Below, piece after piece: positions 1 through 64,000 of a DNA stretch of 64,000 nucleotides. Each line of letters opens with the position of its first letter. Position 1 is the first letter of the stretch. The DNA lies in assembly GCF_025602895.1 (NCBI RefSeq), contig NW_026516236.1:372001-436000 (forward strand), written 5' to 3'. Below the pieces are notes generated by a model. That model saw only the letters and a list, made by a program, of their open reading frames with translations. It made no database searches and had not been told where the DNA came from. This DNA is from Polychytrium aggregatum. Lineage: Eukaryota > Chytridiomycota > Chytridiomycetes > Polychytriales. Both the position numbers and the translations under genes were made by a program.

Positions 1-3000
1 TTGTTCTCTTTCCTGATCTGCTTGCGCAGTTTCTGGTTCTCCTCCTCGATCCTGAAATTGATATTCGATCAGCGTTGGATGTTGGCAAGAGCCATATCGA
101 CAGAGCACCGCTCATGGCGCATCCGACGGAGAGTGGACAAGACAAAGAGCATCTGCCATTGGTGGGCATCCACGCCATCACTGCGAATCACTCTATCGCC
201 AGCAGTCTCCTCACTTTGAAATGTGCGCCTCCAGTTTGGCCTTGTGCTTCTCAAAGTCTGAATAGATCTCCTTCTCGCGCTTCAGAGCCTTGCACTCCTT
301 CATCAGCTCGAGGTACTTTGCATTTGAGAGCCCGGCTCGTCGATACTTGTCGTTTTCGAGTTTGAGTCGCTCCGTGGCAGACGATAGATGGTCGATGATG
401 TCCACGAGCTCATCGACAGACTTTTTTGCCAGCACCGTTTTGCCTGCCGTCGATCGAAGCGTCGAAGGAGGCATATTGATCTCGGGCAGAATCCGAGACT
501 CCTCAAACTCGACCCGCTTTCTCTCGGCTTCTTGAAGTGACTCGAGATACTACATCAAAGTCATGGAGTGATTCAGTGGTGCAGCAACGGAGCCGCCGAC
601 AATCGCTGTCCAGCAAGAAAATGGAGCGGCCCTCCTGATACTGCCGAACTCGCCCATCAGGCATACCATTTCAGTGTCGCCAAGTTGACGCTCTGCGCGC
701 TCCTTCATGCGCACACATTTCGCTGTCTCATACTCGAGCTTCTTGATCCGGGTCTCGAGGTTCGCGTTTTCTTCTTGCATATCGCTGTTCTTTTTCTGCA
801 TCCAGTGTGTCCCGCACATCCCCGATCGTGTAGACATCGCGCAAATGTCGATGATGCAGTGGATATGCTCCAGTTCGTCAATAGAGAGAGCGATGGACGG
901 TACCATCAGCTCGCACGATGTATGGGTCTCATACCAGAAGATCGCGGATCCTGGAGTCCAGCACCTCGACAAGCTCTGCGCTGCGATTGCCGACCCGAGC
1001 TTCGACATGCATGCTTCCCGGCTCCGGTGAGCGAGCAAATGCCCTCGGCGGCGCTTCCTGTGCTTCCTTCAGCTTCTCTAGTACTTCGATCTGGTCTGTC
1101 AACCGATGAACCGTGCTTCTCAGCTCGGCAATTTCCCGGGATTTTGTCAAATCGATTTCCTGCGCAACCGATTGTGCGTCAGTCGCACAGCCCGATTCGA
1201 GTAGGCCCCAAATGAGCATCCAATGGCTGGACGGTTTTGATCTGTCCACAGCTGGCCGAGACTGCACCCCAGCGCCGGCCAAGTGAGATGTGGGGAGACA
1301 GAAGACAGGCGGTGGCCGCCGTAACCCGACTCTGCACAACTGAATACCTCTCGCCACTTTTCGAGCTCAGTCTCAAGCGACCATATCTTGTCCTTGAGCA
1401 TTTTTACTTGGTCAGCGTGCTGCCGCTGCAACTTGGAGATGGTGTACTCGTACTCCTCCTCTGCAAGACTCTGCAAGGGATCCCGATTCTTGTCCCGTCC
1501 CTGAGCCTCCTTCGTGGCGCTGTGAGCCTTCCCGCTGGTTGAGTTTTGCAACTTCTGGAGCAGTTTGGCATGCTCCCGCTCTACTCTTGTGAGGCCGTCC
1601 TTCAGCTGGCCGACTTGACCGACAAGATCCTTGGCCTCGTTCTCCTGCATGACCATCTGGGTCAGCCGTTGTCGGACACTCGATCAATCAATGGCATTGC
1701 CTCTGACAATACCTTGCTGGCCAACTTGGCCTTGAGCGACTCAACTTGGCGCTTGAGCTTTTTCTCTGGCTCGCCGCGATCTGGGATGGGAGGCATTTGT
1801 GTGATGCGAGCCACAGCGCTGGGAGATGAGTGGCATGCTGCCCAGATCCCAGTGTATCATCCAAACCGCTGTTCGATCGACGGCTACCTTGATATATAGA
1901 CATCTGACTCACGGCTGGTGTTGTATCTGTCGTATCAGATTCGATAAACCTCAGCTTGAATCCCAAACGTACCGCCCCCCCCTCCAACCACCGCCACACG
2001 TATGCCGCCATGCTACCTCGACGCCTCGATGCTTTGATGACCATAATTGCAGCGCAGTATCATGCCTGAATTCCTACCATTGTTGGCGGCTATGTTGGCT
2101 GTGCTCGCCAGTGACAACGCCCCGTTGGATTTCGCCACATTTAACTCGCTCTGGAGGAGTCGCTGGGAATCCTCTGCCTTCTTGAGGCGCGCCTCCAGAT
2201 CGGCGGTCAGTTTCTTGGACTTTTTGACTTCGTCTTGGAGTCTAGCGATATCCTGTGCCTTTTTCGCTGCATGTTGAACAAGTGGTAAGTCGCTTTGCTC
2301 GCCAGCACTGCCGCAGGGAGTGGCAAAGGGATCGCAAGAGCTCGTGGTCGGCAGAGGCAGCAAGGTTTCAACACCGTGGCTGGCTCATCCTGCTTACCGA
2401 TTTCGCAGCTCTTCACCTTGAGCTCCATCTCGTGCTCAGTTTGCTGCCGGTGGTGTTCTTCGGCCGCCCTGGCCATCCTGGCCATCACAGTTGGTTGATG
2501 CGATTATCCGTGATGTCAGCACTATGTTCGGAGCCGTGTTGTCACAACAGCTACACTCACCTGCCGATCTTGGTCTCAAGGGTCATCATCTTGGATTTCA
2601 GCGGATCGGGACCATCCGCTTCATGCGAGGACCTGGACTCTCTGGCGCAGCATGTTTGCTCGTTGATCAGGATTCACTCGCGCACCAACGCGCTGTCAGC
2701 CCAACCCCTGTAGTCTGATATCTGAATGCCAATGTTGCTTTGGACGCCATACCTGCTCCTTGCGACGGCTTTGTGAACTTCGGGGGCTTGTGGCATGGCA
2801 TTTCGAAACTGCAACAGTACCAGCTATGAGATCGGAGTGGATACAATTCGGATCACTGCAAGCGGGCCCTGGTCGAGCACTGTTTCAGACGCCGCTCTGG
2901 ACGCACCTTCATGATGGCTTGTTTGAGGGCCTTTTCCTTTGCTTTGCCGGCCGCAAGATCCTTGTGGAGCAGCTCGATTTGATGCCTGAGTTCGCTGTTG

Positions 3001-6000
3001 CTGTTTTCTAGCTCCTCCATGGCGTGGATGCGCTCGGTCCTGAGTGAGTCCATTTCCGCCGCAAGCTCCTCGATTTGTTGTTTCTTGCAAATAGTATAGT
3101 GTCAAGTCAGAGTCGTTTCCACCCACTCAGAGTGCTGCTGGTTCGAGAAGCACAGGTCGCGTTCCCAAGCTTACACCGTCGGCTGCTTCGCGTCTCCAGT
3201 GCTCCGTTTCCTCGGCCAGCTCTCTGCTGCGTTCTTCCTGGCGGTCCTTGGTCTTCTCCAACTGATTATGAAGGGAGGCGCATTCTCTCCTCAGTTGATC
3301 CAGTTCGCATTCCTAGTTGGCGAATGGAGATTCAGAAACAAGCATCGGCACCCTGGCGTAGTTCGATTTCATGCTCCCCAGGCTTACCTTGCTCTGGATG
3401 CTCTTCTCCAGTTCGGTGACCGCTTCAGAGTCCGCGCTGTAAATGTCCGAGGTCAAGATGATGTCTTGCTCTCGTTTTGCTGACGGGACAGCATCGGCTT
3501 ACCTCCGTTGGGCAACATCAAGCAGTGACAGGTCCGATGGCTGCTTTAGTCTGCTGACCTCTCGGTCATTCATTTCGTTGATGGTCTCGGTCAGGGAAAT
3601 GATGGTCTGTCGATCTCTCTGCGTAGATGTAGATTCCGAACATTAGCTCTGACTCGGCGTTGCAGTTGGTCGTGTGCCTTTGCAGGAGACCACGCACCTC
3701 TCTTTGAGCAGCAAAGTCGCTTCTTGTGCTCTCGAGCATGGCCTGGTACTTGACCGCGATGCTTTCTTTCTTGGCGAGCTGCCTCTGGAGCGATTCGACA
3801 AATTCCTGGGCAGCACGCAGAGACTCCTTTTCGCGGCTGACCAGGATGGTGTTTGTTCGTTGGCCTGAGATGGTGTCCATGGAAATCAGATGCATCGCCA
3901 TGAAACAAATCAGACCAAACACACACCAGAGCATACCACATCACTCCTTCAACCGTCAAAGGGTTTAGATATGAGCAATCTGTGGGAATATCTCAGTATC
4001 CCATTCTGACACTCTCGAGTGGCTCTGGTGGTACAGTCCCCTATATATGCCGTGTACTCTGGCACTCTCTTACTGATTTCAAGATCGGGAGCTGGTATTT
4101 CTTCCCGCTTTGCGACTCGATATTTGAGCGCGACGATGTCCTCATCCCGTCTGCGGATGGACGATGTGCTTTCCTGTTGGACAGACTCGCGCATCATGAG
4201 CATTTCGTATCCTCGCCGCGATGAGCACCTCAATTTTGCAGCAGAATCTGCCATACCTTGAGTTCGGCGTTGAGTGTGTGGATCTTGGCCTCAAGGTTCG
4301 ATATTCTCATGTCTTGGGCCGATATGATGCGCGATCGCTCAATCAGGAGTCGAAGGGCTGTCTCAAGTTGCTGAGCGATCGGGAGGTTTGCGTTGGGGAG
4401 CACTTTCTTCAGCTGACGGAATCAGAGCGCAGGCGCGTTAGCACCCTAATGGCTCGCACAGCCACAGCCGGATCTGATTTTCATACCTCCAGCGACGTTG
4501 CTGCCTGGTAGATGTGATCCCGCTCATCCTCGTAGTGCTGGATCTTCTTCTCGAGCTCAGTAACTGTAAAGTCCCATTCGACTTCGCGCAAGTCAAGCTT
4601 GCTCTGAATACAGAGAGGCGCCACAGTCAGTCAGCGACCAACTCAATGTGCCCATCTCACAGCCGAGCGTGACCGGCATCGAGATACTCTCGACCCACGA
4701 AATAACGACCCACACTCTTGATCGACAGCGAGGCCAGTCGCTCATCCAACCGACCTGCAGACCCACGAGCTCCTCCTCAAGGGCAGCGACACGACTGCCC
4801 AGCTCGGCATTTTCCTGACTCGCCGCTGCCCGCTCGACAATCAACCGGTCTATTTCTCGCTGCTTTTGCAGCTCTGAGATTTGAAGCCGGGTCATTTTGC
4901 TGTGCCAGGCCTGGATTCTCTCGTTCATCCTTGTGGCGTGCTTCAAGGTCTCGAAAAGCTCGCCTTTGGCCGAGAGTGTCATCTCTAGCTCAATTATTTT
5001 GTCTAGTGGATGAAACGGCTCGATAGTGTCAGTCCAGGCTCCATCAGCGCCATCTGGGCGTCCTATACACCAAAAAAGCTCTACATGCCCAGAGGCACAG
5101 GGTCCTTTCTACCGACGCTGCGGCAAACGTGGCGGCTCCCCGCGCGCTGACCTTCCATGTCCTTCTTGACTTCTCTGTAGGATTTGCATTCCTGCTCCAA
5201 TTCTCGCTTGTGATGATCGACGCTTCTGAGGGACTCACAGGCCCGCTGCAGATCGACCACAGGCGATTAGAAACTGCATCGCGTTGGCTCCGCGCTCATC
5301 GCCAGCAGAAGGGGGGCAATATTGCTGCTATCTCGCGCATGGAACTGCCGCTAACCTCGTGTCGTTCCAGCAGCACGACACCAGCCAGCTTGATGCGGAA
5401 ATCGGTGATGCACTTGTTCAGATACCGGCACTTGCTGCGCTCGTCCTTTCTGATCTGGTAAATCATCTTCTCTTGCTCGTCCAGAGCCTTCTCCAGGGCC
5501 AACACCTGCGATTCCAGCTTGATGACCTTGTCCTTCTCGGCCTCAAGCCGTTGCTTTGCGAGAGCCTCGCTCATCTGAAGTGCCAGAATGTGGTGATGCA
5601 GTTTCCCAATGACGAGCTTGTCGTCGTCACACATCTGCAGCTCTCGAATCGTGGCCCGGTAGATATCCTTTTCTTTCTGATCCATTTTGTGCAGATGCGC
5701 ATAGTCTGTGGTCTGCCTGATGGCCATTTCAGTGGCCTCCTTGGCTGAAACACGACAATCGGTCGTCAGAATCACATGAAGCTACTCCAGTGCTCGCAGC
5801 TCGTCAAGCTACACAAAATCGTTTGATTTCAGACAAACACGATCTAGGACGATGCGCGCCAGGGCTGTGGCTACCTTGATCAAGTTCGCGCGATAGGTGC
5901 TCCGACTTTTCTCGGAGCTCTCGGATTGTCCTCTGACTTTCTTCGTGTTCTTCTTTTGTTGCGCCACCCTGATGGTTCGTATGGGCGGTATCGAATCATA

Positions 6001-9000
6001 AGCAAGCCAAAGTGCGAGACAATCAGCAGCTAGCTTAAAATCGCCGCGTTGCGAGCATCCCAGAGAGCGAGATGAGTGATGTCTCGATATCGCAGCATGG
6101 AAAGCATATGCTTTGTGCGGTGGATTACTGACCTCGAATGCATTTCGTGTGTTGATCTCTGCCTCCTTGGCCCGAAGACAGTCTTCGGTGCAATCCATGT
6201 ACAGTGCTTCGACTGTCGACAGCCGCTTCGACATCTGCAGAGGCGCAGATTACGCGATCACGCGGTCAATCAGCTGGCACAGCGATTAATTCGTGAGTTC
6301 ATGCAATGACATACCTCGTCTCTCGCACCCTCAATGGCTTTGCATTTGCCCTCGGCCAGTTCTGCGCGACTCTTGAGTAGATCGCGCTCTACCTCCAACG
6401 AGGCGATTTTGTGCATGAGCTCAGCGAGCTCCTTCTTCCCGGCACTCGACTGGGACGGCGAAAGCGTCGCAGAGTCAGTCGCATTCGAATTCAGACAGCC
6501 AGTAACAGACCAAGCGGCCTCTCCATGCACTTCGATCGCCGGCTCACCCGCTCCTTGATTTGATGGACGGTGATGTCGAGACTGTTTGCCTGGACGAGAG
6601 TGGTCCAAATAATCGGATGTCAGTTTGGACCGGGTCCCTCTTCGCTTGCTGCAGATGCCCCGACACACGACATACTTTGGCGGCGGTCTCGGCCAGCTTT
6701 TGTTTCAGCTGCTCGATTTGCTCGCGCTGGTGCGAAACCTTTCGGGAGTCGGATTCCCTTCGATCTCGATCGGTGATCCAGTCGCGCTCCTTGTCCAGCA
6801 GCAGCTTGGTCTTGGTTTTGTAAAGCTCCATCGTGTTCTGAAGCTGCAAGAAATCCGACAGCCGGACCGAGTCTTGGGAACAACATGTACTGCTCAGTCA
6901 GTTGCATCGGCCACAGTCGATGTGCTCTCACAAGGAAGACTGCTCAGTGTACCTGCGAGCTCCTTTTCGAGGTGCTGGGCTTGAGCTTGCAGCTCCTTCT
7001 TGGATTGATACAATCTCATGATTGTCTCTCGTGATACTTTCTCCAGCCTGAATATCTCATTCTGAACCACAGGATGATTCAGCTCCTGGGTGTACATGGG
7101 TCTCGCAGGCCTGTTTGCTCCAGATCCACTGTTTTGGCTTTCGTATCATCCGATCTCACTCGATACAGATTCACGCACATCATATCGAGGTGGATGCTCT
7201 GTGCGGTTCCCAGCGCAGTACCGAGCCTGGTCAATCATCCAGCCAATACCGCGACCATCGCCTACCTTTAGACTTGAACTCTCTTTCCTCAGAATCGACT
7301 CGACTTCAAGCATCGCCGAGTAGCGACGCTTTAGATTGTGTTCATTGACGCTGAGCACCGACACTTTCCGCTGTGCCTCGATGAGATCGGCTCGCACACT
7401 CTCTGGATCCTTGGATAGGCTGTCGACAAGGCGATCCATCTCGCGCAACTTGAGACTCAAGCACTCTTGCTCCGTCTCAGATCCTTGTAGCTTCTCCTTG
7501 AGGGATTTGGCCTCGGAGCGCCACTGCTCTCGCTGTTCGTGAAAGTCCCGGTACAAAAGTCGCTGTTTTCCAACGAGCACGCTGTAGGATTTCTGCCCAG
7601 CGACGATCATAGCATGGTTTGAGCACGTTTCTGGCGCGGCTTGACCCAAATGTCCCGGGTTCCTGTCGTGTGAAATGGGCTCACCTCAAATTTGGCAATG
7701 TCTTGTCGGGCCTCGTCGAGCTCCCGGTCCTTGGTCTTCAAATCGAGCAAGCATTCGATCAACTGCTCCACGACGGCAGAGTAGTCGTGGATCGTGCCCA
7801 GACCGAGTTCGGCAGGGAGATCGAGGACCCTCTGTCGAGGACACTGTGCTCTCTCCTTCCAATAGCTCAGGTCCAGGGTGGCTTGCTCCAGATCGGACTC
7901 GCGTTGTTGGAGCTTGGTTCGGACATCGCTCAGGTTCGCACGGGTGGAATAGAGCTCCTCACGAAGGGTCTGCATGCGAGTCATCTGCGTTATAAAACTG
8001 CACTGCCCGGATGAATCTCGCTGCACCAACCTCGGCGCTGTCCATAATTCAAACAGCGAGCCGAAGACAATCTAGCACATCAAGACCCAGCTCATACACG
8101 GTTCATATCGACGATGCTGTCGCTGGCTTCGTCAAGTGTCTCAAGCCCGTGTCCGAGTTCCCGGCGAATCTTCTTTTCCAAGAGATAGATCAAGTTCTGC
8201 ACAAGCGGAAACTGACGAGATCACAAAGCGGACGCGTTGGCTTAGAATCATTTGGCGGGTATGCATATCGAGGCAACGGCACTACTGCGTTTCACTCCGG
8301 GATCTCACCTCTATGTTACTGCCGACATCCGCGCCAGTGTGGCCGTTGATGCGGGTCCCGTTTCTGGTTTTGACCAGAGTTTCGGAGATCTCTTTGACGG
8401 CATCCTCAAGCGAGCGATTCTCGCGACTGAGCCGTGCGACTTCGTCCTGGACACATTGAGACGGATTAGAAAGCCTATCAATAGCTCGAGTGGTGCTAGA
8501 CCATGGCTGCCGCGACTGTACGAAGGCCAGTGATACCTCCATCGATGTGATCTGCTGTCGCGCTTCATATGCCTCGACATGGACTCGCTCAAGCTCAATA
8601 GCCAGCTTTTCGAGCTGCTCGTTGTTGATCACCGGGCGGATTGGAGCTTTGCCTGATCCAACAGTCCACGGTCAAGTTCAGGCGCAGAGTGATTGCCACT
8701 TTGGTCCGAGATCCGGATTTGCGTACAATCAAGCAACACTACAGACTGTACCTTCAGCAGGCGCTGCTCCTGTGCCGTGGCGTAAGTTCATTGCATATTC
8801 TTCAACTGCCTCAAGATCCTCTGCCCGCAGACCGAGGGCGACGGCTCGTTCTCCGCGCTAAGCAATGCATAGTAATACGTAAGATATCCTCCGGGGGTGC
8901 AGACGGCTGACAGAGAGTGCTTCATTAACAATATCCCACCTCGAGTGCCTGTAAACGAAGCTGTGACTTGAGCGCCAGTCGCTCTTCCTCGAGTCGAGAT

Positions 9001-12000
9001 ATTTCGTTTTGAAGCGTTGAATTGAGGGCTCGGGTTTGCTCCTAGACACAAGAATGTACCGCCAGTAAGCCCTGTGAACAATGAAACAAGCCACGCAGAC
9101 GATGGGAGGATATCTACAAACAGACGAGTTCCTTGCCGCTCAACTCTCCAACAGCGAGTGCTATCTGGAGCGACTGCCTACCAGCTCAATGTCTTTCTCC
9201 AGCTTCAGGTTGGAAACATCGATCTTGGTCTTCTCCTTGGTACCAAGTCGTGCGCGTAGCTGTTGGTTTTCTTCGTAAAAGTCCTCGGCTTGGGCGGTCA
9301 GGTCGTTGACCTTGCTGGTGAGATCGGCAATCTCCTTGTCACGGATGTTCTTCTGAAGCTTGAGGGTCTTGACCTCGCGCATCGCCTCTCTCATTCCGTA
9401 GTGGCCTTGTTCGTAAATGTCCATGCGAGCGCGCATATCGACGAGCTCCCGCTCCTGCTCCTCGACTTGCTCCTGCAACTTGCTTATGGTCGCTAGATCT
9501 CGGGTCCGAATCTGCTTGAGACCCTCCATCTTGGACTGAAGATCGGTCGCGTGATGGGACTGCAGCGATGGCGTTCTTGGCCTGTCTTTCTGCGGCACAG
9601 TTTGCTGGTTGCGTCACGAAGAACAATGTTGCCCAGTTGCGGAGACATTGCCAGAGCGTTAGCGATGTAGTCGCGACAAATAATGGGCGGCGAGCAGGCA
9701 TTGTCATGGTATCAACAATATCCGAATACAAAGGGCTAGACAGGCGCCGTTTATCGGCAGCCTCAGTCTTGCCAGAAGAATGGCAGTGATTGCGACTGCT
9801 GGCCCAGGGAGGGACTGTGGCTCAAGTATGCATGTGTAGCCTGGGCACGAATGGCTGCCAGGCGGGCGTACCTGTTGCAGAACCCGGTCGATTTCGTCCC
9901 AGTCCAAACTCAGCAGCTCAAAGTCCTTGTACGACTGCTCGAGTTTTTGATGGAGCGCTTGGATCTCTTCGTCTGAAGAGTGGAGGGACGATTAGACCTA
10001 GATTCCTCTCGCCAGTTGGTCGATCAGTCCGCTCAGCGCTGCTTGCTGTCGTTACCTTTCTCGTTGAGCTGTTTGCGGAGCTGATGGGCATCGTTGTCAG
10101 CCAGTTCCTCCCTCAGCTGACGGATCTCCAGCTTGAGTTGATCAATCAGGGATTCTTTTTCAACTAAACCCTGCTGCGACTCCTCCCAGCTGCTCTGGAG
10201 GAGTGGTGAGAGGCAAGTTGTCAGCCGAGCATATGCGCAATCCGAAGCGCCATGCAAAGTGAGTCGTGTGCGGCCATGACGTGCTGCGACATGATTTAGC
10301 CTTACTCGAAATCGGCTCAGCTCTCCCTGGAACTGGTTGATGAGCCTATCGTCCTTGACAGCTGTCGGCCGAGTCCATGTGAGTCGCGTCCGTCGATTTG
10401 CGATGCATCCCCTCTCCAAATTGCTCGCTGGGAAACTAGTGGGGGACTTGCACTCTACCTCGGCGATGGAGTTGATCTGAAAGCTCCTCCAGCTTGATCT
10501 TCATTGCCTCGCGCTCGGACTGCAGGCTATCAATGAGTTTGTCGTTTTCCATGATGAGGTTCTGGGCCTCTTCCTGCTCTTTGGCATTCCTGTGGGCATT
10601 GGATCAGGTTGTATTGCAGCAAGGGTGTCAGGAGAGAGGACGAATAGAGGCCAGTATCGTATGCTGTGTATCTGTACCTTTCCAGCTCGATCACAGTCGC
10701 TTCGAGCTCCTGGGCCATCATCTCAACCTCATTCGAGAGCTTGACGTTGTGCGCTCCCAGGGCCTGGATCTCGTGGATGTACTTTGTGATTTCCGAGTTT
10801 TTGTCCTGGACACGCCAAATAACGAGACTGGCCTGAGTATCCGCAAAACTCCTGCAGATGCTGCACCCATGCAACGCCACAGGCGCTCCAATCGCCCCGC
10901 TTGTACCTTGATCTGGGTCCTGAAATGGTCTTCGTCGATGGTCTTGGACTGCAGCCGGCTCCGCTGCGTGCCGAGCTGGTCGCGACAGTCGTGCAGTTCT
11001 TTGGTCAAGCGCTCGATGGTGTCCTCCGACTTCATCGATCGGGTCTTTTCTTCGCGGAGCGACTGATATGGGTCGCCAGAAAGCATTTGTCACTATAAAG
11101 CCCTCGTTTGGAAGCCCACCCCACTGCTCGTTGTTTGGACTCGCACACAACTTCCACTTTGCCATCCTCGACGATTAAGCATCTTGCTGTGAGCTGTCAA
11201 CAGCACTCGCTCCACACATGCCGCATTCTACTGAGAGCACCGACAAGCGCTGTTCCTCAAAACCTCTGCGTCGGGTCTCCCCGGACCTACCATCGTCAGC
11301 TGCTGCACGGCCTTGCGCTCCGAATCCAAGCTCTCTTCGGCGCGACTCAGGTCCCGAATCAGCGCATCGTTCCGCTTGGTCAAATCCGCAATGTCATCTC
11401 GAAGCGCTCTGGAATCTGATCAGCACCAGGGAGCCATTCCAGTGGCCGGTGAGTAGGTGGTCTCGGGCGGCGTGCAGTGGGATTCTGGAGGGCAAGCATG
11501 CACCTGGTGCGCCAAGTGCGCTGCTGTCGCCACCGGCGCTCTGCTTGAGGGCCGACACTTCGTTCTGCGCACCGGATGGGCCGGAGGAGATAGGAGACCG
11601 GAACAACCGGATGAGAAAGCGTCACCGCAGCAGCGAGCGCAATCGGGTGAGTCGAGCGGATGGGCAGATGGCTCGATGGACCAACAGAAAAAGAGGGAGC
11701 AGCGGCTGCGCTATGTCCCTGTGACCTCAGCTACCTCGAGATCCTTTATATGCTCCTCGGCGTCGTCGAGGTCATCGTTCTTCAGCCTGCGCATCATCAG
11801 ATTGCATCAGCTCCGGCGCAGTCCTTCGCTCCGATACGAAGCGGCGGGTGCGGACGCATGGCCAGCCATAACCCACTCAAGCTGTAGCTGGCAGATTTGG
11901 ACGAGCTTGATGAGATTCGAGACCGTAGTCTTGGGGTCTTTGTCGGAAATGTAGACGTTCGTGGTTTCCGAGAGCAGCTCCTCGAGACGGGCCTCGGATT

Positions 12001-12238
12001 CAGGGTCGTTCTGGGAGCGAGCAGGGTGGACCAAGACAGATTCCGTTCCCGTTTCAGAAACAAACGAGTGCCAGCATGAGCTCGTTACTCGCGATTCGTG
12101 AGAAGCCAGCACCAGACCATGCCAACGCGACCCAGTCAAGCAGCCGCTCAGGGCCGCGTCGCAACGCACCGGCTTGAATTGGCCCACGTCGTAGGCCAGG
12201 ACGGCCTCCCAGTCCAGCGGCTTGCCCTTCTTTGCCAT
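1..12238 (-). CDS. CEP290: CEP290-like ciliary transition-zone coiled-coil protein (3' end beyond the window)
   Basis: CEP290 bridges the axoneme and membrane at the ciliary transition zone and gates protein entry; here it would serve the zoospore flagellum. The product is almost entirely coiled coil, split over many small exons. Blocks align in order with animal CEP290. The N-terminus MAKKGKPLDWEAVLAYD resembles the family's INWKEIMKVDPDD start. At 9161-9598 is EQGHYGMREAMREVK followed by IRDKEIADLTSKVNDL. At 7270-7580 are GKQRLLYRDFHEQREQW and SVLSVNEHNLKRRYSAM. At 5340-5750 is GKLHHHILALQMSEAL, and at 4750-4940 IQAWHSKMTRLQISELQ. The start at 12236-12238 gives a 69-nt first coding exon (12170-12238); exon 2 begins at 12010. 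The C-terminal part, perhaps a tenth of the protein, lies off the left edge. It diverges from ILV3 across 554 bases. Family assignment is strong; individual exon ends are not all resolved. Confidence 0.9.
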
Positions 12239-12791
12239 CGAGCCTGGTCGGTTCTCGCGATGCACACGGCAGCCAGTCGAGCGGGGCCATCCAGCAGACC
12301 GCTTCCATGGACCTGGGCGCCATCGGAACGCGCCCTGCTGACGTGAGAGCGGTGTGCGCAGCGGCGGTGGTGCGCAGCGGCACGCCGTCACGTGCGGGAT
12401 CGCTGCCGATAAGAGAGCAGGCGAGAGCGCCGCCGAGGAGAGGCGAGATGGCGCGCTGGCCAGTGGCGTGCGGCGAGAGCGCCCGCGAGGACCGAGCGAG
12501 AGCGCTGTTCCCCACACACACATGTCCACAAGGATCTTGCATATAAACCTGATCGTCTGAGCCTGCTCTTCTGCCCACACCACCACAGGCCCGTCGCATC
12601 TGCGCTTTTCCCCAAGGCCCTGCCGATTCTCGCCATGTTCTCGTCTCTGGCCAAGCTCGCTTCGGCGCAAAGGTAGCCGCGATCGTCCGCACCATCGACC
12701 GCAGCCATACCACAAACCCTTCATATCGTTTCCACAGCATCTACCCGCTCCCAACTCGCCGACGTCGCCACACCAGGCATCCGACGCCTCG
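12239..12791. promoter_or_regulatory. Divergent intergenic region between CEP290 and ILV3
   Basis: This 553-base stretch separates two head-to-head genes and must hold both promoters. A TATA-like tract (catataaacc, about 12540) is followed by pyrimidine-rich sequence on the plus strand and would suit ILV3. No other gene is supported here. Confidence 0.45.
12635..12676 (+). other. Short upstream ORF (13 codons plus stop) before ILV3
   Basis: This is an ATG-to-TAG reading frame about 95 bases after a TATA-like tract and 116 bases before the ILV3 start. Its peptide, MFSSLAKLASAQR, looks like a mitochondrial leader. Joining it to ILV3 fails: the donor-like gtagcc at 12673 leaves phase 2, and each plausible acceptor (exon starts at 12705, 12738 or 12777) would need phase 0. 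I therefore list it as a possible uORF, or as a leader exon whose splicing I cannot reconstruct. Confidence 0.35.
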
Positions 12792-15700
12792 ATGCTTCTG
12801 CTGACGTCCTTCCCGCTCACGCTGCCCCGGCCGCACAGGATCTACCACCGCTCCTTCTCCACTTCGGCCGCCCGGCTCTCGAATGTGTCCAACAAATACA
12901 GCTCGCGCATCACCCAGCCCAAGGCCCAGGGCGCCTCCCAGGCGATGCGTATGTATCAAGGCCATGCCCGAGATGCTTCTCCTCGATACGAACCCAGAAA
13001 CTGATCGAGTCACTCCGTCCTCTGTTTTTCAATACAAGTGTACGCCACGGGACTGACCCCCGACGAAATGAACCTGGCCCAGGTTGGAATCTCGAGCGTG
13101 TAAGTCGTTGCGATCGTTGCAATCTCGTGCATGGAGGCCATTTGCTGATGCTGGATACTAGAACCTGGACTCGATCTGGATATCTGACTCGAGTACCGCT
13201 ATTTATGTGCTCCCGCGCAGCTGGTACGAGGGCAACCCGTGCAACATGCATCTGAACATCCTGTCTGAAGAAGTCAAGGCTGGCGTCAAGAAGGCTGGTC
13301 TTGTCGGATACCGCTTCAACACTATCGGTGTCAGCGACGGCATCAGCATGGGCACCGCCGGCATGTCGTACTCGCTGCAGTCCCGCGAGATCATCGCCGA
13401 TTCGATCGAAACCGTAAGTGCGGCGTGCGTGCTATTGGCGCTGTGGATGGTGCCGTGGTTCGCTGCGTTGTTCCTGTCGTCCCTCCGAAGCTTCCCCGAC
13501 CGTCAAAACCAGCTCATGGCATGGTCCGGTGTCTAATCGGCCTGACCGCCCTCGTTTTCTTCAAGGTTATGGGCGCCCAGTGGTACGACGGCAACATCTC
13601 TCTCCCTGGTAGGTGTCAGCAGCCATCGAGTCTGATCACAAACACCATCGTTGACCGAGCTGATTGCTGGATTGAAGCTCAAGTTGCTATCCGCTTGATC
13701 GGCCAGATGCTGACCGACGCAATACTGTCTGCACTCACCGTGCATTACTGCAGGATGCGACAAGAACATGCCCGGCTGTCTGATCGCCATGGGCCGCATC
13801 AACCGCCCCTCCCTGATGGTCTACGGCGGCACCATCAAGCCTGGTGTTTCGTGCCAGAACAAGCCCCTGGATATCGTCTCAGCCTTCCAGAGCTACGGCG
13901 AGTATCTCGCCGGCAACATCACCGAGGAGCAGCGCTACGACATTGTGCGCCACGCCTGCCCCGGCGCCGGTGCGTGCGGTGGCATGTACACCGCCAACAC
14001 AAGTAAGCACTCTCATGAGTGGGCTGGATATTGGGGTCGGTGGAGTCGCAGGCGCCAACGCGTGGTGGTGCAGATACTGTCTCTAGCAACGCAGAATGGG
14101 AGACATCAGCACTTCTGGTATCGATGGCGTACTCCGTGTAGCTACGGATGAGTTTCGATCGAAGCGACTACATCGCAGACGTTTGGATGATCCGGTACTG
14201 CCCAGAACCGACCGGATCACTGGAGCTGTGTGGGGTGAAACAGATTCCCTCTGTCAGTTGGGATCGACCACCATGACAGTGACTGACAGCCGCTATGACT
14301 GTCGCTGTCATCGCTTCAGTGGCCAGTGCCATCGAGGCCCTTGGCATGACCCTGCCCTACAGCTCGTCGATCCCTGCCGAAGACCCCGGCAAGATCGAGG
14401 AGTGCCACAAGGCTGGCGAGGCCATCAAGTACCTTCTCGAGAACGACATCAAGCCCAGCGACATCCTGACCCGCAAGTCGTTTGAAAACGCCATGGTGCT
14501 TACCATGGTCCTCGGTGGTGGGTATCTGTGCCTCTCGACCGCTGCCAATGCCGACGTGATCCCGGCGACGCTATCGAATCCGTATTTTTACTCAATGGTT
14601 TTGTGCGCTGCCTACAGGCTCGACCAATGCCGTCCTGCACTTGATTGCCATCGCCAAGAGCGTCGGCATCGATCTCACCATCGACGACTTCCAGAAAGTC
14701 AGCGACAGCACTCCCTTCCTTGCTGACTTGAAGCCTAGGTGAGGCATTGACTTCAAACGGGCCGCTCTCTCCTCGACCGCATTTCCGGTGCAGCCTTGTG
14801 TTTTATCTAACGATCTGCATCGTATCGTTCTCCCAGCGGCAAGTACGTTATGGAGGACCTGCACAAGATTGGCGGCACCCCTGCCGTCCTCAAGTACCTC
14901 CTGGAGAAGGGCATGATCCACGGCGACTGCCTCACCGTCACCGGCAAGACCTTGGCCGAGAACCTGGCCAATGTTCCCGGACTCACACCTGGTCAGGACC
15001 TGATCCGCCCCTTGGAGGACCCCATCAAGCCCAGCGGCCATCTCCAGATTCTTTACGGCAACGTCGCCACCGAGGGCTCCGTCGCCAAGATCACCGGCAA
15101 GGAGGGTCTCGTGTTTGAGGGCATCGCCAACGTCTTTGACTGCGAAGAGGATATGCTCGCTGGACTCGAGAACGGCAAGATCAAGAAGGGCGATGTCATC
15201 ATCATTCGCTACGAGGGTCCCAAGGGCGGTCCCGGCATGCCCGAGATGCGTAAGTGTCGCTTCGCCCCTTGTGTGAGAGCGTGGCCGTTGATGGGCAATG
15301 CCACGGATAGGTGAACCCGCATCGAACAGCTCGTTGATTTGCGGTTCTTCTCTTCTGTGTGGCCCGTAGTGACCCCCACCAGCGCCATCATGGGCGCTGG
15401 CCTTGGTAAGGATGTCGCTCTCCTGACCGACGGCCGCTTCTCGGGCGGTAGCCACGTAAGTATCCCGCCGGATGGAGTGGCACTGCAGTTTTGGACCATG
15501 GGTCACAGCTGGACAGTCGCGTTGGATCGCAAGGATGGAGAGTGATGCGAAATCAAAGATAGTGAACGATGCCGAACGCTCTGGCTGAAGCACTTGAGGG
15601 CACGGATGATCCAACGCCAGTGCCAGTTGCCGATCCAGGCTATGATGCAAGGAGCCAGTCCACGACCAATGCATGCCCTCAACCCGCCTGTGCTGACCCT

Positions 15701-15976
15701 CCCTTTCGTCTTGAACCGGTGCGTGTGCAGGGCTTCATCATCGGCCACATCTCGCCCGAGGCCCAGGAAGGCGGCCCCATCGCCCTGATTGAGAACGGTG
15801 ACCGCATGGTCGTCGACGCCATCAACCGTGTCATCAACGTGGATCTGACCGAGGCCCAGCTCGCCGAGCGCAAGAAGAAGTGGGTTGCCCCTCCCCTCAA
15901 GGCCACCTCGGGCACCCTGCGCAAGTTCATCAAGAACGTTAGCTCTGCCTCCCAGGGCTGCGTCACTGACTTGTAA
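12792..15976 (+). CDS. ILV3: Dihydroxyacid dehydratase, mitochondrial (branched-chain amino acid synthesis)
   Basis: The enzyme dehydrates 2,3-dihydroxy acids to 2-keto acids, the third common step of isoleucine and valine synthesis, in the mitochondrial matrix. Ten exons join in frame: 12792-12948, 13039-13099, 13221-13413, 13566-13608, 13754-14002, 14320-14517, 14618-14738, 14837-15249, 15370-15455 and 15731-15976. They give 588 residues, the usual length. The N-terminus is Arg/Ser-rich ([17 protein letters not shown]), as expected for a matrix targeting signal, and is followed by [18 protein letters not shown]. The three cysteines expected for the iron-sulfur cluster are present in [14 protein letters not shown] and [10 protein letters not shown]. 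Other family blocks include [21 protein letters not shown] and the C-terminal KKWVAPP. The whole sequence follows yeast Ilv3 closely. The start is the first in-frame ATG before the leader. Confidence 0.96.
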
Positions 15977-16294
15977 TCGGTCGTATCCAAACAAACCGCC
16001 AATCCCCCCTCCCCTCGGACTGGCACTGGCATCACCCAACCTCGCGCACCGCCACGGTGCGTTCGTGCTTTCATAGAGCATATTTTGCCACTCGGCGAAA
16101 TATACATTGAGTTCCGAGAGCTGCCCTGATGCTGCGCTAGTGTCCCTTCGTGGCAAGTGAGTGAGTGTGTATTACGAAGCCGAAAGACCAACAACCATCG
16201 CCTTCACGATCGCATGGCTATTCCACCCAACACCTGTGGCGGCAGCGATTCAGACGCGAGAGCGGTGCATGTCGCTATGGCACAGACGATGTCT
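15977..16294. other. Convergent 3' spacer between ILV3 and SSF1
   Basis: These 318 bases lie between the stop codons of two converging genes and should hold both 3' UTRs and polyadenylation signals. I see no gene or clear repeat. Confidence 0.5.
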
Positions 16295-18154
16295 CTATTC
16301 GTCCTCGTCCATGCCGTCCATTTCGTCATCGTCGTCTCCCTGATCATAGGCTCTGTCGTCATCGTCATCGTCATCGCCGTCGTCGCCAGAGGGCTTCTTC
16401 TTGAGAGCATTTTTCCGGGCAACGTTGCGCTCCTGCTCCTTCCGCCTCTCGGCTTTGAGTCGCGCCCGCTTCTCCCGCTCGGCCTTCATCTTCTTGAGCT
16501 CGGCCTGGGTCTTCTTGACAAACTCGTGATGGATGACCTCGCCGTCGCAGAGACCCTCCTGGATCTTGACCAGCTTGAGACCCATTCGGGGCCCCAGCTC
16601 TGCCAGGCGAATCGAGCGATTCTCGGACTGCTTGTTTCCCTTGCCGATGTACTTTTGAGGCAGCGGCATGGTGACGTCGGGTCCGTCTTCGACATCGCTC
16701 TCGGACGCAAACGCACCCCTGCATGTCCAAGACGGGCGAACGTGGACTGCATCAGTTATATGACAGGCAAAGCGTGCATCCTGCAGTACACGCCTCCCCT
16801 TGACAACGGAATCGACAGCCTCGACGACCGAAACCGGGGCCCTATGTGCTCATGCAGCGCTCTGGGGGGGGGCATCGCACACCTCACTCGTGCATAGGTC
16901 TTCACGAGCATCGATGCCACACACGCACCTGAGGACAAACTCGCTGATGTCGTCGTAGCCTTGCAGATTCGGGACGGTTGTCTGGATAACCGACTTGATG
17001 CTCTTGCTGACTCCAGACATCTTGACGTTGACGCCATAGTGCCGCATCTCGATCTCGTTGGTATCGCTGTTGTAGTTGAACAAAACGACTCGGCGAGCCT
17101 CTGCCAGTTTGATCTATGGAGACGGGGGTAGCGAAGCAAAGTTATTATGGGTTACTACTGGTTGCAGAAGTGCTGTACCGTGCGACGGGGCATACGGCGT
17201 GGGATCAGGGGCTGCACCGATGGAGGAAACAGCGCCTTGAGCTCAGGTTGTAGTGGGCACATACTGTTGAGACGTTGATGGTTGGGAATAGGTTCTGGAG
17301 GATGGTTGCGACAAGTTTCATGTGCTTGCTCTCGGGCGAGAAGTTGTTCAAAACGATCTGGCAGGACCCGATAGATTAGCCATTCAGTGTGCCCCCAGAT
17401 AGCCACAAATGTGCACGGCATGCAGATATGGAGGGCCAGAGCGTACCAGCGGCGCAGTTTTGTAGTCGTTTCCGGGCGACTTGGGTGTCTTTTGCAGCGC
17501 CAGCACATCCTTTGTTAGAGAGTAGGACGCAATCTGGAAATGCACGGTGGGCCCGCGGGGAAACCGGGCGATACGCAGGTTGGGACCCTTCTCGGTTCGG
17601 GAGAAGATGACGCTGTGGGTGACGCCAAAGTGCGAGGCGATGCTCAGGAAGTCTCTGAGCTTGTTCCCCTTGCGCTCCTGTGGACCGAGCATCCAGGGAT
17701 GAGTATTGCAAACACAGCGATGCACAGCCGCGAGACAGCAGAGACGTCTTCGCCTCGGGGATGAAGGTTCGTGCTGTGGAGTGGCCTGAGCCGACTCGGC
17801 ATGGCTGCACGGCCAAGCTGGTTGGCGACCGAGCTTCTTACCCGGAGCTTAGAGGCCGTGTTGGGCTCCATGACCCGTCGAAAGTCCTTGACGAGGTGGC
17901 AGAGCGAGTTTCCGACGACTCCTGATTTTACAACAAAGGATCGCGGGACCTTCCCAAGGTCCTCCGGCTGGTCCTTAACGTGGGTCCTGGTTTTTCTTCT
18001 CTGGGGACGGCCACGGGCAGACAGGCAAGGTCAGGGCAATGCGACGAGAGAGGCAGCCAGACCGTTCGGAAGAGCAGCGCTGCAGCAGCGGCAGCGCAAC
18101 GAGTGCATCCGGAAAGCCCGTGCATCCGGCCGAGACACCCACCTTGCCGCCCAT
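16295..18154 (-). CDS. SSF1: Brix-domain ribosome biogenesis protein SSF1/Peter Pan
   Basis: SSF1/PPAN acts in the nucleolus in pre-60S assembly and 27S pre-rRNA processing. Six exons join in frame: 18143-18154, 17842-18000, 17447-17677, 17265-17357, 16929-17113 and 16295-16718, giving 367 residues. Family blocks appear in order: RRKTRTHVK near the start, DFRRVMEPNTASKLR, FGVTHSVIFSRTEKGPN, HMKLVATILQNLFPTINVST, RRVVLFNYN with IEMRHYGVNVK, then RLAELGPRMGLKLVKIQEG. The tail is basic (Arg/Lys repeats) and then very acidic, ending in a run of aspartates, as is common in nucleolar proteins. The first coding exon holds only four codons (MGGK) and would belong to a larger 5' UTR exon. The gene converges on ILV3 and diverges from the secreted-protein gene. 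Confidence 0.94.
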
Positions 18155-18831
18155 CTCGAGAGTCTGTCAACGCAAGCAGGGGATGGAGGTCCGGGAGGTT
18201 GGTTGATCAGCCGCAGAGCGATCGGCGTTGCCAGGCGAGCCGAAGCGAGCCGAGGCGAAACAAAAAACAAAAAACCTGTGTCACCAGCCGACACTGCGCA
18301 ACTCCGACCAATGTCTTTGGCTGGCGCACCCAAGGGCGATGGCCATGGACAAGACCATGCAGTCTTTGGAGCAGCGTCGGTCCGTAGTGCTGCTCCGTGG
18401 CCGACGAAGCGGCGGGATAGCCCCGAGGGTCGCATAGGCGGAGCCGGTCGCTGAGGTGTGTCTGGAGTGTATGTCGGGCATGCAACTGGGGACAAACGCA
18501 ATCGGCATGGCGGGTACAACAGAGTCGGCATATCGAATGTGGCCGAAGTGCACTATCAGCGGCGGATCGGCTTTGTGATTTCAATCTCCACCGCCTCTCC
18601 GTCTTATATGTTCCGCCTGTCTGTGGGTCTTGGGCCCTTGTCTTTTCACTTCCTCGCCCTGTCCCGATGGCCGTCCCTGGTGGCCGACCCTTGTCTTTCC
18701 TCTTCCCGAGTGCGTGCAGGCCGACCCTCGCCGACGGTCCCTGGGCTCTCTTGGTCAAGGCGACTCAAATACCGGCCTCGTCGAGCTCGAGTTTCCCGGG
18801 TTGCCATATTCTTCATATCACCGTCTCTATC
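18155..18831. promoter_or_regulatory. Divergent intergenic region upstream of SSF1 and the secreted-protein gene
   Basis: About 680 bases separate two divergent start codons. The region should hold both promoters. I found no convincing TATA box, gene or tandem repeat. Confidence 0.35.
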
Positions 18832-19925
18832 ATGTCTCGCTTCCTGTCACTGATCGTGCTGCTGCTGCTCGTTCTCCTTGCATGCCCCGATACCTCGGTG
18901 GCCCAAGACACACCCGAGCAACCACCAGGGGCCACCGCATCTTGCAGCGATGCAAAATCCGAGGCATCAGCGGTGCTGGCTACCGTAAGTTCAGCGCAGA
19001 TAGTCCCTGTCGATGTGGATCGGCATCAGGACCAGGCAAGTACGCCAGTATCGTTGACTTATGATCGATCTAACCCACAGCGCTCTTCATTGCACTCTCA
19101 GGTATGCGACCGCAACCACACCGAGATGCTGCAAGTCTACGCAAATGCAACCGAGTTCTACAGCATGGTTTGCTCCAGCGCAAGCTGCTCGGTGGCCATC
19201 GCACAGGCAACCGCCAACGTCAGCATCGCGGTAAGTCGGGCACAACATGTCCACCTCGAGATCCGCTTCCCACGACGCTTCGGGATGCTGACCAGCACGG
19301 CACCATTCTCCAGTGCGGCGAGCAGCTCGACAATCAAACACAAGCCTTTGTCGATATCTTCTCCCGGCCCTGGCACAACACACTCTGCCGAACGGGCAGC
19401 ACGGAGCCGTACTGCATCCTCGAGATCATCGACTTGCTGCGGCAAATCGATGTCGGTGCCGACTCGACAGACATGTGCACACGGTAGGCTTCTGCGCATT
19501 GTCGGGTCTCGCCAGATCAAGTGCCATGATCGTCCGGCGGTCAAGCACCGTGATCATTTGGCTAACTACAGTTGACACAACCTGAATCCCGTTTCCGCCA
19601 TAGATGTGTTCAGCGCAATCTGCGACTCGTTCCTGGACTTTTGGGACAGGCGGTAAGGTGCCTGCATGCACGCTCTGTCCCTCTGGCACACCCTGGTTCT
19701 GACACATGCGATGGTTTGGCGTCCCAGGGATCAAATCTTGTCAAGCACTATCGGTCCTGGTGCGGCCCCGCCTCGGTATCGGCATCGACAACCGAGGACA
19801 GCGGGAGCGCTGCCCCGTCGCCATGCACGGAGATCCGGCCATTCCAGAGCAACCGACTACACTCGGCGGGCAGTAATAAATGCCCGCGGCGCCGTCATCG
19901 GCACCGGTCGCAGGCGAGCGAATGA
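18832..19925 (+). CDS. Unrecognised secreted Cys-rich protein (3' structure uncertain)
   Basis: I do not recognise a family. The start gives a clear signal peptide: MSRF, a Leu/Val-rich core, then cleavage near SVAQ. Exons 18832-18984, 19102-19230 and 19314-19483 join in phase and encode a helical, Cys-rich domain with cysteines in ATASCSD, TVCDRNH, SMVCSSASC, IACGEQ, TLCRTG, PYCIL and DMCTR. Possible N-glycosylation sites are NHT, NAT, NVS and NQT. Exon 2 could instead begin at 19081, adding seven in-frame residues. The end is unresolved. Exons 19604-19652 and 19728-19925 give a Ser/Thr-rich tail and a total near 232 residues. Acceptor 19614 gives a more helical reading (AICDSFLDFWDRR) but then no tidy stop. 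Secretion is inferred; the function is unknown. Confidence 0.5.
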
Positions 19926-20453
19926 CGGAGTTGCTTTGAATCCCAGTCGAATATATCGTGCTGTGTATGAGAGTACAATCTCTGCGTTCGGGTTGGGACT
20001 GCGGGTCGTCCGTGCCGGCTGCGAAGGACGACAGCGCCATGGACATCCGCGGGATGGCATCATCATCCACATCGGCTCTCGTCCTCGCGCCATCGTTGCT
20101 GCGTTGCTGTGCCGACCCCTGCTTTGTCGTGTCTGCGATCTGCCTGCTTGCTTGCTCTGCTTGCTTGCTCTGCTTGCTTGCTCTGCTTGCTTGCTCTGCT
20201 TGCTTGTGTTGCATCGATCTCCTGCCTCCACCCGCTCGTTGTGTGGTTCGCCCTCGTCGCCCACTCGCTCGCGCAGCCGTCGTGGGCGCTGTCTGTCCTC
20301 CCATCTTCCGTTGCTGGGCCAGAGATCGGAACGGAGGCGAGCCACGGGGGGCTCGCTTGCCTTGTTCGTCCGTCGCCAGCCCCATGAACAGCCTATTTAA
20401 CCCGATCGCCTGCCCCCCCCCGCCTGTCCGCACGCATCCAGACAGCCCGCACC
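19926..20453. promoter_or_regulatory. Upstream region of TPP2
   Basis: This stretch of about 530 bases holds the tandem repeat listed separately and, at about 20393-20402, a TATA-like cctatttaac some 55 bases before the TPP2 start. A C-run follows at 20412-20420. No gene is supported. Confidence 0.4.
20141..20207. repeat. 13-bp tandem repeat (ctgcttgcttgct, about 5 copies)
   Basis: The unit ctgcttgcttgct is repeated with little change about 250 bases upstream of the TPP2 start. It looks like a replication-slippage minisatellite in the promoter region. Confidence 0.8.
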
Positions 20454-23400
20454 ATGGTCCAAAAATTCCCCTTCGATGGCATGCTGCCAAAGCATGTGAG
20501 TCGGCCGTGTCTTTCCGGATGTGCCCGCGGGCAACTCTCCCCTGCCTCGATCCGCTGTGGCCGGTCCCTGCCTCCCGCATGGCTCCTGTCGTTGTTGCTG
20601 AATGTGTGCTGCTGTCCTGGCCCGTGTCTTCTGCAGGAAACCCAAGCCTTCTCTTTCATCTCGAACCATCCCGAGGTAACGCTGCTGCTGCATGCCGCAA
20701 TCTCATCCAATCGGCCGCTTCTTGGTTGCGACTCACCGGATCTCGATTCCCCACAGTACGATGGCCGCGGAACAGTCATCGCCATCTTGGATACCGGTGC
20801 GTTGCGACAGCTTGGCTGCTCTCTCTCTGGCTTGCAATACCGACTCTGCGAACACTGCGGCGCATCAGCCTGCTAATCTTCTCCTCGCTGGCTGCTCTGC
20901 TGGCCATCATTTCGTGGGACGCAGGCGTCGATCCCGGCTCCCCGGGTCTGCAGGTTACCAGCGACGGCAAGCCCAAGGTCATCGACACCATCGACTGCAC
21001 GGGCTCTGGCGATGTCTCCATGAGCACCGTCGTTGAGGCCACCGTCGTCACCGAGGAGGACGGCACTGTCAAGCGCACCTTGCAGGGTCTCTCCGGCCGA
21101 ACCCTGGCCATCGGCAACTGGGAGAACCCAACGGGCAAATACCGTCTTGGTGTCAAGTCCTACGTCGACCTGTTCCCCCACGATGCTCTCGACCGTCTGA
21201 AGAAGGTATCCTGCAGGCTGGCCGTGTGTGTGCTCGGTTGCTCCGGAGTCGCTGCTGCATCGCTTCCGTCTGCATCTACCGCTGGCTGCACGCCGAGCGG
21301 ATAAACCTGCAGTCCGCACCCAGCAGCCTGATCAGCGCTGTCGTTTCAAACGGTCGATGGAGGACTGCTGACCATTATTCCACCGTCTTGCTCTGCAGGA
21401 TCGCATCAAGGCCTTTGAGCTTGAGCACCACAAGCTCGCCACCAGCGCCCAGGACCGCCTCGCTCAGTTCGAGCGCGATCACCCTACTCCTTCCGAGGAG
21501 GAGGAGAAGATCAAGGCGGACCTCAAAGCTCAGGTCGAGGTCCTCCGGGACCAGATCAAGGGCTTCAAAGATCCCGGCATGATTTTTGTGAGTGATCTGA
21601 GCCCGCTACGGCGTCCCGTCTCGGCTGCGGCCACATTGTCGTTCTAGATCCACATGCTGACTCTCAAGCCCTTTCCCTTTGCAGGATGCTGTTGTCTTCC
21701 ACGACGGCACCAAGTGGCGCGCCGTTGTGGATATCTCCCAGAGCGGCAACCTCGAAGGTAGAAAGCGATAGAGCGGTTGGGTGGGTTTGCGCGGGCGCAG
21801 CTGGCCAGATAGACTTGGGCAGGCGCAGATATATGGGTGCTCCATTGAACCGAAGCACTTTGATCAGAGGATATGCGGCTCTAGTTCAGCCCTGTCTGGT
21901 CTGCTCCAGTCTGGTTTGGTCCGGTCCAGTCGAACACGGCGGCTAATCGGTTTCGCTTGCAGGCCTGCCCCTGCTGACCAACTATGCCGACGAGCGGCAG
22001 TTCGTCCGGTTCGACGACCGCAGCTATCTCAACTTCTCTGTCAACATTTACGATGAGGGCGAGTCGCTCAGGTAGGTGTCGAACGCTGCTCCATGGTCGG
22101 TTGTCTTTCGCTATGGCACCGTTAATGGTGTGCGGGTGGATTCGCTTCCCTGGCCCTAACCTTGATCGTTGCGCCCGCAACCTGCGACCAGCATCGTGTC
22201 TCTTGCAGGTAATTGCCATGACATGCTCGTTGCGCTGCCTGCCAAGCATGAGCAGATATGCCGTGCATTATCGGTTCTGGCCTGGCATTGATCCCGGTTG
22301 TGTTTTGCCAGGTACCCACGGCAACCACGTCGCAGCCATCACCGCTGCTTACTTCCCCGAAGATCCCCGACTGAACGGCGTAAGTATCGGCGTCGCTTGC
22401 TGCCCATACCGCAGCACACAAATGGCGCTTTGCGCAGGCCTTACTGTGCCCTAACGGTCTGCGATGATTCCGTGAATCGACAGGTTGCTCCTGGAGCCCA
22501 GATCATCTCCCTGAAGATTGGCGACAACCGTCTTGGTAAAGCTTGTTGTCCCGCTCGGTGGTCTCGGCACCTCTACTCGCACGGCCGCTCGGGAAATCAA
22601 TCTTGACGACGCTGACGCTGAGCTCCCTCCTCGCACCATTCCAGGATCGGCCGAATGCAGCGCTGGCCTGGTGCGTGCTGCCATCGAGCTTGCTCGCCTC
22701 AAGTGCGACCTGGCCAACATCTCGTACGGAGAGGCTGCTGCCATCCCAAACCAAGGGCGTTTCATCGAGATCTTGCGTGACGAGGTCATCAACAAGAGCA
22801 ACTGCGTTGTTGTGTCGTCGGCCGGCAACGAGGGCCCCGCTCTCAGCACGCTTGGTGCTCCCGGCGGCACTTCCTCCGGCGTCATCGGCGTCGGCGCTTA
22901 TGTCTGCCACTCGATGATGGATGCCGAGCACTCGCTGCTCAAGCGCGTGGACGAGACTCCCTACACCTGGTCCTCCCGTGGCCCCACCACCGATGGCGAC
23001 GTTGGTGTCGATATTTTTGCTCCAGGCAAGTAATCTTGAACATGCGGTGCTCACACGTGTTCATACGGGCCTATGCGTGCTGCATGTGGACGAACTTGGA
23101 CTGACTTGAGTATACATACAGGTGCCGCGATCACCTCTGTTCCTCAGTACACCATCCAGGCCGCCCAGCTCATGAACGGCACATCCATGTCGAGCCCCAA
23201 TGCCTGCGGCTGCTTGGCTCTGGTAAGTGGGACTGCCACGGCGGAGTTTGTGATGGCCAGCTGCAGATGCCTTGGGTGCTGGAGCAAGCGTAGTGGGGCA
23301 ACGTCAGCGCTATACTCACGCAGTCGCTCTGGATTACGAACGCGCACAGCTCGTCTCGGGTCTCAAGGCCGAGGGCATCTACTACACGCCGTATCTGCTC

Positions 23401-26400
23401 AAGTCCGCTATCCAGTACTCCGGCAAGGATGTCCAGGACCCCCTGGGCACCAAGTTCATACAAGTCGAGCAGGCCTGGGAGCACCTGAACAAGCTCGTGG
23501 GCCCCACCAAGGGCAATTACGATGCGAACGATGTAAGCATGATAAGCGTGGCGATGTAGCGGCGTCCCAGTCGAGCAGTTGCAGTGCTGACAGCGTCTGA
23601 CCGGCCATCGCGATACCTTGGCGGCTAAACAGATTTCTCTCGCTGACCTGGAGAAGCTCGTCGGAGGCAAGAAGCTGCACTACGATGTGCATTACGATGT
23701 ATGTATTCGATGTGCTAGCGGCTGATGCAGAGGCGGCGCTATGATATGTGCGGCATGCGCGCGGGATGCAGTTGATGCAAGATCGATTGCTGCGAGCTTG
23801 GATATCGTAACATAGGTCCTCGGACTGAAGTTGACGCCCGGGTGGGTCCGTTTGATTTCCAGATCTCGGTCAAGGACCGCCAGAACGCCCGCGGCATCTA
23901 TCTCCGCGAGCTGCAGGAAACCACCTCTGTCTCGCAGAGCCTTGTCAGTGTCGACCCCAAGTTCCCCAACCACGACGATCCGGCCCAGAACCCCCTGAAG
24001 CTCAAGCTGGAATGCTATGTGTCGCTCGTGACCACACAGAAGTGGATCAGCGCCCCGTCGCACATCTACATCAACAACGGCGGCCGCGCCTTCTCCGTTC
24101 GGGTCAATCCCACCAATCTGGCCCCTGGCCTGCACTTTGGCGAGGTTCTCGCCATCGACAGCACCGCCCCAGAGCTGGGCCCGCTCTTCAGAGTGCCCGT
24201 GACTGTGTGCAAGCCCGAGGTGGTCGAGAATGCCCTGGTCAAGTACAACAACCTCAGCTTCGAGCCCGGCACCATCATCCGCAAGTTTGTGAGCGTTCCG
24301 ACCGAGGCCAACTTTGCCGAGCTGACCGTGCGCATCGACAACCGCGACGCCCCCGGCATCTTCATTGCCCATCTTGTCCAGCTGCAGGCCCAGACCTCGT
24401 TTGCCAAGAACGAGCACAGCTACTGGCTCGGCCTCAACAACACCGGGACCCGTGACAGCGACGACAAGAATGTCTACAAAAAGACCTTCTCTGTCCTTCC
24501 TGGCGTGACCCTCGAGGTCTGTCTGGCGCAATTCTGGTCGACGCTCGATGAGTCTACTGTCAGCGTCGAGGTTGTCTTCCACGGGATTGGCGTGGTTTCG
24601 TCTGGCTGTGCCCTCGGCGACAGCAGCGTCACCGCCGGTGGAACGAACATTTGGCTCAACAGCGGCAACAACGGATTCGACCGTCTCGACATTGTCGCTG
24701 GTATCCGAAAGGAGAACATTGCCCTCAAGGCCAATCTTGGTGAGTGTGCCGAATGCCACAGTGGATTCCTGCCGTGCAGCCTCGTCTCGCCTCGTCTCTC
24801 CGATCCCGCTCGCTCGCTGCCTTTCCAGCAGACCGGACTGTTGGCTGAAAGGCTGGCTCGCTCTGATTCGTATCCATTCGCCTTTGTCATCGACAGACAT
24901 CCACCGTCGCTCGATCCGCCCGTCCGAGACATTGACGGCTCCCCTCAAGTCGCGCGATGTCTTGCCGGACGGCCGCCAGCTCCATGAGCTTGTCCTGACC
25001 TACACAGTCAAGACTGCCGCCGCCGCCAAGACCACGTTCCGGTTCCCTAAACTCAATGACGTCCTGTACGATAGCGCTGTGGAGGGATTCTTTGTTGTCG
25101 TTTTTGACGCCAACAAGAAGGTGGTCTCGTCGCAGGTAAGGGTTTGCGGATCGTGTCGCCTTCCCCTCGGGCTGGAGCAAATGGGCGTGTGTGGACGCGA
25201 AGGTGGATGAAGAATCGGAATCGGCAGACGCCAGACGACCGATGCCGGACGACAAAAATCGGCCGACAGTCACCGGGAGGCGCATGCTCTTTCGTAGGGA
25301 CTCAGATCCGATTGCAATATCGCCCCGGATAGCCGCTTGGCTCCGAAAGCTCATCGCGGCTGGTGCCTAACGCATCGAACTTGGCTTTGTCCATCCAGTA
25401 TACCTTTAGCGATCGCACCAAGAACGTTGACCTGAACGAAGGCACCTACACCGTGCGAGCCCAGGTTGTCTCGGGATCCGTCGAGCTTCTCGACAAGCTC
25501 AGCAGCATGCCCTTGATTGCAGATGCCGCCTTCAAAGCCGCTTCGCTGCCGGTGTACTCAGCCATCTCGGATCTGATTGCGGGCTCGAGCGCCGGCCTCA
25601 AGACCAAGTCGCTCAAGAAGGGCGAGCGCACCGCGGCCTGGGTGGGTCCTCTGGACGACTCGAGCCTGCCCAAGGGTGCCCAGCCCGGCGATTTGCTGAT
25701 TGGCACAGTGGAGGTCGCCGGGGATGGCGCCTCGATCGACGGAGGGCTCTACAAGGCCTTCTACCTCGTCCCCAGCGAGAAAAAGTCTGCCGACAAGCCC
25801 GCCAAGACCGCGGAGGAGCCCAAGAGCGATGCCGAGCAGCTCAAGGAGGCCATCCGCGATCTCGAGATCAGCTGGATCAAGAAGATCAAGGACGAGGATG
25901 TGCTCAAGGCCCTGACCGAGAAGCTCCATGCCGAGTACCCGACGCATCTGCCCCTCCTTACTACTCGCCTCGAGGCTCTTGCTGACAAGATCAAGTCTGC
26001 TGAGGACGCCGAGCTGCTTGCCGAGATCCAGACCCTGATCGACACGGTGCTGCAGGTTGTGGATCTGGACCAGCTCGCGATCTATTTCGGCGTCCAGCAC
26101 GACCTCACAAGCGAGCGCGAGAAGCAGCGCAAGAAGGAAAAGGACGCCCAGAAGGATGCAGTCATCCTGGCGCTCCGAACTCGTGCCAAGGTTCTGCAAC
26201 TCCAGGTCCAGAAGCTCGACGGCAAGAAGGACGAAGCCGAAGCCCCGCAAGAGTCGGACGCCGATGTTCCTCCCGTGAGCGAGAAGGAGGACTTGACCAA
26301 GCAGTACGATCAGACCCTCGAGGAATATGCCAAGTGGCAGGCTGACCAGTACAGCAACGGTGCCTTCCTGAAGCTCTGGGCCTGGAGAGAGTCGCAGAAG

Positions 26401-26592
26401 GGACTCTATGGCCAGGTTCTGAAGCACCTCAACAAGTATCTCGCCGAGGCCAAGAACATCGAGTCGCCTGAGTGGAAGGAGCTCAGCGCTCTTCGACGCG
26501 AGATCTACAGCGCCCTTGGCTGGACGATCTGGAAGGACTATGAGGAGACGTGGTCTGTCCTGAACGAGCCCAAGTCGTATGCCCCGTTTTAA
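20454..26592 (+). CDS. TPP2: Tripeptidyl peptidase II (giant subtilisin-like serine protease)
   Basis: TPP2 removes tripeptides from peptide N-termini in the cytosol, downstream of the proteasome, and forms very large spindle complexes. The start [14 protein letters not shown] matches the family (PFPFHGLLPKK in man), with no signal peptide, as expected. The catalytic triad is visible: Asp in AILDTGVDPG (codon 20790-20792), His in GTHGNHVAA (22317-22319) and Ser in NGTSMSSPN (23184-23186). Other family blocks are [50 protein letters not shown] and [18 protein letters not shown], and the gene ends LGWTIWKDY...YAPF. The first exon is 20454-20495 and the last is about 25399-26592, with roughly a dozen or more introns between. 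Length fits the family at around 1,250 residues. It converges on the chitinase gene. Confidence 0.95.
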
Positions 26593-27274
26593 GGCCCTCT
26601 CTCGTTGCTTCTTCTCCACACCGGAGAGGGAGGGGAATGTGTGCATGATTATGATTATGATTATGATTATGATTGACGTTCAAGCGGGAGTGAAGCAAAT
26701 ACCGCAACCGCGTTTGTGCTCCGCCATCCGAGATGATACATGCATATCCATGGATGAACTGCAGTTGAATACACAACCAGTCTCATGATGTGTTGGGAGA
26801 GAAACACTTTGGAGTGTCCACAGAACGAAACGAGAGACACTCCGAGTATGAATGCTCATTGACCGTGGTTGTGTTTTCGAATGGGAATGCACACGCCCAT
26901 CGATCGTTTGCCAGTGGGGTCCACGGACATTACATCCAAGACGGAGATGACTGCAACCGCTGGCGGCAACAATGGCGGGGTAATGGCTTGACGCGACAAC
27001 GTCCCGATGCGACCCTCGTTGGTGAGACAGCCCGACCCTTCATTCTGTTGACTTTGCAGGGGCTGTATTTCTAGCTCCATTAGGGCAGCAAGTGCAACCA
27101 ATACTTTCAGAGGATACATAGACAATGAGGACAGAACAGCCAGGGATGGTGGTGGTGGAGGGGGGGGAGCGGACGAGGTTTGGCTGGATTACACGTTGTC
27201 AAGAGCAGTCGAGACTGGGTCAAAGAGGAGGGTGCGCGAAGCTGACCCTGCGCAGATACCATCCATCAAGGGAT
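26593..27274. other. Convergent spacer between TPP2 and the chitinase
   Basis: About 680 bases lie between two stop codons. They contain a hexamer microsatellite (26645-26674) and a short G/T-rich tract near 27146. No gene is supported; 3' UTRs are expected. Confidence 0.45.
26645..26674. repeat. Hexamer microsatellite (atgatt)5
   Basis: Five perfect copies of atgatt lie about 50 bases after the TPP2 stop, in its probable 3' UTR. Confidence 0.85.
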
Positions 27275-29579
27275 TCACTTGCGGAACTCGGCCACGGCGG
27301 CGGTGATGAGCTCGCCGTGGATGCCGGCAGCGGCGTCGTAGTAGTCCTCGCTGAGTTCCCAGGCAAAGACACCGAGGTTCCACTGCTTAGCAAACTTGAC
27401 CTTCTGCTGGATCGACTTGGTGTCGTCGTAGGTGATGAAAACGCTGGTGTTGGTGTTGACGAGGGTGGGGGCCTGGATGGTGAAATTTGTCGCACGCGGC
27501 GCAGCAGCAACAGGAGAGCAGTGAGTCGAAGGCATAGCCAGCGATACCGCAGCGGAGAAGCAGCTCGATATGTGAGAGATGGCTTGGCAGCTGTCAAGTA
27601 GCTTGGCCTGTGAAACCCGGCCTTACCTGGATCTTGCCGCCGTGCCAGGTGCGGACCCAGGGCTTCTGAGCCTTGGACTTGGACACCAAGACACCCTGCT
27701 CGCGAAGGCCACGGTAGGACCAGTCGCCCGAGACAGTGGGGACGCCGGTGCATGGGTCAGGGGCAGGAGTGTCGTACTTGTCGCCCTGGATGGGAGGGCA
27801 CGCCTGCGGGTTGTTGGGATCAACTTGGGGGAGGCAGAGCTGGAAGACGCCGTCGCCCTTGACAGGAGCACCGAGGGCGATCGAGTGGCCGTTGAATTCG
27901 AGGCCCAGACGGAGCTTGCTGGCGGGGATGCCGAGCTGCTTGACAAAAGTGGTCACGGTCTGGTTGATGGAGACGTCGCCGTTGGGGCTGCTGGCATCGC
28001 TGTAGAGCGGAGTGTTGTAGTCGGTGTAGGGGTTCCAGTTGCCGTTGTAGTCGTAGGTCATAACTGCACCAGCGCGTCGATGAGGAGGATTTCAGCGAAC
28101 ACATAGGCGTCAATAGAGTTGATACTGCGTGCCACAATCCGGACTGGTGGTAATGCTGGCCAGTTCGAGTCCAGACAGGGACTCGGGTGGAGGATAGCGT
28201 GTCGCTAGTGCCATTATCAAGATGATACGGACACGCTGTTGCCACATCGAGAGACATTGCTGGAGGCAGCACGACACCCGACAGACTCACTGTTGATCTT
28301 GTCGAGAGTGTTGGCGTAGACGGGAATCCAGTTCTTGCCGGAGCCATCGGAATAGGTGGAAGCGGTGGCGCCGATGGCAGCGGTGATGGGGTGGCTGCTT
28401 CCAATCTTCTGGCGCAGCAGAACGAGGGTCTTGTTGAAGTTGGAGTAGTCGTCGGGGCTGATGACGTTGCAGCCAGCACCGTAGTTGTTGGGATATCTAC
28501 GAGAGGGAGGGAGAGGGACAGCACCATGAGACAGCGAGCGATGGAATGCGATGAGACAATATCGGGTGGACTGATGGGGGCCGACGGAGAAGCAAGGTTA
28601 TACTCACTCCCAATCTGGCAAAGTGAACGAAAACTGTGTGAGTGATTGGCGGCGCAGCTGCGTTGACAAAACGCCAGGAACGTTCGCCTCATGGATCAAG
28701 TCGATCGAACGTCGGTGCGGCAGTGTGCGACGCGAGACTCTAATCCGTACCAATGTCGATGCCGTCAAAGCCAAGCTGCTTGATGAGAACGTCGTAGGCC
28801 GAGTTGACAAAGGCCTGGCGGTTGGTATCGTTGAAGGCATTGGAAAAGTAGGTGGATGCGGTCCAGCCTGGCAACAGAGCCATCGACAGAGAGTGTCAGC
28901 AAGCCAGAACAGACAGGCTTGTGTCGCAACAGAGGGCCTGCAGGCAACCACCATCCATTTCCGGGCACTGGGCGTACCTCCAATCGAAGCACTTGATACC
29001 GGCAAGTTGAGGATGGAAGCAGTCGCGTGCAACGGTGATGACAATGGGTCAGGGGCGATGTGGATGGATCAGCGGCGGCGCTGGTGTGGATCGGCAGCAG
29101 CAGCCCAGAGCAAGCAGCCCGCAGCCGTGGAGGGCGCACCGGGCCAGAATCAAGGGCGAGGTAGTCTGCAGAGCAAAGACAGACAAGCGACATACAGAGT
29201 CTTGAAGCCGTATTTCTTGCGGAGCTGGCCGTTCAGCACAGGGATGAGGTTGGCATCGGCGCTGGAGTCGGTGGAGAGGACGGTGCCGTTGGAGGCAACT
29301 TGGAAGAAGGCTGCGAGACACAGAGCGGTCAATGAGACAGTTGCAGCGGCAGGCTTGGTCTGGACGATATCCTCGGGCGAGCGACCATGGCCGCGGCCGT
29401 GGCTGCCTCGTACCGTAGATGACCTGGTTGATGTTGCTGAAGTTGATGCTGGTGTAGTCGCGGTCGGTCCAGTTGGGGATGTAGGCGGCAAAGTCCTGCT
29501 TGGGCACGGGGGTGGACACGGCGGCGGCCGAGCAGAAGGAGGCGAGGGCAAGGACACTGCTGACGAGGGCGAGTCTCAT
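27275..29579 (-). CDS. Secreted GH18 chitinase
   Basis: GH18 enzymes cleave beta-1,4 linkages of chitin by a substrate-assisted mechanism. Eight exons join in frame: 29414-29579, 29196-29310, 28977-28990, 28751-28867, 28608-28614, 28291-28496, 27627-28063 and 27275-27472, giving 419 residues. A signal peptide (MRLALVSSVLALASFCSA) leads into a TIM barrel: AAYIPNW (strand 1), INQVIYAFF, KTLASIGGW (SxGG motif), GFDGIDIDWEYP (DxxDxDxE, with the catalytic Glu), DKINIMTYDYNG and, late, NLGVFAWELSEDY. No chitin-binding module or GPI signal is visible. Two exons, of 14 and 7 nt, carry the SxGG and catalytic motifs. The preserved phase and restored motifs support this model. A role in wall remodelling or zoospore release is inference. 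Confidence 0.93.
28608..28614 (-). other. 7-nt microexon in the chitinase catalytic motif
   Basis: On the minus strand ATTGGGA is bounded by a CAG acceptor and a GTGAGT donor. It joins exon 28751-28867 (ending GACATTG, donor GTACGG) to exon 28291-28496 (after a GTAG acceptor). Together they encode DIDWEYP, completing the GH18 DxxDxDxE motif. Without it the motif and reading frame are lost. Confidence 0.85.
28977..28990 (-). other. 14-nt microexon at the chitinase SxGG motif
   Basis: TGCTTCGATTGGAG on the minus strand lies between an AAG acceptor and a GTACGC donor. It supplies most of LASIGG between KTL (29196-29310) and GWTAS (28751-28867). Phase is preserved on both sides (2 in, 1 out). 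The AAG acceptor is less typical, so the left edge is slightly less certain. Confidence 0.75.
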
Positions 29580-30208
29580 GGCGGCGATGGAGATCCGTTG
29601 GAGGAGGTGGTGGCGGATGCGAGAGAGAAAGCGACGAAGGCGGCAGAGGCCAGCGGGAAGTTTGGATGGGAACGGCAACGACGGCGGGGATGTTGCTGGG
29701 GCAAACACAAGAGCAAGGGACCGAAGGGGCGCTGAAGGGTGGCAACAGCGACAAAGGGTCGGCAGAAACAAGACCCGTGGGGAACTGGCGCCCGAAGCCA
29801 GCCCGAAGCCAGCCAGCAGTGTCTGTTTGCTGCGCACCGTTGTGTTGGCTGTGGCCCATCACGCCATCGCACATCCACGCGCTCGGCTTGTGCACGGAGT
29901 GGGACCGCGCTGCCCCAACAAGCGCTCGTGTGAGCGGCGGCGCGCGCCAGCAAGGGCGGTGCTGCGCAAAGAGAAAAGGCGCGCGCGTGACAAGCCACCC
30001 GAGTGGCACGGCTGTGCAGCGCAGCCAGATCCAGCCGGATCCAGTCACTCGAGCCAGATCTAGCCGGATCCAGCCGGATCTAGCCACAGCTCAGTCGCTG
30101 CGCAGTCCGCCCTGATCCCATCCGATCTGCGAGGCCAGCATCCAACATCCAGCATCCAACATCCAGCATCCAACATCCAGCATCCACCAGCCCACAAGTC
30201 CTCCTGCC
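29580..30208. promoter_or_regulatory. Divergent region between the chitinase and RAD54B
   Basis: These 629 bases separate two divergent start codons. The right third contains repeated tagccggatc/agccggatc blocks at about 30024-30085 and the 14-bp tandem repeat at 30139-30187. No additional gene is supported. Confidence 0.4.
30139..30187. repeat. 14-bp tandem repeat (catccaacatccag, 3.5 copies)
   Basis: The unit catccaacatccag is itself two near-identical heptamers. The array ends about 22 bases before the RAD54B start codon, so it lies in the 5' UTR or core promoter. Confidence 0.85.
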
Positions 30209-33200
30209 ATGCGACGATCAACAGCGCCCAGCCAGCGTCCGTCGCCGCTGCAGTCTGACGATCCGGCACCCCCTCTTGCAAAGAAACCGCGGATAGAATC
30301 CAGCGTCTTTGTCAATCCGCCCCGTGCATCCGATGTGCCTCGTGCCTCTGCCCCATCCGTCTCCAGCACACCAGCAAGCGACGCCGACATCACCTACGAG
30401 GTTGTTTGGAGAAAGAAGCAGTTCAAAAAGGTAGCATCCGCAAGCATCTGGCCGGCAACTTCTCATTTTGTGGATCTGACTTACTGCGCTGCTTCATCTT
30501 GCCTCCTCCCCTCGTCAAAAGCACAAGACCTGGGAAGGTATGGGATCAACCTGCTGCCAGCGACGCATTCGCTCTTTCAAGCTCACACGGCAGTGGCAAT
30601 CTTCCTCCAACGCGCTCTATATATCTCTCGTATCTAATGCCGCACCAATGACCAAAATCTCCAGGAGATGGTATGTCGTCGCGCATCCTCCAACAGCTTG
30701 CCGGATCGCCACTCGCTCCATGTGTCAGTCCTCCAGCGCCATCCAGCTCACCCGAATGACGATGGGCACCCAGGATATCTCGAAATCAAAGGCGGAACAT
30801 GTATACTCCTGGATTCAAAACGGACAGAGTGCGTATGCTGTACGACATTGGCCTTCTGCTCCGGCCCGAGAATCTCGGCCACTCGATTGTGCCAGGCTAA
30901 CCCCATGATTGCTGTGGACGTCGAAGGATCGGGAGAGATGTCCTGCCAAAGACTCCCCTTGAAGCTGGAGCCCTGCTCTCATTTGGTGGAAAAGAAATCG
31001 AAGTCAGTAACCCAAACATACTGTGCTGATGTATCTCTGTTGTATCGCTGAGATTCGCATGATCGGCATATCCGGGACCATCATTCTCCTCTGACAGCCT
31101 CATCCATTCACTCGATTGCAACCTTACAGATTTCTGGAATCGCATCCGGTCGAGCCCAACAAGGTATGTGGTGTCGCAGCTGTTCAACATGCTGTACGGT
31201 TGAACGTCTCTGATTCAGTACCGACCCGAGACAATCAGGCTTGCCTTCTTCAGATGAGCCTCAGCACCAAGCCGCAGCGACCCCAAAGGCCCCGTTCAAG
31301 CCACTTTCTATCAATCCCAAGGCAGTTGGATCTGCAAAAGCCACGCAGCCCAAGGTACCCGGCCGCGTGGCAGTTATTCTCATGTTCTCCCAATCCAATC
31401 GATTGCTCGTGTGGGACACTCACTCAGCAACCCTCGCTCTTTAGCCTGCAGAAGAACAATCTACTCCAGGTTAGTGATTGACCCGAATACGCAGCATCGC
31501 TTCGTCATCGAGTCTTCGCACTGACATTAGTTGTGCTCAGATGTGCAGCAACAGCGCAGCCATGAAGTTCCACCTGATGCAAAAGCCCCAATGGCCATGT
31601 TCAAAGCCTTCCGCGGCCTGACGAAGGCGCTGCCAAAATCGGGCTCTGCACCCAGACACGATCCCAAATCAAGCCAAGCCTATGTTTTGCCCCGGCCGCT
31701 GGATCAGAGGTACCTGGAGCCCCTGCGAGCCCTGCATGTACACATCTAATCACGGTACTCCGGCCTCGTGCTCCCAAATTAACCACAAACTGCTCAGTTC
31801 CGAAGCTGTCGATGTTGTCATCGATCCATACCTCAACCGACACCTCCGTCCTCATCAACGCGATGGTGTCAAGTTTCTCTATGAAAGGTCTGTCCTGAAT
31901 TGGCACCGATATTTCCAATCTCGTCCTGTGTACTAACTGCCAATCGCTCTGCCAATGTGCTTCTAGAATCATGGGAATCCACGGTAAGTATCTGTCCCCG
32001 ACGGCCGCACATGACACCGCTCGTTGAGTTCTCACACCCTCTTCAACTCACCAGACGGCGAGTACAAAGGAAACGGCGCCATCTTGGCTGACGAAATGGG
32101 TCTTGGGAAGACCTTGCAAACGATCACGCTCATCTGGACTCTACTAAGTACTGCATCGCCAATGGCGCTGGCTTTGCGCAGTCCGATAGCGACAAGAGAC
32201 GCCCATTGACACATGTCTTAACATGCTCGCTGCTCCTCCGTCTAACTCTTCGTCGCAAGAGCAATCGCCGAGCCCAAGTGAAGGATCGGTGATCAAGAAA
32301 GGTAGTATCTGCAGAAAGTCGAGCATGGTGGCAGCCCGCAATCTCTGTTGAGTCTCATCTACTCACCGTGGCGAATCAACTTGTGTCCTCCTTACCCTGC
32401 TGGCCAGCGCTCGTTGTCTGCCCTGCATCACTCGTTAGCAACTGGGAAAAGGAGTTCAACAAGTGGCTTGGAAAGGAGCGCATACGAGGTAATTGCCGTG
32501 TCTATCGTTACATTGCCTCTGGCCGAAGCTCGCACACCATAGTGGCTCATTCTCGGTCAACAGTCTTTGCGATGGATCAAAAATCAAACATCAAGGACTT
32601 TATTATCGGTCGTGTCTACAGCGTACTGATCATCGGGTATGAACGGGTAAGGCATGTGCATCGCTCTGCTGGTTGGCTGTGTGGCACGATCCAGCCTACG
32701 TTGCTGCCGCGGACAGCCGTCATTAACCAGCTGCGTCCTCTCACCATCCTGAATGAAAGCTCCGTTCGAGTTTGGATACCGTTATAAACTGCAAGTTTGA
32801 TCTCGTTGTCTGTGATGAAGGCAAGTGGCCGGCCTCATGAGAAGACATTGACTCCGCACCGGTGGTGCCTGGATGAATTGACCATACTATCAGCTTGCTT
32901 TGATGAGTCGCCTCACTGACAACAATACCACGACTCAGGTCATCGTATCAAGAACAGCAAAATCAAAGCGGCCTCAGCGATTCAGGTTCGGCGCATCGGC
33001 GATCTCGTCTCGTGAATGACACTGCAGAACCGAGTGTGCTCCCTATCTATGAGCAGCTCTGCTCCCTTTGCCTCTGCACTATCGGCCTTCTTTGATCTGA
33101 TTCATGCACACACTCCAGCGATTCCAAACACCTCGCAGGATCATTTTATCGGGCACTCCTATTCAGGTGCGCGTGGTAGTCTAGTCTCTGAGCGGGCCTA

Positions 33201-36200
33201 TCCGCACCCGTGAACATTGCGTCTGCACCGACAAAGTTGCCCCAGGCTCATTCTAACCGTTGGACACCTGTATCGGGCATTTTTACTGCGCTGCAATCGC
33301 CATGCTCGCTGTTGGATGGCCTCAATGCACCGTTGTTTGAAACACCGCGCCGGGCCGGGCACCAGAACGACCTTGGTGGGTGGTCTGAGCCGTTGATTGC
33401 TGCTGGAACACGATCCCCAAGACCATGGCTAACGATGCATCATCGCTTTGGACACCAGGGGAATTCTTTGGTTTGTGATGTGCTTTGCCTGTGTCTCGTC
33501 GACCGGTTGGCTCACCGTAATCGCTCACGCCCGGTACTTGACTTAGCCATGGTAGACTTTGTGAACCCCGGGATCCTCGGGGAATACGCATCGTTCAAGG
33601 TATCTCCCATGCAAGCTGCGCTTCCACATGCACGTCTCTCGCCCTGCCAACGACTCAATATCATATGCAATCCCGGCGCTTCTGAGATTCTTCTTGAATA
33701 AGCTCATTATGAAAGGGTAACTCGTCTTTCGTTTATCTCCGCAGCGCAAGTTTGAGAATCCCATCGTCGCTTCGCGGGATGCCTCATGCAATCCATATCA
33801 AGCCGAACTGGGCACCACTCGTTCCGAGGAGGTATGCCGCACCAACTCGCATCCATGGCGATGTGCCTGATCGTTTGAGAGAGCGATTCGAATGCCTCAG
33901 GCAAGAGCAATCCGGGCAACGGGCGCAAGTGGAGGATTATAACGGCATGATGCGTTCTTCTCTACAGCTCCGCAGAATCACCAGCTCCTTCATCTTGCGG
34001 CGAACAGCGGACATCAACGCCCAGTATCTGCCGAGTCGAACCGAGTACGTGCTCTTTTGTCGCCCATCGGAAGTGCAGTCGGACCTCCTCGCACAGATTT
34101 CAGCCTCGCAGTTCGTGTCGGACACGATCAACGGCTCTGGAGCAAGCATCCTTGGTAAGATGTGCTGCTGCATTGCTCTGGCCAGAGAGAAACAACGCCA
34201 CCATCGTCCAGATGATCCCAAAACACCCGCAGTCTAACTAAGGATACATGATATTGTCGCCTGCTGTCAACCTGAATCGATTCAGGAATACTCAATACTA
34301 TGAGAAAGCTCGCTGGAAGTCCTCAGATGGTACCACCAGTCTGCATTTTGCAATGACACAGTCTATTCGCCCGTGAGCCGGACTGGCTCGCTTGTCTGGT
34401 GCAGCTCCAAAATGCACTGACCTACGTGCTGCGTGCAGATTGTCGACGATCTTGAAGAATGGAACCTGGCGGTTCTGCCGGAGCATGAGGATCGCTTGCT
34501 GGGCTGCCAGAATCAACTACTGCTGGAGTTTAGTGGTAGGCACTTGATCGTGTGTGCACCGAAGCCTCCCGATTTGGTTCACCGTCGATGCACCATGATA
34601 ATCATCGGGATGCACTCAACAGGCAAGCTATGTGTTCTTGCGGATCTGCTTCATAATATCAAAACCAACACGTCCGAGAAAGTCGTTGTCGTTTCAAACT
34701 GGACCCAGATAAGTGTATACCGCCGTCTGCAACCACTTTTGTGGCCGACATTGGCCTGCGGCTCCGTTCAAACACAATCCCCATTTCCTGCGTTTCGCTA
34801 TCCACACCTTGGATATAGTACAAGAGCTCTGCACCCAAAAGGGATACACATTTGCACGGCTGGATGGATCTGTCCCAGCGCAGAACCGGCAAAAGTAGGT
34901 CACTGTCCGCAGCACTCTCGCGACTCTCTGCAAGCATCTGATCGTACGTTGGTCTCCAGACTCGTCGACGACTTCAACAACACCTCCAGGCAATGTAAGA
35001 GGCGATATGGAGCGGTTTGAGGCTCAAGCCTTGGGAATCATGCTTGTGCGCAATGCTTGTGTCCAAACGGCACTTCACTGATGCATACTTTGACAGTCGT
35101 CTTCCTTCTCAGCTCGAAGGCTGGAGGTGTTGGCCTCAACCTGATCGGCGCCTCGAGGCTGATCATGTTCGATATTGGTAAGATGCGTTCGAGTGAATGT
35201 TGGCTGATCTGTCGGAACCCTTGTTCACTCCATAAACTCAACGGTGCTTTCAGACTGGAATCCCAGCGTGTGTCGTCAAGGTACGTTGCCAGGCCTGTCG
35301 CCGGACCATGATCTTCAGATGGTTGCGTTTGCGCAACTCACCATCCCCCCCCCGACTCTCCAATCGTCGGGTCTGCTCGGCGATAGCCATGGCACGAATC
35401 TGGAGGTAAGTCAAGCATGCCCAGGATCTTTGTAAAGTCAACACATAAACTCTGATATCCGGCTCATCCCTGTTCCAGAGATGGCCAGAAACGACCTGTC
35501 AAGATCTATCGACTGTTGCTGTGAGTAGCCCGGCAGTGCATCTTCAAAGCGCAGTCGGCCCCCTCCTCTGACCTAGCACGTTTATACCACAGGACGGGCT
35601 CAATAGAAGAGCGTATCTTCCAAAGACAGATCAAAAAGCTCGATTTGAGCGATGCCATCGTGGTATGGTGCAGATCTTGACTGTATCGAAGTCGGCGCTG
35701 TAAAACTAGCTCGTCGACCGACCATATGGTACCTTTCCATTCGCCCACAGGATCAAAAAGGACAAGTTATCGATGGATTTGATCCACAGGAGGTACGCGC
35801 GCCAAACGATCCGATAACAGCACACCGACGCTCTCTGGAGAGCGGATTCCCGTGTGCCAAAGAAAAGAAAAGCCGTTTTTGATTCGTCGATTCGATTATC
35901 CAGCTGAGGGACCTGTTGACATTTCGAGGCAACACCAAATGCCTTACACACGAGATCATGACCTGTGGCTGCCAGGTAAGCAGACGCGGCAGTGGCGAGG
36001 ATCCGATGATACCGTCCCTGCATACACCATCGGGTCGCATGCACAGACATCCGCTTGACTGGCGCTACACTATGCGATATATCTAACGAGCGCACTGTCC
36101 TTTTTGCTGATCGTGTTCGATTTCAAGTGGGGAGCCGAGGTACGTCGCTGTCGCAATTACCACTGGACTTTATCGTGTGGCTCTGGTGGCATCACAGAGC

Positions 36201-36502
36201 ACATCTCGGTGTACAAGCGGAGACTTCGCTCACGTATGCGCACTGCGACACAGGAACTTGATCGTCTCATGGCGGATGAGCCTTTGGAAGGATCGGACGA
36301 CTCTGGAGAGTGGAACCACTATCTCCTTCTTGACCAAAGCGATACCCGCGAGCGCTGGAGGCAGCATCTCGAGTTACTTGTCGAGGAAGGCCGTCTCGAG
36401 GACGACTCGGTGCTCATCGGCTCGATCCTGGATCGCCCTGGGTCGCTGACGTTCATGTTCCAAAAAACGGATAGCTCGCCGGATGCCAGTGACGATGTGT
36501 AG
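30209..36502 (+). CDS. RAD54B: RAD54B/RDH54-type SNF2 DNA translocase
   Basis: RAD54B remodels Rad51/Dmc1 filaments and D-loops in homologous recombination. The N-terminus MRRSTAPSQ resembles human MRRSAAPSQ, and [18 protein letters not shown] matches the conserved block before the motor. SNF2 motifs occur in order: [29 protein letters not shown] (I), [12 protein letters not shown] (Ia), VCDEG-HRIKNS (II), [16 protein letters not shown] (III), [28 protein letters not shown] (IV), [16 protein letters not shown] (V) and QAMARIWRDGQ with KIYRLL (VI), then [14 protein letters not shown]. The stop at 36500-36502 follows an acidic tail. The first exon is 30209-30430. The gene is highly fragmented, with several exons under 30 nt and one likely GC-AG intron. 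Identity is firm; I did not resolve every exon. Confidence 0.92.
30522..30537 (+). other. 16-nt microexon in RAD54B
   Basis: The exon lies between a caaaag acceptor and a gtatgg donor and encodes HKTWE plus one base. It joins the KKQFKK end of exon 1 in phase 0 and leaves phase 1. Confidence 0.7.
30665..30670 (+). other. 6-nt microexon in RAD54B
   Basis: GAGATG lies between a ctccag acceptor and a gtatgt donor. With its neighbours it yields [12 protein letters not shown], matching the family's WEGD block. Skipping it keeps the frame but removes the conserved Asp. The alternative, reading through gtatgt as coding, loses the alignment. Confidence 0.65.
31967..31983 (+). other. 17-nt microexon in RAD54B, before Walker A
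   Basis: Bounded by ttctag and gtaagt. It supplies RIMGIH between FLYE and [16 protein letters not shown], matching the family's YECVMGM position. Phases fit on both sides. Confidence 0.8.
32821..32938 (+). other. Likely GC-AG intron inside the RAD54B Walker B motif
   Basis: The exon ends TGTGATGAAG, followed by gcaagt; the next exon begins after ctcag. Joining them gives VCDEGHRIKNS, the expected DEGH motif. No GT donor nearby restores this motif. GCAAGT after AAG is the classic strong form of a GC donor. Confidence 0.75.
33366..33375 (+). other. 10-nt microexon in RAD54B motif III
   Basis: AACGACCTTG lies between a caccag acceptor and a gtgggt donor. It encodes NDL plus one base and follows SGTPIQ from the previous exon, rebuilding the invariant TPIQNDL block. 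Confidence 0.8.
33459..33470 (+). other. 12-nt microexon in RAD54B after motif III
   Basis: GGGAATTCTTTG, between a caccag acceptor and a gtttgt donor, encodes GEFF plus one base and leads into AMVDFVNPG. The reconstructed [20 protein letters not shown] follows RAD54 family conservation. Confidence 0.8.
35254..35280 (+). other. 27-nt exon in RAD54B, between motifs V and VI
   Basis: Bounded by a ttcag acceptor and a gtacgt donor. It encodes DWNPSVCRQ after IMFDI, matching the family's YDIDWNP position. Confidence 0.8.
35387..35405 (+). other. 19-nt microexon carrying RAD54B motif VI
   Basis: Bounded by a gatag acceptor and a gtaagt donor. It encodes AMARIW and two bases of Arg, so the arginine-finger motif QAMARIWRDGQ is assembled from three exons. 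Confidence 0.8.
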
Positions 36503-37441
36503 TCGACCTTGACTCTTATGTTGCTGTACAGCCTGCTACGGCCTGCCCAATGGCCTGGATTCGGCCATGCCAAATTTCATCGCACGAGTCTGTCCGTCTT
36601 GAGCCTGCAGAAGGAGAGTCCCTCGCTAATCCACAGGGAATCCACAGGGAATCCACAGAGGCAGTGGCTTATTGGCGCAATTAGTCCTGTCCTGGGATGT
36701 ACCGACAAACTGGCAACACAAGCGGTACTCCTGGGCAATGACACACCGCCGTCGGCCCTCTTGGTCAGTGTGATGTCAAAGCCCTGTGTGCGGCGGCCCA
36801 TCATGACAAGCATGTCTCGTCATGGGATGTGAAAATGGTGGCCATGCTCTCGGTCCATTTCGCTTTGGACGTTCTGCAACCCGACCCAATCAGCGTCGAG
36901 CGTGTGAATGACCGAGCGGATCATGTTCAGAGTGACATCGTATGTCCAATCAGCCTGGCAGCGAGGCTCTGGTCGCCCAAGCAGATGCTGCTCAGAGCCT
37001 AGCGACGGATTACATATTGCGAAACAGCGACTCAATGACCGGGGGGCGCTGCAGGGATATAGGGCATATTCAGAATGCGAGCCATTGTTGTTTCACCAGT
37101 GACGGCATTCACACCCATCCCGCTCTCTCACTGTTCCCTGCTCAAACTCCCCAAACTCGACCCAGCTCCATAGCCAGGCAGCCCGGCGCTTTGAACTGCC
37201 TCGTGAAAAAGCTCCGATTCCACTTGACCTGCAGTCCCGCTGGGTCCTGCTCCCCAGTCCAGATCCATCCAACTGCTGCTGATATCACTGGTCGGAGCTT
37301 GTCATATCGTATCCAGACCTGCACTTCAACCACTAGTGCCATTGCCGATATCATAGCTGTTGAACGCAGCTGCCAGCTAGATAACCAACTTGTGCTCAAG
37401 TCCGGTTCCCATCTCTGTGAACACTGCATTGGGCTTCCTCG
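36503..37441. other. Unassigned stretch between RAD54B and the dynein gene
   Basis: This stretch of about 940 bases should hold the RAD54B 3' UTR and the dynein promoter. It contains an 11-bp repeat (ggaatccacag, 3 copies, about 36628-36660). On the minus strand, an open frame from 37035 to 36577 is broken by one TGA at 36820. I cannot assign either part to a family. Confidence 0.4.
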
Positions 37442-40400
37442 ATGGCAGCCATCTCGGACGGCGACCGGCACCCCCAAAAGCATGGGTTGGCCGAAGCCAG
37501 CCAGCTCAGCGATCGCCGCGAACAAAAGGTCGAGCTGCACCGAAAGACCGGCACGCTCAGAGGTCTGTATTGCTGCACTAATGCTGCCATGGTTCTGAAA
37601 TCGGTCGACTCTGGGGTGCTACACTGGCCAGCGAGTTGTGTTTGTCGCAGTGTTGCTTACGACCAATGATGTGTTGGATTGCGACTTGTCCATGCTCAGA
37701 GCTCATTCGCGCCTCGAAGGAGGCTCGGGCTGGACAGCGCGAGTTTCCCGACTCCCTTCTCAGCAAAATCAAGGTCAAGCCCCCGCCCCAAAAGCGAAGC
37801 CAAACCACCACGACTCAGAAAGTCGAGTATGAGCAAAAACGACAGAAGATAGAGGGCGAGACGGCCAGAACCAAGGGCGGGATGGAGATCATCCACGAGG
37901 ATCCCAACGCAGCCCGTCCGTCCTCTGCCCATCGGTCCTTCAAGGAAAAGCTCGTGGACTTTTTGATGTGGGCATTCGCTACTGCTGAACCGCTCTATGC
38001 CCGCATTTGTAGCGTTGCGTGTTCGTCTCAACGACACCAGCCCTGAGCCGCTGGTCCCGTCGACGCTTGCTTGGAAATATCGCCGTTGGCAGTGCGCCAC
38101 GGCCCGATCGGAAAGCATTCTCATATCCCATTTCACCTTCCATGAACGCTCCCACAGCGACAAACAGAGCCACAGAGTCAAAGTCGAGTCTGGTAACACT
38201 TGTCTACGAGTGAAAGCAGCCGCCTTTCTATCGCATGACCACCTACGGCTGACGCTTTGTACTTCTGCTTGCAGCCGACGAAACAGCGGGTATGCTTCTG
38301 AAGAACATGGACCCCAACTATCTCCCCGATGGCAGGGTGGCTGACGCCGTCAGGGCCTCATCCAGCGATCGGCTTGAGGCTACTGACGATGAAGATGCGC
38401 ACGTGATTGTAAGTTGCCGAGCGGATCGCCGGATCGCAGCACAGTTGCAGCATAGTCGCAGCATTGTTGTCGGCAATGTAATGCGGTTGTCAATATTAGA
38501 TGCTGCAGGGGACAGTGTGGCATGTTGCGGCGAACTCGTAGTACCGGACACGGGGAGCTGCCTTGATTCCCGATAGTGGTTGTATGCTTGGCTGCGTTGA
38601 TATGCTCATTTTGGCTCCTTCATATCATCTGGTATGTGATCGGCCCCATCCATCTGGTCGTTCCCATCACAGGCGTTCTTCAAGTACTTTGATGCAAACA
38701 TCAAGTCGCACTACGTCAGCAATCTCAGCCCCCAGTGGATCGAAAACATACTGAACGCCATCCCCGACAACCTGCCGGACAAATACCCTGACGTCACCCG
38801 GAGTATTCTTGGCGAGATCCAACAAGAATACACCAACAGCGGCAAGCAGTCAGCAGGTATGTTGCATCCAACCGCACTCGCATCGAGCAGGATTCTGTGA
38901 CAAGTAGAGTCTCGAAGCAGCCGATGTGTGAGCCCCACACCTCTATCTCTGTCGCCCATACTCGGACGCTTGTGCGTGTCGCCTTGAAAGCTGTTCTCAC
39001 GAGAGTCGCTGTGCTGCTTCGCAAACTGCAGTGGATTATATCCTCAAGTCGCCGGTGAAGAAGTCGGACCAAAGCGAGAGGTACACTTTCGTGAGCAGTA
39101 TCGCCGTGGCGCCTTCACAACCGCACCGACCACACCTTCTCTGATACCAGCCTGCGGGTGAATTGCTTCGTCATCTAGCGCCAAGACCGCAGGCAAGCCT
39201 GTGTATTTTCCCCAGGACAAGTGCCCGTTTCCAGCTGGATGGAAGACGCAATTCATGGACGCCTATCAAAAGATGGAAAGGAACCTGTTCATCACTCATC
39301 CGCTAATGATCAGGCTCCTCGAAACGTGGGGCATATACAACAGCTTGAGCTTTGTAGATGTGGATGAGATCAAGAGCAACCCGCATGCCTTCCGTGTCTC
39401 GGGATTTAAGTCGATGCTCCTTGTCCACTCTGAAAAGTGCCGAGACAAGATGCTCAACAAGTACGTCCCTTGGCTGAGCACTCACACGCCTGTGACTATC
39501 TATCCGCGTCGGAACCAAACTCCTGGTGCAGTGGGGTGTTTGAGGCTTTGATTTTGCGGATCGCTATCCACCGCGGTTGCCACGACGATGTGCCAACTCT
39601 TTCGACTGACATACCCACAATCTGACCCTTCCTTGGCAGCTGGTATATGACCGTTCTGAAGCACTTTGCAGACTGCTTTCTGCGCACCAAGAAGAAAGAA
39701 GCCGCTTCTCGCCCCCCAGACAACTTCTTTCGGTCAGCTTCCATTCTGATCTATAACCAGATTCTGTCGATCATCACAAACTCGCTCGGTCGCTATGTCA
39801 AGCTGTTTTCTGCGCGGCCAATCGAGATGCCCTCTGAAAATACCGATCTCGTGCCGATGCGGGAACATGCCCCGCGTTTTGTTGTGCGCTTGATTTTGAA
39901 CGAGTCGAAAATCGAGTTCGAGCCGCCGCTTGAAGAGATCGGAACAACGATCGTTGACTGTCTCGAGTATGTCGTGCGGACCGTCGAGTCGGTTCCCAAG
40001 ATAGAAACGATTCTCTACAGCTCGCAGGGCGAGCAGCTCCTCAACAACACACTCGAAGGCATCATGCGGTCCACGGACGACCAGAACGAGATGAAAATCA
40101 TTCCCGAGAGCGCAATCGTCGATGCCGCGGAGAAGCACTTGCGGCAGTACTCGCAAGAGTGCTTCGATGTTGCCAACGAGTATGTCCGACGGTACGAAAA
40201 GTACCAGGCAATGTTTGCCAGTGATGTCGATGACGACATTGCCAAGTTCTTTTCAGAGGACCATTCCTTTGAAGATTACACCGAGGTAGGGTGGGACTTT
40301 GCAGCTGCCGCGCTTGGGCTTTGAACCCAAGCTGCCCGTTTCGCTCTGGCACTCTCTACTCAATCTGCACAAGTATCAGACTCAAGGAGGCCATCATTCA

Positions 40401-43400
40401 ATACTAACCACATTCTTGACTCCTTTCCCACACAGGCGATTGGAAGATATCGCGAAAGGGCCTCCGAAATCATGAACAATCCACGCAGCGTGGACTTGCC
40501 CATGGTGGCGCTACGCTGCGATGAGTTGCACAAGGCTCTCGCAAGCAAGTCCATGGAGCTTTCGAACCAGTTCCTCAACAAAATCATTCAAACAAATGCC
40601 GAACATCAGCAAAGGTGTGCTTCTCGGCCTTAGTTCTTGCTATTGGGGGGGGGGTGTCTTTTTGCAATCGACTTCCAAGATGACCCGTGCTCTCCACCAT
40701 TGGGAACTGGAGTTCCCATTTTGCCCTATCCAGCCTCCGCTGCGATCGGCGTTTCTATATGAGTGTATCGGACTAAAATGGCATATCGAAACGGAGTAGC
40801 ATGGCTAGGTGTGTCGCAGCGACTGATCCATTTTATTAATCAACACATCGACTTGGCGACCGTGGAATGCTCTCGCTACAAACCCAGCATCTGTCGGCGA
40901 TACGAGGTAATCCAAGAAAAGGCCCTGCGGATTCCAGAGAACTTCAAGGAAATGGCCGACCAGATGGCTTACATGGACGAAGTCCGCAATGTCGAGTTGC
41001 CCTCCCTCCTGACCGAGCTCGAGGAGGCCCGGAAGCGCCTCTCGTATATACTCAACTTCTCGGCCTTGACCGAGGAGCACATCAATCTCAACAACGTCAC
41101 CTTCACTTGGCCCGTGCGAATCGTTCCCATCCTCGAGAGACACAACGAAATCATTGGCGAGGCTCGCGAAAAGTCCGAAGTCAGTCTGAAGGAGCGCCGC
41201 ACAAAGTTTGAGCAGGAGCTGGATGAATTTGCTGCCCAGGTGGAAGATCTCAAGGACGTCGGAGACCTCGACGAAATGCCCTTCTACGTCAAGAAGGTCC
41301 AGACCCTGGCCAAGCAGCTCCAAACGGCCTCGGACACCATCGCCTCATTCAACCGCGAAGAGCAGCTCTTTGGCTGGAGCGTCACAGTCTATCCTCAGCG
41401 CAAACAAATCCTGGCCGCGCTCGAACCCTACCAGGCGCTCTATACAACAGCCGTGAACTTTCAAAAGTCCTATAAGCGGTGGATGGACGGAGGCCTGCTG
41501 GAGCTGGACGCAGAGGTGATCGAGCAGGAGGTTGACGCCCTCAAGCGAGAAATGTACCGCGTGGTCGGAACACTTGTTCAGGCAGCAGCTCCCCAGAACT
41601 TGGCAAAACAAGTGCGTGAAAAGATCGATGAGTTCATGGTCAACATCCCCGTGATTCGAGTTCTATGCAACCCTGGTATGCGCGACCGACACTGGAACAA
41701 GCTCTCTGCTGTCGCCGGGTTTGACATCAAGCCCGACAGCACAAGTTCTCTGAGGAAGATGCTCAAGAACAACCTCGAGCAGTTTCTTGATCCTTTCCAG
41801 GAAGTTAGCGGTGAGTCATGTGCCTCGGTCACTTAGCTCTTGCTCAGCCCATGGGTCCGCCGCCGGCTTAGGCTGCAGATACCAACGAGTTACGTAGTGC
41901 AGCACAGCGCGATTCTAACAGATCCCTCGTCCTAGATGCGGCATCAAAGGAGTACACGCTCGAGAAGAACTTGACCAAGATGGTGACTGAGTGGGACCCG
42001 CTCGAGCTCACTCTCCTCGCCTACCGCGAGACAGGAACCTTCATTCTCTCCTCTGTCGAGGAGGCACAGCAGCTGCTCGACGACCAGATTGTCAAGACAC
42101 AGTCCATGCGCGGCAGCCCGTACATCAAGCCGTTTGAGCAGCAGATCAAAGAATGGGAGAAAAAGCTGCTCACGACACAGGAGATTCTGGATGAGTGGCT
42201 CAAGGTTCAGGCGACGTGGTTGTACCTCGAGCCCATCTTTAGCTCCGAGGACATCATGAACCAAATGCCAGAGGAAGGCCGAAAGTTCCGAATGGTGGAC
42301 CAAAGCTGGAAGAAGATCATGGGGGTATGTCTAACGACTCATCCCGGAGCGGCGATGCTGCTAAACTCAAGCCAGCCGCATTTGCGTGTTCCAGCCTCAG
42401 GTACTGACCGTACTCTCTGCAACGCCCCCAGATTGTCAACGAAGACCGCCATGTCCTCAAGGTCACCGACATCCCCAATCTTCTTGACGACATGCAAAAG
42501 AACAACGTCCTGCTGGAAGAGATTCTGAAGGGCCTCAATTCGTATCTGGAGCTCAAGCGCTTGTACTTCCCGCGCTTCTTCTTCTTGTCAAACGACGAGA
42601 TGCTGGAGATCCTGTCCGAGACCAAGGACCCCACACGTGTCCAGCCCCATCTCAAAAAGTGCTTCGAGGGCATTGCCACGCTTGACTTTGACGACAAACT
42701 GGACATCCTGGCCATCCAGTCGAGCGAAAAAGAGCGGCTCCCGCTGGCACAGCGAATCTCGACGGCCGAGGCAAAGGGATCGGTCGAAAAGTGGCTCTCG
42801 CAGGCAAGCCCAGTCCCGCTTCTCCCATTCTGTCGTCGCACGAGACTTCATTTGTTCGGCGATCAAAACCATCCATTCTAGTTCTAAGGTCCTTTGCGCG
42901 AATGGATCGGCAGTGGCCCCAACATGTTGTCTGGGCTCAGAGCGCTGAACGCTTTGTTTTGTCTCATATCGCAATACCCAGGTCGAGTCGCTCATGCTCA
43001 GAAGTGTCCATTCGGTCATGGAAGAGGCCTACATAGCCTATCCGCAGAAGCCCCGCGCTCAATGGGTACTGGACTGGCCGGGACAAGTTATTCTGTGCGT
43101 CAGCTCTATTTTCTGGACGTCTGATGCCGAGAAGGCCATCGAAGGTGGAAAGAAGGGCCTGGAGAACTTCCACGCCAAACTGAACTCGGACTTATCTGAC
43201 GTCATCCGACTCGTTCGCGGGCAGTTGAGCAAGATGGCGCGCCTGACGCTTGGTGCACTGGTCGTCATCGATGTCCACGCCCGTGATGTTATCCAGCTGC
43301 TTGCTGCCGAGGGCATCAGTGACATCAGCGACTTCAGCTGGCTCGCGCAGCTGCGCTACTACTGGGAGGATGAAAATGTCATGGTCAAAATGATCAACGC

Positions 43401-46400
43401 CCAGCGGCTGTACGGATACGAGTATCTGGGCAACTCGCCCCGCCTCGTGATCACGCCCCTGACGGATCGCTGCTACCGCACTCTGTTTGGTGCCTTGCAT
43501 CTCAACCTCGGAGGTGCCCCGGAGGGCCCTGCCGGCACAGGCAAGACCGAGACAACCAAGGATCTCGCCAAGGCCCTGGCCAAACAGTGCGTCGTCTTCA
43601 ACTGCTCAGATGGCTTGGACTACCTTGCCATGGGCAAGTTCTTCAAGGGACTTGCCTCTGCTGGGGCCTGGGCCTGCTTCGACGAGTTCAACCGCATCGA
43701 TCTCGAGGTGCTTTCGGTCGTCGCACAGCAAGTGTTGACGATCCAGCGCGCTATAGCCATGAAGGCGCGCGACTTTATGTTCGAAGGCACCAAGCTGGTG
43801 CTCAATCCAACGTGCGCCGTGTTCATCACCATGAATCCAGGCTATGCTGGCCGATCCGAGCTGCCGGACAACCTCAAGGCCCTGTTCCGTACCGTCGCCA
43901 TGATGGTGCCCGACTACACCCTCATAGGCGAGATAACCCTGTACTCGTTTGGCTTTATCGAGGCGCGCAACTTGGCCCGCAAGATCACCGCCACCTATCG
44001 ACTTTGTTCCGAGCAGCTGTCGTCGCAGGACCACTACGACTACGGCATGCGGGCGGTGAAGAGTGTCCTCACCGCTGCCGGCAACCTCAAGCTCAAATAT
44101 TCAGAGGAGGACGAGAACATCCTGGTGCTGCGGTCCATTATCGACGTCAATCTCCCAAAGTTCCTGTCGCAGGACATTGCCCTGTTTAAAGGCATTGCTA
44201 CGGACCTGTTTCCGGGCGTACAGCTGCCAAAGCCTGACTACGAGCTGCTCGAAGGTGCAATCCAGAAGGCTTGCGCCTCGATGCATCTGCAAATGGTGCC
44301 CCCGTTCCTCGAGAAGATCATACAACTCTACGAGATGATGCTGGTCCGCCACGGCTTCATGCTTGTTGGCGAGCCATTTGCTGGCAAGACGTCGGCATAC
44401 CGGGTGCTCGGGGATGCCTTGGGCGATTTGGCAGTGACCCAGGGCGGCGAAGAGTGGCAGAAGGTGCAGTTCAAGGTCATCAACCCCAAATCGATCACCA
44501 TGGGCCAGTTGTACGGCCAGTTTGATCCGGTTTCGCACGAATGGACGGACGGCGTTTTGGCGACGTCGTTTCGAAGCTTCGCCAGCTCTACGAGCCCGGA
44601 TCGCAAGTGGGTCGTTTTTGACGGGCCTGTGGACGCCATCTGGGTCGAGAACATGAACACTGTCCTGGACGATAACAAGAAGCTTTGTCTCATGAGCGGC
44701 GAAATCATCCAGCTATCCAACACAATGAGCTTGGTGTTCGAGGTCATGGACCTGGCTGTGGCTTCGGTACGTGGCTGCTCGGAGCTCACTCCACCGCTGG
44801 GATTCGGCCATTGCAGCGGCCACTCGCGGTTCTGGACTCATGCTGTATTGGGTCGTGGCTAACTGGATATTTGCTTGCAGCCTGCAACAGTGAGTCGCTG
44901 CGGAATGGTCTACATGGAGCCTGAGCGACTCGGGTGGCGGCCGCTCCTCAGTTCGTGGCTCGAGCGCATGGAAACTCTGCGCCCAGAGTATGCCAAGTAC
45001 ATCAGCCAGCTCTTTGAGATCTTTGTGCCTCCGTCAATCCAGTGCGTTCGCAAGGACTGTCGTGAGCTCTCCCCAACATCCGATATCGGTCTTGTCAACT
45101 CGCTCATTCGGCTGCTCGACAGCCAGATCGCCGAGTTCCAGGAGGCCAAGGTGACAAAAAACGACAGTCTGCTTAAACAACGACTCGAGTGCTTCTTTTT
45201 GTTTTCGCTTGTCTGGTCGGTTGGCGGCAGCGTTGATACCCCAAGCCAGCTCAAGTTCGACCACATGCTTCGTAGCCTGCTCTCGCGCCTGAGCACTCCG
45301 CTCACTCTGCCTATTCCCGATGAGGGAACCGTTTACGACTATGTCTTCGAGACGAACGAGGATGCCGATCGATGGACGCTCTGGCTCAGCACCATTCAGC
45401 CAACCCCCATTCCAGCCGAGGCAGAGTTCAACGACATTGTCATCCCGACAAAGGACACGGCACGCTACAACTATCTCATGGACCTCTTGATCACCCACAA
45501 CAAGGCCTTCCTGATTGTCGGGCCAACCGGCACGGGCAAGTCCAAGTACATCGGAAGCAAGCTCCTCACGGGGGTCTCCAAGGAACGATACATCCCGCTC
45601 TTCATCAACTTTTCAGCGCGCACGAGCGCCAACCAAACCCAGGACATTGTCATGTCCAAACTCGACAAGCGGCGCAAGGGTGTCTTTGGTGCCCCTGTCG
45701 GGCGCCGGTTCCTGATCTTCATCGACGATCTGAACATGCCAGCCAAAGAGCAGTACGGTGCCCAGCCCCCGATTGAACTGTTTCGCCAGTGGTTTGATCA
45801 TGGCAACTGGTACGACAAGAAGGACACCTCTCGGCTGGAACTCATCGACATTCAAATCATGAGTGCAATGGGTCCGCCAGGCGGTGGCCGCAATGCGGTA
45901 ACACCGCGGTTTCTGCGGCACTTCAACCAAATCGTCATCAACTCCTTTGACGACATAACCATGTCGCGCATCTTCAACTCAATCTTGGACTGGCACTTCA
46001 ATCGCTTCGAGTTTACCGAGGAAGTGATCTCGCTGGGCACCAAGATCGTCGATGCCACGACCAACATCTACAAGTGGGCCGTGGAAAACCTGCTGCCAAC
46101 GCCCGCAAAGACCCACTATACGTTCAACCTGCGGGACTTTTCAAAGGTCATCCAAGGCCTAGTTCTGTCCAAGCCGGCGTTCTTCCCCGACAGCGCCAAC
46201 ATCATCCGGCTCTGGGTGCATGAGGTCTACCGGGTGTACTACGACCGCCTGGTCACCGACGACGATCGATACAGCATCTTCTCGCACATCCTGGATGTTG
46301 TGAAGCAGTGCTTTGATTGCGAGCCAGACGAGATCTTTGCCCGGATCGCCACAGGAGAGGATAATGTTCTCATGGAGGAGGACATGAGATCGCTGATTTT

Positions 46401-49400
46401 TGGGGACATTCTGAGCAAGGGCAAGCCTGGAGCAGAGGCCGATTACATCGAGCTCAAGAGCTACGACCAGATCACAGAGATTGTGCAGACCTTTATGAAC
46501 GAGTACAACCAAGTCAAAAAAGCCAAGCTCAACTTGGTGCTCTTCCGATTTGCTGTCGAGCACGTTGCCAAGATTTGCCGTATTCTGAAGCTGCCTGGCG
46601 GCAACGCCCTCTTGGTCGGCGTCGGAGGAAGTGGACGCCAGAGCCTCGCTCGGCTCGCCTCGTTTATATCGCAGTACGAGCTCTTCCAAATCGAGATCTC
46701 AAAGCAGTACGGCAGAAACGAATGGAGAGAGGATCTCAAACGCATCCTGCTCCTCGCCGGGGCCGACAATCGAAAGACCGTGTTCTTGTTTCCGGACACC
46801 CAGATCAAGGAAGAGTCATTCATCGAGGATGTCAGCAACCTACTCAACGCCAGCGACGTGCCCAATCTGTTTGCAGCCGACGAACGACAGACAATCATCG
46901 AGCGCTGTGTCGAGAACGCCAACGAGGAAGGAAAGGCCGGCGATGGATCCCCTGCAGCGCTCTACAACTACTTTGTCTCGCGCGTCCGAAACAACCTGCA
47001 TATCATTTTGTGCATGAGTCCCATCGGCGACGCCTTCCGATCGCGACTGCGGCAGTTCTCGTCGATTGTCAATTGCTGCACCATCGATTGGTTCCAGGCT
47101 TGGCCAGACGACGCTCTCCAGGCCGTTGCCAAGCAGTTTCTGCATGACATTGACACGGACGAGTCCATCAACGAAGCCATCGTGTCCATGTGCCGCCTGT
47201 TCCACCAATCGGTGATATTCCTCTCGGAAAAGTTCCGGCTGAGCCTCTCCCGCCACAACTATGTCACGCCAACGAGCTACCTTGAGCTGCTCCATGCCTA
47301 CAAGACGCTGCTGGCTGCCAAGCGCAGCGAGGTGTCGGCAATCAAGTCGCGCTATGCAAACGGCCTGAACAAGCTGCAGTTTGCGGCCGAGCAAGTCATG
47401 CGCATGCAGCGCGACCTCGGTGATCTCCAGCCCCAGCTCAAGCGCACCTCCGAGGAAACCACCGAGATGCTTCTCAAGATCCAGAAGGAATCTGTTGAAG
47501 TGGAAGCGACCAAGAGCACTGTCGCTGCGGACGAGGCTGTGGCCTCTGCCAAGGCAGAGGAGGCCCAGGCAATCAAAAACGAGTGCGAAAACGAGCTCGC
47601 CCAAGCGCTCCCACTCCTGAACGCCGCCTTGGCAGCCCTCGATACCCTCAAGAAGAGCGACATTGATCTGGTCAAGGCGATGAAGAACCCGCCGGACGGC
47701 GTCAAACTTGTCATGGAGGCTGTCTGTGTCATGAAGGACATGAAGCCGGAGAAGGTTCCAGATCCATCCGGCTCCGGAAGGATGGTCTTTGACTACTGGA
47801 AGACCTCCCTCAAGATGCTGGGAGACCCAAAGTTCCTGGAAACCCTCAAGATGTTTGACAAGGATGATATCCCGGCGCACGTCATCAAGAAGATTCGGCA
47901 GACCTACATCCCGAATCCCGAATTCAAGCCCGACAAGGTCCGGAACGCCTCATCGGCTGCCGAGGGCCTGTGTACCTGGATCGTTGCGATGGAATCGTAT
48001 GACCGCGTGGCCAAGGTGGTGGCCCCGAAGCAAATCGCCCTTGCCCGCGCCGAAGCGGAACTGGCCGAGACCATGGCAGGTCTGGCTGAGAAACGGGCAA
48101 CGCTCAAATCCGTGGTTGATCGCCTGCAGGCCCTCGACGACAACCTCACGGCGCTCTCTCGAAAAAAGGACAGGCTCGAGAAGGAGGTCAAGAGCTGCGA
48201 GGAGCAGCTCGACCGTGCGCAGAAGCTTCTGGGTGGACTCGGCGGCGAGAAGCAGCGCTGGACGGAAGTCGTCCACCAGCTCGACGGAACCCTCTATCAT
48301 CTGACCGGAGATGTGCTGATCTCGGCCGGTGTGATCGCCTATCTTGGCGCATTCACCAAAATGTATCGACTCGAGTGCATAAACGAGTGGCTGAAAAACT
48401 GTCGCGAGTACCGCATCCCATGCTCCGACACATTCTCCCTCGACAAGACCCTGGGCGACCCGATCAAGATCCGCGCCTGGAATATTGCTGGACTGCCGAC
48501 CGACCAGTTCTCGATCGACAACGGAATCATTGTCCAGAACGCGCGCCGATGGCCGTTGATGATCGACCCGCAGGGCCAAGCCAACAAGTGGGTCAAGAAC
48601 ATGGAGAAGGACAACAACGTCATCATCATCAAGCTCACAGACAACGACTACATCCGCAATCTTGAAAACGCCATCCAGTTTGGCGTGCCAGTGCTGCTCG
48701 AGAACGTGAAGGAGGAACTCGATCCAATCCTCGACACCATCCTGCAGAAGCAGACCTTCAAGTCGGGCGGCACAACCTGCATCCGTCTCGGCGACGCCGT
48801 GGTTGAGTACTCGCCCAACTTTCGACTGTACATCACCACCAAACTCCGGAATCCGCACTATCTGCCCGAGCTTGCTGTCAAGGTCTCACTACTAAACTTT
48901 ATGATCACGCCAGAGGGTCTGGAAGATCAGCTTCTCGGCATCGTCGTCCAGAAGGAGCGACCTGAGCTGGAAGACGAGAAAACACAGCTGATTCTGCAGT
49001 CGGCCGAAAACAAGCGCAAGCTCAAGGAAATCGAGGACCAGATCCTGCAGATTCTCTCGTCGGCCGAGGGCAACATCCTGGAGAACGAAACCGCGATCGA
49101 GGTTCTGTCGTCGTCGCGGGTTATTTCCGTTGAGCTGTTCGAGAAGCAAAAGATCGCCGAGGAAACCGAGCACAAGATCGACGAAACTCGCGAGTCGTAT
49201 CGGCCGATTGCACGACACTCGTCCATCCTCTTTTTTTGCATCGCCGACGTTGGGAACATTGACCCGATGTACCAGTATTCGCTGGTGTGGTTCATTGATC
49301 TGTTTGCAAACGCCATCGTGACATCGGCAAAGTCCAGCATCCTCAAGCGACGGCTGAAGAACCTGGAAACCCACTTCACGTACTCGCTGTACTGCAACGT

Positions 49401-52400
49401 CTGTCGATCGCTCTTCGAGAAGGACAAGTTGCTGTTCTCGCTGATGCTGTGCTACAACATTCTCAAGAGCCGCGATGAAATCGACGAGAGCGAGTTCCAG
49501 TTTTTCTTGACCGGTGGAATCGGTCTTGCCGCCCCAAGCTCGGCCAATCCAGCTCCCGGGTGGCTCTCGGACAAATCGTGGTCGGAGATCTGCCGACTCT
49601 CTGATCTACCCGCATTCAAAGCAATGAAGGACGAATTTGTGCCAATCGAGTGGAAGATTTATGCCGAAAGCAACGAGCCACACATGCTGACGCCGCCGGG
49701 CAAGTGGTCCGCGCTCAACGACTTCCAGAGGCTGATACTGACTCGCATTATGCGGCCCGAGAGAGTCGTCCCTGGCATCCAAGAGTACATCAAGATCAAG
49801 ATGGGTCACAAGTTTATCGAGCCGCCCAACTTCAATCTGGCCGAGAGCTTTGATGACTCGAGCAACAGAACGCCGCTGATCTTTATTCTGTCACCAGGAG
49901 TGGATCCTATGGCGCAGTAAGTGCGGATGTCCTGGCGGTATTATCGTCATGGAGAGGCGCGGAGCTTCAGCACCGGCGAAGCCGAGCGCAGGCTGAGGCG
50001 AGTTGCGAGGATGGCACGGCGGCGACAGCATATGCGAGGAGTATATATGAGAAGCACTGTGATCCAAGCTGCTGGACTGGTGGATCGACGAGTGAGGCGG
50101 TGAATGCTGTGGACTGCGGCACGATGTGTCCACACGGTGCTGGGTATGCCACGCCGTGCCTGGCGATGGGGTGCTGATGCTTCTGTTCTCGAAACAAAGG
50201 CTCCTGAAGTTTGCCGATGACAAAGGCTTCTCGGGCGCAAAGTGCCAGTCCATTTCACTCGGCCAAGGCCAGGGTCCAATCGCCGCTGCGATGATCAAGG
50301 ACGCTCAGAAGCTCGGCACATGGGTTGTGCTCCAGAACTGCCATTTGGCGGTCAGCTGGATGGGTGTCTTGGAGAAGATTGTTGACGACATGACTTCGGG
50401 TGCTGTCCACAAGGAGTTCCGACTGTGGCTTACCAGCTACCCGAGCCCAAAGTTCCCGTCCTCCATCCTGCAGGCCGGTGTCAAAATGACAAACGAGCCG
50501 CCAAAGGGGCTGCGAGCCAATCTGATCAAGAGCTATCTGTCCGACCCCATTTCCAACGAAAAGTTCTTCTACGGGTGCTCGAAGCCTGCCGAGTGGGAGA
50601 AGCTGCTGTTTGGGCTGTGTACCTTTCATGCCATTGTGCAGGTACGACAGCACGGCTGCTACATCGTGCGCTCGACTGCAATCAGTGCCCTTGCAATCGA
50701 GAGTCACCGAAATTGCATGGCGTGTTGCTGATTCCACTTCGCTTCCGTGTATGTATCGGATTCAGGAACGGCGCAACTTTGGCCCACTTGGATGGAATAT
50801 TCCGTACGAGTTCAACGAGTCTGACCTGAGTAAGTGCAGCATGCATAGCGCCGTGGACACATGAATGTCCCGGCCTTCGACTGACGCACCCAATCGCGCT
50901 ATTTCGTCGCCGTATACAAACTGCCTCGCAACAGGAATTAGCATCCGACAATTGCAAATGTTCTTGGACGACTATGCCGAGATCCCATTCAAGGCCCTGA
51001 CCTACCTGACGGGCGAGTGCAACTACGGCGGGCGAGTGACCGACGACTGGGACCGCAGGACGCTGATGAGCATCTTGACGACGTTCTACAACCCGGCGGT
51101 GATCGAGGAGGCTCAGTACAAGTTCTCGCCCTCGGGTATATACTATGTGCCGCCGCGGGGCAAGTACGAGAGCTATCTCGATTATATGAAGGCACTGCCG
51201 CTGAACCCGAGTCCAGAAATCTTTGGCATCCACGACAACGGCGACATTGCGCGGCAGCTCGCGGAAACAAAAGGGCTGTTTGACTCGATCCTGAAGACCA
51301 TGGAGGGCAGCTCGGGCTCGTCAGGGGCCGGAGGCAAGTCCAACGACGAGATCTTGATCGAGGTCGCAACCGACATTCTGTCCCGTGTGCCCGCCACGTT
51401 CATGATCGAGGCCGCCATCCAGAAGTACCCCGTGAACTACAACGAGAGCATGAATACGGTCCTGATCCAGGAGATGATTCGGTTCAACCGTCTGATCCAA
51501 GTGGTACTCGTGAGCCTCGTCAACGTCCAGAAGGCGATTCGCGGCTTCATTGTGCTCTCGGCCGAGCTGGAAGAAGTGTGCAAGAGCATCTTGGTGGGTC
51601 GAGTGCCGGCCATGTGGGCAGCCAGGTCATATCCGTCGCTCAAGCCGCTTGCAGCCTACGTCAACGACCTGGTTGCCCGAATCAGGTTCTTCCAGGAGTG
51701 GTACGAGCAGGGTTGCCCGAAGGCTTTTTGGATGGCTGGGTTCTTCTTTACGCAGTCGTTTATCACAGGTGAGTCTCGCCGACACTGATTTCACCCAGAG
51801 ATTGCCACCGTGTCCGCACAGATTCCGCTGGTGCTGACGCAGCCGCCCTTTCTCCACCAGCAACGCTGCAAAACTATGCCCGCAAAAACACCATCCCGAT
51901 CGACGAGCTTGGACTCGAGTTTGAGGTCCTGAAGACTCCCAGTGATCAGGCGCAGCAGCTGCTCCCACCGACCAGCGGCGTGCATGTCTTCGGCATCTTC
52001 CTCGAGGGCGGCCGGTGGGACCGCAACACGGGATACCTGGGCGAGTCTCTGCCCAAGGTGCTCTTCGACACCCTGCCTGTGATCTGGTTCAAGCCTGTTC
52101 GCCAGGCCGACATCAAGAAGGACAACCTGTACGTCTGTCCGATCTACAAAACCAGCGCGCGGAGAGGCGTGCTGTCGACCACGGGTCACTCGACCAACTT
52201 TGTCATTCCGATCCGGCTGCCATCGGACAAGCCAGAGAAGCACTGGATCATGCGCGGCGTCGCAGCACTGTGAGTATTGCCCAGCTATACAATGCGACGT
52301 ATTCATGCGGGAGGGGCAGAGACAGAGGGGATAAACCCGACAGAGACGCCGCAGCGGTCGAGAGTATGCGGCGATCGAGAGTATGCGGCGATCGAGAGTA

Positions 52401-52518
52401 TGCGGCGATCGACAGTATGCAGCGATCGACAGTACGCAGCAGTGTCTCTGCTTGGCGTTTTCCATCGCACTGACAGCCGTTCCATCCTTTGCTCTCCAGG
52501 CTGCAACTGGATGATTAA
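37442..52518 (+). CDS. Axonemal inner-arm dynein heavy chain (DNAH3/7/12 type)
   Basis: This is a single-headed inner-arm dynein motor for flagellar bending. A tail is followed by a linker ([14 protein letters not shown], then [36 protein letters not shown] and [20 protein letters not shown]). The AAA ring has P-loops [13 protein letters not shown] (AAA1, about 43524), [10 protein letters not shown] (AAA2, about 44365), [11 protein letters not shown] (AAA3, about 45520) and [13 protein letters not shown] (AAA4, about 46617). A coiled-coil stalk and microtubule-binding tip span about 47280-48270. The C-terminus has [14 protein letters not shown] and [15 protein letters not shown]. Exon 44881-49916 alone is 5,036 nt. 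The last exon (52500-52518) adds six codons and the stop. The start at 37442 is inferred: exon 1 (donor gtctgt, about 37563) joins exon 37701 as [13 protein letters not shown]. The N-terminal exons are the least certain part. Clade choice rests on the linker blocks. Confidence 0.92.
52359..52443. repeat. 17-bp minisatellite in the last dynein intron (about 5 copies)
   Basis: The unit cgagagtatgcggcgat is repeated five times with a few changes (cgacagtatgcagcgat in the later copies). It lies wholly inside the final intron (52272-52499), about 55 bases before the last exon. Confidence 0.85.
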
Positions 52519-52770
52519 CTTCCCCCAAGGCAACCCGGACCGTTTTTGTCGACACGGGTGTAGGCTGGATGACTGAGTTGAGGGAATATACCCGATTGAA
52601 GGGAAACCAGAGCGACCACCGATCACGTCAGCAATATAGGCGTCTCGCTTTGCTTTGTAAGAGCTGTGAAAGCATATATTGGCGGCGTGCTACGTCGCAA
52701 GGAGAGGTGCGTGGAGGCAAAGCATGTGAGTTGGAGGGGGGGGGCTGGGCTGCCCTCGATGCGTGCCACT

Positions 52771-55129
52771 CTACTTGATGTACTTGAGGGTGTGCATCAG
52801 CCACAGCACAACAGTGAGCAGGGTGAGCGATCCGCTCTGGTGAGCAGCAGCGATAGGAACGGGAACAAAGTAGATCAGGGTGGCAATGCCCAGGGAGACC
52901 TGCAGAGCCGGCGATACATCCGGGAGGAACAGTCAGTATTGCTGTCACCGAAGTGCTGTCGACGATTGGCATGAGCGGGTAACAACAACGCCAATACAAG
53001 ACCGGCGCTGCCGAAGAATCGCCATCGCCATCGCCAGTCACTGGCAGCAGCAACCGCTCCGGAAACATCGGCGCTAAGATGGGACAGACCTGGGCAACGG
53101 CGACACCGAGTAGCGTATTCACGGCAAGGCGAGCGCCGCGTGGGAGAGGCAGTCGGCGCGACATGAACCAAAGCGAACTAATGCCGGCAAAGGTGACATA
53201 GGCCTATACATCCGCCGATGGGTGCCGGGCAGGACCACATCAAACCGTCGGGAGTGAAGCGAGTCGCATTGGAATCAGGCATCTCGTTCAGAGTCCCGAA
53301 GCAGCAAGTGTGGGGACCATGCATGCGAAAGGTGCATCGACAACAGCAGCAGGGGAACCATTCTGCTGTGAAAGCAGCCCACGTACCAAAATACGGTGGT
53401 CGAACTGCACAGTGGCGGGGTTCTCCAAAAAGTTGCGCCAGAAAGCCTTGGGGTTGGGGTTGGTCGGCGAGGCCGTTGAGTGGGCCCAGATGTCCGAGGG
53501 CACAAAGCCGCCGCCCATGGTAGGCCATTCGTTGTAGATCAGGCCGGCGTCCAGACCGGCGACAAAAGCGCCGGACATGGCAGTCAGGAAGACCAGGCCG
53601 GCAACAATGTGGGTGTTGCGCCTAAAACTGTTGAGCTGAGGGTTGTTGACGATGGCCTTGAGAGACTGAAGCCGGGAGAGTGCAGTGAGGATGCCGCGAC
53701 GTGAAGACAAAGGCAGAGCCAATCGGAAGGAGGTCGCATGGTGAATCAGTCACCATGGCAAAAACCGACAATGAATGAGGGATCGATCAAGATCAGGGTG
53801 CGCCGGTGCCCCATGTGTATGCACGCAGCACTGGCGGCAGATTGAGGACAGGCCATAGGCACGTCTTTGCCCATCCGCTTCGATCGCGGCCAACGAAACC
53901 CACCTCGAGGGACTTGAGTCGGTTGTCGCGCAAGATTTGGAAACCATTGCTGAGCATGAACAGGTAGATGACAAAGGCACTGCCGAGATGAGCGGCGAGC
54001 CAGTACTGCGAGACACGAGGGACGGCGCCAGGGGTTTCCATGAGCTCGTGGTCCAGACCGCTCTTGACCATGTACCAGCCGAGAACACCCTGTGGGAGAG
54101 GCAGTGTTCGAAAGCAGAGGCAGACGTTAGTTGGAATGGAAAGTATCAGTTTGGAACGGCACTGTCTCTGCTCCACAGCGAGCAATCACGCCAAGTGTAC
54201 TGGCCAACTAGTGCAATCCAACGTCGTGCGGGCGATGCAAGACGGTGTCGAAAGACCGGCGTCCAAAGTGCAGCATCAGTGTCATGAGGAGGCAGAGCAG
54301 CATTCACCTGGCATCCGATAAGCGTAGCGCAGACCAACGAGCGAATCTTCATCGAGCGAGACATCCAACCCTTGTAGGCAAAGAAGGCACCGGGGATGAT
54401 GAAGCTGAGGCCGATGAAGCGGCCTAGCATGCGATGGGCCCACTCAAAGTAGAAGATGCTCTTGAACTCATTGAGGGTCATGTGGTGGTTGAGACTGGGT
54501 GGTGGTAAGATTAGAATCGAGACACCGTCAGCCGGGGGAAAAGACAGCACCGAATGTGGAGGAAGGCAAGAGACATTGGCTCCTTACAGCTTGTACTCGG
54601 GAAACTGCTTGTACTTTTCAAACTCTTCTTCCCACTCCTGCTGGCTTGTGGGAGGCTTCATGCCCTTGATCAGGTTCCATTCGACGATCGAGAGGCCAGA
54701 CTCGGTGAGGCGGGTGACGCCTCCGAGGGCAACGATGGCAAAGACCAGCGATCCCGAAAACAGATACCACCAGCCGACAATCGGCTTGGCAGAGGGCTCG
54801 CGCTCGTTTCCAGACGACGATGTTGACGAGGCTCCGGCGACAGTGTCGTTGGCGGCGGAACTACTGGCGAGGCGGCGGGCCGCGAGCAAGGACGAGATCA
54901 CTGATGTGCGCTGCTTGGATGATGCTGGTGAGAGCGCCAGCAGACGCTGCTGGATACCAGCGGAGCAGCCGAGGCGAGCCGATCGGGCCCCGAGAGTCGA
55001 GAAGGTCGCCATCGGCACGGCCGAGAGCGCCTTGGGCTGGAGGAGGAGGCGAAGGGACTTTGCAGGCGAGGCCAGCGACTTGGAGGCCGATGCCCTGATG
55101 GCCGAGCAGAGCGAGAGCGGCAGCATCAT
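52771..55129 (-). CDS. COX15: Haem A synthase, mitochondrial inner membrane
   Basis: COX15 oxidises the C8 methyl of haem O to the formyl group of haem A, needed for cytochrome c oxidase. Six exons join in frame: 54588-55129, 54308-54494, 53904-54089, 53387-53665, 53090-53203 and 52771-52899, giving 478 residues. A long Ser/Ala/Arg-rich leader with no acidic residue for about 70 positions suits mitochondrial import. Family features are [18 protein letters not shown] with [64 protein letters not shown] and [12 protein letters not shown]. The histidines in AHR, THI, DHR and AHQ fit the expected haem ligands. About eight hydrophobic helices are visible. The gene lies tail to tail with the dynein gene (252-base gap). 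Confidence 0.96.
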
Positions 55130-55839
55130 GATACGACGACAGCCAGTGACCCGGGAGGGAGCTGAATGCTGCGAGGAAGGAGGGAGGGAGGGAAGGAAGC
55201 CGCCGCGATCTGGACAGCGACAGCGACAGGCGCCAGCAGACGGAGAAGAACAGGATGCAGGACAGCAACGGCCAAAGGATGCTCAAAAGAGGAGTGCAGA
55301 TCGGCGCGTCCGTCATTCTGAGTCGCCGGCTGCAACCAGACGATCGATCCTGCCGCGTGAGTCACGACGGGCAGGGCGGGGTGACTGCGGGAGCCGCAGG
55401 CAGCGGCAGAGAGTATCTCCGTCGTCGGGCCTGAGCGAGCAGAGCATGTATTGCCGAACGGTGACTTGACTCTGGAGACAATCAAAGAGGCCACCCGAGG
55501 GGTGCCGTCGACGAAGCGAGGGGGGGGGGGAATGGCATGGGTGAGGGGGAAAGGGAGTGCGAGAGGCAGGTTGTGCAGCAGCACGGATTCAGACAAGTCC
55601 GTGCTGCTTGCTCACACCGATCCCGCACGCCTTCGCAACGAGACAAAACAAACGAGCTTGAATATACGCAGAGAAGAGCGAGGGATGACACCGAGGATGG
55701 CGGTGGGAGCAAAGTGCGGAGAAACTGGTGAGGCGGGCGGGAGCAAGTGCAAAGGAACCGTGCGGAATCAACTACTGGCCGCCCTGCTGCTGGCCAATCG
55801 AGCATTGCCCTCCTCCACGCTGAACGGTGAAAATGCAAT
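55130..55839. promoter_or_regulatory. Upstream region of COX15 and 3' side of the first GH16 gene
   Basis: The 710 bases hold the COX15 promoter and the 3' UTR of the next minus-strand gene. A G-run lies near 55521. Nothing else is supported. Confidence 0.35.
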
Positions 55840-57686
55840 CTAGATGTTCAAAAAATGCAGCGACGCCAAAACAAGGGCAGAGTAGAGCACCACGGAGGAT
55901 CCCAGACGGATGGCGCCAGAGTAGGCCGGGCGGTTGAGGTTGGCAGGGTTGGAGAAGGTCGCGTTGGTGCCGCCGCTGCCGGAGGGGAGGTTGGATGTGT
56001 TGGTGCTGGGGTGGTCGACAAAGGGGTTGCTCTGGCCGTTGACGGTGCCATCGGGGTTCATGGGAGGGTCGACCACGCCGTAGCCGGCGCGATTGTCAAG
56101 TGTGTTGGCGGGCCATCGGGGCACCGGGTTGTCTTTATCATCGTAGCACTGTTGGAATCGGGCCAAGCGGTGGAACATCAATACGCCAGTCCATGATACT
56201 TCAACCGACTTGACTTGATCGCAAGGATATGACCATGGCGCCGTCATCCCCCTCGCTTCCATGTCCAGCGACGGTAGCAGGCTCAAGAATCGCTCTCGCT
56301 TGCCCGCCAACGAACCTGGATATCAACATATTCGACAATCGCCGATCGGCCCGTCGTCGGGTTCGTGCCTGACCAGTCGGTTGCGCCTCCAGCCCAGCTC
56401 TGCAGAGCGGGCGTGTCGCCAGCATCCCAGAGCGAAATCTGCACCAGTCCGGGCTCGACCGGATACCAGTACGGAATCAATCCACTCTTGACCTGCGGCG
56501 AATTGGCACCATCGACGGCCTTGCTGAACGACTTGCGCAGGAGACCATCAACGTAGTAGCTTGATGGAAGGCCAGAAGCAACGATGGAAAATCGTTAGTC
56601 GATGCATACGCCGTGGACGGACACTGCGGGTGTCGATCACCTGCAGCGGTCGCTCGGTGGCAGGCCACACATCATTGCTGCTGCTCCTGCTCTTACTTGA
56701 TGACATCATGCTTCCAGTCGATCACATAAATGTGCCAGTCCGAAAGGCTGCCAATGTCCTGAGCAGAGTAGTGATCGCCTTTCTCGGGATCGAGCTTGGT
56801 CAGGTTCCACGGAGGGTCGTTCTCGTTGATGTGGTAGAAAACGTTGGTCTGGGCTTGGCCGTTGACCATCTCCCAATCGATTTCGTCACCAATATCGGCC
56901 ATGGTGATGAAGGAGGTCACGAAGCCGACCTGGCTGACACTTTGGATGCGGGCCTCGATGCGGCCATAGGGCATGTAGCGGGTAGTTGACATGACCGTGC
57001 TCGCTATGGGGAGAGGAGTTTCAATCATCATTAGTGGGAGGAAAGGATGAGTCGCAACGGCCAATCAACCAAACAGAGTCAGCTCGAGAGCGGCCAGGCA
57101 TGATCGAGCGCGTCACTCACATCCATAAGGGTTGAGGGTGTCTGGAGGCAGGGCCGAGAGCATAACACCGCCATTGGCACCGAACTGGGAGGGTGGGTGT
57201 CGGACGCAACGATTCGTCGATGCGGAGAGCGAAGCAGGACCGCCAAGAGAGGGCAGTAGCGTTAGTACCGGAAATCAGAAATGGGGCCAAACTGCAAGCA
57301 AGCGAGGAAGCCAAGCGGACCGAGTGGCACGGGGGTGGGATTGTAAAGCGGCAAGTCGCCAGGGCCAAGGGCAGCGGAAGTACCAAGCCCAAACCAAGCC
57401 CAAACCGAGGGAAGCGTACCGTGGCCAGACTCTTCGAGTAATCGATGGTCCAGTCGTAGATGGTGTAGTCGATCAACGGAGGAGCGCCTCGGCGCTGCGG
57501 GTTGGTGGTGGCCGGAGCAGCGATTCTCGTTCTGTCGGTGAAGTTATGGCGCATGCTGACGCAGTTGCCAACGACACTGGGGAGGCCGGTTGGCACGGGG
57601 CCCGACAGGGACTGCAGGGACACCTGCTGGGCCTGCGTAAGGAGTGGTGCAGCGCAGAGGGCTGCGGCCAGCAACAGCGACTTCAT
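55840..57686 (-). CDS. GPI-type GH16 CRH-like cell-wall glycosidase/transglycosylase, copy A
   Basis: Fungal CRH-type GH16 proteins cut and rejoin wall glucan and chitin chains. Five exons join in frame: 57420-57686, 57121-57184, 56697-57003, 56316-56559 and 55840-56148, giving 396 residues. A signal peptide (MKSLLLAAALCAAPLLTQA) is followed by LIDYTIYDWTIDYSKSL and RYMPYGRIEARIQS. The GH16 catalytic signature is GDEIDWEMV, with the two Glu as nucleophile and acid/base. QTNVFYHI, DWHIYVIDW and the WYP and W-D-AG blocks follow. A Ser/Thr/Asn-rich linker and a hydrophobic end (SSVVLYSALVLASLHFLNI) suit GPI anchoring. Sequence and intron phases (0, 1, 2, 0) match copy B, showing tandem duplication. 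The exact substrate is not decided by sequence. Confidence 0.92.
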
Positions 57687-58046
57687 GGATGTGCAGGGTG
57701 CAAAAGTGCGGAAGGGCGGGTGGGTTGGAGCCGGCAAAGGGCTGGGCCGCTCTGGCAAACAGGAGCCAAGAGACAGGGGAGACGAGCGGAGCAAAAGGAG
57801 ATCAGGCGCCGCCAAGCCCTGAGGGACGGTGGGGAGCCGATGGATCAGGGGAGTGAGGGTGTCTGGATAGCGAAGCCGACCGAGTTTGGGCGACGGGAGT
57901 TGGCAGTCGAGCCGAGGAAAGGCCAGACGAAGACAGATGGAGGAGGAAGGACGACGACGGACCAAAGTTAGAAGAAAACCTGGCCAAACGGCGGTCGCCC
58001 CCCGCCGGCCGCCGCCCCTTGCTGCAGTGCGGCGGTGCACAAGGCG

Positions 58047-58096
<50 letters not shown>

Positions 58097-58773
58097 CACG
58101 CGTGCTGTGTGGCGCATGCGCTGTGCAGTGTGTGTGGCCGCAACACAGGCGCTGTGGCGGCGCAAAGGGCACAGCTCGCTCGGGGGCGGATCCTTGTCCG
58201 CGCCATGTGCGACACCCAGCGCGCGCCTGCCAGGCGTCGTGTGACAAGGCTGCGCGGGTGGCGCCTGCAACAGAGACTGCTGTCGCCCGGGTCCTTCCAA
58301 ATCTAGAACTGCTGGCACTTGGGATCGAGATGCCTTGCGTTTGTGGGGGGCATCAACCGAGTCGAGACGCATCGGGTCGAGCCATCTGTTGGAACTGCAG
58401 CGTATCGGATCGGCAATCGATAGGACAGTGTATTGCTGGCGGTCGGGCCCAGGCGGAGCAGCAACCGAGAGAAGCAAAGAGCAGGGATACGAAGCAGGAA
58501 CGGAGGAAACATGGGACGCTCAACAAGGACGAGACACATGCAAGGATCGAGAAGAAACGGACAGCGAAATCTAGACCACGAGCAGCACGGCAGCATCGGC
58601 CTCATAGTCATGGGCAGCGTTGGCGCTGCGGGGAGCAGCATCTGCGCCTCCACATCAGAAAATGGCAGTCAGCTCGATGTGGGATAGAGAGGCGCGCATC
58701 TAGAACATAGCGGCAGATGGTGGAGGCGGAATCTCTGAGGGTTCACCCTCAAAACAGAGCTCACACGCGGAAA
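57687..58773. promoter_or_regulatory. Spacer between the two GH16 copies
   Basis: This 1.09 kb region holds the promoter of copy A and the 3' side of copy B. Its main landmark is the (GT)n tract at 58049-58095. A long minus-strand frame runs upstream from copy A through the GT tract as Thr-His repeats, but it is not credible as coding. Confidence 0.4.
58049..58095. repeat. (GT)n microsatellite, 47 bp
   Basis: An uninterrupted alternating GT tract lies about 360 bases upstream of the copy A start codon. Such alternating purine-pyrimidine runs can adopt Z-DNA and vary in length between strains. Confidence 0.95.
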
Positions 58774-60551
58774 TTAGGCCATGAGAACCGCTGCGACCAC
58801 AGAGATAAGGCCAGCCGCGAGTGGAATGGCGCGTGTGCCGGTGCTCATCGGTCGGTATAGGGTCGCCGGATCGATGTATGGGTTCAGGTTGGCCTGGGCG
58901 GACGGAGGTGGAAGGTTGGAGGTGTTGGTGCTGGGGGTCAGCAGCGGGTTGGTCACGCCAGGAACGCTGCCATCTGCATTCATCGGGGGATCGATGACGC
59001 CGTTGCCTTGTCGGTTGTCGACGGTGTCTGCGGGCCACTTTGGCACGGGGCTGTCATTGTCGTCGTAGCACTGGTGGACGGGCATCCAGGAGCAGAGTCG
59101 GGTCAGTGAGGAGTTTGTAATTGATGTGACGCGCAGAATCGCATCCAAGCCAAGACGGCGTGGATCGTCGAGCGCATCGAATCCAGCAGCAGAGCCAGAC
59201 AGGGGGCAATTTGTACCTGGATGTCGACGTATTCGAAAATGGCGTATCGTCCGTAGGTGGGATCCATGTTGGACCAGTCCGGGGCACCGGCCCAGCCAGC
59301 AGTTCCGGGGTTGTCTCCAGCATCCCAGAGGGCAAACTGGATCTGCGATGGGGTCACGGGGTACCAGAAGGGAATCAACCCCGACGAAACCTGGGGCGAT
59401 TGCATTCCGTCGCCAGACTTGGTGAAGGTTTTGTAGAGAACTTGGTCGACATACCAGCTGCCAAGGTGGCGCGGAGCATGGAGTGTGAGACGGAGTGGCC
59501 CGAGCGAGCACGAATCTGAGCCATACACTGTCTGTCGAAAGGAGAATCACCCATCCAAGTGACGACGATGCTGCAGTATCACAGCGGCCAAGCAGCGACC
59601 GATACAGCGACTGATGCAGAGACTGATGTGCCGGCCGATGCAGCAACTCACTTGATCTCGTTGTGCTTCCACTCGATGGTATAGATGTGCCAATCGCCAA
59701 AGCTTGGCACGGACCAGCTCGAGTAGTGCATCGCATTCTCGGGCGATAGCGCGGGCAGGTTCCATGGCGGCTGGTTCTGCGCTTGGTGGTAGAAGACGTT
59801 GGTCTGGGAAGTCTGCTGGACCAACTCCCAATCGATTTCGTCGCCAATGTCAGACATGGTGATGAACGACGTCACAAAGCCGCTCTGGGGCGGGGCCTTG
59901 ATGCGAGCCGAAACCTTGCCATAGAGCATGTACCGGGTCGTCGACAACCTGGAGCTGGCTGCAGCATCCAGAATGCCGCACACGGGGGGGGGTGAAAGCG
60001 AGCAGAAATGAATCAGTATTGAGCCGGATGTTATGAATGCCCTGTCACTGGTTGAGTTGGGAACACCCAGAAACATCCGATATGGAAGCCCAACGCTGGC
60101 TCAGCGGACGTACCTCCGTTGGGATTCAGGCTGTCCTTGGGCATGACGCTGAGCAGGACTCCGCCGTTGGCACCAAACTAAATCCAAGACAAGCAGCGAG
60201 TGTTGTTGTCAAAAGGAAGCCACGACCGAGACATGGTGCTGTCTGCCTGGATTCAGAATGGGGAAGCAGAGGAAAGCAGGGGAAAGGAGAGGAAAGCAGG
60301 CTCACCGTAACCAGGTCCTTGGCAAAGTCGATGGTCCAGTCATAGACGGTGTAGTCGATCAGCGGAGGAGCGCCTCGTCTATCCGACGCCGCAGGGGCAG
60401 CGACTCTGGACCGGTCTGTGAAGTTGTGTCGGGCCGAGACGCAGTTGCCGACGACGGAGGGGACGCCGGGCTGTTGAGTCTGGGCGAGAGCCTGCGGAGG
60501 CAGAGCCAAGGCCAGCAGGGCTCCGGCGACGAGCGAGCGAAGAGGAACCAT
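58774..60551 (-). CDS. GPI-type GH16 CRH-like cell-wall glycosidase/transglycosylase, copy B
   Basis: This is the paralogue of copy A, with the same expected role in wall polymer remodelling. Five exons join in frame: 60306-60551, 60114-60177, 59652-59958, 59217-59457 and 58774-59070, giving 384 residues. Exons 2 and 3 have exactly the same lengths as in copy A (64 and 307 nt), and all phases match. A signal peptide (MVPLRSLVAGALLALALPPQA) leads to SVVGNCVSARHNFTDRSR and LIDYTVYDWTIDFAKDL. The catalytic block is GDEIDWELV, followed by QTNVFYHQ and DWHIYTIEW. The end (IPLAAGLISVVAAVLMA) is a likely GPI signal after a Pro/Asn/Ser-rich linker. Its 5' side is the 3 kb repeat-rich region. Confidence 0.92.
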
Positions 60552-62330
60552 CGATAGCGCAGTGTTGGGCTGGGGACGGGGCTGGAGCGAGCTGCAGGGT
60601 GCGCCTTGATGGGCAGGAGACTCTGAGGCCAGGAGCAGGTCGGCGAGCGAGACGCAGGATCGATCGAAGGCAGGGCGAGACCGCACAGCACTGGCGGGAC
60701 GCGAGGCAGCACAGCAGGCACACACAATATAGCACGCGCAACACGTGGGCCGCACAAGCGCAAACACCGACCTCCCTCTGGCCAACGGCAGCGTGAGTTG
60801 ACGCGCTTTGTGTGCCACTGTGCGACGAACGCGCTGTGTGTTGTGTCATGCAATGTCGCACCGCGAAACGGGTGGCGCACGCCAGCACACGTGGAGGCAC
60901 GTGGAGCGCGCAGTCGGTGCAGTCGATCCGGATCCATCCGGCGTGGCAGCCGGCTGCGCCCTGGCCCGTGCGACAAGGGTCCGTCCGACAAGGGTCCAGA
61001 CGCCGTGGCGCATGCAGCGGGCAGCCAACCAGCGCGGATCGTCAGCCAACGCGAGCCATCAACCACCGACCAACGCGAACGACGGCCGAGATGGCCATGT
61101 TCTCCGAGATCCAGCGAATGGCCAGCGGATCTGATCACCAGCAATGCGCATGCACGCCGTATGACGACAAATCGCGCCGCAAGTGGGTGCGGCCAGCGTC
61201 CGCCACACATGCCTGCCGAACGTGTCCGCAGCAGGAAGCCCAGCCACGTTTCCAGAGCCCGACCGCATCTGCCTCTCCGCATCTGCCTCTCCGCTTCTCC
61301 GTCTGTCGTTTCTCTGGGCCTGCATCTCCGTCTCCGCCCAGAGAGAGAGCACGCTCTCGTGCATGTGGCCGATCCCGGCGGACTGCCGTGCGACATGCTG
61401 CCCCGCCGAGCCCTGCCCAGATCCGCGGAGATGGCAGCACCCAGCAGACTCCTCCGGGGCCGCCAGCCTCACCAGCAAGGAGCCCAGCGCAAGTCCGTGG
61501 CAGCACCCGCCAGGCATTTCGGTCGCCGGGAACGTGGATCGTCCTCACCGCCGTGATGCGCGAGAAGGGTACGACTTGCGGCGTTGTTGCTGAACTCGTC
61601 GGCGCTCCCAGCCATCGTCGCCGGGCGCCCAGCAATCCACATCGGACCAGCGGGCGCAATTCGCACCAGGCTCTGATTTGTCCATCGAGACCCGTATGCA
61701 AAGCCCGCAGGGACAAGCCCGGCGGCGACGCCATTGCGCCTGTGACATTGCGGTCCGAACCAACCGTCAGACCAGAAATACAGCCGATCCGCGGGTGGCT
61801 TGACGACGAACACACCAATCGCGAGAGGATGCAGCAATGTCTGAGCCCACGGCGCCAAGGCATTGAAGCCAAGCCGAGAACATGAAGGACGTAATCAACA
61901 CGAAAGATACGGGGCCGTAGCGACTGGTGGTGCCATGGGATTTGCAGGCAAAAGCCAGGCTTGTTGCGCCGGGGCGATGCCCAGGATGCGCCAGATGCAC
62001 CACCCAGCGCCCTCGGGATGATCCGGATACCACCAGCGAGAATGGCTGCAGATGTCCGAGGGGTCTGAAGAGGCGGTCCTCGCTCATCGATGGCCGGTGG
62101 GTGAAGGCCTCCCGAAGCAGGCCGTGGATGAAAAGAAAGAGGACCGCATGTGCGAGAGTGGGGCCTGCAACTGACACTCTGGCCGCAGGGAGGCGAGGCG
62201 AGGAGGCAGTCCTGGTCAGCCAGAACTTGCGACGGCGATGGCTGTTGGCAACGCACAGCGACGGGCCGCGGGTATCTTGCTTCGCCGCCCTGGCGATAAC
62301 GGCAAGCAGCTCCAGGAAGATGCGCTCGAT

Positions 62331-62390
62331 GCGTTGGCATGGTGCGTTGGCATGGTGCGTTGGCATGGTGCGTTGGCATGGTGCGTTGGC
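62331..62390. repeat. 13-bp tandem repeat (gcgttggcatggt, 4.6 copies)
   Basis: Four perfect copies of gcgttggcatggt and an 8-base partial copy lie in the gene-free region. Confidence 0.95.
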
Positions 62391-63050
62391 GATTGCGCTG
62401 ACGCAGACGGCCGCCAGCAAGCGATGCACAGCAAGGTTGACTCAGGGGCCGCCAGCCCCCAAAACGGCAGCAAAGCGGCAACGGCCAAGGGGCGACGGTC
62501 ACGGACAACGACGGACGCAAGCGCATGGCAGATTCCGAGGCACCTCTTTGGCTCAGGGCGAGAGCAGCACCAGTCGAGAAACGAGACCAGTCCGAGTATG
62601 ATGCCGGGCATGGCCGAGACGCAGCGCCCTGGTCTGGACCGGGCTTTGGTGGTGCGATCGCGACGGACAACATCGCCAGATGGACCGGACCGAGTTGGAC
62701 CAGACTTGACCAGGGCGTTCCAGGAAGGCCGCGATTCGATACTGCGGACATGTGAAGGCGGGCTGTGTGGAGCAGCCAGCCGGATCAACTACAAGTCATC
62801 CCCGGATCATCTGCGGATATCGCTGACCGTCGCCGGACCATCGCTGGACCATCGGCCTTGCGTCCACAGGGGGCAGCCCGAGGGGGTCCGCCGGCCATCT
62901 CCATCGGACGGATCCTGGCCCCGCCAAGCACCAATCGCAGCAGCGGCGCGGACTGTTGAGCCAATAGCCCCTCTGGGAAAGAGCGCCCCCGACCCGCCCC
63001 GATGGCGCTGGCCGCTGTCCGCCAGCGGTCCGACGGAGCTTGAGCTTGCG

Positions 63051-63112
63051 GATGCTGCAAGAATGAGGATGTGACATCGACGATGCTGCAAGAATGAGGA
63101 TGTGACATCGAC
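63051..63112. repeat. 31-bp direct repeat, two perfect copies
   Basis: The 31-base unit at 63051-63081 (starting gatgctgcaag, ending gacatcgac) recurs without change at 63082-63112. Perfect identity suggests recent duplication. Confidence 0.95.
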
Positions 63113-63605
63113 GATGCACCTGCGAGGGCGAATGCAGTTGCACTTGCAATTGCACCTGCGAGGACGAGCGCAACTGCAATGCGCTTGGCCTGGCATCAGA
63201 TGCGTGCGGCCGTCGCCCTCGCCCACATGCACCACGCAACCGCCCACATGCAATCGCCCTTTCCCACACGCATCCTCCCGGCTGCCAACAGCCCGTGGTG
63301 GGACTGCCCCGTGCACGGCCAAATCGGACCATCGCACAGCCGGCTTGGCCCTTGCGTGCATTGGCTGATAAGCCCCCCGTGCGATCGCCCGGTCGTTGCA
63401 AGTGCACGAGGCGTTGGGGGGACCGGACAATATATATCGCCAGCGAGGCCCGACCGCCCCGAGGAGTCCCCTCCCGACCTCCACCGAGTGCGGCTCACGA
63501 CCCGCTGACCCCATACCCATAAAACCGCCGCCCTCGCCCCCCAGCCGCCGCCCGGCTGTCCTCATTTTCCCTCGCTCGCCCGTCCATCACAGCCCATCCT
63601 CGGGA

Positions 63606-64000
63606 ATGGTCTATAACTTGATCTCTAGCCCATGGGCCTTTGGCCTGCAAAAGCCCCAGCCAAACCCGCAGGGACTCTCAAATTCCGACCCGCACCAGCC
63701 GTCCGGGCCCCGGCCAAGGTAAGCCCGTGTCCATGTCCATGTCCATGTCCATGTTGTCTCGAGCCAGCCAACCCCCCCCCGCCCGTCATGTCGCTGTCCA
63801 GCCAGCACTGGCTCCCGCTCGCTATCTCCCATGTCCGTCGCTCACCAACCACACATCCTCCGTCCTTTGCTGTCGCTGCCCCTTCCCTCTGGCGCCACCG
63901 GCACTGCCACCCGGCCATCGCAGCCCCTTCAAGCTGTGGAAGGCCTCGCTGCAGAGAATGATCAAGACCGGCTTGCATGTACCCACGAACTTTGGATTTG
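63606..64000 (+). CDS. 5' end of an unrecognised gene (continues past the window)
   Basis: I do not recognise the product. ATG 63606 opens exon 1 (63606-63718), beginning MVYNLISSPWAFGLQKPQ and rich in Pro/Gln/Ser. It ends at a good donor (gtaagc). A cgcag acceptor gives exon 2 from 63924 in matching phase, reading SPFKLWKASLQRMIKTG and HVPTNFGF to the window edge. A second ATG at 63632 in another frame could pair with other acceptors, but the 63606 model uses the first ATG and a CAG acceptor. The intron holds a TCCATG repeat. No function can be offered. Confidence 0.45.
63730..63753. repeat. Hexamer microsatellite (tccatg)4
   Basis: Four perfect copies of tccatg lie in the predicted first intron of the gene starting at 63606, 12 bases after its donor. 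Confidence 0.85.

Follow-up and report, generated by a model that had tools for sequence, protein, structure and literature searches.

A 7-nt and a 14-nt microexon in the signature motifs of a predicted GH18 chitinase gene of Polychytrium aggregatum

The 64,000-nt stretch of DNA analysed here (the window; contig label C268) holds on its minus strand, at 29579-27275, a gene of the GH18 family. When the exon boundaries were set by the splice boundaries common to the paralogues of this gene, it split into eight exons of 166, 115, 14, 117, 7, 206, 437 and 198 nt. The seven introns are each GT-AG, and the joined reading frame runs through 419 amino acids with no internal stop. The features referred to below are as follows.

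29414..29579, minus strand: exon 1, with the start codon and an N terminus that by eye resembles a signal peptide, ending in QVIY plus one base (gene model)
29196..29310, minus strand: exon 2, with matching boundaries and phases in the paralogues C101 and C408 (gene model)
28978..28991, minus strand: exon 3, a 14-nt microexon, TGCTTCGATTGGAG, encoding ASIGG (SxGG motif; gene model and genome-wide pattern)
28751..28867, minus strand: exon 4, ending in GFDGIDI plus the first base of the Asp138 codon (gene model)
28615..28750, minus strand: intron 4, 136 nt, GTACGG...CCAG, its donor ranking 21st of 23 among the introns of the family
28608..28614, minus strand: exon 5, the 7-nt microexon ATTGGGA, with two-thirds of the Asp138 codon, the Trp139 codon and two-thirds of the Glu140 codon
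28497..28607, minus strand: intron 5, 111 nt, GTGAGT...GTAG, which interrupts the codon of the catalytic Glu in phase 2
28291..28496, minus strand: exon 6, whose first base completes the codon of the catalytic Glu, followed by YPNN (gene model)
27627..28063, minus strand: exon 7, with the MTYDYNGNW stretch (gene model)
27275..27472, minus strand: exon 8 and the stop codon (gene model)

Two tandem repeats lie upstream of the gene, at 30135-30186 (CCAGCATCCAACAT, 3.7 copies) and at 30022-30085 (a degenerate 10-nt unit, 6.5 copies).

Comparison of the spliced protein with the profile PF00704 (Glyco_hydro_18) gave an E-value of 5.8e-56, the match covering positions 2-317 of the 317 in the profile. 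The DxxDxDxE motif reads DGIDIDWE (residues 133-140) and ends in Glu140, which we take to be the catalytic acid of GH18, while the SxGG motif reads SIGG (residues 96-99) and is coded by the 14-nt exon together with the adjoining base pair of the exon that follows it. The best matches among solved structures were chitinase 5gzu, presumably a bacterial enzyme (E = 2.9e-68), and 5xwf, the fungal chitinase of Rhizomucor miehei (E = 4.2e-37). With named chitinases as its closest solved relatives, the gene would appear to be a GH18 chitinase gene of the secreted type, its activity being predicted.

The sequence-only reading of the window had proposed that the DxxDxDxE motif is completed by a 7-nt microexon, ATTGGGA (28614-28608, minus strand), and both the sequence and its comparison with the paralogues bore this out. 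The flanking introns have the lengths then given, 136 nt (28750-28615) and 111 nt (28607-28497), both are GT-AG, and joining the exons yields GFDGIDIDWEYP in the correct phase within the open 419-aa frame. The further claim that the microexon encodes the catalytic core holds only in part: the motif is complete only when the exon is included, but Trp139 is the one residue that the exon specifies whole, its other four bases being divided equally between the codons of Asp138 and Glu140. A second microexon, absent from that reading, is the 14-nt exon at 28991-28978 (minus strand). Both are coding exons of no more than 30 nt with canonical splice sites on either side, which is what is meant here by a microexon. 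Since SxGG lies on the 14-nt exon and the end of DxxDxDxE on the 7-nt exon, both diagnostic motifs of GH18 sit on microexons.

The splice routes leading from 28751 to 28496 were enumerated, allowing GT-AG introns of at least 40 nt, outer sites moved by up to 12 nt and an optional middle exon of up to 60 nt. Of 54 routes in the window copy, five had the motif and four of these contained a stop; the one that was open used the 7-nt exon with unshifted sites, so that no other in-frame route to the same motif was present among them. Alternative routes in the paralogues were rejected on the same grounds, since among the 58 in C171, the 90 in C101 and the 86 in C61 an open frame with the motif came solely from the 7-nt exon joined at unshifted outer sites. 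That leaving the exon out would destroy both frame and active site, as had been stated, also proved right: its omission shifts the frame and leads to a stop after codon 207. Indeed, because 7 is not divisible by three, skipping can yield only a truncated frameshift product. Skipping of the 14-nt exon in the window copy led to a stop after codon 127. The joint skipping of both microexons, whose 21 nt are a multiple of three, was considered as a possible in-frame isoform and rejected, a stop being met after codon 127 in the window copy and after codon 125 in C101. When intron 4 was retained, translation stopped after codon 140 (GIDIGTD-stop); when intron 5 was retained it also stopped after codon 140, directly behind the catalytic Glu (GIDIDWE-stop). 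A large part of the GH18 domain would be missing from every product of skipping or retention.

Across the whole 64.7-Mb assembly the pattern AGAYTGGGAGTRAGT was found at five places, all of them in this GH18 subfamily, and at none in a control in which it was read backwards. These five places comprise two near-identical pairs (C268/C171 and C101/C61) and the single C223, and therefore represent three distinct genes; the 7-nt exon occupies the same codon positions in all of them. Dinucleotide shuffling of the 254-nt interval of the window copy produced the string AG-AYTGGGA-GT in 2 of 40,000 trials (counting only the 7-nt form), and shuffling of the 333-nt interval of C101 produced it in 5 of 40,000. 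Together these results confirm the 7-nt exon as genuine, its splicing being predicted. The pattern of the 14-nt exon was found at six places (the window copy, C171, C101, C61, C408 and C7), again all in this subfamily and with a backwards control of zero, and the exon is kept in all six copies that extend to the SxGG region.

The paralogues differ in how much of this arrangement they retain. C171 is a near-identical copy of the window gene (2303 of 2305 aligned positions the same), the only indel between the two being a 5-nt insertion in C171 (window position 28619), ∼4 nt upstream of the acceptor junction of the 7-nt exon; it is allele-like, and may be either an allele or a duplicate. C101 and C61 form a second near-identical pair (2475 of 2479 positions) in which the microexon reads ACTGGGA, the C101 protein being identical to that of the window copy at 204 of 406 residues (∼50%). 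C408, with 223 of 405 residues identical and an intact GH18 frame, has no intron 4: ATT-GAC-TGG-GA is continuous, and the later intron interrupts the Glu codon at the same base as in the window copy. Its DNA matches that of C7 at 2186 of 2188 aligned positions, and in this pair the 7-nt unit is fused to its upstream neighbour, with no separate exon. Finally, C223b (on C223, at about 1121017; locus L018 1020-2243 corresponds to C223:1121019-1122242) is a 5′-truncated copy that starts at the microexon and has an intact downstream frame, with 233 of 280 residues identical to the window protein. Searches with tblastn and blastn over the 9.9 kb preceding it and the 4 kb following it gave no credible match to its exons 1-4; the best candidate (E = 0.002, 35% over 43 residues) was rejected, as it lay downstream on the opposite strand and both GH18 motifs were missing from it. 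At L018 2798-2932 there is a 57-nt inverted repeat, 96% complementary with a 21-nt spacer, which resembles two ends of a DNA transposon or MITE placed face to face; one arm recurs genome-wide, with at least 80 matches among those listed (40 of 420 candidates scored). A similar stretch was seen by eye upstream of the C101 gene.

The genome contains 63 segments matching PF00704, three of them in the window and 53 in the 28 loci examined; the set excludes seven (on C118, on C68, at C57:550253, two on C386 and two on C223 near 262 kb). The 28 loci were scanned for the motif with a single regular expression; L018 and L021 escaped it and were read by eye. In another GH18 subfamily (C46, L021 932-1047) an intron lies inside DxxDxDxE, by eye 2 nt upstream of its position in the window copy, and the profile search with PF00704 showed the same segment break in C391. 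The genome also gave six exon-sized matches within 2 kb to Cluap1 (PF10234, a ciliary family; 0 of 14 control genomes) and 71 matches to chitin synthase (PF03142, also matched in 4 of 14 control genomes), which fits a flagellated fungus and agrees with the chytrid assumed in the sequence-only reading.

Relatives from outside the genome were taken from the best 80 of 587 loci (25-36% identity); a search of viral contigs gave three weak loci. A tree built with 16 of the best 80 of these 587 outside (bacterial) loci and four other GH18 frames of the same genome had the topology ((window copy, C223b), (C101, C408)), with ultrafast bootstrap/SH-aLRT supports of 98/94 for the window copy with C223b and 100/99 for C101 with C408; the latter rose to 100/100 when C223b was left out. 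The NG86 estimates, whose ratios are rough at dS values this high, gave dN < dS in all four pairs compared: 0.095/0.819 for the window copy and C223b (a ratio of ∼0.12), 0.470/1.047 for the window copy and C101, 0.438/0.655 for the window copy and C408 (∼0.67) and 0.303/1.611 for C101 and C408.

In the simplest history, which is also the most likely, the 7-nt exon is older than the split of the paralogues that bear it, intron 4 having been lost precisely in C408/C7. Intron 4 lies at the identical base and in the identical phase in the window copy and C101, and begins with the same six bases (GTACGG), which argues for shared ancestry. The exon might instead have arisen twice, by parallel gain of an intron in the lineages of the window copy and of C101, in which case C408 would show the original, fused state. 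Because the four outgroup GH18 frames from the same genome have no intron at the motif, the step count is the same for a gain followed by a loss as for two parallel gains; moreover, the intron lying 2 nt away in the C46 subfamily indicates that the motif can accept introns repeatedly and has probably acquired one more than once. Parallel gain would nevertheless have had to reproduce position, phase and the GTACGG start in both lineages, and we regard it as unlikely.

Our preferred reading, to which we give a probability of about 0.85, is that the gene has two constitutive microexons (14 nt at SxGG, 7 nt at the end of DxxDxDxE) which were made by introns inside conserved motifs, are needed for the enzyme and are spliced in an ordered manner, the 7-nt exon being old and its upstream intron lost in C408/C7. 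The sequence, the frame, the phases and the conservation among paralogues are observed. On this reading, spliceosomal introns inserted within the two motifs would have created both microexons, and we infer that each short flanking intron is recognised singly (intron definition). Every one of the 23 introns compared, from four genes, is GT-AG, and they measure 89-227 nt; introns 4 and 5 are thus not unusual in size, which makes their recognition one by one possible. Two splice complexes hardly fit on 7 nt simultaneously. As the 7-nt exon would be too small for both sets of splicing factors, introns 4 and 5 would have to leave in sequence.

The donors were ranked by a leave-one-out score over the 23 introns, all from one gene family and with small differences in score. 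The donor of exon 4, TTG/GTACGG (junction after TTG), ranked 21st of 23 in both the window copy and C101, and that of the microexon, GGA/GTRAGT (junction after GGA), ranked 11th in the window copy and third in both C101 and C223b; in C408, whose 7-nt unit forms part of a long exon, the corresponding donor is GTGTGT (rank 16). Candidate branch points of the form CTRAY were present in 6 of the 23 introns. Most likely, intron 5, with the better GTRAGT donor, would leave first; once it had been removed, only the acceptor of the microexon would be available to the weak-donor intron 4, so that skipping would then be impossible. A faulty product would end at the catalytic Glu or close to it, and its degradation is to be expected. 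We put forward the order of intron 5 before intron 4 as a hypothesis borrowed by analogy from plants, in whose microexons the downstream intron is more often the first to be removed (PMC8831610). The weak-then-strong order of donors does not apply to the 14-nt exon: the donor preceding it and the one following it ranked 17 and 14 in the window copy, 19 and 22 in C101, and 9 and 5 in C408.

It had also been suggested, as speculation, that inclusion of the 7-nt exon is a point of control, skipping or intron retention turning the chitinase off under some conditions. Skipping does ruin the frame and the active site, each flanking intron gives an early in-frame stop when retained, the weak exon-4 donor of the window copy and C101 (rank 21 of 23) could also favour inefficient splicing, and C171 carries a 5-nt indel close to the acceptor. 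In an invertase gene of potato, the exon that is skipped in the cold is reportedly the 9-nt one. Cold-induced exon skipping in a potato invertase gene (PMC8483784) and the glucose-dependent microexon of Trichoderma Xlr2 (PMC11121469) offer precedents. Against such a switch, no clearly shared intron element was seen between the window copy and C101, the two full-length microexon-bearing paralogues: their intron identities were 0.56-0.72, compared with means of 0.57-0.66 in 30 letter shuffles (differences of at most 0.07), and their acceptor tracts differ, the pyrimidine fractions of introns 4 and 5 being 0.68 and 0.91 in the window copy and, in the opposite direction, 0.86 and 0.55 in C101. Introns 5-7 of the window copy and C223b align at 0.67-0.69, a figure given without a shuffle control. 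In addition, C408/C7 keeps an intact GH18 frame with no separate exon, and the product of skipping is a frameshift, with no second working protein. Switch-like microexons are usually, if not obligatorily, a multiple of three in length, which leaves both isoforms in frame (PMC11121469); the 7-nt exon does not have such a length. Regulated inclusion is therefore improbable. It is very doubtful, too, that the out-of-frame 14-nt and 7-nt microexons act as a splicing checkpoint, both being required for the full enzyme and their inclusion tuned to the state of growth, with C408 having escaped at the 7-nt exon through intron loss; a retained intron 5 would end translation exactly after the catalytic Glu. 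That the 7-nt exon is a chance match, an assembly error or part of a pseudogene, and is not spliced, we dismiss as highly improbable: although its splicing is predicted from DNA, its presence at five places on five contigs and in three distinct genes, the coding conservation, the intact frame and its appearance in only 2 of 40,000 shuffles all speak against this.

In the gene models, one fungal chitinase subfamily carries both diagnostic motifs of GH18 on microexons. Gene predictors that pass over such exons would lose catalytic residues and might call the enzymes inactive or broken. The paralogues (copies with the 7-nt exon kept, copies with it fused, and one copy truncated at its 5′ end) provide a small natural series on the splicing of a 7-nt exon and on intron gain and loss, and the 5-nt insertion in C171 a ready-made natural test of acceptor variation. 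Among titles and abstract openings, no earlier paper was found to describe a microexon in a GH18 chitinase, most subscription papers lying outside this search. Tiny exons in sugar-cutting enzymes, and exons of 5-6 nt in fungal enzyme genes, are already known.

The closest parallel comes from the acid invertases of plants (GH32), in which a 9-nt microexon encodes the D-P-N/D-G/A of the beta-fructosidase motif (PMC8831610). In both cases a very small exon bears part of the signature motif of a glycoside hydrolase and is conserved across genes; here its position and length are conserved among the paralogues, with C408/C7 lacking it as a separate exon, and plant microexons, according to the same source, can likewise vanish by fusion after intron loss. 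The two differ in that the 9-nt exon keeps the frame whereas the 7-nt exon breaks it, in enzyme family and kingdom, which are unrelated, and in that the plant exon rests on RNA data while the one described here is known from genomic sequence. Among fungi, the bglA beta-glycosidase genes (GH1) of basidiomycetous yeasts, of which four were compared, have smallest exons of 18, 5, 6 and 64 bp; they resemble the present gene in that they encode a fungal glycoside hydrolase and, in three of the four, have microexons flanked by short introns, but belong to another family, and the accessible text of PMC9142197 does not link their tiny exons to catalytic residues. The P450 genes of Phanerochaete chrysosporium, with exons down to 6 bp, similarly have microexons throughout a fungal enzyme gene family, although the present gene encodes a hydrolase and the P450 exons are not linked to a catalytic motif in the available part of PMC1184071. 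Xlr2 of Trichoderma virens (PMC11121469) shares with the GH18 gene a fungal microexon that is required for a key domain, but it encodes a transcription factor, and its isoforms are reported to depend on glucose.
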